Under the pieces are notes generated by a model, which was not told the DNA's origin, made no database searches, and was given only the letters and a program-made list of their open reading frames with translations. Shown piece by piece: positions 1 through 64,000 of a stretch of 64,000 nucleotides of DNA (its first letter is position 1; the number at the start of each line of letters is the position of its first letter). A program made the position numbers and the translations under genes. Source of the stretch: Henckelia pumila (taxonomy: Eukaryota > Streptophyta > Magnoliopsida > Lamiales > Gesneriaceae). The DNA lies in the NCBI RefSeq assembly GCF_033568475.1, contig NC_133120.1:91840151-91904150 (forward strand), in the 5' to 3' direction.

Positions 1-445
1 ATGTTAGGTCATACAATTGCCAAATTTTAGTGAAGATGTGATAAATAAGAAAGAAAGTTCAAACAAAATGTTGAAAATTTTCGAACCATTTTCGAGGATT
101 TGGGTATAGTACAACGTTATAATAGTTAGAAAACTAACGATAGTACTTAAAATAATTAAACATCAAATAGTCAAAACAAGATTATTACTAGTTGTTAACA
201 ATTTTATAAAATAATCATTTCCACAAGTTCTTAATTTCAATACAAGTTTTCGATAATTTATGTATTAACTGATCTAACTCCCAAAAATATCATCTAAAAG
301 AACAAAATACAGCAAAAAATATTGACAATTGCAATGCAGTAGCTGTACAAGCACATAGAATATGTACAAGACTGCTAGCTTTTATAAAACTACATCATAT
401 ATATTTAACTCACATAATTATATTTTAGCGTTACACTTTCAATAG
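1..445. other. AT-rich flank, no gene seen
   Basis: This AT-rich stretch lies downstream of the kinase stop codon, so its right end should hold the kinase 3' untranslated region. I see no further coding potential or repeat structure. Confidence 0.6.
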
Positions 446-2632
446 CTAATATTCTTGATTTCCCTTTTGTTTCTTCCTTGATCTGCTAAAAGACTTGGAA
501 GGAGGAGAAGGTGAGAACGCAAAGGGGAGCAATGGTAGTTCCATCTCCCCTTTCAATATCTTGACGAGGTCCCCAATATCCGGTCTCAACTCGGGCATTT
601 TCTGCAAACAAGCAAGTGCCAAGTTGATGCACAACCTTGCTTGATTCTTATCATATTCATCTCTCATTCTTTCATCCACGAGCTCTAGCACATTCCCACT
701 GTGAGCTAAATGCCTGCACCAACTTATTAGGTTTGCTTTCTCGAGCTTCATAGGCGATGGAAGCACGTGCAAAGGCCTTCTACCAGATATCACAACAAGG
801 ATCAGGACGCCTAAGCTGTAAATATCTGCCTTTTCCATCAAGTATCCACATCCACCATACTCCGGTGCTACATAGCACAATGTACCTCTCATGCTCGTCG
901 TGCTGCTTAACTCCCGACTAAAAAGGTCTCCGCTCCACATGTCACTCCGAACAGAAGGGGAATTCGTCTTTCTCCAACCCTTTCTGAAGCTAAACTCCTT
1001 TTTCGATTCATAAGTATTGTTGTTGTTTTGGTGAAACTTTCTCTTTCTGAATTGTATGTGTTTTGCCAAACCGAAATGAGGTACTTTGAACGTTTTCTTG
1101 ATCAGATCAAGCTTCTTTGATTTGTCACTCTTCTTCCTGAGTTCATCCAAGTGCTCTTCTCTCCACCATTCGTGCATCTTTCGGTGCTTCTTGATGCGCA
1201 CTTTCCACCTTTTCGACCCCTCCCTGTCAACGACACCATTAAGAGATTCAAGCCTATGTTCTCGGACCTCAGTCTCCTTCACTCCCTCACATGTATCCAA
1301 CTTTGTAGAGTTATCCAAGTTGATTTTCTCTCCGTCACCTCCCTTTTCTTCATCCCAACCGGTATTAGTCGAGTGACATATTTGACTCCCTATCCACTCC
1401 ATCACATAATCTTTACTACACAATTCACCATCCCCATCCTGCCTCCACCACCAGTCCTTTCCCCATTGTTTGACACCCTCGTTACTGCAATTATTATCAT
1501 CATCAACCAAAGCAACACTCAAATTCAACTCCTTACTATGATCAATACTACTCAATTCATCATCATAAGGCCCGAACATATTCCAATCATCCCCACCGTT
1601 TTCTAAATTTGACAACCCCTTCCCCTTCAAATTTCCACACTTGTCATCAATCCCATCACCAAGATTACAGTTAAAATTTAAAGAGTTAATTGTCAATCCT
1701 AATCCCATCACATTATGATAAACTTTACAAGTATTTTTAGAAGAAGTAGATGCTTGTAAGGCTAAAGCAAAATCTACCTCATCGTTTTCATGGCTTTCCA
1801 CTGGTGTCCCAATGGCTCCACCTACTCCACTGGCATTCGAGTTAACCGAAAATTCTTGACTCTTCCACAATTCTTGGCTTCTCCCCAAGTCTTGGCTAAA
1901 CAAATCAACCCCAAATTTAGCCTCAAGCTTCAGTCTTGAAAGCCCGAAATCCGAAATCTTGGCTCTAAACTCCGAATCAAGCAGTACATTGCTTGGCTTC
2001 ACATCTCCATGGATCACTGCAGGGTCACACTCAAGATGCAAGAAAGCCAATGCCCTTGCAACATCAAGAATTACTGCAAACCTCCTAGCCCAATTCAAGC
2101 TCAAACTATTAAAATCCCCATTTTTAGACTCAGAAAACAAACATTCTTGCAAACTTCTATTTGGCATGTACTCATAAACCAGAAGCCTCTTACCCTTTTC
2201 CGCACAAAACCCCGATAAAGAAACAACAAGAGGACAAGACTTGAGCCCACCAAGAATCTTTAACTCATTCTGGAATTCCTGTTCACTCTGGAATGAACTT
2301 GAATCAAGAAGTTTGACAGCAACCAATTTCCCATCTTTCAGAATACCCCTGAAAACGGAACCACAGCCCCCTTTACCTATTGAGTTGGAGTCACTGAAAT
2401 TGTTGGTGGCGCTCTTGAGCTCTTTGTAGCTGAATCTTTGTAGCTTGTGTGATATTGGTGAAGGGGAATCCAACGGGCTAGTGCGTGATTTGCGCAACAA
2501 AGAGTACCAAAGATAATAAAGAAAATACAGAATGGAAAAGAGAACAATGAGAGAAGCGGAGACCGTAATTGCAAGTAAAATTATGCTTGATTTTGGCCTT
2601 GAATTTGGCTGGAATGGCTGTCTTGAAGCCAT
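446..2632 (-). CDS. Receptor-like Ser/Thr kinase (At2g45590/At4g25390 type) with a long activation-segment insert
   Basis: Single-exon kinase of 728 residues. The start is the ATG at 2630-2632 (MASRQPF); the frame stays open upstream to 2758 but without an earlier ATG. A hydrophobic segment at about residues 17-45 anchors it, with almost no extracellular part and no classical signal peptide. Kinase landmarks are the glycine loop GKGGCGSVF (86-94), VAVK lysine (107), HGDVKPSN (208-215, Gly in place of the usual Arg of HRD), DFG (228-230) and GTLCYVAPEY (583-592). Between DFG and the APE region lies an insert of about 350 residues, rich in Asp, Asn, Lys and Trp, with a basic WWREEHLDEL-like patch near its end. 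Such an insert is, from family knowledge, typical of the small At2g45590-related group, so it is not an assembly error. Catalytic Asp and Lys are present, so activity is plausible. Ligand and pathway are unknown. Confidence 0.9.
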   Translation of the reverse strand: MASRQPFQPNSRPKSSIILLAITVSASLIVLFSILYFLYYLWYSLLRKSRTSPLDSPSPISHKLQRFSYKELKSATNNFSDSNSIGKGGCGSVFRGILKDGKLVAVKLLDSSSFQSEQEFQNELKILGGLKSCPLVVSLSGFCAEKGKRLLVYEYMPNRSLQECLFSESKNGDFNSLSLNWARRFAVILDVARALAFLHLECDPAVIHGDVKPSNVLLDSEFRAKISDFGLSRLKLEAKFGVDLFSQDLGRSQELWKSQEFSVNSNASGVGGAIGTPVESHENDEVDFALALQASTSSKNTCKVYHNVMGLGLTINSLNFNCNLGDGIDDKCGNLKGKGLSNLENGGDDWNMFGPYDDELSSIDHSKELNLSVALVDDDNNCSNEGVKQWGKDWWWRQDGDGELCSKDYVMEWIGSQICHSTNTGWDEEKGGDGEKINLDNSTKLDTCEGVKETEVREHRLESLNGVVDREGSKRWKVRIKKHRKMHEWWREEHLDELRKKSDKSKKLDLIKKTFKVPHFGLAKHIQFRKRKFHQNNNNTYESKKEFSFRKGWRKTNSPSVRSDMWSGDLFSRELSSTTSMRGTLCYVAPEYGGCGYLMEKADIYSLGVLILVVISGRRPLHVLPSPMKLEKANLISWCRHLAHSGNVLELVDERMRDEYDKNQARLCINLALACLQKMPELRPDIGDLVKILKGEMELPLLPFAFSPSPPSKSFSRSRKKQKGNQEY

Positions 2633-4361
2633 ATTTCTTTCTTTTTCAGGTACAATATGGTGGAACGTGTGCTTTCTTTCTTGATGCTCTATTCCTTGAT
2701 TCACTCGTGTATATATATCATGCAATGGATGAGTACTGACAAAGCATATAAAGATCAAACTTATAAGCTACTTTGTGGATGATATAGAGTAGTGCATATG
2801 AGTCATTCACAGGGATAAGAAAGGCAAAGTTGAGCAATTTTTAATATGTAGTTGAGAAAATATTTCGGTATTCAATTTTAAAAAAATTTCAGAAAATAAG
2901 TGATGGGGAACAACTTGTTTGTTTATATATGCGTTTGCTAAAAACATTATTATCGTGAAAAGGGTATGTACATATTACTTCAATTACCATTTCCACCCAT
3001 TAAACAAGTATTTTGTTTATCATTTCGTATCAATCTAAGGAACCAAAACAATCAAAGGTAAGAGATTGTCCTAAATATGGTCAATATATCGAGTTCAAAG
3101 TTTTTTTTTTTTTTTTTTCTTGTACTCACATAATGTATGATGATCAAGAAACATCAAAGTATGGGTGTGAAGTCGGGCCCAAAAGTATAGGTTTCACTCG
3201 AACAAAAAAGGATTCATGGGAGGAAGAAGCAAGAAATTTGGAGGGAGAATTTGAAGGTGCATGGTGGGTGTTGAGAATTGAGATCATCAATATGGTGATA
3301 ATTGCTAATATTAATGCTTCCCCTATCTTTTCCCTTTTCGTCCACTTTTTTTCAAAAATAATTGAAGTACATTGTCTTAAAAATAAATTGATCATACAAA
3401 ATTACCATGATCGACGCAAATCGTGAAATAATTGTTACATGAATTTATTATGCGCAGACTGACAGAACTACCATTCATGATTTTATTCAAGTCGACATAA
3501 TTAGAAAGTGGTAATTGTTAAATTTATAAGAATGTATGATACAAAGTATTTAATTTATTTACCATCGTTTTCACTTGAATCCAAAACTTGGATGCTTAAT
3601 TTGCATCGATCACCGCATCATCTTTCATTACATGTCTTCATAATTATGTTGCTACCAAAAGATGCTCCTAAAAGAAAATACGTTGTGATTCATTATTCCA
3701 CTACATTGATTGAATAAAGGAAAAGAAAACTTTAATCATTGAAATAATAAAGTAAAAGTTTTATTAGCTAGTCCGTGGCCCAAAAAAACAACATTAGCCA
3801 AATTCATGTTTTAAAAAATTAGTAAGCAATAACAAAACATGAATTTTTTTTTTTTGACAACAACAAAACATGAAAAATTTAAATCTTATATAGTGACTAA
3901 AAACGAGATTATATATTTCGATAAATTTCATTGCCATAATATATATAAAATATTAAATTGCATGTAGAGATAATGAATAAGTTCAGATTCTGAAGAGATA
4001 ATCTTCTTGGTTAATTGAACAAATGCATGCATAATGATAATGTCTTTTTAACTCATAAAAAGTATAAATTTTAAAGTTGAAGCATAAAAAAGAGTGAGTC
4101 TCTGCAATATGCCCTAGTGTTTTACATGCACAGTGGTAGTGTTTTGGTAGCACGGGATGTCTGTGTTTATACTATTTTTTTTAGTGTATATAAATATTTA
4201 TGTAAATTAAAGTCATATGTAAATTTTTTATTTTTTTTTGGTTTAATTCAATTCGTCTAAGTAGCTTTTGTGTTTTCCCGCTTTTTTTTTTAAAAAAAAT
4301 TATATTAATGTATTTTGTAAGCATCGTAATTTTGTTTTTCCCGAAAAAGCTCGGCACACTT
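2633..4361. other. Intergenic, kinase promoter side
   Basis: AT-rich DNA upstream of the kinase start, with a T-run near 3100-3120. Open frames around 3013-3717 lack conserved motifs and I do not accept them as genes. Confidence 0.5.
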
Positions 4362-4910
4362 AGAGGTGTTATCGAGCCGAGCCGAGCTCGAGTAGCATAC
4401 TACTCGAGCTCGAGCTCATATTCTACTACTCGAGCTCGAGCTCAAGCTCGATCGAGTAGTAAAATATGAGCTCGAACTCGAGCTCGATTGTAGTTCGAGT
4501 ACTCGAGCTCGAGCTTTTATATTATATATATATAAAAATTAAAATATATTAATAAATAAATAAATATTATATTATATTATATATATTATTAAATAAATAA
4601 ATATATAAATATAATAAATATAATAAAATTAATTAAATATTATAAATAAATATATAAATATTATAAATAAATTAATATATAAATATAATATTATATTATA
4701 TATATATTATATTTATATTTATATATATTTATATTATTTTTTAATATATATATATGTGGCTTATCGAGTAGCTCGCGAGCTACTCGATCACATAGTTTCA
4801 AAGCTCGACTCGAGCTCGATTGTATGCTCGAGCTACTCGAGCTCGAGTCGAGCTTTGACCGAGCTACTCGCGAGTTGCTCACGAGTAGCTCGACTCGTTT
4901 ACACCCTTAA
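4362..4910. mobile_element. hAT-like MITE rich in CTCGAG repeats
   Basis: The left end AGAGGTGTTATCGAG and the reverse complement of the right end, AAGGGTGTAAACGAG, form imperfect terminal inverted repeats. Flanks GCACACTT (4354-4361) and GCACACCT (4911-4918) match at 7 of 8 bases, as expected for an 8-bp hAT target duplication. Both arms are built from short CTCGAG/GAGCTCGAG units that are self-complementary, around an AT-only core (about 4510-4750). There is no transposase, so it is non-autonomous. The exact right border is uncertain by about 2 bases. Confidence 0.7.
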
Positions 4911-6070
4911 GCACACCTTTGAAAGTCTTCACAGAATTTAAAAAATATTGATATTAATTACATAACTAAATTTTATCCAACACTTGGCTATATATTTTTC
5001 GTTTGGAGTCTTTGGACCTGGCAACCTGGGGTTTACGTACAAAATTAATTTAATAGCCTCGAACGAACCAAATATTACAAAAATCAATAACTAAATATAA
5101 TTCCATGAAATTAAAGTATTTATATAGAGTATTATCACATGAGATGCTGTACATATTAAGATGTAAGAGATGAAACATATATTTTAAATATATTATTTTA
5201 GTTTAGAAGAGACTGGCATTCAAAATGGGAATATATATATTGAATTTATACCAATATTATTGGTAGATTTCGTTATCATCTATATATTATTGTATTCTTT
5301 GTGCTTGGGAGATTGAAACCAGAGAACATGGCCAGTGGATGCTAAAAGGGGCCACAGGATATTTGTACATTTGAGACGGGACTCGACTACAAAAATGATC
5401 ATATATACGTGCCATATATATATATTTTCATTATTCCTCATGACCATACAAAAGATATTCAGCTATTCAGCAACATTTTGCACGATTACGTATTTATGAA
5501 ACCAAATAGTCGATCGATTCTATTTTTTGGATAGCGTCCGTAGGATAAATCCAAGAGCTCAATTTTTTTTTCATCGTATATGGAAAAAAAAATTGGGCTT
5601 GCCTATATAGCACTCGTATGGATTCTAAATTTGATTCTGATTTCTAATTTTGATTGCGACGAGGGGATATTTATAAAAGATTGGCATCAGTTATATATCC
5701 ATGGGGATTTTTAGCATTTTAGTGCCTGATTTGACTAATTAAATAACCTCTAATTTTGCATATACACTGGTGACTTTCGTTAAAGACAAAGTTGTTTACT
5801 TGTCTAGCAGAAGCAAGCACCTTATGTTCTCAATTGCTCGATTATAACTAGAATACTTTCACATAAATTTAAAGAAATTAATTTCTAATCTGATATGTTA
5901 TAAAATACAAGATTTGGTGTTCTTAAAAATGTAATTTGCAATCTTGGAGAATCATATATGTACGTAGGCTTCGAGTTTAATTTGGGGCGTGACATGATCT
6001 GTAGATATCTATCTCAAAATGTGTACTTCTAAGTTTTAACAACACAAAGACAAGCACAAAAAAAAATTTT
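4911..6070. other. Intergenic, WRKY 3' side
   Basis: AT-rich spacer between the MITE and the WRKY stop codon. It includes the WRKY 3' untranslated region at its right edge. No other gene or clear repeat seen. Confidence 0.5.
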
Positions 6071-7827
6071 CTACAACTTTTGTGTGTGAGTATTATTTAG
6101 CTGAAGAAACTTTCCAGAGATGGCAGCTGCCACAGCTGCTTTGAAATTGGGATCTCTTGTTAAAGTAGAAGCCATATGTTCCACCAAAGACTGTCGTCGG
6201 AGCTCCGGTGCGACACTTTTGCCCATTGGCTTACTCATAATTGTAGCTTGGTCTTGACTAGTGATCTTTGGCACGGTGAGATCGAGCGTGACCGTTGGCC
6301 CGGACGAACTAAGAGAAGTCGAGCATTGAATGTTTCCAAGAGTCGAGCTCCTGTTTGGGGTAGAGTTTGCCTCGAGTTTCGACGGTTGAGGATGGTTATG
6401 CTTCCCTTCATAAGTTGCTACTAGAACTGTTTGATCTTCTATACTTCTTTGAACCTATGTGAAGAGTGTAAAATGTAGAGGGTTATAAGTTCCTTGGAAA
6501 TTAATTAGTTCTCCACATGATAAGAGCAACTTATTTTTCTACTTAGGCTTATTATAAATTAAAGCAAAGATGGAAGCATATTGGATACATTTGTATACTT
6601 AACATGTGAAATTCAAACGCATAAATTAGCTAAAAATATATATATATACATGATCACCATGAGTTATATACCTTCTTTTTGACTGGGCAACTTGGAGCAT
6701 AAGAACACTTGTAGTAAGCCCGTGGAGAAGGGTTATCTCTAGTCACCTTCTGCCCATATTTCCTCCATTGATATCCATCTTTTACTATCTGCAACCATTC
6801 AAATTTACAGTCTTTGAGTACAAGAAACATACCAAATGTTTCAAAGGAGTTGCTATATATATATATATATATATGTCTTCAATTTCAGTAGTGCTAATTG
6901 GTATTGCATTACTAGCGCTAGCTTGTACTTACAAGGCTTGCATCAGATGCTTCGGTTCGAACACAAGTCCGCCATATCTTTCCTTTGTTGTCTTCTCCCT
7001 CTGTCGGTTTCTTGCACGAATCTTCGTCGCTGGAGCTGCTTTCACAGGAGCCATTAATTATGACGTTTGTTTCATGATTAAAATTGTTGATACCAGTACT
7101 CTCTGCAGGTAATTTCCTCTTCCTTGAAATCAAATCCGACTCCGAATTCTTGATCGTTTGGTACTCCTTCAATCTTCTTTGTAACTCATTGTAATTCTCA
7201 CACATGACTGTTAATAACTCACTCAGTTTCTTGTTTTCAGCATTCACCCTATTTATTTCCTCTATCAAAGCACACCTCTGTACGATCGACCAGAAATAAA
7301 AATAATTAAATATACCAAATTTAGACTCAGAAAATCAAATTGTAACGAGCTTAATTAGCTAGCTAGATCAACTCTGATTTACCCTCTCAATCAACTAAAC
7401 ACGCATTTCAAGAAATTAAAGGAAACCAAATTCAATTTTTCTAATTATAATTCCACATATAAACATAATTGCTACTGATCATATATATATACAGTGTATA
7501 TATTAATCTTGCATGTTTTAATATTATATGTTTTTGAGACTAAACATTGCATGTATTATATTCACCTCTTGTTTCACACCTACAGTGCTACATACTCCCA
7601 ATTTCAAACTGCAGCTTTCCACTTGATGTTTCTGAAATCAAGAACAAGCAAAAGCATTAATCATCACCAAACCATGCATATACATTAACTTGAACCGCAT
7701 TCAAATTAAGGACTCATATTAAAGATTACATATATATTATACTAACCATTTCCGGAGTTTCTTCAAGAAGTCGAAGAGGTTTCGAATTAAGATCTAATGA
7801 AGTATTCAAAAGACTAATGAACTCCAT
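6071..7827 (-). CDS. WRKY40: Group IIa WRKY transcription factor (WRKY40/18/60 type)
   Basis: Five exons read on the minus strand: 7747-7827, 7566-7631, 6933-7277, 6672-6788 and 6071-6454. All junctions are GT/AG and in phase 0, giving 330 residues. The N-terminus has SLDLN, an EAR-like repressor motif. Exon 3 carries the leucine-zipper helix ([11 protein letters not shown]) and a basic RKRK patch. Exon 4 holds WRKYGQK and CSYAPSC, and exon 5 completes the zinc finger with HNH, giving C-x5-C-x23-H-x-H. The intron directly before VQR is the V-type intron known from groups IIa/IIb. The C-terminal segment [15 protein letters not shown] is a group IIa signature. Family members bind W-boxes and act mainly as repressors in immunity and ABA responses. 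The exact orthologue (40, 18 or 60) is not resolved. The start is the first ATG after an in-frame upstream TAA. Confidence 0.93.
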
Positions 7828-8020
7828 GTCTTCCGCAGATTCAGGAAAGGTGATTCCCAAACAATTTAAAGAAGTTTAATATATTCTTCTAGAAATGGTT
7901 CTCTTTTGATATGTTCAATATATTCAATAGTGCAACGTTTGGCTGCCCAGAATAGTCAATACATTGAAGAGATCAATATTATATGTACATGTATATGCGT
8001 GTATATTATAGAAGATATAT

Positions 8021-8208
8021 GGTTCGTTCGACCCTATTTCATGGGTTATATTCCATGGGTTATACCCCAGGGATAGGTGGCAGCATGTGAGTGGTTCATT
8101 CATGTGGGGCCCATGTCAATTAATGTGGGGCCCACATGAATGGGCCAATCTCATGCCTACACGTATTCCATGGGGATAAAACCTATGGGGTAGGACCGAA
8201 CAATCCAC
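8021..8208. mobile_element. MITE in the WRKY upstream region
   Basis: Imperfect terminal inverted repeats (GGTTCGTTCGACCC versus GGATTGTTCGGTCC), each followed by copies of CCATGG/CATGGGTTAT. The flanks both read GATATAT (8014-8020 and 8209-8215; 7 or 8 bases), a likely target duplication. The middle contains two GTGGGGCCCA blocks in a self-complementary arrangement. It has no coding capacity and lies about 200 bases upstream of the WRKY start, possibly within its promoter. Confidence 0.65.
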
Positions 8209-9633
8209 GATATATAGAGAGAAAAAGAGCAGTAAAATAAATACATTTGAACCGACAAGTTGTAGGGAGGAAGATGGATGGAATCCTGAAAGATCATGAG
8301 TTGTAATTTGGATTTATCTTGAATTTTATGGATAAGACAATAAGTTAAAACTTAGGTCGGCTGATTATAAAATTGCCAAAAAAAAATTAAAAAACAAAGA
8401 AGATAATTTCAAGTTTCAACTTTCAAGTAAAAGTATAAGATAATTTGTAAAAGTACATTAAATAAATTGGTTTGAGACTGTGCTGATTGTATATGTTTTG
8501 TTTTCCCAGATAGATTTATTTAATAGAAATATTATTGCAAAAATATATATATACATTTAATGAGTGGATGATGTCAAAATGAATGAGTTATTGTAAAATT
8601 TAAACATTCAGATTTCAGGGTGAGGGTCATGAGAGGGAGGGATCATTTCTATTGGATTGTTTATTTTCTATTTCTCTTCCCTTTTTTGTCCAATTTTCAT
8701 TTCGAAATTGGTAAGAAGATCAAAAAGATAAATTTTAAAAAAAATTATTAAAAAAATAATATTGGATATAATTTATAAAATTTTCATATGTATATATTTC
8801 TAAAAAATATGGAAAATGAAAGAAAACAAAAAATATACTACTAGTCGTTTTAAAATAGTGGTTTATTTTCAAGGTCGCATTTATTAATTGAAGAAAAGGT
8901 GTTGAAGACCTTTCAAAGATTGGCGGTGTTTTTTGATATAAGTCAAAGTCACGCCCACCTTTGACCGAGAACGACGTGCGAACCTTACCTCAAATAAATA
9001 CTAATTAATTTCATATTTCACTTTTATCATTCTTTTTTTTTTTTATTATTATTATTAGTAATAACAATTACGTACGTATTTATCGTCCGTGGGGATTATT
9101 TTATGTCTTTGCTTGGATGTCCCGTCACGTTCGTGTTTGAGTTTTCCACGACGAAATCTTATTTAATGAATTTTTTTACAACATAAAATATAGAGGAGTT
9201 GGAGTAATTATATAATGGAATTACTATATTATCTTAATATTCATTTAAGCTTGATCTGAATGAACTTAAATTAGATTCATTTTAAATACATTGTTTTTTT
9301 TAACTTGTCGTGGAGTTGCACAAAAAGAATAATGAATTGATTTTTTTTAACATACATTTGATTTGTTTATTGGGGTTTCTTTAAATTAATAATCTAAATG
9401 TCATGTTTGGATATATTGTTTGTTTGGTGTGAACAACATTTATTCCCCAATTATAACATATTTCGTAAATAAACAAGAAATTTATCATGTATATTTTTCT
9501 GACGAGTTTCTAAATTGAATTTTCGGGGAAACCACAAATTAATACTATCTAGCTAGGGGTGCACGTGATTTGAAGTCACCATTTTTTAATTCCTTTGTAT
9601 AACCTACATGACAACGACCAAGTTTTTTCCTTC
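8209..9633. other. Intergenic, distal WRKY upstream region
   Basis: AT-rich DNA with poly-T and ATT microsatellite tracts near 9031-9060. No gene seen. The only distinct feature is the W-box pair listed separately. Confidence 0.5.
8941..8966. promoter_or_regulatory. Inverted W-box pair upstream of the WRKY gene
   Basis: AGTCAA at 8941-8946 (TTGACT on the minus strand) and TTGACC at 8961-8966 face each other across 14 bases, about 1.1 kb upstream of the WRKY start. TTGAC[C/T] is the known WRKY binding core, and group IIa WRKY genes are known to be auto- and cross-regulated through such sites. Function here is inferred. Confidence 0.45.
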
Positions 9634-9800
9634 ATACAACTTGATGATAGAAGTCGTGTTCGTTGAATAATATGAGCCCAATATCGAAATTTCAGTGTAA
9701 TATTGAAGGGTCGTTCGCTATATATTATTAGTAGTATTCGAAAACTTTCGTCCATACAGTATGTAGTAACAAAATTTTCGATATTGGAAAAATTATATCA
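9634..9800. repeat. Local duplicated segment, copy A
   Basis: Contains TTCGTTGAATAATATGAGCC and a block from GAAGGGTCGTTC through TTAGTAGTATTCGAAAACT to AAAATTATATC. Both blocks recur, with scattered differences, in copy B about 1 kb to the right. Confidence 0.7.
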
Positions 9801-10668
9801 ATATTATAATGAAATTTTCATTAAATGGTTCTTATTGAATGGAAAAACTTGTAAAGGACGACTATATATATAATATAATAGTAATTATATAGGGAGGAAA
9901 AGAAATTCTATTTTGGTCATCATGTAGTATGTTTTCTCGATTAATTTACTGATTTAGCCCACTATTTTTTTTTTCAATTTTAGTTATTTTTTTATTGGAG
10001 TGTTGACTTGATGTCAGAAAATTATAACATGACAATAAACTTAATTACTGCATTTCTCCGATGAAAAATGACTAAAATTAACAGGTAAAAAAATATAAGT
10101 TAGTGGATTAATACCGTTAATCAACCGATAACACACATATATGATAACAAATACAAAAATATAGTTAATCTATAACATTAACAAAGAGAGAAATATGAAT
10201 AGTAACTGAATCTGGTGATGTCATTATTTTGTTATTTTGTTTTTCAATCTTTTATTATTATTATTATTTTTTTTTTTTTTTTACAAAACTCTGTTTATTT
10301 TACAACTAAATTACAAAAAATTATAAAGCAAAAATAAATTAAAAACAAAATCATGATTATACAAACACACAACACCTACTATTAAACGCTATTCAACGGT
10401 AGAATGCCATTATTGATAGGTCGTAGTGCTGAGGTCATAACTCAAATAAGCATGACCTAATTAACCATGCGAGTTTACTTCCAACGCTGAGAAATTCACT
10501 TCTTGGAAATTTTGGATTTTAAAAACTTTAATGATATTTTGAAAAATTTACAAAAAGTATAGATAATTGTTATATGGAAAGAATATTATTAAAGGAATTT
10601 GTCAAAAAAAATTGGATTAAGTAAACTTAGACCAAGACTTTGGCATATGGACCAAGACTAGATCAAGT

Positions 10669-11175
10669 ACAACTTGATGATGGATGTCGTTCGTTGAATA
10701 ATATGAGCCCAACCTATTGTAATTGGTTAAGTACTCTATGTCCATATTCACTGAATCTTTTCAATATTAATTATTTTTTATTAAATACAAATTAGTTAAG
10801 CAGTAACATCTGCGTGTATATTATATATGTTTTTAGTTACGTGATAATTAACAACTAGAGAAAACAAGTAAAAGAACCATACAATTGAGATTTGCGGGTC
10901 ACCGTTGTTTTGTTTTGTTTTGTTTTATTTTATTTTATTTTTTTATAATGTAACGCTGTAACATCTATTCTCCATATTTAAGAAAATAAGGCTTTTGTGG
11001 AATTTCTTGGTCCCAAAATTTCACATGTTAAATTGCTCTTCAGCAACAAATATCATTAATATCCGTTTGATAGTGAAAATGAAGGGTCGTTCACTATATA
11101 CTATTAGTAGTATTCGAAAACTTTCGTCCATATCTTATGTCGTAACAAAATTTCCGATATTGAAAAAATTATATC
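10669..11175. repeat. Local duplicated segment, copy B (interrupted)
   Basis: The first block of copy A reappears at 10669-10715 and the second at about 11082-11175, separated by about 370 extra bases. The match is then broken at ATATC by the first copia element and resumes after it (19732 onward, ATATCGATATTGTACTGAAA). The duplication therefore predates the copia insertion. Confidence 0.65.
10909..10943. repeat. TTTTG/TTTTA pentanucleotide microsatellite
   Basis: Three to four TTTTG units run into TTTTA units and a T-run. Ordinary slippage DNA inside the copy B spacer. Confidence 0.8.
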
Positions 11176-11469
11176 TGTTGAAAATATATTATTTTATTAT
11201 TGTTGAATATTGAATGTTGAATATTTAGTTGTAAAATGTTGAAAATTAGTGTGTGTGATATAGATGATGATATATTAATTTTTTGACTAATCTCGAATGT
11301 GGATCTATAAATAGGTCTTTATTTGTGATGAATAACACAATTGAATTGAGAGAGAAAAATATTGTGAAGTACTGTAGAGTTTGATATATTTTGAGTTTTG
11401 AAGAGTTAGATATATTTTGAGTTTTGAAATTTTTACTTTTTACCATAAATTTTTACTTTTTCACAACAC
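11176..11469 (+). repeat. 5' LTR of copia copy 1
   Basis: 294 bp, against 265 bp for the 3' LTR. Most of the excess is a short tandem duplication of a GATATATTTTGAGTTTTGAA block. A TATA box, CTATAAATA, lies at 11305-11313. Apart from that the two LTRs differ at only a handful of positions, so the insertion is fairly young. The sequence directly after the LTR (CGTTATCAGCACGATCGC) should hold the primer site; the tRNA was not identified. Confidence 0.92.
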
Positions 11470-11589
11470 GTTATCAGCACGATCGCTCGAAAGTTCTCTA
11501 TAATTTCCGACGCTCCAAAACACAAAGAGAAGACAAAAATATTCAACAAGTAAGTATATTTATTTTATTGTTTATATATTTTTTTATGT

Positions 11590-12190
11590 ATATATATTAA
11601 TATATAATTTCATGTTATTATATAAAAGGTTGTCTATGACACCGACCTTATAATAACGTGATATGATATATATTTATTATGTATATATAATAATTGGATT
11701 AATATATAATTTAATGTTATTATATAAAAGGTTGTCTATGACACCGACCTTATAATAACGTGATATGATATATATTTATTATTTATATATACTAACTATA
11801 TTAATATATAATTTCATGTTATTATATAAAAGGTTGTCTATGAAACCGACATTATAATAACGTGATATGATATATATTTATTATATATATATACTAACTG
11901 TATTAATATATAATTTCATGTTATTATATAAAAGGCTGTCTATGACACTGACCTTATAATAACGTGATATGATATATATTTATTATGTATATATACTAAT
12001 TGTATTAATATATAATTTCATGTTATTATATAAAAGGTTGTCTATGACACTAACCTTATAATAACGTGATATGATATATATTATTGTGTATTTATATACT
12101 AATCATATTCGTATAATCTCATATTATTATATAAAAGGCTGTCCATGACACCGTCCTTATGATAATGTGATATGATATACATAATTATTT
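11590..12190 (+). repeat. Six tandem ~102-bp hairpin units in the copia leader
   Basis: The marker AAAAGG recurs at 11624, 11726, 11828, 11930, 12032 and 12133, a period of 102, 102, 102, 102 and 101. Each unit holds a left arm CATGTTATTATA, then AAAGGT, GTCTATGAC and ACC, then a right arm TATAATAACGTG. The arms pair, AGGT pairs with ACCT, and GTC/GAC pair around TAT. Units are joined by AT-rich spacers. The array sits between LTR and gag and has no long open frame, so it is untranslated leader RNA. Confidence 0.88.
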
Positions 12191-12595
12191 AATTATGATT
12201 ATCATTATACATTGCATCATTATCATAAATTTTTATTCAACACATACTCGTTTTTTCTTACCACCAACGGTCACAAACGGTAACAAAACGGCTAGTTTTT
12301 TGTCTATAAATATGTTCACTCAAGCTCATTTTCAATCACACCAAAATTCACTATTTCTCTCAAAATATTTTCTCCCCGATTTTTTTCGAAGATGAAGATG
12401 ATGGCATTTCTAAGCTATTTTTCATAACGATTATGATCAACATTCTCACGAGTCTTGTACTCACCAGCGATTTTCCACCACATACTTTTTCTCTATTTGT
12501 ATACGCACTTGTAATCTTCGTTCTTCCATTATTTTGTATTGTCATATTAATGGAAATTAACTAATAAAATGCATTGTTATTTTTCTAGTACCACC

Positions 12596-13624
12596 ATGTC
12601 AAATTTGGAAAAGATTGAATTCGTTGCGCTCGATATCACTGAAAAAAATTATATGACATGGACTCTCGATGTGGAGATGCATCTTGAGTCATTGGGTCTA
12701 AGTGATACCATCAAAGAAAATAATATATCATCCTCACAAGAAAAAACAAAGTCTATGATTTTCTTACGTAGACATCTTGATGAAGGATTGAAATATGAGT
12801 ATCTCACAGAAAAAGACCCAATGATTTTATGGAAAAAGCTGAAGGAAAGATTTGAGCATATAAGGGAAGTTATACTCCCGACCGCCCGTGATGAATGGAA
12901 TACGTTGAGATTCCAAGACTTTAAAAAAGTCAGTGATTACAATTCTGCGATGTATCGAATAGTCTCGCAATTGAAATTTTGTGGGCATGTTGTTACTGAA
13001 ATGGAAATGCTTAAAAAAACATTTTCCACATTCCACGCATCAAATATAACTCTACAATAACAGTATAGAGTGCGTGGATTTTCAAGATATTCTGAACTAA
13101 TCGCATGTCTTCTTGTGGCGGAAAAGAACAACGAATTGTTAGTAAAAAATCATCAATCTCGATCCACTGGATCAACGACATTTCCAAAAGCAAATGTCGT
13201 AATTAAAAATGAAAACCAAAATCAAAGGCATAGACCAGATTTTGGTCATGGACGATGTCGAGGACGTGGGCGTGGACGTGGACGTGGACGTAAAAATGAT
13301 CGCGGTCGTGGTCGCGGCCGTGGATATGAAAATAATCGAGATAGTTACTTCAATAACTCATCTCAAAAGAACGTCACGAACCACCCACCAAAAAGGCAGC
13401 ATAAAAATACGAGTGAAAATGAACATCACTCAAAAAGATCTGAGAGTATTTGTTATAGATGTGGCACTCCAGGACATTGGTCACATATTTGTCGAACCTC
13501 TGAGCACCTATGTAAGCTCTACAAAGAATCAACAAAGGGCAAAGGAAAAGAGACCAATTTTGTTAAAAACAGTAACCATTCAAGTGGTTCAACTCATTTC
13601 GATGCTGCTGATTTTTTCAAATGA
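12596..13624 (+). pseudogene. copia copy 1 gag (nucleocapsid), one internal stop
   Basis: Starts at ATG 12596 (MSNLEKIEF). The N-terminal part matches the copia gag fold (YMTWTLDVEMHL, LWKKLKERF). A Gly/Arg-rich stretch (about 13255-13330) precedes the zinc knuckle CYRCGTPGHWSHIC (13450-13491), which binds RNA. TAA at 13058-13060 interrupts an otherwise open frame and most likely arose from CAA. The frame ends at TGA 13622. Acts in virus-like particle assembly when intact. Confidence 0.88.
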
Positions 13625-13758
13625 TTTCGAGAACATTAATTAATATATTGGTGGGACTGAAATGTAACATGCTATATTTTTCATGCATTCTTATGAAACA
13701 TGCTATATTTTGCATATATATATTATCCTTGATTTTATTTATTGCATTTTTTTGAAGT

Positions 13759-16700
13759 ATGGAAAATGCTATGAGCAAAGATAAACCCATGAAAGTTTGC
13801 ATACCCGATAGTGGTATAACGCACACCATTCTTCGAGATAAAAGATATTTCTTGGAATTAAAACCAACAAAAAACAATGGTGAATACAATATCAGGTCCT
13901 GTAGACTTGATTGAAGGTTGTGAAAAACACATTTTTTGTTACCTAATGGTACAAAATTTTTGATAAATGATGCTTTATATTCACCAGGATCAAAAAGAAA
14001 TTTGTTGAGTTTTAATGACATATATTCTCATGGGTATGATACTGAGATGATAACTGATGGAAATCATAAATATATGTGTCTTACCACATATAAATCAAGA
14101 AAGAAATATGTGGTTGAAAAATTATCAATGCTCCCTACTGGATTGCATTATACACATATAAGGCCAATCGAATCAAATGTGGTGGTTAATAGTTCTTCAA
14201 TATTAACCAATTGACATGATCGATTGGGACATCCTGTTTCAATAATGATGCGAAGATTTATTGAAAATATACATGGTCATCCATTGAAAGACCAGAAGAT
14301 CTTTCAGAATAATAAGTTTTAATGTAAAACATGTTCTCTTGGAAAACTTATTATAAGATCATCGTCAGCTAAAATCCAAACAGAATCACCCATATTTCTT
14401 GAACGTATTCAAGGTGATATTTGTGAGCCAATTCATCCACCATGTGGACCATTTCGATATTTTATGGTATTGATAGATGCCTCTAGAAGATGGTCACATG
14501 TATGCTTATTGTCAACTTGGAATGTGGCATTTGCAAGATTAATGGCTCAAATAATAAAATTGTGGAATCAATTTCCCAATTATACAATCAAGAAAATAAA
14601 TCTTGATAATGCTGGAAAATTTACTTCTCAAACTTTCAATGACTATTGTATATCAAAGTGAATTAATGTTGAACATCTTGTTGCTCATGTTCATACACAC
14701 AATGAATTAGCTGAATCATTGATTAAACGTCTACAACTGATTGCTAGACCAATTATTATGAGAACAAAACTCGCTATTTCTATATGGAGACATGCAATAT
14801 TACATGCTGCGACATTAATTCGCATCAGACCAAGTGCATATTATAAATTCTCCCCATTGCAGCTTGCATTTGGTAAAGAACCAAATATTTCTCATCTGAG
14901 AATTTTTGGATGTATGGTGTATGTGCCTATTGCACCACCTCAACGATCAAAAATGGATCCTCAAAGAAAAATCGGTATTTATATCGGTTATGATAGCCCA
15001 TCAATCATTCGATATCTTGAGCCTTAGACAGGCGATGTGTTTACAACACGTTTTGCTGATTGTCATTTTAATGAAGAAATCTTCCCAATGTTAGGGGGAG
15101 AAAAGAAACACATCGAAAAATAAATCATATGGTATGTACCATCATTATTACATTTGGATCCAAGGACCAAACAATGTGAGAAAGATATACAGCAAATTGT
15201 GCACTTGCAAAGAATTGCAAATCAAATGCCATATGCATTTGCAGACACAAAATGGGTAACAAAATCATATATATATGATGTAAATGCCCCTGCTCGAATT
15301 GAAATTCCAAAGAAACAAATTGAAGACACTCATGATGTCATAAAACGCTTGAAGCGTGGAAGGTCAGTCGGTTCCAAGGATAAAAATCCTCGAAAAAGAA
15401 AAGGCATAGAGAAACATGATGATCATAAAATAGAAAATGGTGTTCCAAAAGAAACACCTGATGATGAAAATGTTCTGTCAGAACCACAAAATGACAAGAA
15501 TTGTGAAATCTCTATCAATTATATTAATACTGGAAAAATATGGAACCGAAAAGATATAGAAGATATTGATGAGATATTTTCATATAATGTGGCATGTGAC
15601 ATCATAAATGAAAATGAGGATCATGAACCAAAATCTTTTAGTGAATGTAAAACTCGTCATGATTGGGCCAAATGGAAAGATGTCATCCAGGTTGAATTGG
15701 ATTCACTAAATAAACGCAATGTTTTTAGACCTATAGTCCTCACACCTGAAGGTGTAAAACCTGTTGGATACAAATGAGTTTTTATTTGTAACGCCCAGAA
15801 TTATTTAATTTTAATCCGAGAATATTTAATTTGGAAATATTTCGAGTTTTGATTTAACTTCTAATATTTTTAAATTATTTAGGATTGAAATTGAATTTAA
15901 TGTTTGGTTGAGGACCGAATTGCAAAGAAGCAATAATTGGAGGACTAAAGTGTAAATATTAGAAATTGGTTGGACACTTGTCTTGCAAAGGAGTTTGAAC
16001 GTGTATGCTCCTATTCTCAATCAGATAAATCAGAGGAAGAACCGAGAGAACAATAACAAATAATCTCAAGTCTATTTTCAATTTCAAATCTTTATAACTC
16101 AAGAACCGGTTATCCGATTTCAGTTTCGGGCACGGTTTTGGAATCCTCGCAACGAGATCTACAAAAGGATGTAAGTATTTTGATGTTTCTATCAAGTTTT
16201 GAAATCATGTTTATGCAGAATTCAGAATTTAGTCATGGTTTAGTGATCTTGAGATGATATACGATATCGTATCGGAATCGATTCAAAGATTGGATAGTGT
16301 TTGGGTGTGTGGTATTTTCCAGCTTGTATTCGATTTCTTCAGCTCAGGATATGATGATCATGATGATATGTTGCTGGTTATGAGAGGTGTAGATGATGTA
16401 TATGCTTGGTAGTTGATAGCTTTGTGATTGCGGTTTCCGAATCGACGCCGTTACGCCGCCGAACTTAGTAATTAAGACTGTTTTACTATCTTATGCTTGA
16501 GATGCTATTGATATGAGTTAAAGTTGATGTTCCGTGGTAAAATGCTGTGATTTCAGTTTACAAACAAGAGAAGTCAACTCTAGAATCCCGACTTCGAAAC
16601 CGGTAGAAGAAGAACAAGGTTTGAAGTTAGTCTCCAATAGAGTTTGTTTGGTTTGAAATGCAGATTGTGGGACAAAGCTTATGGTTGTTTATTGTACAGA

Positions 16701-19301
16701 TTGGATAGCTTGAAATCACCTCAAACATCACAATCGAAAGGTAAAAGTGGACTATTATTTGAATGGGATTACAACTCGAGCTGGTTTGTATCGAGTTCCT
16801 TAAGTCACATATTTATTTGTTTACTTGCTCTTATGTGAATCATTGAATGAATTTATGATGTTAATGAATGCTATATTGATGTTATATGTGCATTCATCTT
16901 GTGAGACTTATTTCTTGAATTTTGAAATGAACGAAAACGTTCGATTAGACGATTTGAGGGATTATATATGTATGGCCTGGGTGGTTAATTTAGCCTAGTG
17001 TCTGATTTGCATATATAGTGGCTTCAAAGTCTAGAGAAGTAAGGTAAGTAGCCCCACCTCGATTGGGAGTGTCGGTGGATCAGTTACGATATCTTCTTCT
17101 CGGAATCCCAATCGATGAAATGAGAAAAGTCTTGAGAAAAGCCTATTTTAAATCATGCATTGTCTTTGTTTGATATCAGGAGTTTGATATTTATGACATG
17201 ATTTTCATGTTAGTTGCTTTTACTGGGAAATACGTTTCTTACCGGAGTTATCCGGCTGTTGTTGTGTTGTATGTGTGCATGGCAACAGGTGGTTCAGGAA
17301 CAGGGCAAAGACGGGCTTAAAGAATCGAGACGTGAGAGTTTAGTGTGATGATCCGGAGTAGATTAGAAGTTGCTGTCATACTATGTTGTTTTCAAGGAAC
17401 ATGATGGAATAGAACTTAGATTTGAACTTTAGTCTAGAGTGTTGCTACTTTATCTTGTATCACACTTGAACTAGTTATGCTACTTCTACTTTGAGATGTT
17501 GGAATAAACTTGTTAATGACTTTTATATCATGTTTGTTGCATCCATGACTTGGTAGAGTTGGTAGATGGATTATGGAAGCATGGTACAGCAACAATTCTA
17601 AAATTTTTAGCAGATGACAGAACTCAGCTCGCTCGAGCGGAGCCCGAGGCTCGCTCGAGCGAGCCAAAGGAGGGGGTCTTGGACTCGAGAGGTCCGCGCT
17701 CGAGCGAGGGGTGTGGCTCGCTCGAGCGAGCCTCCTTGGCTAAATTTTTTTTTTTATTTCTTTTGATTTTGGCTTTGATGCTTGGCCTTAATTCATGAAC
17801 CTTAGATTATTATTTGATTTGAGAGATTAAGAACCGGGTCGTCACATTATTCGAAAGCGAAATGAGAAAAATGAAATAGTAAGATATAAAGCTAGACTTG
17901 TTGCACAAGGTTTTTCTCAAAGGCCTGGAATTGATTATGAAGAAACGTATTCTCCTGTTATGGATGCAATTACGTTTTGATATTTGATTAGTTTGACAGT
18001 GTCTGAAAATTTGGAAATGTGTCTTATGGATGTTGTTACAGCTTACTTATACGGATCACTTGATAGTGATATATACATGAAAATCCCTGAAGGATTTAAG
18101 ATGCCTAAAGCACAAAGATCAAAACCCAGAGAATTTTATTCTGTAAAATTGCAAAGATCATTATATGGGTTGAAGCAATCCGGTCGAATGTGGTATAATT
18201 GGCTAAGTGAGCACTTGATGAAAAAGGGATATGTAAATGATCAAATTTGCCCTTGTGTTTTCATCAAGAAAACAACATCCAGATGTGTAATTATTGATGT
18301 ATATGTTGATGATTTAAACATCATTGGAACAAATAAAAAAATTCAAGAAGTTATGATGTACTTGAAGGAAGAATTCGAAATGAAGGATCTTGGAAAAACC
18401 AAGTACTGTTTGGGTTTGCAAAATCGAACAAAAAGAATGTGAAATTTTTGTTCACCAAGCAAATTATACAGAAAAGATCCTTAAACGTTTTAATATGGAT
18501 AAATCAAATCCATTAAGTACTCCAATGGTTGTAAGATCATTAAACATAGAAAATGATTCATTCCGTCCATGTGAAGATGATGAAGTTATTCTTGGTCCAG
18601 AAGTACCATATCTAAGTGTCATTGGTGCCCTTATGTATCTTGCAAATTGCACTAGACCTGATATATCTTTTGGTGTAAATTTATTGGCAAGATTCAGTTC
18701 ATATCCAACAAAGAGGCACTGGAACGGAATTAAACATATATTTCGCTATCTACGAGGAACGACAGATTTGAGACTTTTGTACTCAAAAGACACCAATCAA
18801 AGTATCATTGGTTATGCTGATGCTGGATATTTATCTGATCCACATAAGACACGTTCCCAAATCGGATATGTATTTACTCGTGGAGGCACCACAATTTCTT
18901 GGCGTTCACAGAAACAAACACTCGTAACAACTTCATCAAATCACGTTGAGATTATTGCGCTACATGAAGCAAGCCATGAATGTGTTTGGATAAAATCAAT
19001 GGCACTACATATCCAAATTTCTTGTGGATTATCAGTAGACAAGAAGCCTGTGACGCTGTATGAAGATAATGCTGCATGTATTACTCAAATGAAAGAAGGA
19101 TACATCAAAAGTGACAGAACCAAACATATCCCCCCAAAGTTCTTTGCCTACACTCAAGAACTTGAGAAGAACAAAGATATTGATATCTGTTACATTCAAT
19201 TAAGTGAAAACTCATCAGATCTCTTCACAAAGGCACTTCCTACGATAATATTCAGAAATCATATATATAACATTGGGATGCGCAATCTACGGAATATGTG
19301 A
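13759..19301 (+). pseudogene. copia copy 1 pol (protease, integrase, RT, RNase H), broken
   Basis: Protease begins near 13759 with DSGITHTIL, where copy 2 has the catalytic DSGTT. An extra base near 13870 shifts the frame. Integrase follows from about 14215 (HDRLGHP zinc-binding start, then the DDE core), with stops at 14212, 14320 and others. RT begins before 15777 (GYK then TGA), is split by the solo LTR 15789-17846, and resumes with the first RT block, MDVVTAYLYG and YVDDL (about 17850-18440). RNase H is complete to 19301 (SDLFTKALP). Most stops replace Gln, Arg or Trp codons by C-to-T or G-to-A changes. Confidence 0.9.
15789..17846 (+). mobile_element. Solo LTR A (Ty3-gypsy type) nested in copia RT
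   Basis: 2,058 bp beginning TGTAACGCCC and ending GGTCGTCACA, flanked by TTATT (15784-15788 and 17847-17851). Copia copy 2 shows the empty site, where the reading runs on without interruption. There is no primer site or coding region, so only the LTR remains, as after LTR-LTR recombination. Near its 3' end (17627-17735) it has repeated palindromes GCTCGCTCGAGCGAGC. It resembles solo LTR C in its first 150 bases and in the CCGGAGTTATCCGGCTGTTG region. Confidence 0.9.
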
Positions 19302-19466
19302 AGAATCACTTGTGTTAACATGAGGAGGAGTTTACGTGGCTGCACTCTTTTTTCCTTGTTATGATTTTTATCCCACTAGATTTTTCCTAGTAAGGTTTTT
19401 AACGAGGCAGCATAAAATACGTAATAAAGATAATCATCATATGCCGATCATCATCACAAGGGGGAG

Positions 19467-19731
19467 TGTTGAAAATATATTATTTTATTATTGTTGAATA
19501 TTGAATGTTGAATATTGAGTTGTAAAATGTTGAAAATTAGTGTGTGATGATGTAGATGATGATATATTAATTTTTTAACTAATCTCAAATATGGATCTAT
19601 AAATAGGTCTTTATTTGTGATGAATAACACAATTGAATTGAGAGAGGAAAATATTGTGAAGTGTAGAGTTTGATATATTTTGATTTTTGAAGTTTTTAAT
19701 TTTTATTATAAATTTTTACTTTTTCACAACA
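19467..19731 (+). repeat. 3' LTR of copia copy 1
   Basis: 265 bp from TGTTGAAAAT to CACAACA, directly after the polypurine tract, followed by the target duplication ATATC. Confidence 0.93.
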
Positions 19732-19736
19732 ATATC

Positions 19737-20961
19737 GATATTGTACTGAAATTTGGATATATTGAGACATCGGTATAGTACAAATAACATACCAATTATA
19801 TATAATGAATACAAGCGATATACTAAGATGTCGATATATAGATATATATTATAATATTCTTTGTACGGAAACAAAACCTTAGTATAAAACGAAGACGAGG
19901 ACCGGAGTCGTTTTGATTTTTGTGAATACAGTTAATTTACATAATTTGTCACTTTTGAGTCTTTCACCTTAGTTTTCTTATTTTATTTGTAATTTCATTA
20001 CTTATAAAAATTGTATATTTTTTTATTTATAAATATTATTTAGATATTGTAGGATCGAACACTTGTCACTTTATCAAAAGCTATATCCGATGATAATTAT
20101 GCAACTCAAAAAATAATGCAGACAATATATTCCGGAGGACTTGATTTTCTATGGCGGCAGGGAACTAGACAAAAAGTACACAATCTATTCGACATAATGA
20201 AAGAAGAAATTTGATGTTTTCAACTTTGTCGTCTGAAATTCTTTGAAGTTACTATTATAAATTTGATTTATATTTTTTTTTTTATAAAGATACAAAAGCC
20301 AAAATGGAAAAAAAACATGCATGTTCATGAATTTTATGCACATAAATAAACAATATAGCAACGTGTGTGTGCAAGCGTACATAATATCCATATTACCATA
20401 TATGCCATTTATGATTGACATATAGTCGTTGAATGGTAGTCTTTTTCCGCAAGCGAGAAGAAAATATTTACGAAAAAATTAAACAAAGAAAATCATTCAA
20501 AATACAGGTAAATCATATTTTATTGGAATTTGATTTGTAGGTTCAGTCTTCAGTCAAAAAATTTCAAATAAAATAAGTATATCGTATAAAATTTATCCAA
20601 CTGAACCATCTCGATCTCTGAATATGGTCCCTTCATTTGGTGGTATTCCTTATATTTAAAAATAAAGATACAAAAAATTGACACCACAATATTTATTCTT
20701 CTTAATTATCCGAAATATTGAGATCAATTAATTAAATAATTAATTGGCTTCCGTTGATTTATTGGTCACATGTTAGTCAATTAGCTAGACCCTTTCCACC
20801 TAGTTTGAATACAATTATATATAGAACAAGCGATACCCCCATGCATGCATATGATATATATATTTTTTCTAAGATCGCTGATATGACACGTCTTTTCTTA
20901 TTTATGACATTATTTTATTTTAATTATTATATAAAAACTGGTTGAAGTATTGTATACCTCA
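19737..20961. other. Intergenic spacer
   Basis: Begins with the continuation of duplicated segment B, then AT-rich DNA. Short open frames near 20185-20421 and 20754-20945 have no recognisable motif. No gene supported. Confidence 0.5.
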
Positions 20962-21140
20962 ACATAAGGCCAACTTCAATCCAACGTCATTTTTGTATTT
21001 TACACCAAAATAGCGTTGGATTCTTTGCTCCAACCCAGCGCTATTTTCAACGCTGAGTTGGTGCAAAGCTACAGTATTGCAGCCTTTGCACCGAAAGTTG
21101 ATCATCTATGGCAGAAACCGACTCAGTAACCAAAGTTATG

Positions 21141-21172
21141 CCCCCCCCCCCCCCCCCCTTTTTTTTTTTTTT
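21141..21172. repeat. C18-T14 homopolymer tract
   Basis: Eighteen C then fourteen T without interruption. Length is likely variable or hard to sequence. Confidence 0.9.
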
Positions 21173-21510
21173 GTTTTCTAATTATGTATTAGAATATATT
21201 TTAATATATTTATTCAATAAATAACTAAATTTATGTTTTTAATTATATTATCAATTGATAAAATAATAAAATTAAATATTTTAAAATAATTTTTAAAACA
21301 GATTTAATTAAAAATTTTAATTCATTAATATTTGTAATGAATAGATATATATAAATTATTTTAGATATTATTTATATTTTAATTATTTGGTTTAAAAATA
21401 TTTTGTGAAATAAATTAGTTGTTGTAAATAAAATAATAGAGAATATTCCGAGAATATTCTTTTTAGTGTAGAGTTTAGAGTTAATGAGTTGGAGATGAGT
21501 TTTGTATTTG

Positions 21511-21694
21511 CAAGGGCGGACCCAAGTTCAAAAACCCGGGTGGGCCCGAAATTTTTTTAAATTTTGTATATAAAATTTTTGAATAATTTTGGTTTAATTT
21601 GGTGGTAGCTCGGATAGTTTAATTCAAAATATTAAAGGATGCAGGAGCTTAGAATTTTAGTCCGGGTAAACTAAAAATCCTGGGTCCGCCATTG
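21511..21694. mobile_element. 184-bp hAT-type MITE with GGCGGACCCA ends
   Basis: Terminal inverted repeats CAAGGGCGGACCCA and CAATGGCGGACCCA (13 of 14 match) are flanked by an exact 8-bp duplication TGTATTTG (21503-21510 and 21695-21702). An 8-bp duplication with short inverted ends indicates the hAT superfamily. It is non-coding and nested in the older element around it. Confidence 0.85.
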
Positions 21695-21770
21695 TGTATT
21701 TGGTGTAAAAATTACACTATTTTGAAGTTAGTGTTACACCAATATAACGTAATGAGTTGGAGATGGAAAG

Positions 21771-22186
21771 CTAGTACAAATGAAGAGGATTGTTCAAGTC
21801 CATATATAGAACTCTCATGATCGGAACTTATTGATACCATATTATAAGATGTGGACTTGGATTTAACTCAATCGCAAAAAGTAATTCAAGAGAGGAGAAT
21901 TGTCAAAATAATGTATATAACTTCCAGAAACTCTATTCAACATTGATAACATGATCTTAACAGAGTACGTAACATACTAACGTAACGTGTACGAGTGACA
22001 AAATATGAGCTAGTTTTTTTTTTTTTTGACGGTATATGAGCTAGTTATATAAACTATTAGAATAACATCCTTAAGATGGCTTGAACTCGATCTTAAAAAT
22101 TTATGAGATCTCAACATTAATCTCCCATAATCACAGGGGCCTCAGATCGCTATCCCTGATTAGGAAGAGTGATTGAAAAAATATAT
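21771..22186. other. Intergenic spacer before copia copy 2
   Basis: AT-rich DNA with a T-run near 22015-22028. No gene or clear repeat seen. Confidence 0.5.
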
Positions 22187-22191
22187 TTAAA

Positions 22192-22458
22192 TGTTGAAAA
22201 TATATTATTTTATTGTTGTTGAATATTGAATGTGGAATATTGAGTTGTAAAATGTTGAAAATTAGTGTGTGATGATGTAGATGATGATATATTAATTTTT
22301 GAACTAATCTCAAATGTATGTGGGTCTATAAATAGGTCTTAATTTATGATGAAAAATACAATTGAATTGAGAGAAAAATATTATAAAGTGTAGAGTTTGA
22401 TATATTTTGAGTTTTGGAGTTTTTACTTTTTACCATAAATTTTTACTTTTTCACAACA
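22192..22458 (+). repeat. 5' LTR of copia copy 2
   Basis: 267 bp, TGTTGAAAAT to CACAACA, with CTATAAATA serving as TATA box near 22327. It lacks the short internal duplication present in the 5' LTR of copy 1. The primer-site region after it is identical to copy 1 over the first 18 bases. Confidence 0.92.
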
Positions 22459-22569
22459 CGTTATCAGCACGATCGCTCGAATATTCTCTATAATTTCCGA
22501 CGCTCCAAAACACAAAGAGAAGACAAAAATATTAAACAAGTAAGTATATTTATTTTATTGTTTATATAT

Positions 22570-23080
22570 TTTTTATGTATATATATTAATATATAATCTC
22601 ATTGTATTATATAAAAGGCTGTCTATGACACCGACCTTATAATAACGTGATATTATATATATTTATTATGTATATATACTAACTATATTAATATATAATT
22701 TTATTTTATTATATAAAAGACTGTCTATGACACCGACCTTATAATAACGTGATATGATATATATTTATTATGTATATATACTAACTGTATTAATATATAA
22801 TTTCATGTTATTATATAAAAGGTTGTCTATGAAACTGACCTTATAATAACGTGATATGATATATATTTATTATGTATATATACTAACTGTATTAATATAT
22901 AATTTCATGTTATTATATAAAAGGTTGTCTTTGACACTGACCTTATAATAACGTGATATGATATATATTATTGTGTATTATATACTAATCATATTCGTAT
23001 AATCTCATATTATTATATAAAAGGATATCTATGACATCGAACTTATAATAATGTGATATGATATACATAATTATTTAATT
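22570..23080 (+). repeat. Five tandem ~102-bp hairpin units in the leader of copy 2
   Basis: The marker AAAAG[G/A] occurs at 22613, 22715, 22817, 22919 and 23019, periods 102, 102, 102 and 100. The last unit has the same arm variant (CATATTATTATA paired with TATAATAATGTG) as the last unit of copy 1, so the two arrays are aligned at their 3' ends and differ by one unit. Confidence 0.87.
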
Positions 23081-23370
23081 ATGATTATCATTATATGCAT
23101 CACATGATTATCACAAATTTTTATTCAACACATAATCATTTTTTTCTTACCCCCAACGGTCACAAACGGTAACAAAACGGCTAGTTTTTTGCCTATAAAT
23201 ATGTTCACTCAAACTCATTTTCAATCACACCAAAATTCACTATTTCTCTCAAAATATTTTCTCCTCGGTTTTTTTAAACATACTTGTACTCATTGTTTAT
23301 CTATTATTTTGTATTGTCATATTAATGAAAATTAACTTATAAAATGCATTGTTATTTTTCTAGTACCACC

Positions 23371-23897
23371 ATGTCAAATTTGGCAAAGCTTAAATTTGTT
23401 GCTCTCGATATCACTGGAAAAGAACAAAGAATTGTTAATGAGAAATCATAAATCCCGACCCAATGTATCTACGGCATTTCCAGAAGCAAATGTCGTAAGT
23501 AAAAATGAAAACCAAAATCAAAGACATAAACTAGATTTTGGTTGAGGTCGAGGATGTGGTCATGAACGTGGACGTAGAAATGATCGCGGTCGTGGTCACG
23601 GCCGTGAATATGAAAATAATCGAGATAGTTATTTCAATAACTAATCTCAAAAGAACGTCACGAACCGCCCAAAAAGACAACATGAAAATATGAGTGAAAA
23701 TAAAAATCACTCAAAAGGATATGAGAGTACTTGGTATAAATGTGGCACTCCAAGACATTGGTCACGTATCCCCTGAGCACTTATGTAAGCTCTTTAAAGT
23801 ATCGATAAAGGGGAAAGAAAAAGAGACCAATTTTGTTGAAAATAGTAACCATTTAAGTGGTTCAACTTATTTCAATGCTGCCGATTTTTTCAAATGA
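23371..23897 (+). pseudogene. copia copy 2 gag remnant with ~480-bp deletion
   Basis: The start ATG and first 17 or so codons (MSNLAKLKFVALDIT) are kept, then the sequence jumps from CACTG to GGAAAAGAACAA. In copy 1 these points are about 478 bases apart. The remainder has several stops, and the zinc knuckle is damaged: a Trp or Arg is changed and the last Cys is lost by a short deletion after GHWSR. No function expected. Confidence 0.85.
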
Positions 23898-24031
23898 TTT
23901 CGAGAACATTGATTAATATATTGGTGGGACTGAAATGTAACATGCTATATTTTTCATGCATTCTTATGAAACATGCTATATTTTGCATATATATATTATT
24001 CTTGATTTTCTTTATTGTATTTTTTTGAAGT

Positions 24032-27000
24032 ATGAAAAATGCTATGAGCAAAGATAAACCCATGAAAGTTTGCATACCCGATAGTGGTACAACGCACACC
24101 ATTCTCCGAGATAAAAGATATTTCTTGGAATTAAAACCAACAAAAATAATGGTGAATATAATATCAGGTCCTGTAGACTTGATTGAAGGTTGTGGAAAAA
24201 CACATTTTTTGTTACCTAATGGTACAAAATTTTTGATAAATGATGTTTTATATTCACCAGGATCAAAAGGAAATTTGTTGAGTTTTAATGACATATATTC
24301 TCATGGGTATGATACTGAGACGATAACTGATGGAAATTAGAAATATATGTGTCTTACCACATATAAATCAGGAAAGAAATATGTGGTTGAAAAATTATCA
24401 ATGCTCCCTACTGGATTGCATTATACACATATAAGGTCAATCGAATCAAATGTGGTGGTTAATAGTTCTTCAATATTAACCAATTGACATGATTGATTGG
24501 GACATCCTGTTTCAATAATGATGCGAAGAATTATTGAAAATACACATGGTCATCAATTGAAAGACCAGAAGATCTTTCAGAATAATAAGTTTCAATGTAA
24601 AGCATGTTCTCTTGGAAAACTTATTATAAGACCATCGCCAGCTAAAATCCAAACAGAATCACCCATATTTTTTGAACGTATTCAGGGTGATATTTGTGGG
24701 CCAATTCATTCATCATGTGGACCATTTCGATATTTTATGGTATTGATCGATGCCTCCAGCAGATGGTCACATGTATGCTTATTGTCAACTCGGAATGTGG
24801 AATTTGCAAGAATAATGACTCAAATAATAAAATTGTGGAATCAATTTTCCGATTATACAATCAAGAAAATAGGACTTGATAATGCTGGAGAACTTACTTC
24901 CCAAACTTTCAATGACTATTGTATGTCAATGGAAATTACTGTTGAACATCATGTTGTTCATGTTCATACACAAAATGGATTAGCTGAATCATTGATTAAA
25001 CGTCTACAACTGATTGCTAGACCAATGATTATGAGAACAAAACTCCCTATTTCTATATGGGAACATGCAATTTTACATGATGCGGTATTAATTCGCATCA
25101 GACCAAGTGCATATCATAAATTCTCCCCATTGCAGCTTGCATTTGGTATAGAACCAAATATTTCTCATCTGAGAATTTTTGGATGTATGGTGTATGTGCC
25201 TATTGCACCACCTCAATGATCAAAAATGGGTCTCAAAGAAAAATCGGTTATTATAGCAATCGGTTATTATAGCCCATCAATCATTCGATATCTTGAGTCT
25301 CAAACAGGAGATGTGTTTACAACACGTTTTGCTGATTGTTATTTTAATGAAAAAATCTTTCCAGTGTTAGGGGGAGAAAAGAAACACATCGAAAAAGAAA
25401 TCACATGTTATGTACCATCATTGTTACATTTGGATCCAAGGACCAAACAATGTGAGAAAGATGTACAGCAAATTGTGCACTTGCAAAGAATTGCAAATCA
25501 AATACCAGATGCATTTGCAGACACAAAAGGGGTAACAAAATCATATATACATGTTGTAAATGCCCCTGCTCGAATTGAAATTCCAAAGAAACAAATTGAA
25601 GACACTCATGATGTCATAAAAGGCTTGAAGCATGGAAGGCCAGTCGGTTCCAAGGATAAAAATCCTCGAAAAAGAAAAGGCATAGAGAAACACGATGATC
25701 ATAAAATAAAAAATGGTGTTCCAGAAGAAACACCTGATGGTGAAATGTTCTGTCAGAACCACAAACTGACGAGAATCGTGAAATATCTATCAATTATATT
25801 AATACTGGAAAAATATGAAACCGAAAAGATATAGAAGATATTGATGAGATATTTTCTTATAATGTGACATGTGACATCATAAATGAAAATGAGGATCATG
25901 AACCAAAATCTTTTGGTGAATGTAAAACTCGTCATGATTGGGCCAAATGGAAAAATGTCATCCAGGTTGAATTGGATTCGCTAAATAAACGTAATATTTT
26001 TGGACCTATAGTCCTCACACCTGAAGGTGTAAAACCTGTTGGATACAAATGAGTTTTTATTCGAAAGCGAAATGAGAAAAATGAAATAGTCATATATAAA
26101 GCTAAACTTGTTGCACAAGATTTTTCTCAAAGGCCTGGAATTGATTATGAAGAAACGTATTCTCCAGTTATGGATGCAATTACGTTTCGATATTTAATTA
26201 GTTTGGCAGTATCCGAAAATTTGGAAATGTGTCTTATGGATGTTGTTACAGCTTACTTATACGGATCGCTTGATAGTGATATATACATGAAAATCCCTGA
26301 AGGATTTAAGATGTCTGAAGCACAAAATTCAAAACCCAGAGAATTTTATTCTGTAAAATTGCAAAGATCATTATATGGGTTGAAGCAATCCGGCCGAATG
26401 TGGTATAATCGGCTAAGTGAGCACTTGATGAAAAAGGGATATGTAAATGATCCAATATGCCCTTGTGTTTTCATCAAGAAAACAACATCCGGATGTGTAA
26501 TTATTGCTGTATATGTTGATGATTTAAACATCAGTGGAACGAATAAAGAAATTCAAGAAGTTATGATGTACTTGAAGGAAGAATTCGAAATGAAGGATCT
26601 TGGAAAAACCAAGTATTGTCTAAGTTTGCAAATCGACTAAAAAGAATGTGGAATTTTTGTTCAGCAGGAAAATTATACAAAAAAGATCCTTAAACGTTTT
26701 AATATGGATAAATCAAATTCATTAAGTACTCCAATGGTTGTAAGATCATTAAACATAGAAAAGGATTCATTCCGTCCATGTGAAGATGATGAAGTTATTC
26801 TTGGTCCAGAAGTACCATATCTAAGTGTCATTGGTGCCCTTATGTATCTTGCAAATTGCACTAGACCTGATATATCTTTTGCTATAAATTTATTGACAAG
26901 ATTCAGTTCATATCCAACAAAGAGGCACTGAAACGGAATTAAACATATATTCCTTTATCTACGAGGAAAGGCAGATTTGAGACTTTTGTACTCAAAAGAC

Positions 27001-27510
27001 ACCAATCAAAGTATCATTGGTTATGCTGATGCTGGATATTTATCTGATTCACATAAGGCACGTTCCCAAACCGGATATGTATTTACTCGTGGAGGCACCG
27101 CAATTTCTTGGCGTTCACAGAAGCAAACACTTGTAACAACTTTATCAAATCACGCTGAGATTATTGCGCTACATGAAGCAAGCCGTGAATGTGTTTTGCT
27201 AAAATCAATGACACAACATATCCAAACTTCTTGTGGATTATCAGTAGACAAGAAGCCTGTGACGTTGTATGAAGATAATGCTGCATGTATTGCTCAAATG
27301 AAAGAAGGATACATCAAAAGTGACAGAACAAAACATATCCCTCAAAAGTTCTTCGCCTACACTCAAGAACTTGAGAAGAACAAAAATATTGATATTTGTT
27401 ACATTCAATCAAGTGAGAACTCATCAGATCTCTTCACAAAGGCACTTCCTACGACAATATTCAGAAAACATATATATAACATTGAGATGCGCAATCTACG
27501 GAATATGTGA
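24032..27510 (+). pseudogene. copia copy 2 pol (protease, integrase, RT, RNase H), broken by stops
   Basis: Protease with DSGTTHTIL (about 24077), integrase core from about 24488 (GHPVSIMMRR, then LDNAGE and the C-terminal part), RT from about 25870 to 26640 with MDVVTAYLYG and YVDDL, and RNase H to 27510 (SDLFTKALP). Stops include TGA at 24485, a second TGA three codons on, TGA near 25217, TGA at 26050, TAA at 26638 and TGA near 26930, where copy 1 still has TGG. Two of these are shared with copy 1 (see findings). Confidence 0.9.
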
Positions 27511-27673
27511 AGAATCACTTGTGTTACATGAGGGGGAGTTTACGTGGCTGCACTCTTTTTTTCTTGCTATGATTTTTATCCCACTGGGTTTTTTCTTGTA
27601 ATGTTTTTAACGAAGCAGCATAAAACACGTAATAAAGACAATCATCATATGACGATCATCATCACAAGGGGAG

Positions 27674-27927
27674 TGTTGAAAATATATTATTTTATTGTTG
27701 TTGAATATTGAGTTGTAAAATGTTAAAAATTAGTGTGTGATGATGTAGATGATGATATATTAATTTTTGAACTAATCTCAAATGTATGTGGATCTATAAA
27801 TAGGTCTTCATTTGTGATAAAAAAATACAATTGAGTTGAGAGAAAAATATTATAAAGTGTAGAGTTTGATATATTTTAAGTTTTAAAGTTTTTACTTTTT
27901 ATCATAAATTTTTACTTTTTCACAACA
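27674..27927 (+). repeat. 3' LTR of copia copy 2
   Basis: 254 bp from TGTTGAAAAT to CACAACA after the purine tract AAGGGGAG. It lacks a short block near its start (TGAATGT region) present in the 5' LTR. Confidence 0.92.
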
Positions 27928-27932
27928 TTAAA

Positions 27933-29420
27933 AAATTTATAGATTTTTACAATTAAAAAAATATATCAACATCTCTATCAGCATGTTAAGTCGTCGTCAA
28001 ATTTTCAACCTGGGATTAGTAAAGGCATGGAGCCCTTTTTAAAATAATAATAAAAAAAAATTCTTTATTTGTTTCTAATAGTATTCCCTTTTCAGTAAAT
28101 TCCATTTTACATGACTTGAGCCCCTCGTGTGTGGGCAGTACCCAAACACTCTGACGTCGTAGATGATATAAAATCAATGAAAATTAACGCTTTTATTTTA
28201 TATATTTATTTATACTTACAAAAATATATTTATGCTGAAAATAAAAGCGTTTATGTAGGATCGGTATCTGGATTTCCTTTTTTTTTTTTGGACGATCTTG
28301 ACCTGCGTTAGCATATACATATATGGCACGAGACAACGCGATTGTTTAAGAATTACATAAAACTTATATGAAATGGTTATCGATTTTTCGAGATGAATAT
28401 CTTATTCGAGTATGAAAAAGAATTAATATAATTATGAATTGTTTTTGAAGATGAGTAAGCAATAGATGATAGAACTTTTAATGGGGCTTTGCATTTAAAA
28501 CATTGAAGAAGAAATGGCAGCCGAAATATGAAAATTGTGTGTTCACATATTTTTCAACATTTGCACGTGCATGCCATTAAATTGGCGTCGAAATTTGACC
28601 CAATTTATTCAGTTCTCCAGATGAGATACAGGAGAATCCCACCAACTCGAAGAAGACCTGGCTCCAGCCGAGTGCTATTCTTTGCAATTTCTTGGTTTCT
28701 TTTCTTTTCTTTTTTTTTTTTAAAAAATTGTTTCTTAATTTTCTTTTTCAAGTAAAGTTTATACTTTGTTATTATTTCATAAATAAAAACAAAGGTTTAT
28801 AACTTTTTTGTTTGAAAATGACCATATTTATAAATTTTATAAGTTAGATATATTTATTGTTGTGGGACGAATCATTTATACACATAAAATTAATTTCACA
28901 TTAGTGAGAAGAAAAATATTTCATAATATTGGTAAAATGGTGGAATGAAACATGAATATATTTACTTAATATATTTATTTTAATTTAATTAATGTTTAAG
29001 ATAATTAAACACATGATTAATATAGATTTGTATTTACATTTCTTTTGGAATTAAATATTTGAGAAAATAAATTTTAAAAAAATAGAGAATGTCATGGAAA
29101 TATTCTTTTTGAGTAAAATTTGATATAGAGGATTGGATACCACTTTTGTCATTTGTGCTTAGTGAACAAATTGTGCTATTTCAGTGCAAAAATTGTGCTA
29201 TTTTGGTGCAAAACCTGCGCTAAAGTGGTGCAATAGGTTATATTCTAGAGCTAAAATGCAAAGGAAGCAATTAAGCCATCCAAACATCCTCGACGGTTTT
29301 TTCAAAGTACTGAAGCAAGAAAATATCACACAAATAGTATTATCTGGACATAAAACAGCAGGCTAAATTAATACATTCTTGAAAGTAGGATCAAGATGAA
29401 ACGAAAACGTTAACGAGGGC
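27933..29420. other. Intergenic, PDS5 3' side
   Basis: AT-rich spacer. Around 29155-29245 there are repeated GTGCTATTT/GTGCAAAA blocks of unknown origin. The right edge should hold the PDS5 3' untranslated region. Short open frames have no recognisable motif. Confidence 0.5.
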
Positions 29421-32400
29421 TTAATCGTTTTCCACATCCAAGGTGGCGCCATCGCTAGGCTGTGTTTCGGTTCCCAGAGTTTCTGTCTTTTCATCCTTCT
29501 TTTCGGTGCTGTTCCTCTCGGACATCTCAGCATCCGGTTCATCGTTAGCACCAGCAACAGGAACTGAAACATCTCCAGATTTGATGCCGCCACCCTCTTC
29601 AGCGTTTGCTCTGAAACCATTAAAAAGTACACTGTAAAACTTACTGAACATTATGTTGGAAGGTGTGCTGTGCATCAAGTGTGCATACTCATTACTCAAT
29701 CAACAAACTGAGGTTTCTTGAAATGAGAAAAGGATGACCAACCTTTCAGATGCTGCGTAAGCTTTCTGTTTCTTGGATGGACCTGACTTAGATATTCCTT
29801 TCTTTTTCTTGGACCTGCTCCAGTTAACGAAAAATTTCCTTTGAAATACCGCGACTTATCAACATGATTGTAGCTTGATACAGAGATCAGAATATAAAAC
29901 GTTTTAATAAGAATACAACCAGTTTATCCATTCTTTTTCTTCAGTTGCCTTTCACAGGAATTCAGAAATCTTAAAAGATTTGAAGAACGCAGAATTGTAT
30001 AATCATAAATCTAATCAATAAAAGATGTTAACGTAGTTTAAGTACAAGCAAGCAACCTCAAAGAATCAACGGAGGAATGAAAATTCTACATACTATTATA
30101 AAAATAAACTTACCCGTTAAGTTTTTGGGCAGGAGCAGGAGGATCAGTGTTGGAGTCCTGTTTCATATTACACATGCACAGAGAAAGGTAAGAGAAACAG
30201 GAATATATAAGAACAATTGATTAAAATAAAAGAATCGATAATGGATCCATAAATAAACGGCGAGTCTAACTTGAATCTGGTGGTCATCCAACGGTTCCCA
30301 AGTTTCTTCATCCATGAACAGAATTTCCTCATCACCATCATCATATATGATCTGCAAGAAAATAGTTGGCTGATCTGAAGATAAATATAACAATAAACTC
30401 GCAGTACGCAGAACCTAAGAAAGCTACTGGCATCTGTGTTATAGTAAGTATACAACTGGACACTAGGAAGAAGTATCGTAAAACAAAGTAAATTTCTTCA
30501 TAGGCCCCGGAAAAGGTTGTCGCTTATAATTCCCACTCGAAAGCAAAACACGCCCAGCGGAAAAAAATTATTAAAAGAACAAGAAGAACGAAAGCATCCA
30601 ATCACCTTGTGCTTCTTTGCTACATGATCAAAAGATAAAATAGTGCCTGGGTAGTACCTGCATAAACAGATCCTTGAATATGAGCAGAGTGCCAGAGTCA
30701 CATAATACGGAATGTAGGTGCAAAATTTAGTTGTTAGGGAGGAAGTGTTCGGCCACCTCTCACTCGCCTAACACACTTTCTGAGTTAGAAATAAGAGACA
30801 CACGTGATACTAGAAGAAATTAAGTTGTTTTCGATTTTAGAATCTCTATTCAGGCCGAACCGCCTCCCGCCAGTTTACATTCTAACTTTTCTCGCACCTC
30901 ATTTGTATACTTTTCACGAGAAGATACATTCCACATACCAAGACCCGTTCCCCTTTCGCATCCGTCACCACTCTTTTTAAGTAGTGATAGAAGTAATACA
31001 TCAAGAATTATACTGAAGTTCATTTCCACATGCATCCGAACTTTAATCACCAAATATGTTTGCAATGACACTCGAGAGATCATTTTTTTCACCAACATCC
31101 ATAAAATTAGGCTGGCCACCCATGACAGTATGTCATTTTAGCTAATGAAAGCATGTACAGAAATAAAATACATAGGAACCCAGAAAACGAAGCCCAACAT
31201 ATTATAAACATAATGAACACCAATCATGGTGCTGGAAAACATAATCGCTATTCCTTCATAAATAACGGAAGGATAGATGAACTCGAAATATTTAGAGAAA
31301 AGAGCAGACGGTTCCAGTGCGGAAGAAGCTATTATTTAGTTTTGAACTCATAAAAGCAACCCTAATCTGTAATTTTCTCAAAGAAAAAATTGTTGAAGTG
31401 GCACACAATTGCATTGATTGATCAAATTTTGATTATGCACATAGTCCACACCATAAATGAAATCTGTAGGATTAAGGACAAGAACTTCCTACTTCCAAAT
31501 GCATTATTATGAATGCATGAAACCCAACATACAACCGAGTTGCATCACTGAGAGATAAATGCAAGTATGACAAATTCGAAACAACATTGCCATCAAACAA
31601 TGGCCAAAGTAGCAAACTGTTTTTGAAATGAGAAAAACTCAACAAACATGTTCTTTCATTCTCTGATCCAGATGTCAGTTAGACATACTGTTCAAGTTAC
31701 ACAAGAAAATCGTTGAACACACGTAGAAAATGTTGTCAAGTATAATTATATGAAAAGAATACATTAATATTTAGTGCTTACTCGTTGTCATCTGGCCACC
31801 AAACCTTTATCCTTAAATCAATCAAATCCTCCCCAAAACCAAGATGGGACCTTGTTCTCTAAATCAAAATTTCCAGAAGTGCAAAGTCAAGATAAGATAC
31901 AAACAATGTCACAGCTAAGAAATATATCATCTATTCCATATTAATATTGCTGTAGAGATACTAAGAACCATTCTAAAATTAAATTAAATGTTAAAAGGTA
32001 TTTTTGTTCTCTCTCCTTCTTTGGAGCCATTTCCCATTCGAACAGCTTTTGCAGTTTGAGAAAGAGAAGCTGCTACTCTATGAAATTAAAGAACTTACAG
32101 TTGCAGGATCCATCAAATATCAATAGCAGATAGAATTCAATTACCTTCTTTGCATCACATGATTCATGTTTCTCGAGACTTGTCTCATTTCTACTTTGTT
32201 CATTCCCATGTTGATCCAGAAATGGTGATTCATCTTTTCCTTCTGAATTGGTCTTAGTATTGGTTTGTTCATCTATCTTCTTTGTATTAGCACTAGATCC
32301 AGTAACACTCTTACCAGTCTTCTTTTGGATGTTAGAACCTTTTTTCATACCCTCCGTTTTCAGTAGTTTCCGCCTTGATGAGGTCTCGACATCAGTCGGC

Positions 32401-35400
32401 TGATCTATCATGCCCTCTTTCTTCTCTTTTGGTGTCATGCCCTTTTTCTTCTTTTTCACTGTCATGTCCTCTTTCTTCTTTTTCGCGTCCTCTCCACCAG
32501 CACTCTTTGCATATGGATTGAAATCTTCCGGCTCATGAATAGAAAGTTCACCTGACTTGGATGTTCGGTCAGTTGAACCAACTTCTTTTGCCATCTTACC
32601 CACATAAGAAAAACATAAAAATGAATCTTAATTTGAGATGATAAAAGCAGGAAAAATAATAGTAGAATAATTTTCGGAAGGGGTATAGATCCAGAAAGAA
32701 TAAACTTTGAAGCATTAAGCCTGGTATGAAAAGATATTGCTAAATTTGACCAGAGAATTGTCACACATTTAAATCCAATGAAGAAAATTCTGAGCAATAT
32801 GAAATCACCAGGTTTACAATACGGAGCATTATCTGGTAATCCCATTATATAAATAATAATATTATCAATGCGAAGGATAAACATGAGCAGATTCTAGGCA
32901 CTCTTGGAATTTGCCACAGCAATGGAAACGAGATTTTCTGCTTAGGAAGCAACTAACTGAGTATTTTCTAAGGCTAGAAATACAAACAACTTTGATAGTC
33001 AGAGTAGATCGACTTCAGTGAATTTAATCTTATAGATACTTCTGGTACTTTGATGTGATTCAGATCTCCTTCAGCCCTAATTTGGGAGTACAAGCCCCCT
33101 CATTAAGAAAAACAAAAGGCTATCATCCCACAGCATGTTATTATCTGCTCTATCTATGAATATAGAGCGGCAATGCATCAAGACTTCAATCTAAGAATCT
33201 TTATTTGGGCTCAGCACTTCAACCTACAAAACTCAAATTTGGCTTTTGCTTCAATATAGTCTTTCCTACTCCATTTGATTTGAGGAAGCAGGGACCCCAC
33301 GAGACATAGCCCTATTCATTACCTTCGACGCTGAGTAAATATATCAGTCTAGAATTTTGGCTCTTTAAAAATATCTTTCCTTTTCTCCAATTTTATATCC
33401 TTTCCATTCCCTCTTTAGGGCCATGCGAAAGCATTAATCAATGCATCTATCAAGATGAAATCCCTTCTCGCCCCATGTTAACCATATATAGGATTTATGA
33501 TACTTGTGATCCACGTGTTACGAATAGTCTCTTTTTAAGTAGTTTCACATATCTAAAATTGGGCAATACACGTATACAATTGTCGCGCCTTTATTTTGAG
33601 ATGTGTTGAGTGTTCCAACAATGGCATTTCTTTTACGAGACTAAATTTGCACATTTTATGCTATTAATTCTATGCCATAACATGAAAAAGGTTAAAATTG
33701 ATTTGGAACTTGGTTTTTTTTTTTTAGGAAACTCATTAGTATTCATCATAAAAGATAATTACAAGGGTGGACTAGAGATCAACACAACAAAAAGGACCAA
33801 AAATTAGTAATCCAAACTGATAACTCAAAATAAGACTCAAATCCCCATACACATCTGACACCGTAAATTAATTTGGAATTTGGTTACTCTCAGTGTATAC
33901 TCACAATCTAAGGGAATGCCTAATTCTGGAATTTGGTTAGTCTCAGTGTATACTCACAATCTAAGGGAATGCCTAATTCTTTCATCCATCCAAGTCGCTA
34001 AATAAGTATTTCATAAAACCTTGTGTAATGGGTGAGAAGTAAGGACAAACTGCTGAAATCAGGGATGATGTGGTGCATAAGAGATCAACGTTTGGAAATT
34101 GGAATATTCAGAATTAAAGAAATAATTAGAAGGATTTTATTTAGTTTCTTTTTTAATAATGCATGCATTCTAGACATGGATAAGGGACTTGTGACAGATT
34201 TTTAGCTAGAAAAATTAATTGTTTTCTTTTTATTTAAATGGCTACTGTTGCAAAGGAATAAAATTATCCAAAATTCTAAAATCAAACAGTGAATGTGAGA
34301 TTGCGAGGTTCTCTCTCGATGAGCCTCAAAACCTTATCCAAAATAAATTGATCATTCCATAACGTGATCCAAAATTGGGACCATAACAAGTTGGTACCAA
34401 AGCCAGTCATCATGGGGAGATTCCAAGCACTACAGCCACGATTCGAAGCTTTCATGAAGCTGTATCAAGACACAAGGCAGCCAATGAAAAGAGGCAGCAC
34501 ACTCTTCTTGATCAATTGGAGGAGATATCCAAAGATCAGTCAAGCAGCAATCGAGAGAAGATCAGGGCAAAGACAACAACAACAATCAATGAGGCCTCAC
34601 CAACCAGCTTTCTGAAGGACACATCGAGATAGCGAGGATGGCTTATTGAAACTACCTCATAATTTGACGCTAGATTTTCCCTAATGCAATAGCCAATCAG
34701 ACCCGATGAGATATCTTAGTCAATGTGAAAAGTTTTTCCGACACCAATACGGACCGGAGAAAGACGATCAAGGATTGGCCACATTCCACATTGAGTGCGA
34801 CGGCGGACCATGGTTCCTCAAATGGTAACGAGATCATCCAAAGTAAAAATGTGAAGAATTTAGGAATTACCGCCATTTGCACTTAATCCTTGAAAAACTC
34901 CTACTACAAGAAAGCAACAACAATTTGGAAGATTCTGGAATAACCTTTTTTCCTGCTTGAGGACAAGCATAATTTCCAAGGGGAGGGAGATGTAATGGGC
35001 GAGAATTAAGGACAAACAGCTAAATCAACGATGATATGGTGCACAAGAGATTAGTGCATGGAAGATTCAGAAATAAGGAATTAGTTAGAAAGATTTTTAT
35101 TTAGTTTCTTTTCTAATATTGCATGCATTCTAGCCATAGATCTATGAATTACAGCAGATTTCTTGCAAGGAAAATTAATTGTCTTCCTTGTATGTAAACG
35201 GCTACTGTTGCAAGGAATAAAATTGTCTTCCTTATATTCAAATGAATATTATTTGATTATATTATAAATATTTAGATATTATATATTATTGTGATTATAT
35301 TTGTGTCCATACTCCAGAAATTTAGTTTTGAATTTTTTTAATAATTATAGAAATTTTGAATTCAAATTATTGTTTGAGATACCCAACTTTTGAACTTCGA

Positions 35401-38400
35401 CTCAAGGCAAGAAAATCTTAAGTCCGAGCTTGTTCTGGACAAAATTGATCTATATAGCACAAGCATGAATACCAGCATAAATTTTCTTGTTCTTTAAAAA
35501 TAATTTTCACTCTCTTTCAAAAAAACCTTTGACAAATAAAAACTTCTAAAAATAGTCCGACCATATCTGACATATTTAGGATTCAGTTAGTGCTGCACTG
35601 AATACCGTATCCTCATCCTATTGGATTAATATTTGGATACTAACATATTTAGCAGTTAGTGGTATCTTGCAGTCATATCTGACATTGATTTACTCCATAG
35701 ACAGTGGCAATTGTTATTAGCATGCGTACATCATAATCAATGGTACTCCAAGAGCTAGGGTCCAACATGCATAAACATTCTCTGGCCATCTATAAATTAT
35801 AGGTTCTATGTCTTACACAAAAGTCCTATGAGACAGTTTCGTGGGTCAGTGTTTTGAAACGGATTTCCGACTCGACTCAATTCATGAAAAAGTATTACTT
35901 TGTATGCAAAAGTATTACTTGTCATTGTACATATAGATCAGATGACTCGTCTCATGGATATATATTGAGACCATCTATACGTGCCCTCGGGGGCCCGAGG
36001 GCCCCTACTGCGGGTCGGCAAGCGGACGGCTTGCCGGCGGGCGCATGCATCGCTTCTAGCCCGGATTCTGACTTAGAGGCGTTCAGATAATTCAGCGCAC
36101 GGTAGCTTCGCGCCACTGGCTTTTCAACCTAACGCGATCACCAATTGTGCAAATCAACGGTTCATCTCGTACTAGGTTGCATTACTATAGATCTACTCTC
36201 CGTTTTATTATTTATGAAGAGAATGAAGCATGTCTTGAATTTATGATTAATACACATGCTTGGCACAAAACTCTCATCAGTATAATAAAGTCTAACCAGT
36301 TTTGAAGAAAAGAAACGTGTTGGATATAACAATCTTTTGTAAGCCAACCCGCACTATCCAATTGGATGATGAATTCGTAGTCGCCATCTCAAGTGGCACA
36401 TACGGTAATTAGTTTTCCTTTATTGTTAGGAATGTTATGGTTCCTTCAAGGATATGATGACAGCGTAGAAAATTGTTGGTAGATGCTAACGACTTTGAGT
36501 TGTCGTGGAGGGGACAAAAGATTTTCACGGGAATATATCATTCATGCAAGACTTGAATTCAGACTTGAGTTCAGTCACATTTCTCATCACAGCTTGGCAT
36601 AGATCAGAAACACCGACTCCAGAGGCTACCAGACGATCATTGAAGTCTAGCATTAGGATTTGGACCTTCTCCAAGTGAGTGCAGACTTCAGCAAAATGTG
36701 CATCTGCCTCGAACTGAGCAGTAGAGCGAGAGGATCCAGCCTCATCAACACTTGGATCCGACCGGTCGTCTTGAGCTGTAGTGTCCATCTCCACATTTTC
36801 AATGTCATCAGCTCCAGTGGTGCGATCATGATGCGGAAGAATGGGAGATGCATCTCTTGGAATATCTTGCTCGACCGGTGGATGAGATAGCGCAGAGGAG
36901 TCTTCTTCTTTGGCAGTTTTCTGATAGAAACTATATTTATCAGTTTGATTAATGTTTTAGAGATTGTTAGACACGATAAAAAGGAAATGAATAATATTTA
37001 TCTTGTTATTGACCTAATAGTACTCTCGGGATGAAGTTTGGAGCCAACACTCGCATTGTCTGATGTGATGATGAATATGTGGTCATGATCTAATGTGGCA
37101 CAAAAGGTTATTACTTTTCTTGTATTGTTAGGAATGTTAGGTTGCCAATCAGCATATAGCACCGATTTGCGGAAGCAAGGTGACTCATTAATTAGGGGAT
37201 CGATGCATAGTGGGAAACTGACATTTTTTATTGTGTGCCAAATGTTGATTTTTTTTAACAAGGTCGCCTTAATATCTCCATAGATGGGGAAATTTATCAA
37301 GCGTTAATTTCCCTCTCGGGGGTTCCAGACTTCTCAACTAGAAACTATACTTATCAATTTGATTTCATGGTTTAGAGATCGTTAGACAAGATTAAAAAAA
37401 AGACATGCCTGCGATTTATATTATTATTGACCTAGTACTACCCTCGGAATGAATTTTGCAGATGGAAGCCCTTTTATGAACTGAACTACTTCCAAATACT
37501 TGCAAAATGAAAATCGATGGAGTCAACACCTGCATCATCCAATGCGATGATGAATTTGTATTTGTAATCTAATGTGGCACAAAAGGTATTAGTTCTCCTT
37601 GTATTGTTAGGAATGTTATGGTGCTTTAAGGTTATGAAGAGAGAGAGAGAGAGAGAGAGAGAATTGTTGCTGGATGCTAACAACTTTGAGTTGTCGTGGA
37701 GACAACAAAAGTAAGATTTTAATGGGAAGGATATTTTATTTTTAAAAAACTTTACTCGTCACATTAGTTTGGCAAAATGCAATTCTCCATTCATACATCC
37801 TAGCATCCATTTCTAGCTTTTTATTCGTGTAGTATCTCTTCAATACCCTTATTTTGCACAAGTGCTGCATCTTACCACACGTACCGATCAGCATATATCT
37901 CCGATTTGTGGAAGCAATGTGGCTCTTTGATCAGTGTTCGGGGCATTGTAGGGAAGTGGCATTTTTTGTGGCGGATGTTAATTTTTTTTAAAAAAAAGTC
38001 ACCTTAATGGGGAAAACTTATCAAGCCTTGACTTCCCTCTCAAAGTTCCAAGCTTCGCAACTAGAACCATACTAACGTTCCAAGCTTCTCTATTAGAAAC
38101 CATACTTGTCAATTTGACACAATGAACGGACTCTCTCGCCGACCACTTTGGTTGGTACGATTTTCGTCACTCGGTCGTTATAGGTCAACAAGGATGCCTC
38201 ATGGGAGACTGAGCTCAAACCAAATATTTGCAGGTGGAGTGGGCCCATTGCATCTCAAAAGGTTAACATCTTTCAAGGCTTGTGAGAATCTCAAAGACCA
38301 AGAAAATGTTTTCAATCTCCACCAATGTACTTTGGCTGATAACAATTATTTATGTAATATATGATCAAAAGATGTTCCAAATATAGTTCAGAATTTGATT

Positions 38401-41400
38401 AGAGCTTCTAATTTCAGAAGTAGTTGGCACCTTAGGCTTTCAAAGAAGAGCCTAGCCGGAGGCTAGGTATAGTGTATTTCATTGTCCACATACACATGCT
38501 AGTCTATCATGCTGAATGGTTCTCAGATTCTATAAGGTCAATCAAATATCTGTCCTCCACCAGACGGAAATAAATAATAATTATGTGTGTGTGTGTGTGT
38601 ATTCTCAATTAAAGCAGAAGCAAAGGAACAAAGGACCCCATTGAAGTTAGAATTATTATTGTCGGAACGAACCATGTTTTCCTTACTAGGCTCTCCCTGG
38701 CAAAGAGAAGCGATTATAACAGCATATTCAGCAACATCCAGGTTCTTTGCCCTCACTGTTTTTTTTAGAGGACGCTGGAGTTTGTTTGAGCAGTTTCTAA
38801 AGACAGCATTCCCCAATTCCCAGGACATTAGTGAAATATTCTGTACAAGGAAACAGTTTATTTTATAATAGGTGAAAAGGAATGACAATAAATTCTGGGT
38901 ACTGCAATTGCATTAAAATCAGGGAGAGCGTGACTACCTTATTATTCGTTTTGACACTGTCCAAAAGCGGTCTCAGAAGTTTAAATGAGATTTTGCGACT
39001 CTCTTGTATCACACAAGACATTATCGCTTCCATATGTACAAAAGTATCAGCAGGCTGGTCGGGACTTCCATAATTGTTTGTTCAATAAGAAATACCAAGT
39101 AAAAATTGATGTCATAGCTAAGTCAAATAATCTTTAAATATACGAAAAGTTTACAGAGCATTTTAAGACACTGAGCCACTCATTTGACCAAAATATGTAA
39201 ACTTCAAGCATACTACTAGAGTTTATGGGGCCATTTGGTAAGGTTGTGTTTCCCCTAAACTCGACTCAACTCATTAATTTTGAAAATTTTATTTGTAGTA
39301 TTTTACTATGTTTGAAATATCGTTTCGTTTTAAATTTTGAAAAGCTAATGCGATGTTTAACATAGTGATACTGTGTAAATATTGAATGAAAATTTTGGGA
39401 ATATAACATAATTGTTTGAAAAAATTGGACAAAAATATGTGATTCCGTGATGATTATTCATTTAATAGTTAATTGATTGTAAGTGTGAGGATGCTTGTTT
39501 GATTAGAATGTTGAGAATACTGAACAATTTCTGAAAATTATAGATTTAGATTTTTTTTTAATTGAGTTGAGTTGAATTCAGGAATGGAACCAATTAGATA
39601 TATAACCCCCTACCCACTCCCATTTGATTTTTGGCCTTTCAAATCATAGTCAAATACATTGACCAAGGTTATTTACCCCGTTATTATGCTAATTAACCCT
39701 TTCAAATTGAGAGTCAATTGGAGGTTAGTTTCTTAAATCTGTACAATAAACAGGACCTTTCTGCAGACTTACCTGATGGCACTGAAGAAAAGTTGGAACA
39801 TTTCAACAATCAGTTCATCGCCATCCACATCCAGAAGAATTGCAGATGATTTCAGTCTAGCTATAGTTTCAAGCATATGAAGAGCTCTATCATAATTGCG
39901 ACCAGATTCCGAGGACAAATGTTTCAACACAATGAGGCATAATCGAAAAAATTCCTGACACCATTAACCGAACTTGCTAAATAGTGCTTTTCTGAGGAAT
40001 AATGAGATACAAGTGGATGGCAGAGAATAAGTGGTCATATTTACATACCTTCATTTCAGCCCCACTATAAGTATGCTGAGGAGCGCTTATTCTTGTAAGC
40101 TCCGTGAAACAACATGCGGCAGCAATTTGGATATTAACATCCGCGTGATGCATAATTTCATTGGTGATCAACGTCTGCATCAATGGAACAAGAGCCAATG
40201 CTATAGCACTGGGCGGCTGTTGATCCACCTTGGTCAAAATGCTCTCAGTTTTCTAAAGGAAAAAATCAAATAATGTCTTTATTCACCCAGTTGCAAAAGA
40301 ATGTGATTGAATTGGAAGATCTTAATGAAGAAAAGCATTTTCGCCCACCATAAATGTCCAAGTTTAAAGTGAGCAGCACACATGCTGCGATCAAAATGAT
40401 TTAGCATTGCAAAATACAAAGCAGAAAATAGGAGGAAAATGAATAACTAATCATCAAACAAGACAATGCTTCACAGGAAAGTTTACAGTTTCCACATGCA
40501 CATGGTGCAGATTGGTGGAATTGAATTCATAAATGCAGCAGAGAAAAGAAATTTAATGAGCCTTTAACGGACCACCATTTGCAACCAAGAAGGAGATGCT
40601 CCACAACTTAATATTCAGAAGATCAAATTAGGTTCACCCATCTTCTTGTTCCAAAAAAGGATGTGCATGACCCCCTTAATTTATCAACTCCATAAATTGT
40701 AACCAAAGGGAGAAAGATAGCTTAAAATGTAAACAACTCTACCCTTCCAGATTCCTGTTTCCATCAAGAAACACCAACGGTTTTACCACAAAGACTACGA
40801 GAAACGCAAAAATTGTACCACAACTATGATCAACCTAATAAGAGAGCCAAGTTCACATTTTGGAAAAATGGAAAATATAAAACATTTTTAAACTCGAAAA
40901 CTTTCCACCTTTTGAAGCACCAACTTCGTCAGCACTAATGTCTAATAATAATCATTCCCAAAAAAGTTTATGGCTCCTGATTGTAATTTACAGAGTCACA
41001 TCAAAAATCATTTACATCAAGACAAAGGAGTGAAATAAAATGGCTGACCCTGTCAAACGTGCTTAGATTTGTACAAGGCTGTCCAGTGTCTCAAACCCTT
41101 CTAGTTTCAGAAGGGTTTTTCCCCAAAAAGTTATTGATATTCAACTAAAAAGATGTTGCAAAAAGTAGACATTCATAGCAGTTGGTCCCTGTTAAATGAA
41201 TAAAAATGGAATCTTTGAACCCACTTATACAAATCAACACTCTAAGAAACACAAAACCGACTAATGCAAAGTTGGTGAAATGTGGTGGAATAGACGGTGC
41301 AAGCTAAGGCCCCCCACTGAATCATAGAAATCTTCACATTGGAAACGTTAGCCCTCTTTAATCACTAAGTCACCCCATCGTTGAACAAGTGAACTCTTTA

Positions 41401-41512
41401 CCTCAAGGAGCATGAGTAGCTCATCGACGGAGGATGGTAACGCTTGGAGCTTCTTCCCAACACTCAGTATTTCCTTGGAAAGCTTTTTCACTGAAACATG
41501 AGTAGAACCCAT
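29421..41512 (-). CDS. PDS5: Sister chromatid cohesion protein PDS5, C/D type with Tudor domain
   Basis: Exons with consistent phases: 41402-41512 (start MGSTHVSV), 40049-40252, 39773-39954, 38938-39064, about 38673-38840, then 32145-32594, 31782-31858, 30606-30657, 30271-30351, 30114-30157, 29743-29814 and 29421-29610. The first five encode the PDS5 HEAT-like region (VDELLMLLE, QQPPSAIALALVPLM, FTELTRISAP, ALHMLETIARL, EMFQLFFSAI). Exon 32145-32594 is Lys-rich and probably disordered. The next three form a Tudor-type fold (IKVWWPDDNEYYPGTI, then IYDDGDEEILFMDEETWEPL). The end is basic then acidic. Such proteins bind cohesin in the nucleus and act in cohesion and homologous recombination repair. 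The join between 38673 and 32594 is not proven; a phase-0 open exon at 36525-36920 may belong there, or the Tudor half (ATG at 32594) could be separately transcribed. Confidence 0.85.
33875..33980. repeat. 53-bp tandem duplication in a PDS5 intron
   Basis: Two adjacent copies (33875-33927, 33928-33980) beginning GGAATTTGGTTA and ending GCCTAATTCT, differing at one visible position (C/G). Recent slippage or unequal exchange. Confidence 0.9.
34024..35230 (+). mobile_element. Degraded short LTR element in a PDS5 intron
   Basis: The block beginning TGTAATGGG at 34024 recurs at 34991, with clear similarity through GCATGCATTCTAG and GGCTACTGTTGCAA to about 35230. After the left copy comes GTTGGTACCAAAGCC (34389-34403), like a tRNA-Met primer site. 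Before the right copy comes CTTGAGGACAAGCATAATTT with a purine run AAGGGGAGGGAGA, as found before the 3' LTR of gypsy elements. The internal part is only about 600 bp with no intact gene. The right LTR looks truncated. Confidence 0.7.
35975..36190 (-). pseudogene. Ectopic fragment of nuclear 26S rRNA
   Basis: Recognised from the reverse complement of the conserved 3' part of large-subunit rRNA: TTCTAGCCCGGATTCTGACT, TTAGAGGCGTTCAG, CGGTAGCTTCGCGCCACTGG, CTTTTCAACC, CAACGGTTC and CTCGTACTAGGTTG appear in the right order. Small differences (for example AACGCGATCACC for the usual AAGCGCGATGACC) and the short length show it is a decayed piece, not a functional gene. It sits in PDS5 intron DNA and is the only strongly GC-rich patch there. 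Confidence 0.88.
36525..36920 (-). CDS. Open exon-like segment, unidentified; possible PDS5 exon
   Basis: An acceptor-like site (TATCAG on the minus strand) precedes an open frame beginning KTAKEEDSS at 36920 and ending at a stop at 36525. It is acidic at first (VEMDTTAQDD), then helical and possibly coiled-coil (VCTHLEKVQILMLDF, VTELKSEFKSCMND). The phase matches the end of the PDS5 exon at 38673. I do not recognise the second half, and no obvious donor precedes the stop. It could be a PDS5 exon read to an alternative end, or a captured gene piece within the local repeats. Confidence 0.35.
   Translation of the reverse strand, partial: KTAKEEDSSALSHPPVEQDIPRDASPILPHHDRTTGADDIENVEMDTTAQDDRSDPSVDEAGSSRSTAQFEADAHFAEVCTHLEKVQILMLDFNDRLVASGVGVSDLCQAVMRNVTELKSEFKSCMNDIFP
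37637..37662. repeat. GA dinucleotide microsatellite
   Basis: Thirteen GA units, inside the third local repeat copy, which is otherwise similar to copies lacking it. Confidence 0.9.
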
Positions 41513-43307
41513 TTGCCTGTTCACCTGTTTAATCAAGAAAAATTATAACAACAATAATCGGAAAAAAAAAGGATGAAACTTGATAATCAAAGAAAAACTC
41601 AAGCACTCCACGGAACAGCGGCATCCCAGGAAAACCCACCTTAAAGACACTGAATGAAATGTGAAAACACACCTTAGATTAAATATTAATTTTGAAAAAT
41701 GCAAACTGGACACGGCCAAAATGGTGATGATGTATAGAGCAGTTTTGTAAAACAGAGATCCTTGGCAGACTTTCTTGCATGCAAAGAATCTACCCGGTTT
41801 TTGCCCCATTTAATGAATTTCTACAACTTTCAGATTTCGAATCCGAGTGGTAGATGTTGGTTTTCCCCTCTTTTCGGATGAATTTATGGAGATTAACGAT
41901 GCAAAGTAAGCACACTGTAATCTACAGTCCAATTGTCTCAAATTCTGAGGTGTTGATTATGTTCTTTGGGGAGGATGCTCTGACTAAATGACGTAACTAC
42001 CCCTGGGGTTTGGCAAAACTTATCTCGAGAGTCGAGAGGGGTGTGTCATAATTGTAAATTCGACTTGGTATTTTTATTTTAAATTTTTACTATTCTCTAT
42101 ATTAAAATCTGATTTATTATTTTTTTGAAGTTAAAAATCTGATTCTGGAAACGTTGACCTTATACGAAAAATGAATAATAAACTTATAAAAGCAACCAGA
42201 TTACATATTTTCTTTTTATTTTTTTTAAAAATCAGATTACAGATTTTCTTGAAAAAGTGGGAACAACAAATTACAGCAAATATAAAAAGTCTCTGATTTT
42301 CTCAAATTGAATTCAAACAGTTTTTCATATTCCGTAACAAAATCCAAAAAAATTATAAAAGTATATGGAATAATAAAACGAGTATGATTGATTTGATTGT
42401 GATGGTCATTGTATATTTCAAGAATAATAATAAAACTGGAAAATAATTTTTTTTTTTTTTAAAAAAAAATCAAGTGTCATTCATCACAATTTTCTGAACG
42501 CCTCTAATACTTTCCCTTTAAATTGGACAAATTTGCTTATATTAATTAATCTATTTTACTCTTTCCCATTTTTCACTCTTGGGCATTTTCATTTATCAAT
42601 TTACGTGAGTTAAGGATCCGCCTTTTTTTGAACAATTACAAAATTTTAAGGATTATTAATAAGTTGATAATCGTTATATTAATACTTGATCATCAATAAT
42701 CTAGTGAAGAGTGTATCTGTTTACGCCATGAAGATTATGGTTTTAGAATTAAATTAAATTAAAAAAATTCGAATTTGGTGGCAAAAATCCAAGAAACAAA
42801 AAGAAGGATAATTAATGTCCATTTGGATAAATATTTTCAAGATATTGTTTATATTTTGATAACCAAAACTCAATAAAACGTGTTCAAAAAATTTGTGAAA
42901 TTTATTATATGCGAGCATTTTTAAAATTACAAGTTACTAAAATTCCCGGAAATTTAAAAAAAAAAAAGGATCAAACCAGAATGATATAGTTGAAAAACCA
43001 TCTTGACAATTTTGTTATGTGCCAGCATTTTTTAAATTACAAGTTATTAAAATTTATTCTTGCTTTCATAATATTTTTAGAAAAATCCAAATGCAATTTA
43101 TTCTCAAATTTCAAGGTTTTACAAAGATGCGAACCAAAGATTGGTCTGCTTTGGATGGCAGAAAGTAAGATAGGAGAAAGTGACAATTGGGGGCCTCAAA
43201 AACACTGAACAAAAGTTGAAGTGCTCAACTTAACAAGTACAAAGCTCACCACTTAAAATTCATCCTTTTTTTCTTCGACCTCAGACATGAAGGCTCAAAT
43301 TCAGATA
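41513..43307. other. PDS5 promoter and spacer to MAM33
   Basis: The first few hundred bases upstream of the PDS5 ATG probably include a 5' leader with an intron, since an acceptor-like TTAAACAG precedes the ATG by a few bases. The rest is AT-rich, with a T-run/A-run foldback at about 42448-42469. No gene supported. Confidence 0.5.
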
Positions 43308-45291
43308 TTAGCTTCTTGATTTCTGAAAATAAGGGTAAACCTTTTCCATCCAACGAACGTACTCAACTTTATCTTTGTTGGCTGTATATCGATGCAGAAA
43401 CACAGCCAGATTGTCATCGACGCCCCTTGCTCCTAAGAAATCATAAAGTGAATTCTGCATTTCATCATCCAATTCCCTGAAACCACGACAATGAATTAAT
43501 GCAGATGCAAATGAAAATACAGTGAGGACTCAGTCTCAAAACTTCTATTGTGAAGGAAAATGAACAAGCTTGCTGGTTTTGAACAAAAGGCGCATACTTG
43601 AAATCAGGGCCTAAATAAGGTCGATCCTTCGTTTGCTCCAGACCCCGAGTGAAAACTTTGCGAATTTCAATATTATCCGGCCATGCAGAACAAACAAACT
43701 CCAATACATTGATGCTCCCCCTCTTGAAAATATCAACAATTAAAGTAATATGAAGCTTCATGCCATCCTCATTGTCTGAGTCATCACCTGCTTTTTTAAA
43801 TGGAACAGATCCATCGAACATTGTCACTTCAACTTTGACATCTTCAGTCTCACCATATTTCCTGTGTAACCGAATGAACTGTTCCCCTGGCCTTTCATCA
43901 ACCTTGAACGCACCAAATTCTGGTATATGCTGTAGCACATAATTAGGTGTTTCTTTGTTTTCTACCACACTTGGTCAATTAATCCAATTGAGCACTTCAT
44001 CAAGCATATTTTCAAGTAAAAAAAATCAACGAGAACTACTGAAGTGTACTGGTTCAACCAATAAGCTATAGAACACATAAAAGTAGCAATTCACTTCTGC
44101 CCACATGTATCTGTAACATATTCTTTAGTTATGTATCTTCAAAAACGAATAAGAAATAAGCTCTTTAACTTTTTACCGTAAATTTTTCATTTAAATCTTG
44201 CTTTTGATAGAGCGTCAGATAAGTTCGTCTTCACAAAGGATCTGGTTCCTTGCAGCAGCAGCACATATTATGTAGGAAAAGTCAATTGAAATTATATGAC
44301 AATCCAATGTTTATTTGATCAAAATAATGTTTCTTAAACTACTGAGGCTCCCTTCAAACGAGTAAATTCCATAATCTTTCCTGCAGGCCCACCGTTCCCT
44401 CAGCAACTTCACCCCAAGATCAAGGAAAAACATAACAAAACCATGTTATGTCATATGTGCCAGGTGAGTATTCACAGAGCCGTGCAATTGACACATAATG
44501 GAAAGTGGGAAATGGTAGACTCAGGCAACCTGGATTTAGCCATCTGGATTCACATCGAATTTGTGAGTTTGTTTTGTCATCCTCTTCTCTTTCTTCTATC
44601 CGACTCTATTAAATTATAACATATCAAGCCGCAACTATGAACTTTGAACCGATTTGGATAGTTTTTCCCATTAATCATGTTTAATACAAGCAATTGACCC
44701 AATTGCACCGGCGCAGGGGAATAAAAATAGTACTGATAGTTTGGTACCTTCAGAAATGGTCAACTTAAATATAATCAATTGTTCGCGTGGATTATTATAG
44801 AAATCTCAAAAATTATAATACAAGTTCTGAGAAGTTCATATGGCGCGCGCAACCAAGAATTTAGCTGCCAATTTCTTCTTTAATGATTCAGTTTACCTAC
44901 CATTTCATCCTCAAATTTTTCCAAATTTCAAAATGCCAAAGTTTATCAGAACAAACTGACTGCCTTCAGGATACTTCAATAATATAAAAGTAATACTGTA
45001 ACTGTGAAATGAACTTGAAATGAAGCCAAAAGCGAAAAATAAATAAATAAACAATGGTTGCACAAAAAATACCGGGGATGGAGGGGAGTAATCGAGCGCG
45101 TACTGGATTTCTTTGCGAATCAGGCGGAGAATTTTGCCTTCAAACGCAGATATTTCCATTTCCGAGACGTCACTTCGTGTTGAATTAGTGGAAACATTGC
45201 AAATGGGCTTCCACTGCCGATGCTGGACGACATTTTTCGCTGCTGCCCGTAATCCTCTCACTATACCTAGTGCCATTAACGAAGTGAACAT
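43308..45291 (-). CDS. Mitochondrial acidic protein, MAM33/p32 (gC1qBP) family
   Basis: Exon 1 is 45073-45291 (start ATG 45289-45291, MFTSLMALG), exon 2 about 43598-43971, exon 3 43308-43476. The N-terminus is rich in Arg, Ser and Ala without acids for about 40 residues, as in a mitochondrial presequence. The mature part shows family hallmarks: EIQYALDYSPP, VDERPGEQFIRL, EVTMFDGS, an acidic loop (GDDSDNEDG), LEFVCSAWPD and the C-terminal ELDDEMQNSLYDFLGARGV...WMEKVYPYFQ. About 250 residues, the usual size. p32 proteins form trimers in the mitochondrial matrix, in plants linked to RNA splicing and ribosome assembly. The exon 1/exon 2 phase does not close with the simplest GT/AG choice, so a small exon or other acceptor may exist. 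Confidence 0.85.
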
Positions 45292-45324
45292 AGAAATACA
45301 AGTAACTTAAATCGGTGTTCATAA

Positions 45325-45345
45325 TTAGGTTAGGGTTAGGGTTTT
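45325..45345 (-). promoter_or_regulatory. Telo-box in the MAM33 promoter or leader
   Basis: On the minus strand this reads AAACCCTAACCCTAACC, about 35-55 bases upstream of the MAM33 ATG. AAACCCTAA telo-boxes near the start site are known in plant genes for ribosomal, translation and organelle functions, where Myb-type and Polycomb-linked factors bind them. Function here is inferred from position. Confidence 0.6.
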
Positions 45346-45911
45346 TTCGCCTTAATTTTTATTTTTTTTTTCATTTTTTATTTATACCAAAACATACTTT
45401 AGAAAATAGAAATAATAAGATAAAATTGAAAGAATACAATTTTTTTATCGGAAAATTTTTTAAATTAGAATTACCATATGTCGACTTAATAAATGAAATT
45501 GAACTCATACTTCACGAAAGAGTGCAAATTCAAACTTAAATGAAATTGTTAGGTAGTATCCTTTTACGCTTTTCGATAAAGGATAATGCATTACAAACAA
45601 TTGTTAAGTATGTATTTAGAAATTTATATTGTTAGTGTCCTCAAGATTTTGCATTTCAGTAACTATGATTCGTAATATCGCCAGGATATATATGTTTGTA
45701 AATATTTTTTATGAATGATTTTTTATTTACCGATTTAAAAAAATACGATTCAATAGATATTATATTATCATTCGTAACCTTGAAGTAAAAAAAAAAAAAA
45801 TGAAACGTAATTGTAATATTTTTAAAGAGGACAAACCCAGTATCTGTAAAAGAAATTCCCGCCCACTGACACCTCTGCTATACCAAGCTTATGCTTGCTT
45901 ACAACAGCATA

Positions 45912-46070
45912 TGGCTATTCTATGCTGCACCGGATGAAATTCATTCACCGTTCATTGGCCCTGACCCCACACAATTTGTGTGTGGGGCCTGGCTCCTGAA
46001 CGTGGGGCCCAGGCCAATGAATGGCCCAGATCCACCGGGTGAAATTCACCCGGTGGATCATAGAAGCACC
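45912..46070. mobile_element. Foldback MITE between NUP96 and MAM33
   Basis: Long imperfect inverted ends (GGCTATTCTATGCTGCACCGG versus GGTGCTTCTATGATCCACCGG), a second inner palindrome GGGTGAAATTCACCC, and a centre CCCCACACAATTTGTGTGTGGGG that folds on itself. The inner part has GTGGGGCCCA as in the MITE at 8021-8208. No clear target duplication. It lies only about 80 bases past the NUP96 stop, so it is probably in the NUP96 3' untranslated region or terminator. Confidence 0.65.
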
Positions 46071-46153
46071 CACACCATATGCTACAGTTTCAATCAACCG
46101 CATTCCCTACCCACAAAGTATTGTTCATATAATATGAAGGGGGAAGAAAATGA

Positions 46154-49100
46154 TCATTGTGCCATCTCTGAAAGACATGATGTGAAAAGTGAAACGGCGT
46201 CTTGCAAGTGGTATGAGCGTACATTTTCAGGTACGGGTGCAGTAAAAACCGTGTCAAAGCAGCTTAACTGAACCTCGCCTGATGAACCTTCGCCACTATC
46301 GGAAAGAAGAAGGCTGCAGACTTCTTCTGCCATCTTCGAGTACACGGCTCTGAGTTGTAAAGATAATCGATTAGCTGTTCGTATGTTGCTGAAACAGAGG
46401 CACGCAAATAGATGGCTTTCGCAACAAAAGATACAAAGTTCAAACATCAATACCTTGCATCAACTGATAATTTGCTTCCCGAAACAGCCAAACATTTGTT
46501 CAGGCGTTCTATAAAATCCGTGCATTCATCATTCTTGTTCTCGAGAGTGCCCTGCCAAATTAAGACTGGATAATCAAGAAAAGGATGCAAGTATGGGCAA
46601 AATATTATCATAGGAATATCAGGAAGCGTAATTGGTGCACCAGTGAACATAATATCAGCCTCATAACCAAAGGATCTCAATACTGAGAATTACTAATTCT
46701 GCAACTACAAAAAGAAAAGCAGAGTGTACCAGTTCAGTCATGGTATTGCTGTCTTCTTGCAATGAACTTCTCAAGACATAAAATGAAATAAAAATTCCGG
46801 CTCCAAGGTCCCAATCTTCAATTTCTGATTTGTGGTCCTCCATGGTAGTTGCAAGCCTCCATATCTCTGAATGTTTTGCTGCATGACAATGAAATTAACA
46901 AAATCGCTTATTTAATCTGCCATAGAAACAACATCCGGAACAAACTATTTGAGTAATATATCATGTGGAAGTTAAACACCAGACCCAAAAGAACATACAT
47001 CCAAAAACTTTTACTTTCTGAAGAAATGCAATATATTTCTACCACTTCCCATTTAACCAAATTAATGACATGCTGTAAAATGCAGTCAGATTGCAGGAGA
47101 ATTCAATTCCATATCCTCTTCTAATTGCACAGATCAACCGGAAAACATTGTCGTGCAGATAAATGGAAAAGAACACTGTAGGTAAGCACGCAAATCAAAG
47201 TTCCACCGCATAAAGACTCAACAGTTGGTTTTAAAAAAAAAAGACTAAACAGTTGTAAATTCAGCTCAGATTACTGAAAGCTGTCTGAACCTAGGCACCC
47301 TTTAAATATATAACTACAAAGTACCTCACCTGACATAAAACAATTCAAAAGAACCAACCGATCAATGACAGACAACAAATTCGATTCAGTGGAGAATATC
47401 ATAAAGAAAAGACCAGCTAAATTTCTACCTGACAAAAACAGAGAATGAGCGACTGAAGTCAAAAAAATTGAGTGAGCTTTCTGCCAGTGTGAAGATTCAA
47501 TAAAGTGATGCAAGGCCTTCGTTAGGTCACCATTGTAGCTAAAATATATGGCCTGCATCGAAAAAAGAAAGAAGAGAAAAGATGAGTAACCCGTGAGAAA
47601 AAAATTTCATCATTGCCACCATCAGTGGAAGTGAATAAGAAGCACTCCTAAGCTAAAGCAATTATTTATATTTTATATGGAAAAAGTTATTTTACTGAGG
47701 CCTCCATTTAACAGATTTGACTCATTCAATATTCCTAGTACAACATGAGCATGCGATGCAATCTCAATAGTACCAGCAACAAATAAGAACAAGATTTTAG
47801 TAAAACTGGTCATGATGAGCTTAAAGAAAGGCAAAGCAAAATTATTAATCCACGAAAATATTGAAACTGGTTCAAGAAACACAAGCTCACCAAAGCTTCA
47901 TGCAACCAAGAAGAAGGAACGCCTAGGTTTTCAATGAACCTCCATTGTGAGTCCTGTGCACTCCAAACTTCACAGTACTGGAAGAGAATTTCCCTTATGA
48001 CATTAGTTTGCAGATATGGATAATCTTCACGGTGTGTCATATGAAGTACCACGTATATGGCCCAGTGGCATTGCCCTACGCAGAGTAACTGAGAAACAAA
48101 TCCCATGTCAAGAACATGGAGATCATTCGAACTAAAAGTTCCGATGGCTTCTAAAACTGCACGGTGATGCCAAATCATGTGATAATCAAGTGGATCATTT
48201 GTTGAGGCAAAGGCACTGAACATGGTCTTTAGAGCACCAAAATCATCTTCTTGTCTAGCGTGAAGAAGCATAAGATAATATGCAAGGTCAAAATGTTCAC
48301 CTATTTCCCAATTGCGAGCTTCTTCTACTGGTCCTTCATCAACATAAATTGGAACAGGATATGGAGCATTTCCATCATTAAGAAGCTTCTGGTAAGTATT
48401 AAAAACAACAGGCAATGAAATATCAGGTGAAAACTGATACCACATTAACAGTCCTAGGAATCTTCTCCAGTCAATTTTTACACCGTGCAGAGCTTCGTGA
48501 ATGTTTCCAGCAAGTAATTCAAGAAGCCTTACCCTATTCTCTTCAAAAAAATTAAAATCCATTCCGTTTTTTCTCCAAATATCAAGCTGATGAGCAACAT
48601 CTGAACGAGTTGCAGGGGACCCACCAGCCTGGCTCAACAGACAGGATAGTCTTACGTCCCCTCTAGAAGCGGCAAGCTCCACGGCAGCATCCAGCTGACG
48701 ACCAGTAAGAAGCAAGAATATGTGCTCTAAATCACTGGACTCGTCTAGCGAACTAATATCCTCTTGTACACGGTGGTAAACGCTTTCTTGAAGCCAATAA
48801 CTGAACTCTGCGCGCCTCATAACTGGCAGTGCTTCCGGGTCAACTTCAGGATATTTTTGCCTCCCATCTGGTACCATATCTTCCTCATCATCGGCTTCAA
48901 GAGACTTAAATTCTGCCCTCAGTTTCCTCGCAGAAAAGAGAACTTTTACTAATTCCCAAACCATTACTTGGTGCATGAATAGAACACGAGAAAGGGGTGG
49001 TACACTTGACACCTCTAATTGCTTCTCAATTATCTCGATGTAACTTCGACAAACCTCTGGAAGTGTCACTCGGTTACAGACAAGCTTTTGAAGCTTCAAA

Positions 49101-50467
49101 TCAAAAGTCCCCAGATCAACTCTTTTTATTTCATGATTCAATTCCTTATGAATATTGAGGGGGGAGTCAAAGCAAAGGTCAATAAGTTCCTTCTTCACTT
49201 GATTGCTCTCATCTCTAATCACGTTGTCGATTGCAACCTTTTGAAGATTAATCACAGAGGATAATACACATTGAGCACTAGCACTGCCAACAGGCATACC
49301 AGAATGAACAAGAACTCCATTGGGTCCCCATCCTACTCGAAAAGACCTACCCATAAACAATGCTGCATCAACTACAATATGTGAATGACCTCCGGCTAAT
49401 GGTGTTTTGAGAAGTTTAAGATCCAGCTTAAAACCTTCAGATGTAGACGCCTTTAGATGCAAACCTTTGTTCTGTTGAGCCATCAACATGGACCCCTGGC
49501 AGTTAGAACTAAAACTTCCAGGGTTATACTCTATTAGAGCTAATGGAGTCTTGCGAACCAAATGGGGGCTCAACTTACGCTCTGTCTTTGAAGAAGAATA
49601 GTGTAATGGAGTCATTGATGGTTCTTTCACAAATGGTGGACTATCACGTGAATGCATGCCACTAAAACCATCTTCCTCAACTTCCTCGGCAGGAAACAAT
49701 AACAATCTCAGTTCTTTCATCCTGATGGGGTCAAGCCCGAGATGAGCAGGAAGAGAATGTGACAGCAGAGTTGGATCCTCTAAGGCAGTCACTTCATCAA
49801 CATCTGAATCCTCGATGTCATTCAATTCAGTTGGAACTCTAGCTTCCGGAGACACATCATTCATCACAGTATCCTCTTCATCTTCACTCAGACCAAATCT
49901 GCTAAAATGTTGTACCAAGAATTTCCATTCACCATTAAGTGGGTCAAATGAGAGAAATTGTGCCCCTTGACTCGCTGTCTTGTGTTTCAATATTCCCACA
50001 ATTTTTCTTAGGTGGCCCTTGGTAAAATAATCCAAAGGTTTTGGTCGCAGGACTAATGTTACTTCAGCTTTCTTGTTGAGGCCCTGACCAACCACAGGTT
50101 TGGAACTTTCATCTTCATAGACAATAACTTCGCATCTATTGAATTTGATGATGCCGTCTAAATCCAAACATCTGATATCAGTCTCCCCAACAAATTTGAT
50201 CCATCCATAACCAACCCTTCCAACAGTAAAATCTAGGACTCTGCCACAGTAACCTGGATTTGTAAACTCCTCAATAGCTAACTCACTTAAGCAGGGTTTT
50301 GTATAATAATCTGAGCGCCTTAGTGTTGGTAAGGAAGTTTCAACTTGCCGAGAAACCTGATATGACAGAAAATTATCCACTCCATCTACAGAAATTCTTC
50401 TTCTCTTGTGCAGAGACTGGGGAACATGAACTGACTCGAGCATTCTTAAATCAACTGCCATACTCAT
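46154..50467 (-). CDS. NUP96: Nuclear pore complex protein NUP96 (SAR3/MOS3 type)
   Basis: Five exons: 47891-50467, 47429-47552, 46730-46878, 46454-46551 and 46154-46349. All are GT/AG with matching phases, giving 1,047 residues, near the Arabidopsis length as I recall it. Residues about 55-200 are the Nup98 autoproteolytic-type domain (NPGYCGRVLDFTVGRVGYGW ... WKFLVQHFSRFGL) with the HFS cleavage motif at 187-189. After an acidic linker comes the alpha-helical Nup96 domain that builds the Nup107-160 scaffold of the pore. In plants NUP96 works in mRNA export, auxin response and immunity. Start is the first ATG, with a second one two codons on (MSMAVDL). A 5' untranslated intron is likely: GTAAGC near 50986-50991 and an AG shortly before the ATG. 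Confidence 0.95.
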
Positions 50468-51394
50468 CTCGAAAGATTCGTGATAAAGGAGCTAGGCATC
50501 AAGCAAAATATGTAGAGTAACCCTGATAAAAGAACAGGCTGCTCGAATTAGAATGAGCCGCACATGATGTAAATGTGAATCACAAGCATATAAAATCAAA
50601 ATTCTTGAATGATCTACAACTATAAAAGATAAACCTGCAACAGCTTTAATGCACTTGAAAACAATTACAACTGTTGTACGATATGACAACTCAGAAACCC
50701 ATCTCTTTACCATAACATAATTAGATATGTTCGAGCCAGCAAGCCAAGAAAGAACTACAATCAACAGAGAAGTAGCGCATATCATACTTGGTTAAATAAC
50801 TATGGCCCCTAATAAGAACCCTGGAATTGCACGAAATGAGATACCAACCATCGCAATTATCCAATAAACAGCCCACCACGGAACTATGAGGTAGATTGAA
50901 AAACCACAAACAAATCAGACACTTGCAACCGAAGGAACTGATTTACTAAAGCGGACGTGTAGAAAAAAAACTGAGCAGCTTACGTGATCTTGAGCTCGCC
51001 CGTGCTCGTTCGTTTGTCTCCAGTGTGAGATTCAAGCGCGGGGGAGAAGAAAGTGGGGTTTTAGGGGGTTAATTCGAAGTCAGATTTAAGGAGGGGCCAT
51101 TTTGATATTTAGTTAGAATTTCATTTTTGATTTTTTTTTTATTTTAATAGTTAAAACAATTATTTATTTATTTAAGCCAAATAACTTTGTGTTCGAAGTA
51201 AAACACGCGTTTAAAATCTTTGGATCGAATTTGATAACTTGCCATTGATTTTATCTTTTTAATATAATTATTTTTATTAAGGTTTCTATCTTTTCATAAC
51301 ATATAGACCATGGTGTTGATACCCGAAGGAGAAAATTATTTCAGCTTATCGATGACCCTAAGCTAGAAGATTCTTGGCATTCAATCGGGCCAGG
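50468..51394. other. NUP96 leader, promoter and spacer
   Basis: Contains the probable 5' untranslated intron of NUP96, a short GC-richer first exon region near 50990-51060, and AT-rich promoter DNA beyond it. No other gene seen. Confidence 0.5.
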
Positions 51395-51600
51395 TCAGGA
51401 GCTCGGCCTCGGAAGCTCAGGAGCTCGGCCAAGCCCTCACCATGTTTCCCGGGTCAGCTCGGGAGCTCGGCCAAGCCCCTTCACCATGTTTCCCGGGTCA
51501 GCTCGGGAGCTCGGGAGCTCGGCCAAGCCCCCTCACCATATTTCCCAGATCGGCTCGGGATTTTGGGAGCTCAACTCGGCCCCGATGTCAGTAGGGAGCT
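51395..51600. repeat. GC-rich minisatellite, ~42-52 bp unit
   Basis: GAGCTCGGCCAAGCCC recurs at 51421, 51463 and 51515, each followed by TCACCAT[G/A]TTTCCC and GGCTCGGGA-like blocks; partial copies lie on both sides. GAGCTC/CTCGGG units are internally repeated. It abuts the outer end of the copia LTR. Confidence 0.75.
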
Positions 51601-51644
51601 AGCTTAATAGATTGATTCGGCCACCTTAGTAAGCTAGCTAAGAT

Positions 51645-53814
51645 TGTTAGAACCTAATGGGAGGATTTAGGTTCTATTGGCAACTTTAGCAATTTAAAAC
51701 GATTATGCTAGTACGCAAGCGGAAGACTTAAAGCAATCAAATATAAGTGCAGTAAATAAATGCGTAATGTAAATAAAGCAGTAAAAGGGATAAGAGATGT
51801 TTCAAACGTTTCCAGTAAATTTTTGAAATTGCCTCTTCATGGTTTCGTTCCTTGCAGGAGTAGGTATTGTGCAGCATATTTGAAAAAAAATCATATCTCT
51901 CAATATAGCCATTGGATTTCTCTCAAATTTGGATAGAAGATTTAAAACTTCATCATCTAGATTATGACCGGTGGAGATCGGATTTCAATGCATATAAAAT
52001 TCCCAGTAAATTTCGGAAGTTGCTGCTCCATACTTTGGCTTCTTCTTGTCCCTTTCTTCATATCCTCATAACAATGTTTCATGGCATTGACATAACATTG
52101 TGTCCATTATATGAGTAATATGAGACTTCATAAATACATTGATTGTAGCGACCCTACCCGGATCCACTACCTAATCAGAGTTAAGAGCATAATTAAACAT
52201 GCATTAAATAAATCGCTGCGGAAGACTTAAATAAAAACAGATCGACGGAATACAACCGGTTAAATAAATTCGATTTATACAACCAAATCGAATAAATAAC
52301 CTAAAGGCAAAATCTACAGCTAATCTTGCTGTCTTCACTGGTCACTGACTACTCCAAGCTCCTGGTGCTCAATCCTGCACCTACACCTGTCCCGTCGAAT
52401 GGGGTGTCCAAATACACAGAAAAGACTAGACGTGAGCTCTAAGCTCAATACAAAAGCACTGGGTAAAACATACAAATATAATGCATGCAAATGATAGGGT
52501 ATCCATATTTGGGATAACTGTATATAACTGCTCAGTAATGGCGCCTAGGACATGAGTGGTATAACCCGGGGAGCAAACCCTGCGTACACTGCTCATTCCT
52601 ACAGGACGTGGACCGTGTCCCCCGATGCTAGCCACCCATGACCCGTCAGTCAATAGGCCCTATACATCAACCGTCCAGACAGGGCTGAGCGGCCCTACAT
52701 GGCTCATCTCACAAGATGGACAGGCACAATATGATATGCACATGCTGCATAATAAATGACATACAAAATGCAACATATAAGCATGCAAAACCCGCTGGCA
52801 ATCTCAGTCTGTACTTGCGTACCTTACTACAGGCAGTTCCTAGCATTCCCACTCTAGGTTCCAAGCCTATCATCAACTCTACAATGCAAATATTCATGCA
52901 TCATTAATTAAGCTCTAAAAGTCTTAACTAAGCTATTGCATACTCCTAAATAATTTAAGAAGACCATAGCTATACCTGCGTCCGTCGTCAGCCCGCTGAT
53001 GGCGACTATCTCGCAACTAGGGGTACACCCCTGCTGCAGCTCCACAGCCTCGAGCACTGCTCCGCTACTATGTCAGACACTGTCCGACTATACTAAAAAA
53101 TATGTTCCTTACTCCAACTCTAAAATAAGAGTATCCAAAGCCCAAAATAGAGCTACTAGGGCGAAGGAGAGGAATTCGGAATTGGCAAGAAATGAGGAGC
53201 TCGGACCCTATATTTATAGACGTCGATCGGAAGTTCTGTTCCTCGATCGGACGTTCCGTTCCGGCAGATCGGAAGCTCCGTTCCTCCAATCGGAAGCTCC
53301 GATGCCACGTGTCAATCTCAACCACATGCAACCACACACCTGTCACCGACAGTCGATCGGAAGCTCCGATCGCTGATCGGAAGATCCGATCTCCTTGCTT
53401 CCGATGTGGTTCCGATGTCACCAAGATCGGAAGCTCCGATCCTGGATCGGTGGTTCCGATCCCACTCGAGTCTTGGGGCCTTTTAAGCCATTTTCGAGTG
53501 TCCTGGATCCATTTATGAACTCCGTTAACCCTTCTGGAATTTCCTTAATCATGTTTTACTTAATCTAAACATGATTACACGATTAATATACTCATTAATC
53601 GCTAATTCTGGATACGGGTTACTACATTGATAGCTTCAAAATAACTTTCAATAATTTATTTGTCAAAAATCTAATCTGCAAAATCTCACTTTAAATGGTT
53701 AGTAACAATTAACCGAGTTTTTGTAATCATCAAAATATAATATTATGAGACTTGTTAATGCATTAAAAACATTAATCTCATAACACGATATTTGTATGCG
53801 TTTAAGGCGTAACA
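51645..53814 (-). repeat. 3' LTR of the SIRE-like copia (contains solo LTR B)
   Basis: On the minus strand it starts TGTTACGCC at 53814, just after a purine-rich GGAGAGAT, and ends GTTCTAACA at 51645; the ends TGTTA/TAACA are perfect inverted repeats. Taking out the nested LTR and its duplication leaves about 680 bp. The flank AAGAT (51640-51644) is a candidate target duplication, whose partner would be outside the window. Confidence 0.7.
52144..53626 (-). mobile_element. Solo LTR B (Ty3-gypsy type)
   Basis: 1,483 bp, TGTAGCGACC ... GGTTACTACA, flanked by TTGAT on both sides (52139-52143 and 53627-53631). The minus-strand reading begins TGTAGTAACCCGTATCCAGAATTA, like the start of solo LTR A, so I orient it minus. 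It has no coding region. At 53222-53462 it holds about eight copies of GATCGGA[A/C]G[C/T]TCCG-type near-palindromes. Confidence 0.88.
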
Positions 53815-54266
53815 ATCTCTCCATTTTTTATGATCACAAAACATGGTTAAATAGGAGAAATAAATGTACAATATTAAATAAATAATTTCAATTTCACAAT
53901 AAAATTGCATAAATAAAACTATGCAAAAACTCCCTCTTAATTAAATCGTTAGTTAAAAACAATTTGTTTATCAAATAACTAATTTTATTCTCCATGCATT
54001 TAACTATATTAACTCTCCCCCTTAGTTAAAGTATTTAACCAAACTAATTCTCCCCCTTTTTGTGATATCAAAAAGACTGAAAAATTAAATGCAAAAACAT
54101 GAGAATTGAAATATGATTTCTAAAATGCAACACATAAATAACAAAATATGAGCGTATAATATTGAATAAATACAATTAATTTGTATTATCCAACATTAAA
54201 TTGCTCGAATTTAATATTAAGCTCCCCCTTAATATGATATTATCTTTAGAATATGTCAACAAGTGA

Positions 54267-57200
54267 TTACAACTCAATCATGTCAAGTTCACCACGCAAA
54301 CGAATAAAAGTATTTTCATCTAGTGGTTTTGTAAAAATATCGGCAATTTGATTTTTTGTGTCAACATATTGAAGTTCAACTTCATTTTGTTCGATGTGGT
54401 CACGAATAAAATGATGACGAATGTCAATATGTTTGGTGCGCGAATGTTGAATCGGATTCTTTGTAAGACATATGGCGCTAGTGTTGTCACAGAAAATAGG
54501 AATTTTTGAAAAAGATACACCATAGTCAAGCAATTGATGCTTCATCCAAAGAATTTGCGCACAACAACTACCGGCAGTCATATATTCGGCTTCGATCGTT
54601 GACAACGCAACACAATTTTTTTTCTTTAAAAACCAAGAAACTAAACAATTAGAAAGAAGCAAGTTCAACTAGTGATTTTCCTGTCCACCTTATATCCACC
54701 AAAGTCGGCATCACAGTACGCTTTTAAATCAAAGAAAGAATTTTTCGAATACCACAAGCCGAGATTTGGAGTATTTGAAAGATATTTGAAAATGCGTTTT
54801 AAGGCGAACAAATGCGATTCCTTTGGACATGATTGAAATCGTGCACACAAGCAAACACTAAAGATAATGTCCGGTCTACTAGCAGTAGCATAAAGTAAGG
54901 AGCCAATCATACTACGAAAGGAAGATTGATCTACAGATTTACCATTTTCATCCTTGTCGAGTCTGATTGCTGTGCTCATTGGTGTAGATGATGATTTTGT
55001 GTTCTCCATCCCAAACTTCTTTAGAATCTCCTTGATGTATTTGCTTTGGTTCACAAAGAACCCATCCTTGCACTGTTTGATTTGCAATCCGAGGAAATAG
55101 TTAAGTTCCCCCATCATGCTTATCTCAAAGTGTTCCTGCATAAGCTTGGAGAAATATTGACAGAGAGTTTCGTTAGTAGAACCAAAAATTATGTCATCAA
55201 CATAAATTTGCACAATCAATAAATCTTCTTTGACATTTTTGGTAAATAAGGTAATGTCAATCTTTTCTCTCGAAAAACCATTTGAGAGAAGGAAAATTGA
55301 TAGTTTTTTATACCAAGCTCTAGAGCTTGTTTCAAACCATACAAAGCTTTGTTTAATCTATATACATGATCAGGCAATAATGCATCAACAAAGCCATCAG
55401 GTTGTTCAATGTACACTTTCTCTTTTAATTCACCATTCAAGAATGCACTTTTGACATCCATTTGAAATAACTTAAAATTTCTAGAGCAAGCAAAAGCAAG
55501 CAACATGCGAATAGATTCTAGTCTAGCAACAGGCGCATAAGTTTCATCATAATCTATGTCTTCTTCTTGACTATATCATTTAGCTACAAGCCTAGCTTTA
55601 TTTCTAGTGATAGTACCATGCTCGTCAAGTTTATTCCTAAAGACCCATTTAGTACCAATAATAGATCTATCATGCGGCCTAGGAACAAGATACCAAACAT
55701 CATTGCGCTTGAATTCATTTAATTCATCTTGCATAAAAATAATCCTTGAATCATCTAACAAAGCATCATCAATGCACTTAGGTTCAACATGCAAAACAAA
55801 ATCAAGATGATTGCAGATATTATTAAGTGAAGAGCAAGTGGTTACTCCCTTCGAAGGACTTCCAATAATAAGATCTATAGGATGATCTTTGTGAAGAGTC
55901 CAATCCTTCGAAAGTTGTGTTTCCTCAACATAAACATCTATTTTATTTAAGCTTGAGGAGGCCATCTCTTCTTCGAGTAATTCTACATCATCATTAGTAT
56001 TACGAGAAACTATAGACATAGTGTAAGGCCCGGGATTAATTACTATTAATCCGAATTTATTTAATTTTAATTCGAGTATATTTAATTTGGGAATATTTAG
56101 AGTTTCAATTTAAATTCTAATATTCTTAAATTATTTAGGATTGAAATTGAATTAAAATAAGGGTCGAGGACCAAATTACAAATAATGAAGAATTGAGGGG
56201 CTAAACTGCAATTATTCTTGAAGTTATCAGATTATATTGTCTAATCAGCATGTACACATGCATGATATTAGAGAATTCAGAAGTTTTAACCAGAAAGTCG
56301 AGATCTTTGTGTTCTTTTGAAATCTTGATTTTCAAATCGTCGTAACTTTTGCTCCGGTTATCCGATTTTGATTCCGTAAATTGTTCTAGAATCCTTGCGA
56401 TGAGGGCTTCGATCTCGTGTAAGTTTTATGTTGTGTTATATGGATTTCGAAATCAGTAGATGGCAGATAACAGATTTTGAGTTCTTGATTATGTATATCG
56501 ACGTTTATGCGATTCTATTGCGAAACTGGATTGATGAGTTTGTGTTATTTGTATTCAACTTTGATTCCAGCATGTATATCAATTGATATAGCTATTGAGA
56601 TTAGGTTTGGAATGATATATCAGCTGGTTTGTTGAATTGAATACACGTATAATTGGTTTTGAAGTTAGAAATGATTTCGGTATTACGTCGGTTACCGATT
56701 TTCAATCGCTACGCCGTTGAATTGAGTTTTTAGACTGTTTTGATAGCCTATATCTGAGCTGAAGTCTTTATCTAGATGTTATGAATGTTATAGTATTTTT
56801 ATTCTTCAGTTTCAGTCGAGTTTTGAAGGCCAACAATTCAAGACGCCGAGTTAAACCGAAGAAAGTTGATTGAGGTTTGAAATGCGATCGTTTGACGATC
56901 TTATGAAGTTTTCGACTCGATTTTGATACAATAGATTGGAATGAAGTTTGATATTTGTGTATTTGATATATCTTTCAGATTTGAAGAGTCCAGAATCGAT
57001 AATAACGAAGGTATAATGACGACATCGCGAAGTAGGGACTTTGAAACTCAAGAATGACTATTATTGAGTTGGCCCGCAAAAACCACATACTTGTTTATGT
57101 TTTTGATTTGATTATGATGTTGTCGATCCATATCAGGTAATGGATCTTTAGATTTGAGTTGATATGATGCTATATTGAATTGATTCTATGCCAAGGTTGC

Positions 57201-58692
57201 TGTTAACCTTATTTGCGAGTCAGTTACGAACTCGTTAGATGTATATCCATGTCAAGATCATTTATGAATCTTGATGGCCTCGAAGTTATATGAATCAGTT
57301 CTTATGCGAAGCGTTAATTTACTCTATTTGTTGAGTCGGGTTAAAATAGAGTCGATATGATTTATTTAACGCTTTCTATATGTTGGTTATACTGAGATTG
57401 ATTTCTCACCGGAGTTTATCCGGCTGTTGTCTTGTTTTGTATGTGTGCATGACAACAGATGGGGCAGGAGCTGGCCAAGGCGTCGTGGGTAGCTCATGAG
57501 AGATGATTAGATGTGGACTCGGGTTGTTCGAGATGGAACGTTGTAGCTAAGTCTTTATAAACATGTTAGAGAACATTTGGGTTTTGGACTTGGAAAGCTT
57601 AGCGACTAGTTGTGTCTTTTGTTGCTTTTGTTGCATTGTAAAACTTTTAGTTTAAAGTATCAATACTTTATTACATGTTTAGATGTTGTTTTATGTTAAT
57701 ATACATTTTTATACTTGAATTTGATAGCTTGGAATGGATGGAAAGGATCAAGAATGGCTGCTGATATACAGGGTGAAATTCTGCCCAGGAAGCGCCCGAG
57801 CTGTAGTTTTTAGCAGCCCGAGCGCGAGCCTTCTGTTTTGGAAAAATCAGGGGCGCCCGGGCGATAGTTTTTAACCGCCCGAGCCTACCTCCTTTTGAAA
57901 AAAAAAAAATCTTGATTCTTATTCTTTTCTTATTAGATTAATGATGCTTATTTATTAATTGCCCCTTAAGATTTGAGATTAGCAACCCGAGGCCCCACAC
58001 ATAGATTCATCAAATACAACATGCATTGATTCTTCAACAAGTAAAGTGTGTTTATTAAATACTCTAAAAGCCTTACTCGTAGTAAAATACCCAAGAAAAA
58101 TACCTTTGTCGGATTTGGCATCAAATTTGTCAAGGTTGTCCTTACCATTATTATGAATGAAGCATTTTGATCCAAAGGCCCGAAAGTATGAAATGTTAGG
58201 CTTTTTTCCTCTCCATAATTCATATGGAGTTTTTTTGAGAATTGGCCTTATTGATACACGATTGATAATGTAACAGGCAATGTTCATTGCTTCAGCCCAA
58301 AAATATTTTGGTAGAGAATGCTCACATATCATGATCCTCACAATCTCCACAAGTGTCCTATTTTTCCTCTCAATGACCCCGCTTTGTTGAGGAGTCCTAG
58401 GACAAAAAAAATTGTGACCGATGCCTTTCTCTTCACAAAAGTTTGTAAAACTCTCATTTTGAAATTCAGTTCCGTGGTCACTACGGATCTGTTTTATTGA
58501 AAGATTTTTCTCATTCTTAACACGTTTGACAAAAGTTTTAAAATAATCAAAGGCATTATTTTTGTGGGCTAAAAACAATGTCCATGTGTAACGTGCGAAA
58601 TCATCCACAATGACAAATGCATAAAGCTTCCCTCCTAGGCTAGCGTTCATCGAGGGACCACATAGATCTAGGTGAAAAAGTTCAAGGGGCAT
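54267..58692 (-). pseudogene. SIRE-like copia pol (integrase to RNase H), interrupted
   Basis: The integrase core 58692 to about 58005 is open and well conserved, ending in its C-terminal part at the CATAG target site. After solo LTR C the frame goes on from 56016 to 55576 (integrase-RT linker and start of RT, FKRNDVWYLV), then a TGA, RT 55506-55216 with MDVKSAFLNGEL, a frame change, RT 55219-54665 with YVDDIIFGS, and RNase H to 54267 (DIFTKPLDE). Non-functional as it stands. Confidence 0.88.
56022..57999 (+). mobile_element. Solo LTR C (Ty3-gypsy type) inside the copia integrase-RT region
   Basis: 1,978 bp, TGTAAGGCCC ... GAGGCCCCACA, with exact CATAG duplications at 56017-56021 and 58000-58004. 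It shares many blocks with solo LTR A (TTAGGATTGAAATTGAAT, TTATCCGGCTGTTGT, GTATGTGTGCATG), so they are the same broad family. Near its 3' end (57785-57890) it carries repeated GCGCCCGGGCG/GCCCGAGC motifs with a repeated ATAGTTTTTA between them. Confidence 0.9.
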
Positions 58693-58710
58693 AGAAGTTG
58701 ATGCAAAATT

Positions 58711-61397
58711 TGTAACGCCTAGAATTTCCTCTTACATAAACCGTAAGCATAATTAGGATAATTAACATTTTAAATAGAATAATATAATAATTTAAATTAA
58801 AGGTTTAAACGACTTTCATTTATCATGATTAGCTGTTTTAAATTTTATTTAGGATTTTTAATCCGGGTATTTTAGGAATTATGAAATTTTTTAGGAAAAA
58901 TATTATTTTTGAGCTAGTTGACGGGACGGCGACCGATCGAGATAAATATTTTATCGATATTCTTGTCTAAGAATTTTAAGAGTCTAATATAATTATTTTA
59001 AGATCTATTTTATTGAAAAATTTCGGTTATATATATATAAATATTTTAAAGTCCATTTTTCAGCATATCGGGCCATTTTATGAACTTTTAGGGCACTTTT
59101 TAAAATGTGCTTTTAATAAATCCGAAAATTTGCGGCTAAGACTTATTTTTTTATTAAGCCCAAAATTTCAGCGGCCCATGCATGAACCATTTCTCTTTAA
59201 CTGTGAGAAGCCCTACCCAAATCCCTCCTCTCCCTCACACGATTTCTTTCTGAGAAACAGAACTCCATAGTCGTTCCTTCACTTTGCACACACCTCACCT
59301 GTTAGTTTGGTAGAATTTCAAGATGTTTGCGGATTATTGATCACCACGCAACGAGCTTCGTTTCCATACCCTCATTTATCGATTTAGGCATGTTCGAATT
59401 TTTTTGTCTATCGCCATTTAGATCGTTATATGCACTTTTATGGTTTAAAAATTTGTGCCTGTGCTTGTAGTTTGTGGTTTGAGCTCACGGTTTTAAGATT
59501 TGCGCACTAATTTTTCCATTTGTTGTCGTTGTTCGCATTTTTCTTATTTTGATGGCTCGGTCTCATCTTATTATCTGGCTGGGCGGGTTCGAAGGTTGCT
59601 GGGCTGGGTTAGTTGGCTGGCTAGAGCTGGGTTCGAGGCTGGAAGTGTTTAGGGTGTAAGGCCGATGGCGTATGGCTTTTGTGAGTGTTGGTGCAGCTGG
59701 GTTCTGCGCGTGCGTTGAGGTGGTCTCTTGGTCCATGGCCGAGCCGTGTGGCTCATGGTTCAGGCCATGGACAGTCCAGGGAAGCTCGGCAGGACCCTGG
59801 GGTGGTCCTGCCGGCCGGGTTCCGGTCATGGTGACCAGAGCTGGGTACCGAGAAGAGAAGGGGCGCTCGGGTGATAGGCTTGGAGAAGGGGGCTGCTTGT
59901 TGGGCTGGGATTTTTTTTTAGTGGGCTGGGTCTGGGTCGAGATCTGGGTCGGGTCAAGTCATGGGTTATGACTTAATTATCCGGGTCGGGTCAATGTATT
60001 AGGGTCAAGTTAGTGATTGGGCTAAATAATTAAGTGGGCTTAAGTTAGTGTTTCGGGACATAAGTTTTGGATGGGTCCAGGTCAGTTTATTTTAATTTGG
60101 GCCAACAGTTTAGTTAGGGCCCAAGTTATTAAACTGGGCTTAATTTTATTATTTGGGCTCAAATTAGTTATTGTGCTTAAATAACCACTTGGGCCTAGAA
60201 AATGCGTTATTAGGGCTTCAATTAAATAATTACTTGGGCTTAGGATATAAAAGTGAGCTTTAAGAATTAAATAAGTGTAATTGGGTCAGACTTAGTTAAA
60301 GGGTTTAAGTTAAGGGGCAGCAACTCGAACCAGCCGTGACAAAATAATAGTCCGTAAATATATATTTAATAAACGTATATGTAATATTTTTATATGAATA
60401 TTATTTTTATAAACATGAATTAAATATATATTTACGGGCAAAGTTTTCAAGAAAAATTAATATTTTAATTCACGATTCATGCATATGATTTACGTTAAAT
60501 TGATGGCATGTGAAAGAAAAATAATTTTGGGAAAATTGATGTGATTTGTGACAAACACGGGACTGGAGATCGGGATACCGGGCCCGATGACCTTTTCACT
60601 TACGATTATGAGTCTATGGATCTCCAAAGGTTGGGTGAAGTGGCATAGGGCGTTAGGGGTTACACCCCACAGACCGCCACCACGTATGATGGATTTAGAT
60701 TGATCAATCGAATTAGGTTACACTTCACTGATATGACCCACAACAAATATTTTTATGACTATGACATGTCATATTTATGTTATGTAATTATGATATGATT
60801 ATGTTACGATTTATTATTATGCATATGATTTTACGTTCATGCATGCATTAAATCCTCATGTTATTTTATATGCGTCGTGCTTGCATGTGGTTTTATTTAG
60901 TAGTATTCGTTATGTATATTATAGAGCATGCTGGGCCTCTAGGCTGCTCACTAGATCTAAATGGTGCAGGTGAGTTTGATTTCGTAGCCGATGTGGTCCC
61001 GATTGGTGGCGAGGACCTCTGAGCATCCATTGCTAGCTTGCTTGCCCGTGACCATTGCAGTATTTATTTCCGCACTTTTATGAGATTATTCTGAGGATTG
61101 TATTGAACTATTTACAGTGCATGTTTGCTATTTTTACCTTTCACGGTATGATTTTACCATGTTCGAGTATTTTTAAACTATGTATTTCCGCATTTTGCGA
61201 TATCGTATTTCTCGCGCTTACATTATTTTAAATTATTCGAACAATTTAAACTGCTAGAGTTCAATCAATTTATTATATATTATATCACGTGGAATAAAAT
61301 TATTTTTAGTAATGACGCTTATATGTATGGGCATATATGTGGTATTTAAATCTATATTTAAAAAAAAAAAAATTCACGCGAGTTTTCGGGCGTTTCA
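58711..61397 (+). repeat. 5' LTR of the gypsy element
   Basis: 2,687 bp from TGTAACGCC to GGCGTTTCA, ends that are inverted repeats of each other save one base. The flank at its left is AAATT, the candidate target duplication. It includes a GC-rich part (59560-59960) with GGGTCGGGTC units and a following stretch (about 60000-60260) with many TGGGCT/TGGGCC motifs. Confidence 0.85.
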
Positions 61398-61399
61398 AC

Positions 61400-61419
61400 T
61401 TGGTATCAAAGCATGGTCC
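61400..61419 (+). other. tRNA-Met-type primer binding site
   Basis: TTGGTATCAAAGCATGGTCC lies two bases after the LTR. The usual plant gypsy site is TGGTATCAGAGC, complementary to the initiator tRNA-Met 3' end; one A replaces G. It fixes the LTR border. Confidence 0.8.
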
Positions 61420-61613
61420 TTTGAGGGTAAGCTAGCCTGCTACGTGGAGCTCAAAAGTCGCATCGCCAGTCTGTGAGTTTAAATGTTTTAAGTATATGCT
61501 TTTGAGCGAGACCCATTAGTTAAATTTCATTGAAAGTTATTTTATAAGCGTTTTCTTAAATTAAATACTTAGTTATGCAATACGGTTACATGAGGATTTT
61601 TGGGAATTGCAGC

Positions 61614-62390
61614 ATGGCTCCGAGGCGCGTTTTGAGACAGGAGGACCCCGAGGGTGCGGACCAGGGTGATGATCAGCAGGAGCCACCTCCACCACCGCCA
61701 CCAGCTCCACCACTTACAGCATTTGAGAGAGCTAGCGTGGACATGCTAGCAGACATCACTAGGCTACTGGAGCATCAGGCCGATCGGCCTAGGAAGACTC
61801 GCGAGGAGGACATCGCTAAGAGGTTCTGCAGGCAGGATCCCAAGGAGTTTGCAGGGACCACTGATCCTTTAGTTGCTGAGGAGTGGATCCGATCCTTAGA
61901 GACGATTGTTGCTTATATGGGGATTCAGGATGCTGACCGAGTTCGTTGCGTCATCTACATGCTGAAAGATGACGCAGCCCTTTGGTGGGAGGGCGTCGTG
62001 ATTGGATTGGATGTGGCGGGGATGACTTGGAGGGACTTCAGGACCGTGTTCTTTGAGAAATACTTCACGGAGGATATTCGCAGTCGACTGGTCCGCGATT
62101 TTCTGACTCTCCGACAGGGAGACCGCTCTGTGGCCGAGTATGTGAAGCAGTTTGAGCGCGGGTGCCACTTTGTACCCATGATAGCCGAGGATGAGAAAGA
62201 GAGGCTTCGACACTTCACCGACGGCTTGAGGCCCGACATCAAGCATGATGTTTTTATGGCCGATGTGGCGACGTATAAGGCAGCGGTGAACAGGGCGTAT
62301 CGGTCGGAGATAGGGAGGAGAGAGATGCAGGCCGAGTATCAGAGGAAGAGGCAGTTCCAGCAGCCATCTCGAGGACAGTCTTCGCAATAG
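61614..62390 (+). pseudogene. gypsy gag (retrotransposon gag domain), truncated
   Basis: Start at ATG 61614 (MAPRRVLRQ); the frame is open from 61575. After a Pro-rich stretch comes the gag core: EEWIRSLETIVAYM, ALWWEGV, WRDFRTVFFEKYF, RDFLTLRQGDRSVAEYV and LRHFTDGLRPDI. TAG at 62388-62390 probably replaces CAG, since the following codons (PAKRSYLG) still look like gag. The frame is then cut at 62433 by the next LTR, before the zinc knuckle. Confidence 0.88.
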
Positions 62391-62432
62391 CCTGCGAAGA
62401 GATCTTACCTTGGGTCGTCTAAGGGCCCAAAT

Positions 62433-64000
62433 TGTAACACCCGGTATTTTTAATTACATAAATCCGCCTGCATAATTAGGATATTTAATTATTTAAATTT
62501 ATGATTTATGGGTTAAATAATTATGTGAATTATTTATGCATGATTTAAGTTATTTTTAAGCATTTAACCCATAATTAGTGATTTTTATGATTTTTAGTAT
62601 TTTAATTATTTGATCGCGTAGACGGGACCGTGGACGGACGAGATGACAACTTTCCATCCAAATTATTTTATGAGCCTTTTTAGAGCCTTAAAATATTATT
62701 TTGAGTTTTATTATCTCAAAATTTTAAGTATTTGACTTTATATAATTTTAGGAGTCCTTTTTATTCAAAGTTAAGCCATTTTAATGACTTTTTCTTATCT
62801 TTAAAATTCCCCTAATTTTTAATTTCGGGATTTTATAAATTTTAATCTAATTTTATGATTTGAACGTGTATTTAGGATGCTTAAATTTATATGATATTTT
62901 TCTAGTATTATTAATTAACCTAAAAACCTATTTCCTTATATATTAAAACCTAATCTACCCAAACCCATCCCTCAACCTACCGATCACACACCTAGCCGCC
63001 ACCCCTACTATTCATCATCCCCTCCAACGCTCCAGCAACCTCCAAGACCCCATAGCCAATTAATTCGAAGGTTCCAAGCAAGGCCAAGGTACCCCGTTGT
63101 CGTCCCGCCGTCCCGAAGTCCGTCGTACACGTTTCTAACGCTACAAATCTGTGAAAGGCATGATTTTCTTTCAACTTTTCGTGCCAATCAGATATCTATA
63201 TTGTGTTGATGGTTTATGCATTAAATCTTTCGAAATTTTTTTAGAAAAGAGTTGAAGGGTTCGATTTTTTTTTCTGGCCTTGCTTCATGTTCACGTTTTG
63301 TTGATATAGATCGGTCAAGGGCTGTTGGCTAGGGTTCAGGAGGGTCCTAAGGAGCCTTAGGGTCGGTTGGAGTCGGACGGTTCAGGCTGGAATGGAGCCA
63401 TGACCGAGCTACATCAATCGGCCCCAAGATGGTCACAGTTTAGGGTTACGGGTTCAGGGGCTTCGGGTTCAGGGTTCCTGGCTGCATGGGGACTGGGGCC
63501 CGACTGGGTTAGGTCCGCCCGGACGTGGGCTACGTCCGGGCGGCGGCGCTCCGGCCAGGGGCGGCCGGAGCCGGCCGGCAGCAGGCCAAGAGGGCCTGCT
63601 GCTCACGGCCGAGAGGCAAGGGGGGAGGGGGATCGGGCTGGGCTAGTTTAGGTGTCCGGGTCGGGTCTGAGTGGTCCGGGTCGGGTCGGTTAGGTAGTGG
63701 GTCGGGTCAGTGAGTTCGGGTCCGAGTTTGGTGGGCCGGGCTCGAGTATTTTATTTTTTAAGTATTTTACAAAATTATGTGTTTTTGAGACTAATAAATT
63801 GAAATAAAATTATTTGGACTCCCAAATAATTTTATTTGGACTTTTAAAATTTTAATTAAGTTAGTCCATTAATTTTGTGGGCTTTTGAGCCCATAAAAGT
63901 TATTGGGCCAGTCTTTGGGTTTTTGGGCCCATTGGGCCAGTTTAAGTGTTATTGGGCTTAGTGTAATTTTAATGGGCTTATTTAATTTAATTGGGCTTAG
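62433..64000 (+). repeat. Second gypsy LTR inserted in gag, runs off the window
   Basis: Starts TGTAACACCCGGTATTTTTA and shares the general plan of the LTR at 58711 (GCATAATTAGGATA near the start, CCTACCCAAA[C/T]CC block, GGGTCGGGTC units, then TGGGCY arrays) but differs widely, so it is a related family and not the matching 3' LTR. Left flank CAAAT (62428-62432). A short open frame near 63367-63713 is GC-rich repeat and not a gene. Confidence 0.8.

What the first reader, a model, noticed from the sequence alone, without database searches (positions are those of the whole stretch)
11590..12190. Tandem hairpin array in the copia leader with a covarying base pair
Six ~102-bp units (five in copy 2, 22570-23080) each fold as CATGTTATTATA ... 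AGGT ... GTC-TAT-GAC ... ACCT ... TATAATAACGTG. In the last unit of both elements the left arm has CATATT in place of CATGTT and the right arm has AATGTG in place of AACGTG, so a G-C pair becomes an A-T pair. The same unit is last in both, so this counts as one covariation event, and some units (for example units 1 and 2 of copy 2) have weaker arms. A regular array of hairpins with palindromic loops between LTR and gag could serve dimerisation, packaging, translation control or copy-number slippage.
Basis: partly seen in the sequence, partly recalled or inferred. Interest (0 to 1): 0.8.

Follow-up and report, generated by a model that had tools for sequence, protein, structure and literature searches.

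The report
Hairpin array inside retrotransposon leader intron
The repeated hairpins sit inside an intron at the start of a plant jumping gene, beside a strongly conserved folded RNA that most likely marks the unspliced copy as the one to be multiplied, while the spliced copy makes protein.

Summary
The array is real: six and five ~102-bp hairpin units in the leaders of two decayed Ty1/copia elements; 9 of 11 fold far better than shuffled sequence. The covarying pair exists but is one lineage event: over 331 units none of 13 stem pairs exceeds a tree-based null (best E about 31).

The leader between PBS and gag is a spliceosomal intron. I predicted the exon junction from donor CAA|GTAAGT and acceptor CTAG|TACC; the genome holds 11 exact copies of that 20-mer, all 11 this element with intron and array precisely missing, with different 5' flanks.

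In 20 of 20 leaders fetched from copies with long open RT frames (20 of 30 such copies; one not fetched is intron-less), the intron also carries a GC-rich RNA module closed by the same outer arms as the simple units. Among 18 of them it is the most conserved of eight segments: 0.75% divergence against 2.5% for the PBS exon and 7.8% for gag. The window copies lack it.

Best reading: cis-acting RNA present only in unspliced genomic RNA, like a retroviral packaging or export element. The intron is shown; the function is inferred.

The parts
11176..11468 (+). 5' LTR of copy 1 (TGTTG...CAACA; TATA box CTATAAATAG near 11305; TSD ATATC at 11171-11175)
11469..11482 (+). PBS of copy 1, CGTTATCAGCACGA, complementary at 13 of 14 bases to the anticodon arm of tRNA-Ile(AAU), with C opposite position 34
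11483..11549 (+). rest of leader exon 1 of copy 1
11550..12588 (+). leader intron of copy 1 (GTAAGT...CTAG, 1039 nt)
   Evidence: predicted sites in sequence; exact exon junction found 11 times in the genome; donor GT read in 77 of 85 loci, acceptor AG in 79 of 83
11599..12179 (+). hairpin array of copy 1, six units of ~102 bp (72-nt hairpin frames at 11599, 11701, 11803, 11905, 12007, 12108)
12264..12312 (+). promoter-like stretch in the intron: three AACGG and TATAAATA
   Evidence: motif names recalled
12392..12565 (+). remnant of a 57-codon small ORF (broken in copy 1)
12561..12565 (+). branch-point-like CTAAT, about 24 nt before the acceptor (consensus recalled)
12596..13060 (+). gag start and 5' part of gag in copy 1 (Retrotran_gag_2, 24.3 bits, under the cut-off of 27)
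13070..13624 (+). 3' part of gag with CCHC zinc knuckle
17984..18442 (+). RT fragment of copy 1 (RVT_2)
19467..19731 (+). 3' LTR of copy 1 (92% to 5' LTR), GGGGGAG before it, TSD ATATC after it
22192..22458 (+). 5' LTR of copy 2 (TSD TTAAA at 22187-22191)
22459..22472 (+). PBS of copy 2
22540..23363 (+). leader intron of copy 2 (824 nt)
22588..23065 (+). hairpin array of copy 2, five units
23371..23421 (+). gag start of copy 2; the stretch matching 12647-13119 of copy 1 is deleted, as in other family members
24497..25219 (+). integrase of copy 2 (rve, 32.5 bits against a cut-off of 32.6), upstream of RT: copia order
26170..26640 (+). RT of copy 2 (RVT_2)
27674..27927 (+). 3' LTR of copy 2, TSD TTAAA after it

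Best explanation
SHOWN: the leader of this copia family, from about 80 nt after the LTR to 7 nt before the gag start codon, is a spliceosomal intron of about 0.7-1.0 kb in the open-frame elements measured. The hairpin array lies inside it and is absent from spliced RNA, which has repeatedly been reverse transcribed into intron-less copies. INFERRED: the intron is a switch between two uses of one transcript. Splicing removes a leader with upstream start codons and gives the gag-pol mRNA. RNA that escapes splicing keeps the structured modules (one conserved core, mostly three-armed, plus one or more simple hairpins closed by the same outer arms) and is the RNA exported and packaged as genome. 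The tandem hairpins are duplicated, simplified modules whose number drifts during reverse transcription or recombination and which may add to, or stand in for, the core. The window copies are old, core-less derivatives (copy 2 is also gag-deleted) that keep only the simple units.
For: Donor, branch point and acceptor were read first, then the joined 20-mer was searched: 11 exact hits, 21 with up to 2 mismatches, against 3 for the reversed pattern. All 11 have LTR end, PBS and exon 1 joined to gag at that base, different 5' flanks by eye, no microhomology at the junction, and fall in several subfamilies beside intron-containing relatives. The intron of copy 1 is AT-rich (GC 0.23 against 0.39 in exon 1). 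The core is present in 20 of 20 open-frame leaders fetched and 20 of 28 loci found with a post-array query, and at 733 places genome-wide, control 0. The outer arms are present in 20 of 20 and 13 of 20 of these; in the 20 open-frame cores 8-9 of 9 outer pairs form in the minimum-energy fold, with three arms in 14, two in 2 and one in 4. Four examples fold at z -4.2, -4.5, -6.9 and -2.6. Core divergence among 18 open-frame loci is 0.0075 against 0.025-0.090 for seven other segments. Simple-unit hairpins are stable.
Against: No RNA data, so export, packaging and translation of each RNA form are untested. Intron-less copies show that spliced RNA can be reverse transcribed, so the modules are not strictly required for one round; one of them (L128) belongs to a copy with an 1176-aa open RT frame, and five (L129-L133) are 99.3-100% alike over the stretch compared, so an intron-less source may have made daughters. 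No significant covariation in units or core interior (best E 4.1). In the sample drawn without an array query the arms are not significantly slower than spacer and flank (P 0.107), and the right arm is more conserved than the left, which pairing alone does not predict. CACAAC-type units in open-frame copies have two broken pairs. Among 13 other, more decayed loci the core is only third lowest of eight segments in divergence. The core occurs in 0 of 40 array-query loci, so many copies were made without it.
Confidence: 0.55

Rival explanations
1. Only the core module matters. The simple hairpin units are neutral intronic duplications that expand and contract by slippage or template switching and look conserved because they are young and homogenised.
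For: Unit number varies 1 to 6 per array and 3 to 5 among siblings; no covariation; arms versus spacer and flank not significant in the sample drawn without an array query (P 0.107); two broken pairs in common units of open-frame copies.
Against: On internal branches the arms show 0 substitutions at 111 A/T sites against 10 at 188 spacer sites in 33 five-unit loci, and P 0.0003 over both branch kinds in 167 periods, though those loci were chosen by array similarity. Each of 88 intron-bearing loci keeps at least one simple unit, and 7 of 8 core-less post-query loci keep four or five.
Confidence: 0.3
2. The hairpins and core control splicing itself: they fold the intron, bring the sites together or hide them, and so set the spliced to unspliced ratio, with no role after splicing.
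For: Location inside the intron; strong local structure.
Against: Does not by itself explain a core more conserved than the PBS exon.
Confidence: 0.2
3. The array acts as DNA: promoter or enhancer elements in a leader intron. Units hold TATATAAAAGG, and AACGG repeats with TATAAATA follow.
For: TATATAAAAG is visible in most units; the AACGG-TATA stretch is well conserved (0.022-0.047).
Against: A U.G pair kept in all 11 window units and the structured core fit RNA better; transcripts starting there would lack PBS and R.
Confidence: 0.12
4. The intron-less copies are ordinary deletions or the ancestral state, not products of splicing.
For: None found for these copies; other deletions do occur in the family (L103 lost the stretch from the donor region into the array).
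Against: 11 exact hits at a GT-AG junction named beforehand, without microhomology, in different subfamilies beside intron-bearing relatives.
Confidence: 0.03

Closest known systems
BARE1/BARE2 of barley (PMC3735527; abstract and passages seen)
   Same: Plant copia with spliced and unspliced RNA pools; a subfamily that cannot make Gag is parasitic on the full one
   Different: The BARE intron is 104 nt and lies within gag, making a Gag-only RNA; here the intron is the untranslated leader and leaves gag and pol intact
EVD/ATCOPIA93 and Ty1/copia shGAG splicing (PMC8892269; passages seen)
   Same: Intron retention separates a mostly nuclear full-length RNA from a well-translated spliced RNA
   Different: That splicing is coupled to premature termination and makes shGAG; no leader intron or conserved structured module in the passages seen
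Sunflower expressed elements Tyran and Varan (PMC7730604; passages seen)
   Same: Spliced isoforms next to unspliced genomic RNA; one short isoform lacks two introns
   Different: The short isoforms encode truncated GAG; the passages do not say whether an intron lies in the leader
HIV-type packaging signal downstream of the major splice donor (recalled)
   Same: Cis-acting structured RNA placed after the 5' splice site, so present only in unspliced RNA
   Different: No homology claimed; in HIV gag is translated from unspliced RNA, here the acceptor lies just before gag
Constitutive transport elements of MPMV and MLV (PMC4174252, PMC7551171; passages seen)
   Same: Structured elements that export intron-containing RNA; one to three tandem copies of gamma-CTE had little effect, four were used
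   Different: The core loop reads AAGACG, not AAGACA; plant receptor not examined
Sirevirus repeated motifs (PMC2829016; passages seen)
   Same: Repeated palindromic non-coding motifs in copia elements
   Different: CGG-CCG boxes in the LTR and near ENV, not leader hairpins; Sirevirus PBS is tRNA-Met type
Ogre 3'UTR tandem repeats that seed satellites (PMC7004042; passages seen)
   Same: Short tandem arrays carried by plant LTR elements
   Different: Ty3/gypsy 3'UTR, hypervariable in sequence; here one conserved unit in a 5' intron

Membership tests
Ty1/copia LTR retrotransposon | gag_2, CCHC, integrase before RVT_2 | tested here: met
   with positions; gag_2 and rve score just under their curated cut-offs in these decayed pieces
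Ty1/copia LTR retrotransposon | TG...CA LTRs with 5-bp target duplication | tested here: met
   TGTTG...CAACA, ATATC and TTAAA
Copia elements primed by initiator tRNA-Met | PBS TATCAGAGC next to the LTR (PMC2829016 passage) | tested here: not met
   PBS CGTTATCAGCACGA shares TATCAG but matches the tRNA-Ile(AAU) anticodon arm at 13 of 14 bases; 8 exact 20-mers in the genome, 4 of 4 checked lie in tRNA-Ile genes
Elements with spliceosomal leader intron | GT-AG sites conserved and exact spliced junction observed | tested here: met
   (genomic copies of spliced RNA; no RNA reads)
BARE/EVD-type gag-pol intron | intron within the gag-pol ORF | tested here: not met
   this intron ends 7 nt before gag ATG; a further gag-pol intron was not looked for
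Retroviral packaging signal (Psi) | binds Gag and is selected into particles | not testable with these tools
   position in intron fits
CTE | AAGACA loop | tested here: not met
   core loop reads AAGACG in all 15 distinct rows printed
CTE | NXF1-dependent export of unspliced RNA | not testable with these tools
   none
Known structured RNA family (Rfam 15), including hammerhead ribozymes | covariance-model match | tested here: not met
   0 in window; nothing above gathering score in L105, which holds the core
Covarying RNA structure | covariation above phylogenetic null | tested here: not met
   the outer left arm of the core was not in the alignment

The most novel reading that the evidence does not exclude
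A plant copia element has evolved a retrovirus-like split of its RNA: a leader intron carries a modular structured RNA (a core, mostly three-armed, plus a variable number of hairpin copies) that licenses export and packaging of intron-retaining genomic RNA, while gag-pol is translated only from spliced RNA. Core-less lineages compensate by carrying more hairpin copies.
Probability: 0.35. Interest if true: 0.85.

Novelty: new variant of a known kind. Interest (0 to 1): 0.7.

Why it matters
How plant LTR retrotransposons keep genomic RNA apart from mRNA, and where their packaging signals lie, is to my knowledge largely open. This family gives a concrete candidate that can be tested at once: a leader intron with a conserved RNA module at hundreds of places, natural intron-less copies as controls, and loci with and without the core. 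It also warns that tandem repeats in retrotransposon leaders may be intronic.

Tried and rejected
Covariation: own R-scape-like test (tree, parsimony, substitutions re-dealt within branches) on 207 and then 331 units, nothing significant; on the core interior of 33 loci, one two-sided change G-C to U-A in L077/L078, E 4.1 (the anchor took the inner arm for most rows, so the outer left arm was not in that alignment; arms were recounted).
PBS sequestration by the right arm (ATAACGTG is complementary to the LTR/PBS junction CACGTTAT): ensemble probability 0.000-0.001 in 7 unspliced leaders, so dropped.
Small ORF under protein selection: 43 synonymous changes against 47.3 expected on internal branches, not supported; 0 changes to or from stop against 2.9 expected, P 0.047.
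Known RNA family: none. Relatives in IMG/VR: PBS 16-mer gave 35 contigs, none matching five copia protein pieces by tblastn; unit, core and RT patterns none.
Same PBS followed by G and a further CT: 0 places.
A count of acceptor junctions as denominator for the intron-less copies did not complete, so 11 intron-less against 733 core places or 1252 first-look candidates of the post-array query are only rough ratios.
Scripts that timed out. One search failed on gapped input and was rerun.

Full report
WHAT WAS CLAIMED AND WHAT IS THERE. Copy 1 has LTRs 11176-11468 and 19467-19731, TSD ATATC, and about 2 kb (15787-17846) not matched in copy 2. Copy 2 has LTRs 22192-22458 and 27674-27927 and TSD TTAAA. 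Domains are Retrotran_gag_2 (24.3 bits, under the curated cut-off of 27), CCHC, rve (32.5 against 32.6) and RVT_2, with integrase before RT. Both copies are decayed. Copy 2 also lacks the part of gag that matches 12647-13119 of copy 1, a deletion whose reading (..VALDIT.K.QRIVNEK and the like) recurs in other loci. The unit hairpins are much more stable than dinucleotide shuffles in 9 of 11 units; three frames between them are not.

COVARIATION. In the window one pair (columns 16 and 59) changes on both sides, in 2 of 11 sequences; of 500 shuffles 195 do as well by number of pairs, 25 by cells and 23 by score. I found the family in the host genome (885 Mb, 133 contigs, unnamed) and tested 207 units from 40 loci, then 331 units (227 distinct) from 88 loci. 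Nineteen core-type or truncated hits were dropped from 350 before that count. Each of 13 stem pairs is formed in 87% to 99.7% of units, but none exceeds a tree-based null. The counts there (206 GC, 33 GU, 86 AU, 6 unpaired) suggest a lineage change that passed through G.U. The covariation claim therefore fails; the hairpin remains.

THE LEADER IS AN INTRON. After the PBS exon comes CAA|GTAAGT. Just before the gag start codon come CTAAT, a T-rich tract and CTAG|TACCACCATG. I predicted the junction TTCAACAA|TACCACCATGTC and searched the genome: 11 exact places, 21 with up to 2 mismatches, against 3 for the reversed pattern. All 11 exact places were read; the 10 inexact ones were not. Each of the 11 has LTR end, PBS and exon 1 joined to gag at that base, and the 5' flanks outside the LTR differ by eye in all 11; 3' flanks were not examined. 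There is no microhomology. They fall in several places of the family: L134 near L061, L135 near L068, L125 and L127 near the L105 group, L126, and L128-L133. The tree groups L126 with L128-L133, but its gag start is of another class, and L128-L133 have intron-bearing siblings alike in exon 1 and gag start that were not in that tree. Within that subfamily one T/C difference splits intron-less copies (L129, L133 against L130-L132) in the same way as intron-bearing ones, which hints at repeated loss but rests on one site. I count at least four losses, probably five or more. Donor GT was read in 77 of 85 loci and acceptor AG in 79 of 83 (a few misses may be misplaced boundaries). Intron length in 18 open-frame leaders is 708-1007 nt. 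GC is 0.23 in the intron, 0.39 in exon 1 and 0.35 in gag of copy 1. One intron-less copy (L128) lies 3.35 kb before an RT with an 1176-aa open frame.

WHAT THE INTRON HOLDS IN COPIES WITH OPEN FRAMES. Of the 150 RT matches listed (25114 first-look candidates), 30 have open frames of 1000 aa or more, one of them with an internal stop. I took 20 of these (1087-1210 aa) and fetched the leader by position, blind to its content; one of the ten left out is the intron-less L128. All 20 carry a GC-rich module near the position of the first unit of the window copies, closed by the outer arms TCATGTTAT/ATAACGTGA with at most one change each. Eight or nine of nine outer pairs form in the minimum-energy fold of all 20; three arms branch inside in 14, two in 2, one in 4. 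Its middle is a GGATGT-TAAGACG-ACATCC hairpin. The module occurs in 20 of 28 loci found with a post-array query (both outer arms in 13 of these 20) and 0 of 40 found with the array query, and at 733 places genome-wide, control 0. Folding z-scores are -4.2, -4.5, -6.9 and -2.6 in four examples. Among 18 open-frame loci its mean p-distance is 0.0075, against exon 1 with PBS 0.025, LTR 0.045 (12 loci), promoter-like 0.047, intron start 0.048, post-array 0.076, gag 0.078 and last unit 0.090 (31 of 48 loci passed the anchor search). Among 13 other loci it is 0.033, third lowest of eight (intron start 0.019, promoter-like 0.022). It is therefore the most constrained segment in the young set, not in the decayed one.

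THE SIMPLE UNITS. Their number is 1-5 in open-frame leaders, 1-3 in post-query loci with the core, and 4-5 in 7 of 8 without it; the eighth, L103, has a deletion. The array-query loci have 5-6 by selection, and L053 shows 7 counting two separate units. Siblings alike in exon 1 and gag start differ (3, 4 or 5), so the number changes fast. In 33 five-unit loci, internal-branch substitutions at A/T positions are 0 at 55 and 0 at 56 sites in the two arms, 0 at 11 in the PBS, 10 at 188 in the spacer, 15 at 82 in the loop and 164 at 228 in the LTR, but these loci were chosen for array similarity. In the sample drawn without an array query (73 periods) the arms are not significantly slower than spacer and flank (0.48 against 0.83 substitutions per site, P 0.107), and the right arm (0.10) is far slower than the left (0.82). 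CACAAC-type units in open-frame copies break two pairs. Constraint on the simple units is thus suggested, not proven. Gag-deleted copies keep PBS and array, but most were found by the array; L076 and L082, found with the post-array query and with the gag-deleted reading, also keep units and core.

HOW IT MOST LIKELY WORKS. Shown: transcripts were spliced; the array and core are intronic; spliced RNA sometimes re-entered the genome. Inferred: the unspliced leader, with upstream start codons, a small ORF and much structure, is a poor mRNA for gag, and splicing puts gag 7 nt after the junction. An RNA module that must act on genomic RNA but not on mRNA is best placed in such an intron. Precedents, from the passages seen, are the separate RNA pools of BARE (PMC3735527), nuclear retention of unspliced EVD RNA (PMC8892269) and the CTEs of simple retroviruses, with tandem copies used to obtain an effect (PMC4174252); a review also notes a structured leader that recruits export factors in a plant pararetrovirus (PMC12786077). 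The rarity of intron-less copies (11 exact against hundreds of core places) fits preferential use of unspliced RNA, but may have other causes; no proper denominator was obtained.

NOVELTY. In the passages I saw from seven papers on splicing, export or motifs in such elements (PMC3735527, PMC8892269, PMC7730604, PMC12786077, PMC2829016, PMC4174252, PMC7551171), I met no copia leader intron with a conserved structured module. The searches were made, over open-licence full texts; most listed papers were not opened and subscription papers were not searched, so this is not a claim of absence from print.

Noticed in passing
window 11469-11482 and 22459-22472: The PBS is complementary at 13 of 14 bases to the anticodon arm of tRNA-Ile(AAU), with C opposite position 34 (inosine in the mature tRNA, recalled). 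This suggests a half-tRNA primer, as in Drosophila copia and yeast Ty5 (recalled) but from another tRNA. Eight exact 20-mer matches in the genome; 4 of 4 checked lie in tRNA-Ile genes. An ice-plant 'miRNA' TTCGTGCTGATAACGTGTTGAA (PMC4977306, passage seen) is the complement of such a PBS and LTR end.
   Followed up: partly
window 12392-12565; L105-L124: A 57-codon hydrophobic small ORF in the intron is open in 20 of 20 open-frame leaders and at least 54 codons long in 70 of 86 loci, ending at the branch point, but shows no synonymous excess.
   Followed up: partly
window 12264-12312: Three AACGG motifs and TATAAATA with a CA/CT-rich stretch, conserved across subfamilies: a possible internal promoter inside the intron.
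   Followed up: partly
window 12647-13119 (absent from copy 2): Several loci share a gag-deleted reading, a likely non-autonomous lineage.
   Followed up: partly
window 15787-17846: About 2 kb in copy 1 absent from copy 2, presumably a nested insertion; a piece of it (15798-15960) is 83% alike to 56053-56216.
   Followed up: no
L077, L078: In the core one G-C pair became U-A through changes on both sides in two loci that are alike in this module.
   Followed up: partly
L053: Two further unit hairpins about 690 bp upstream of the main array, perhaps a neighbouring element.
   Followed up: no
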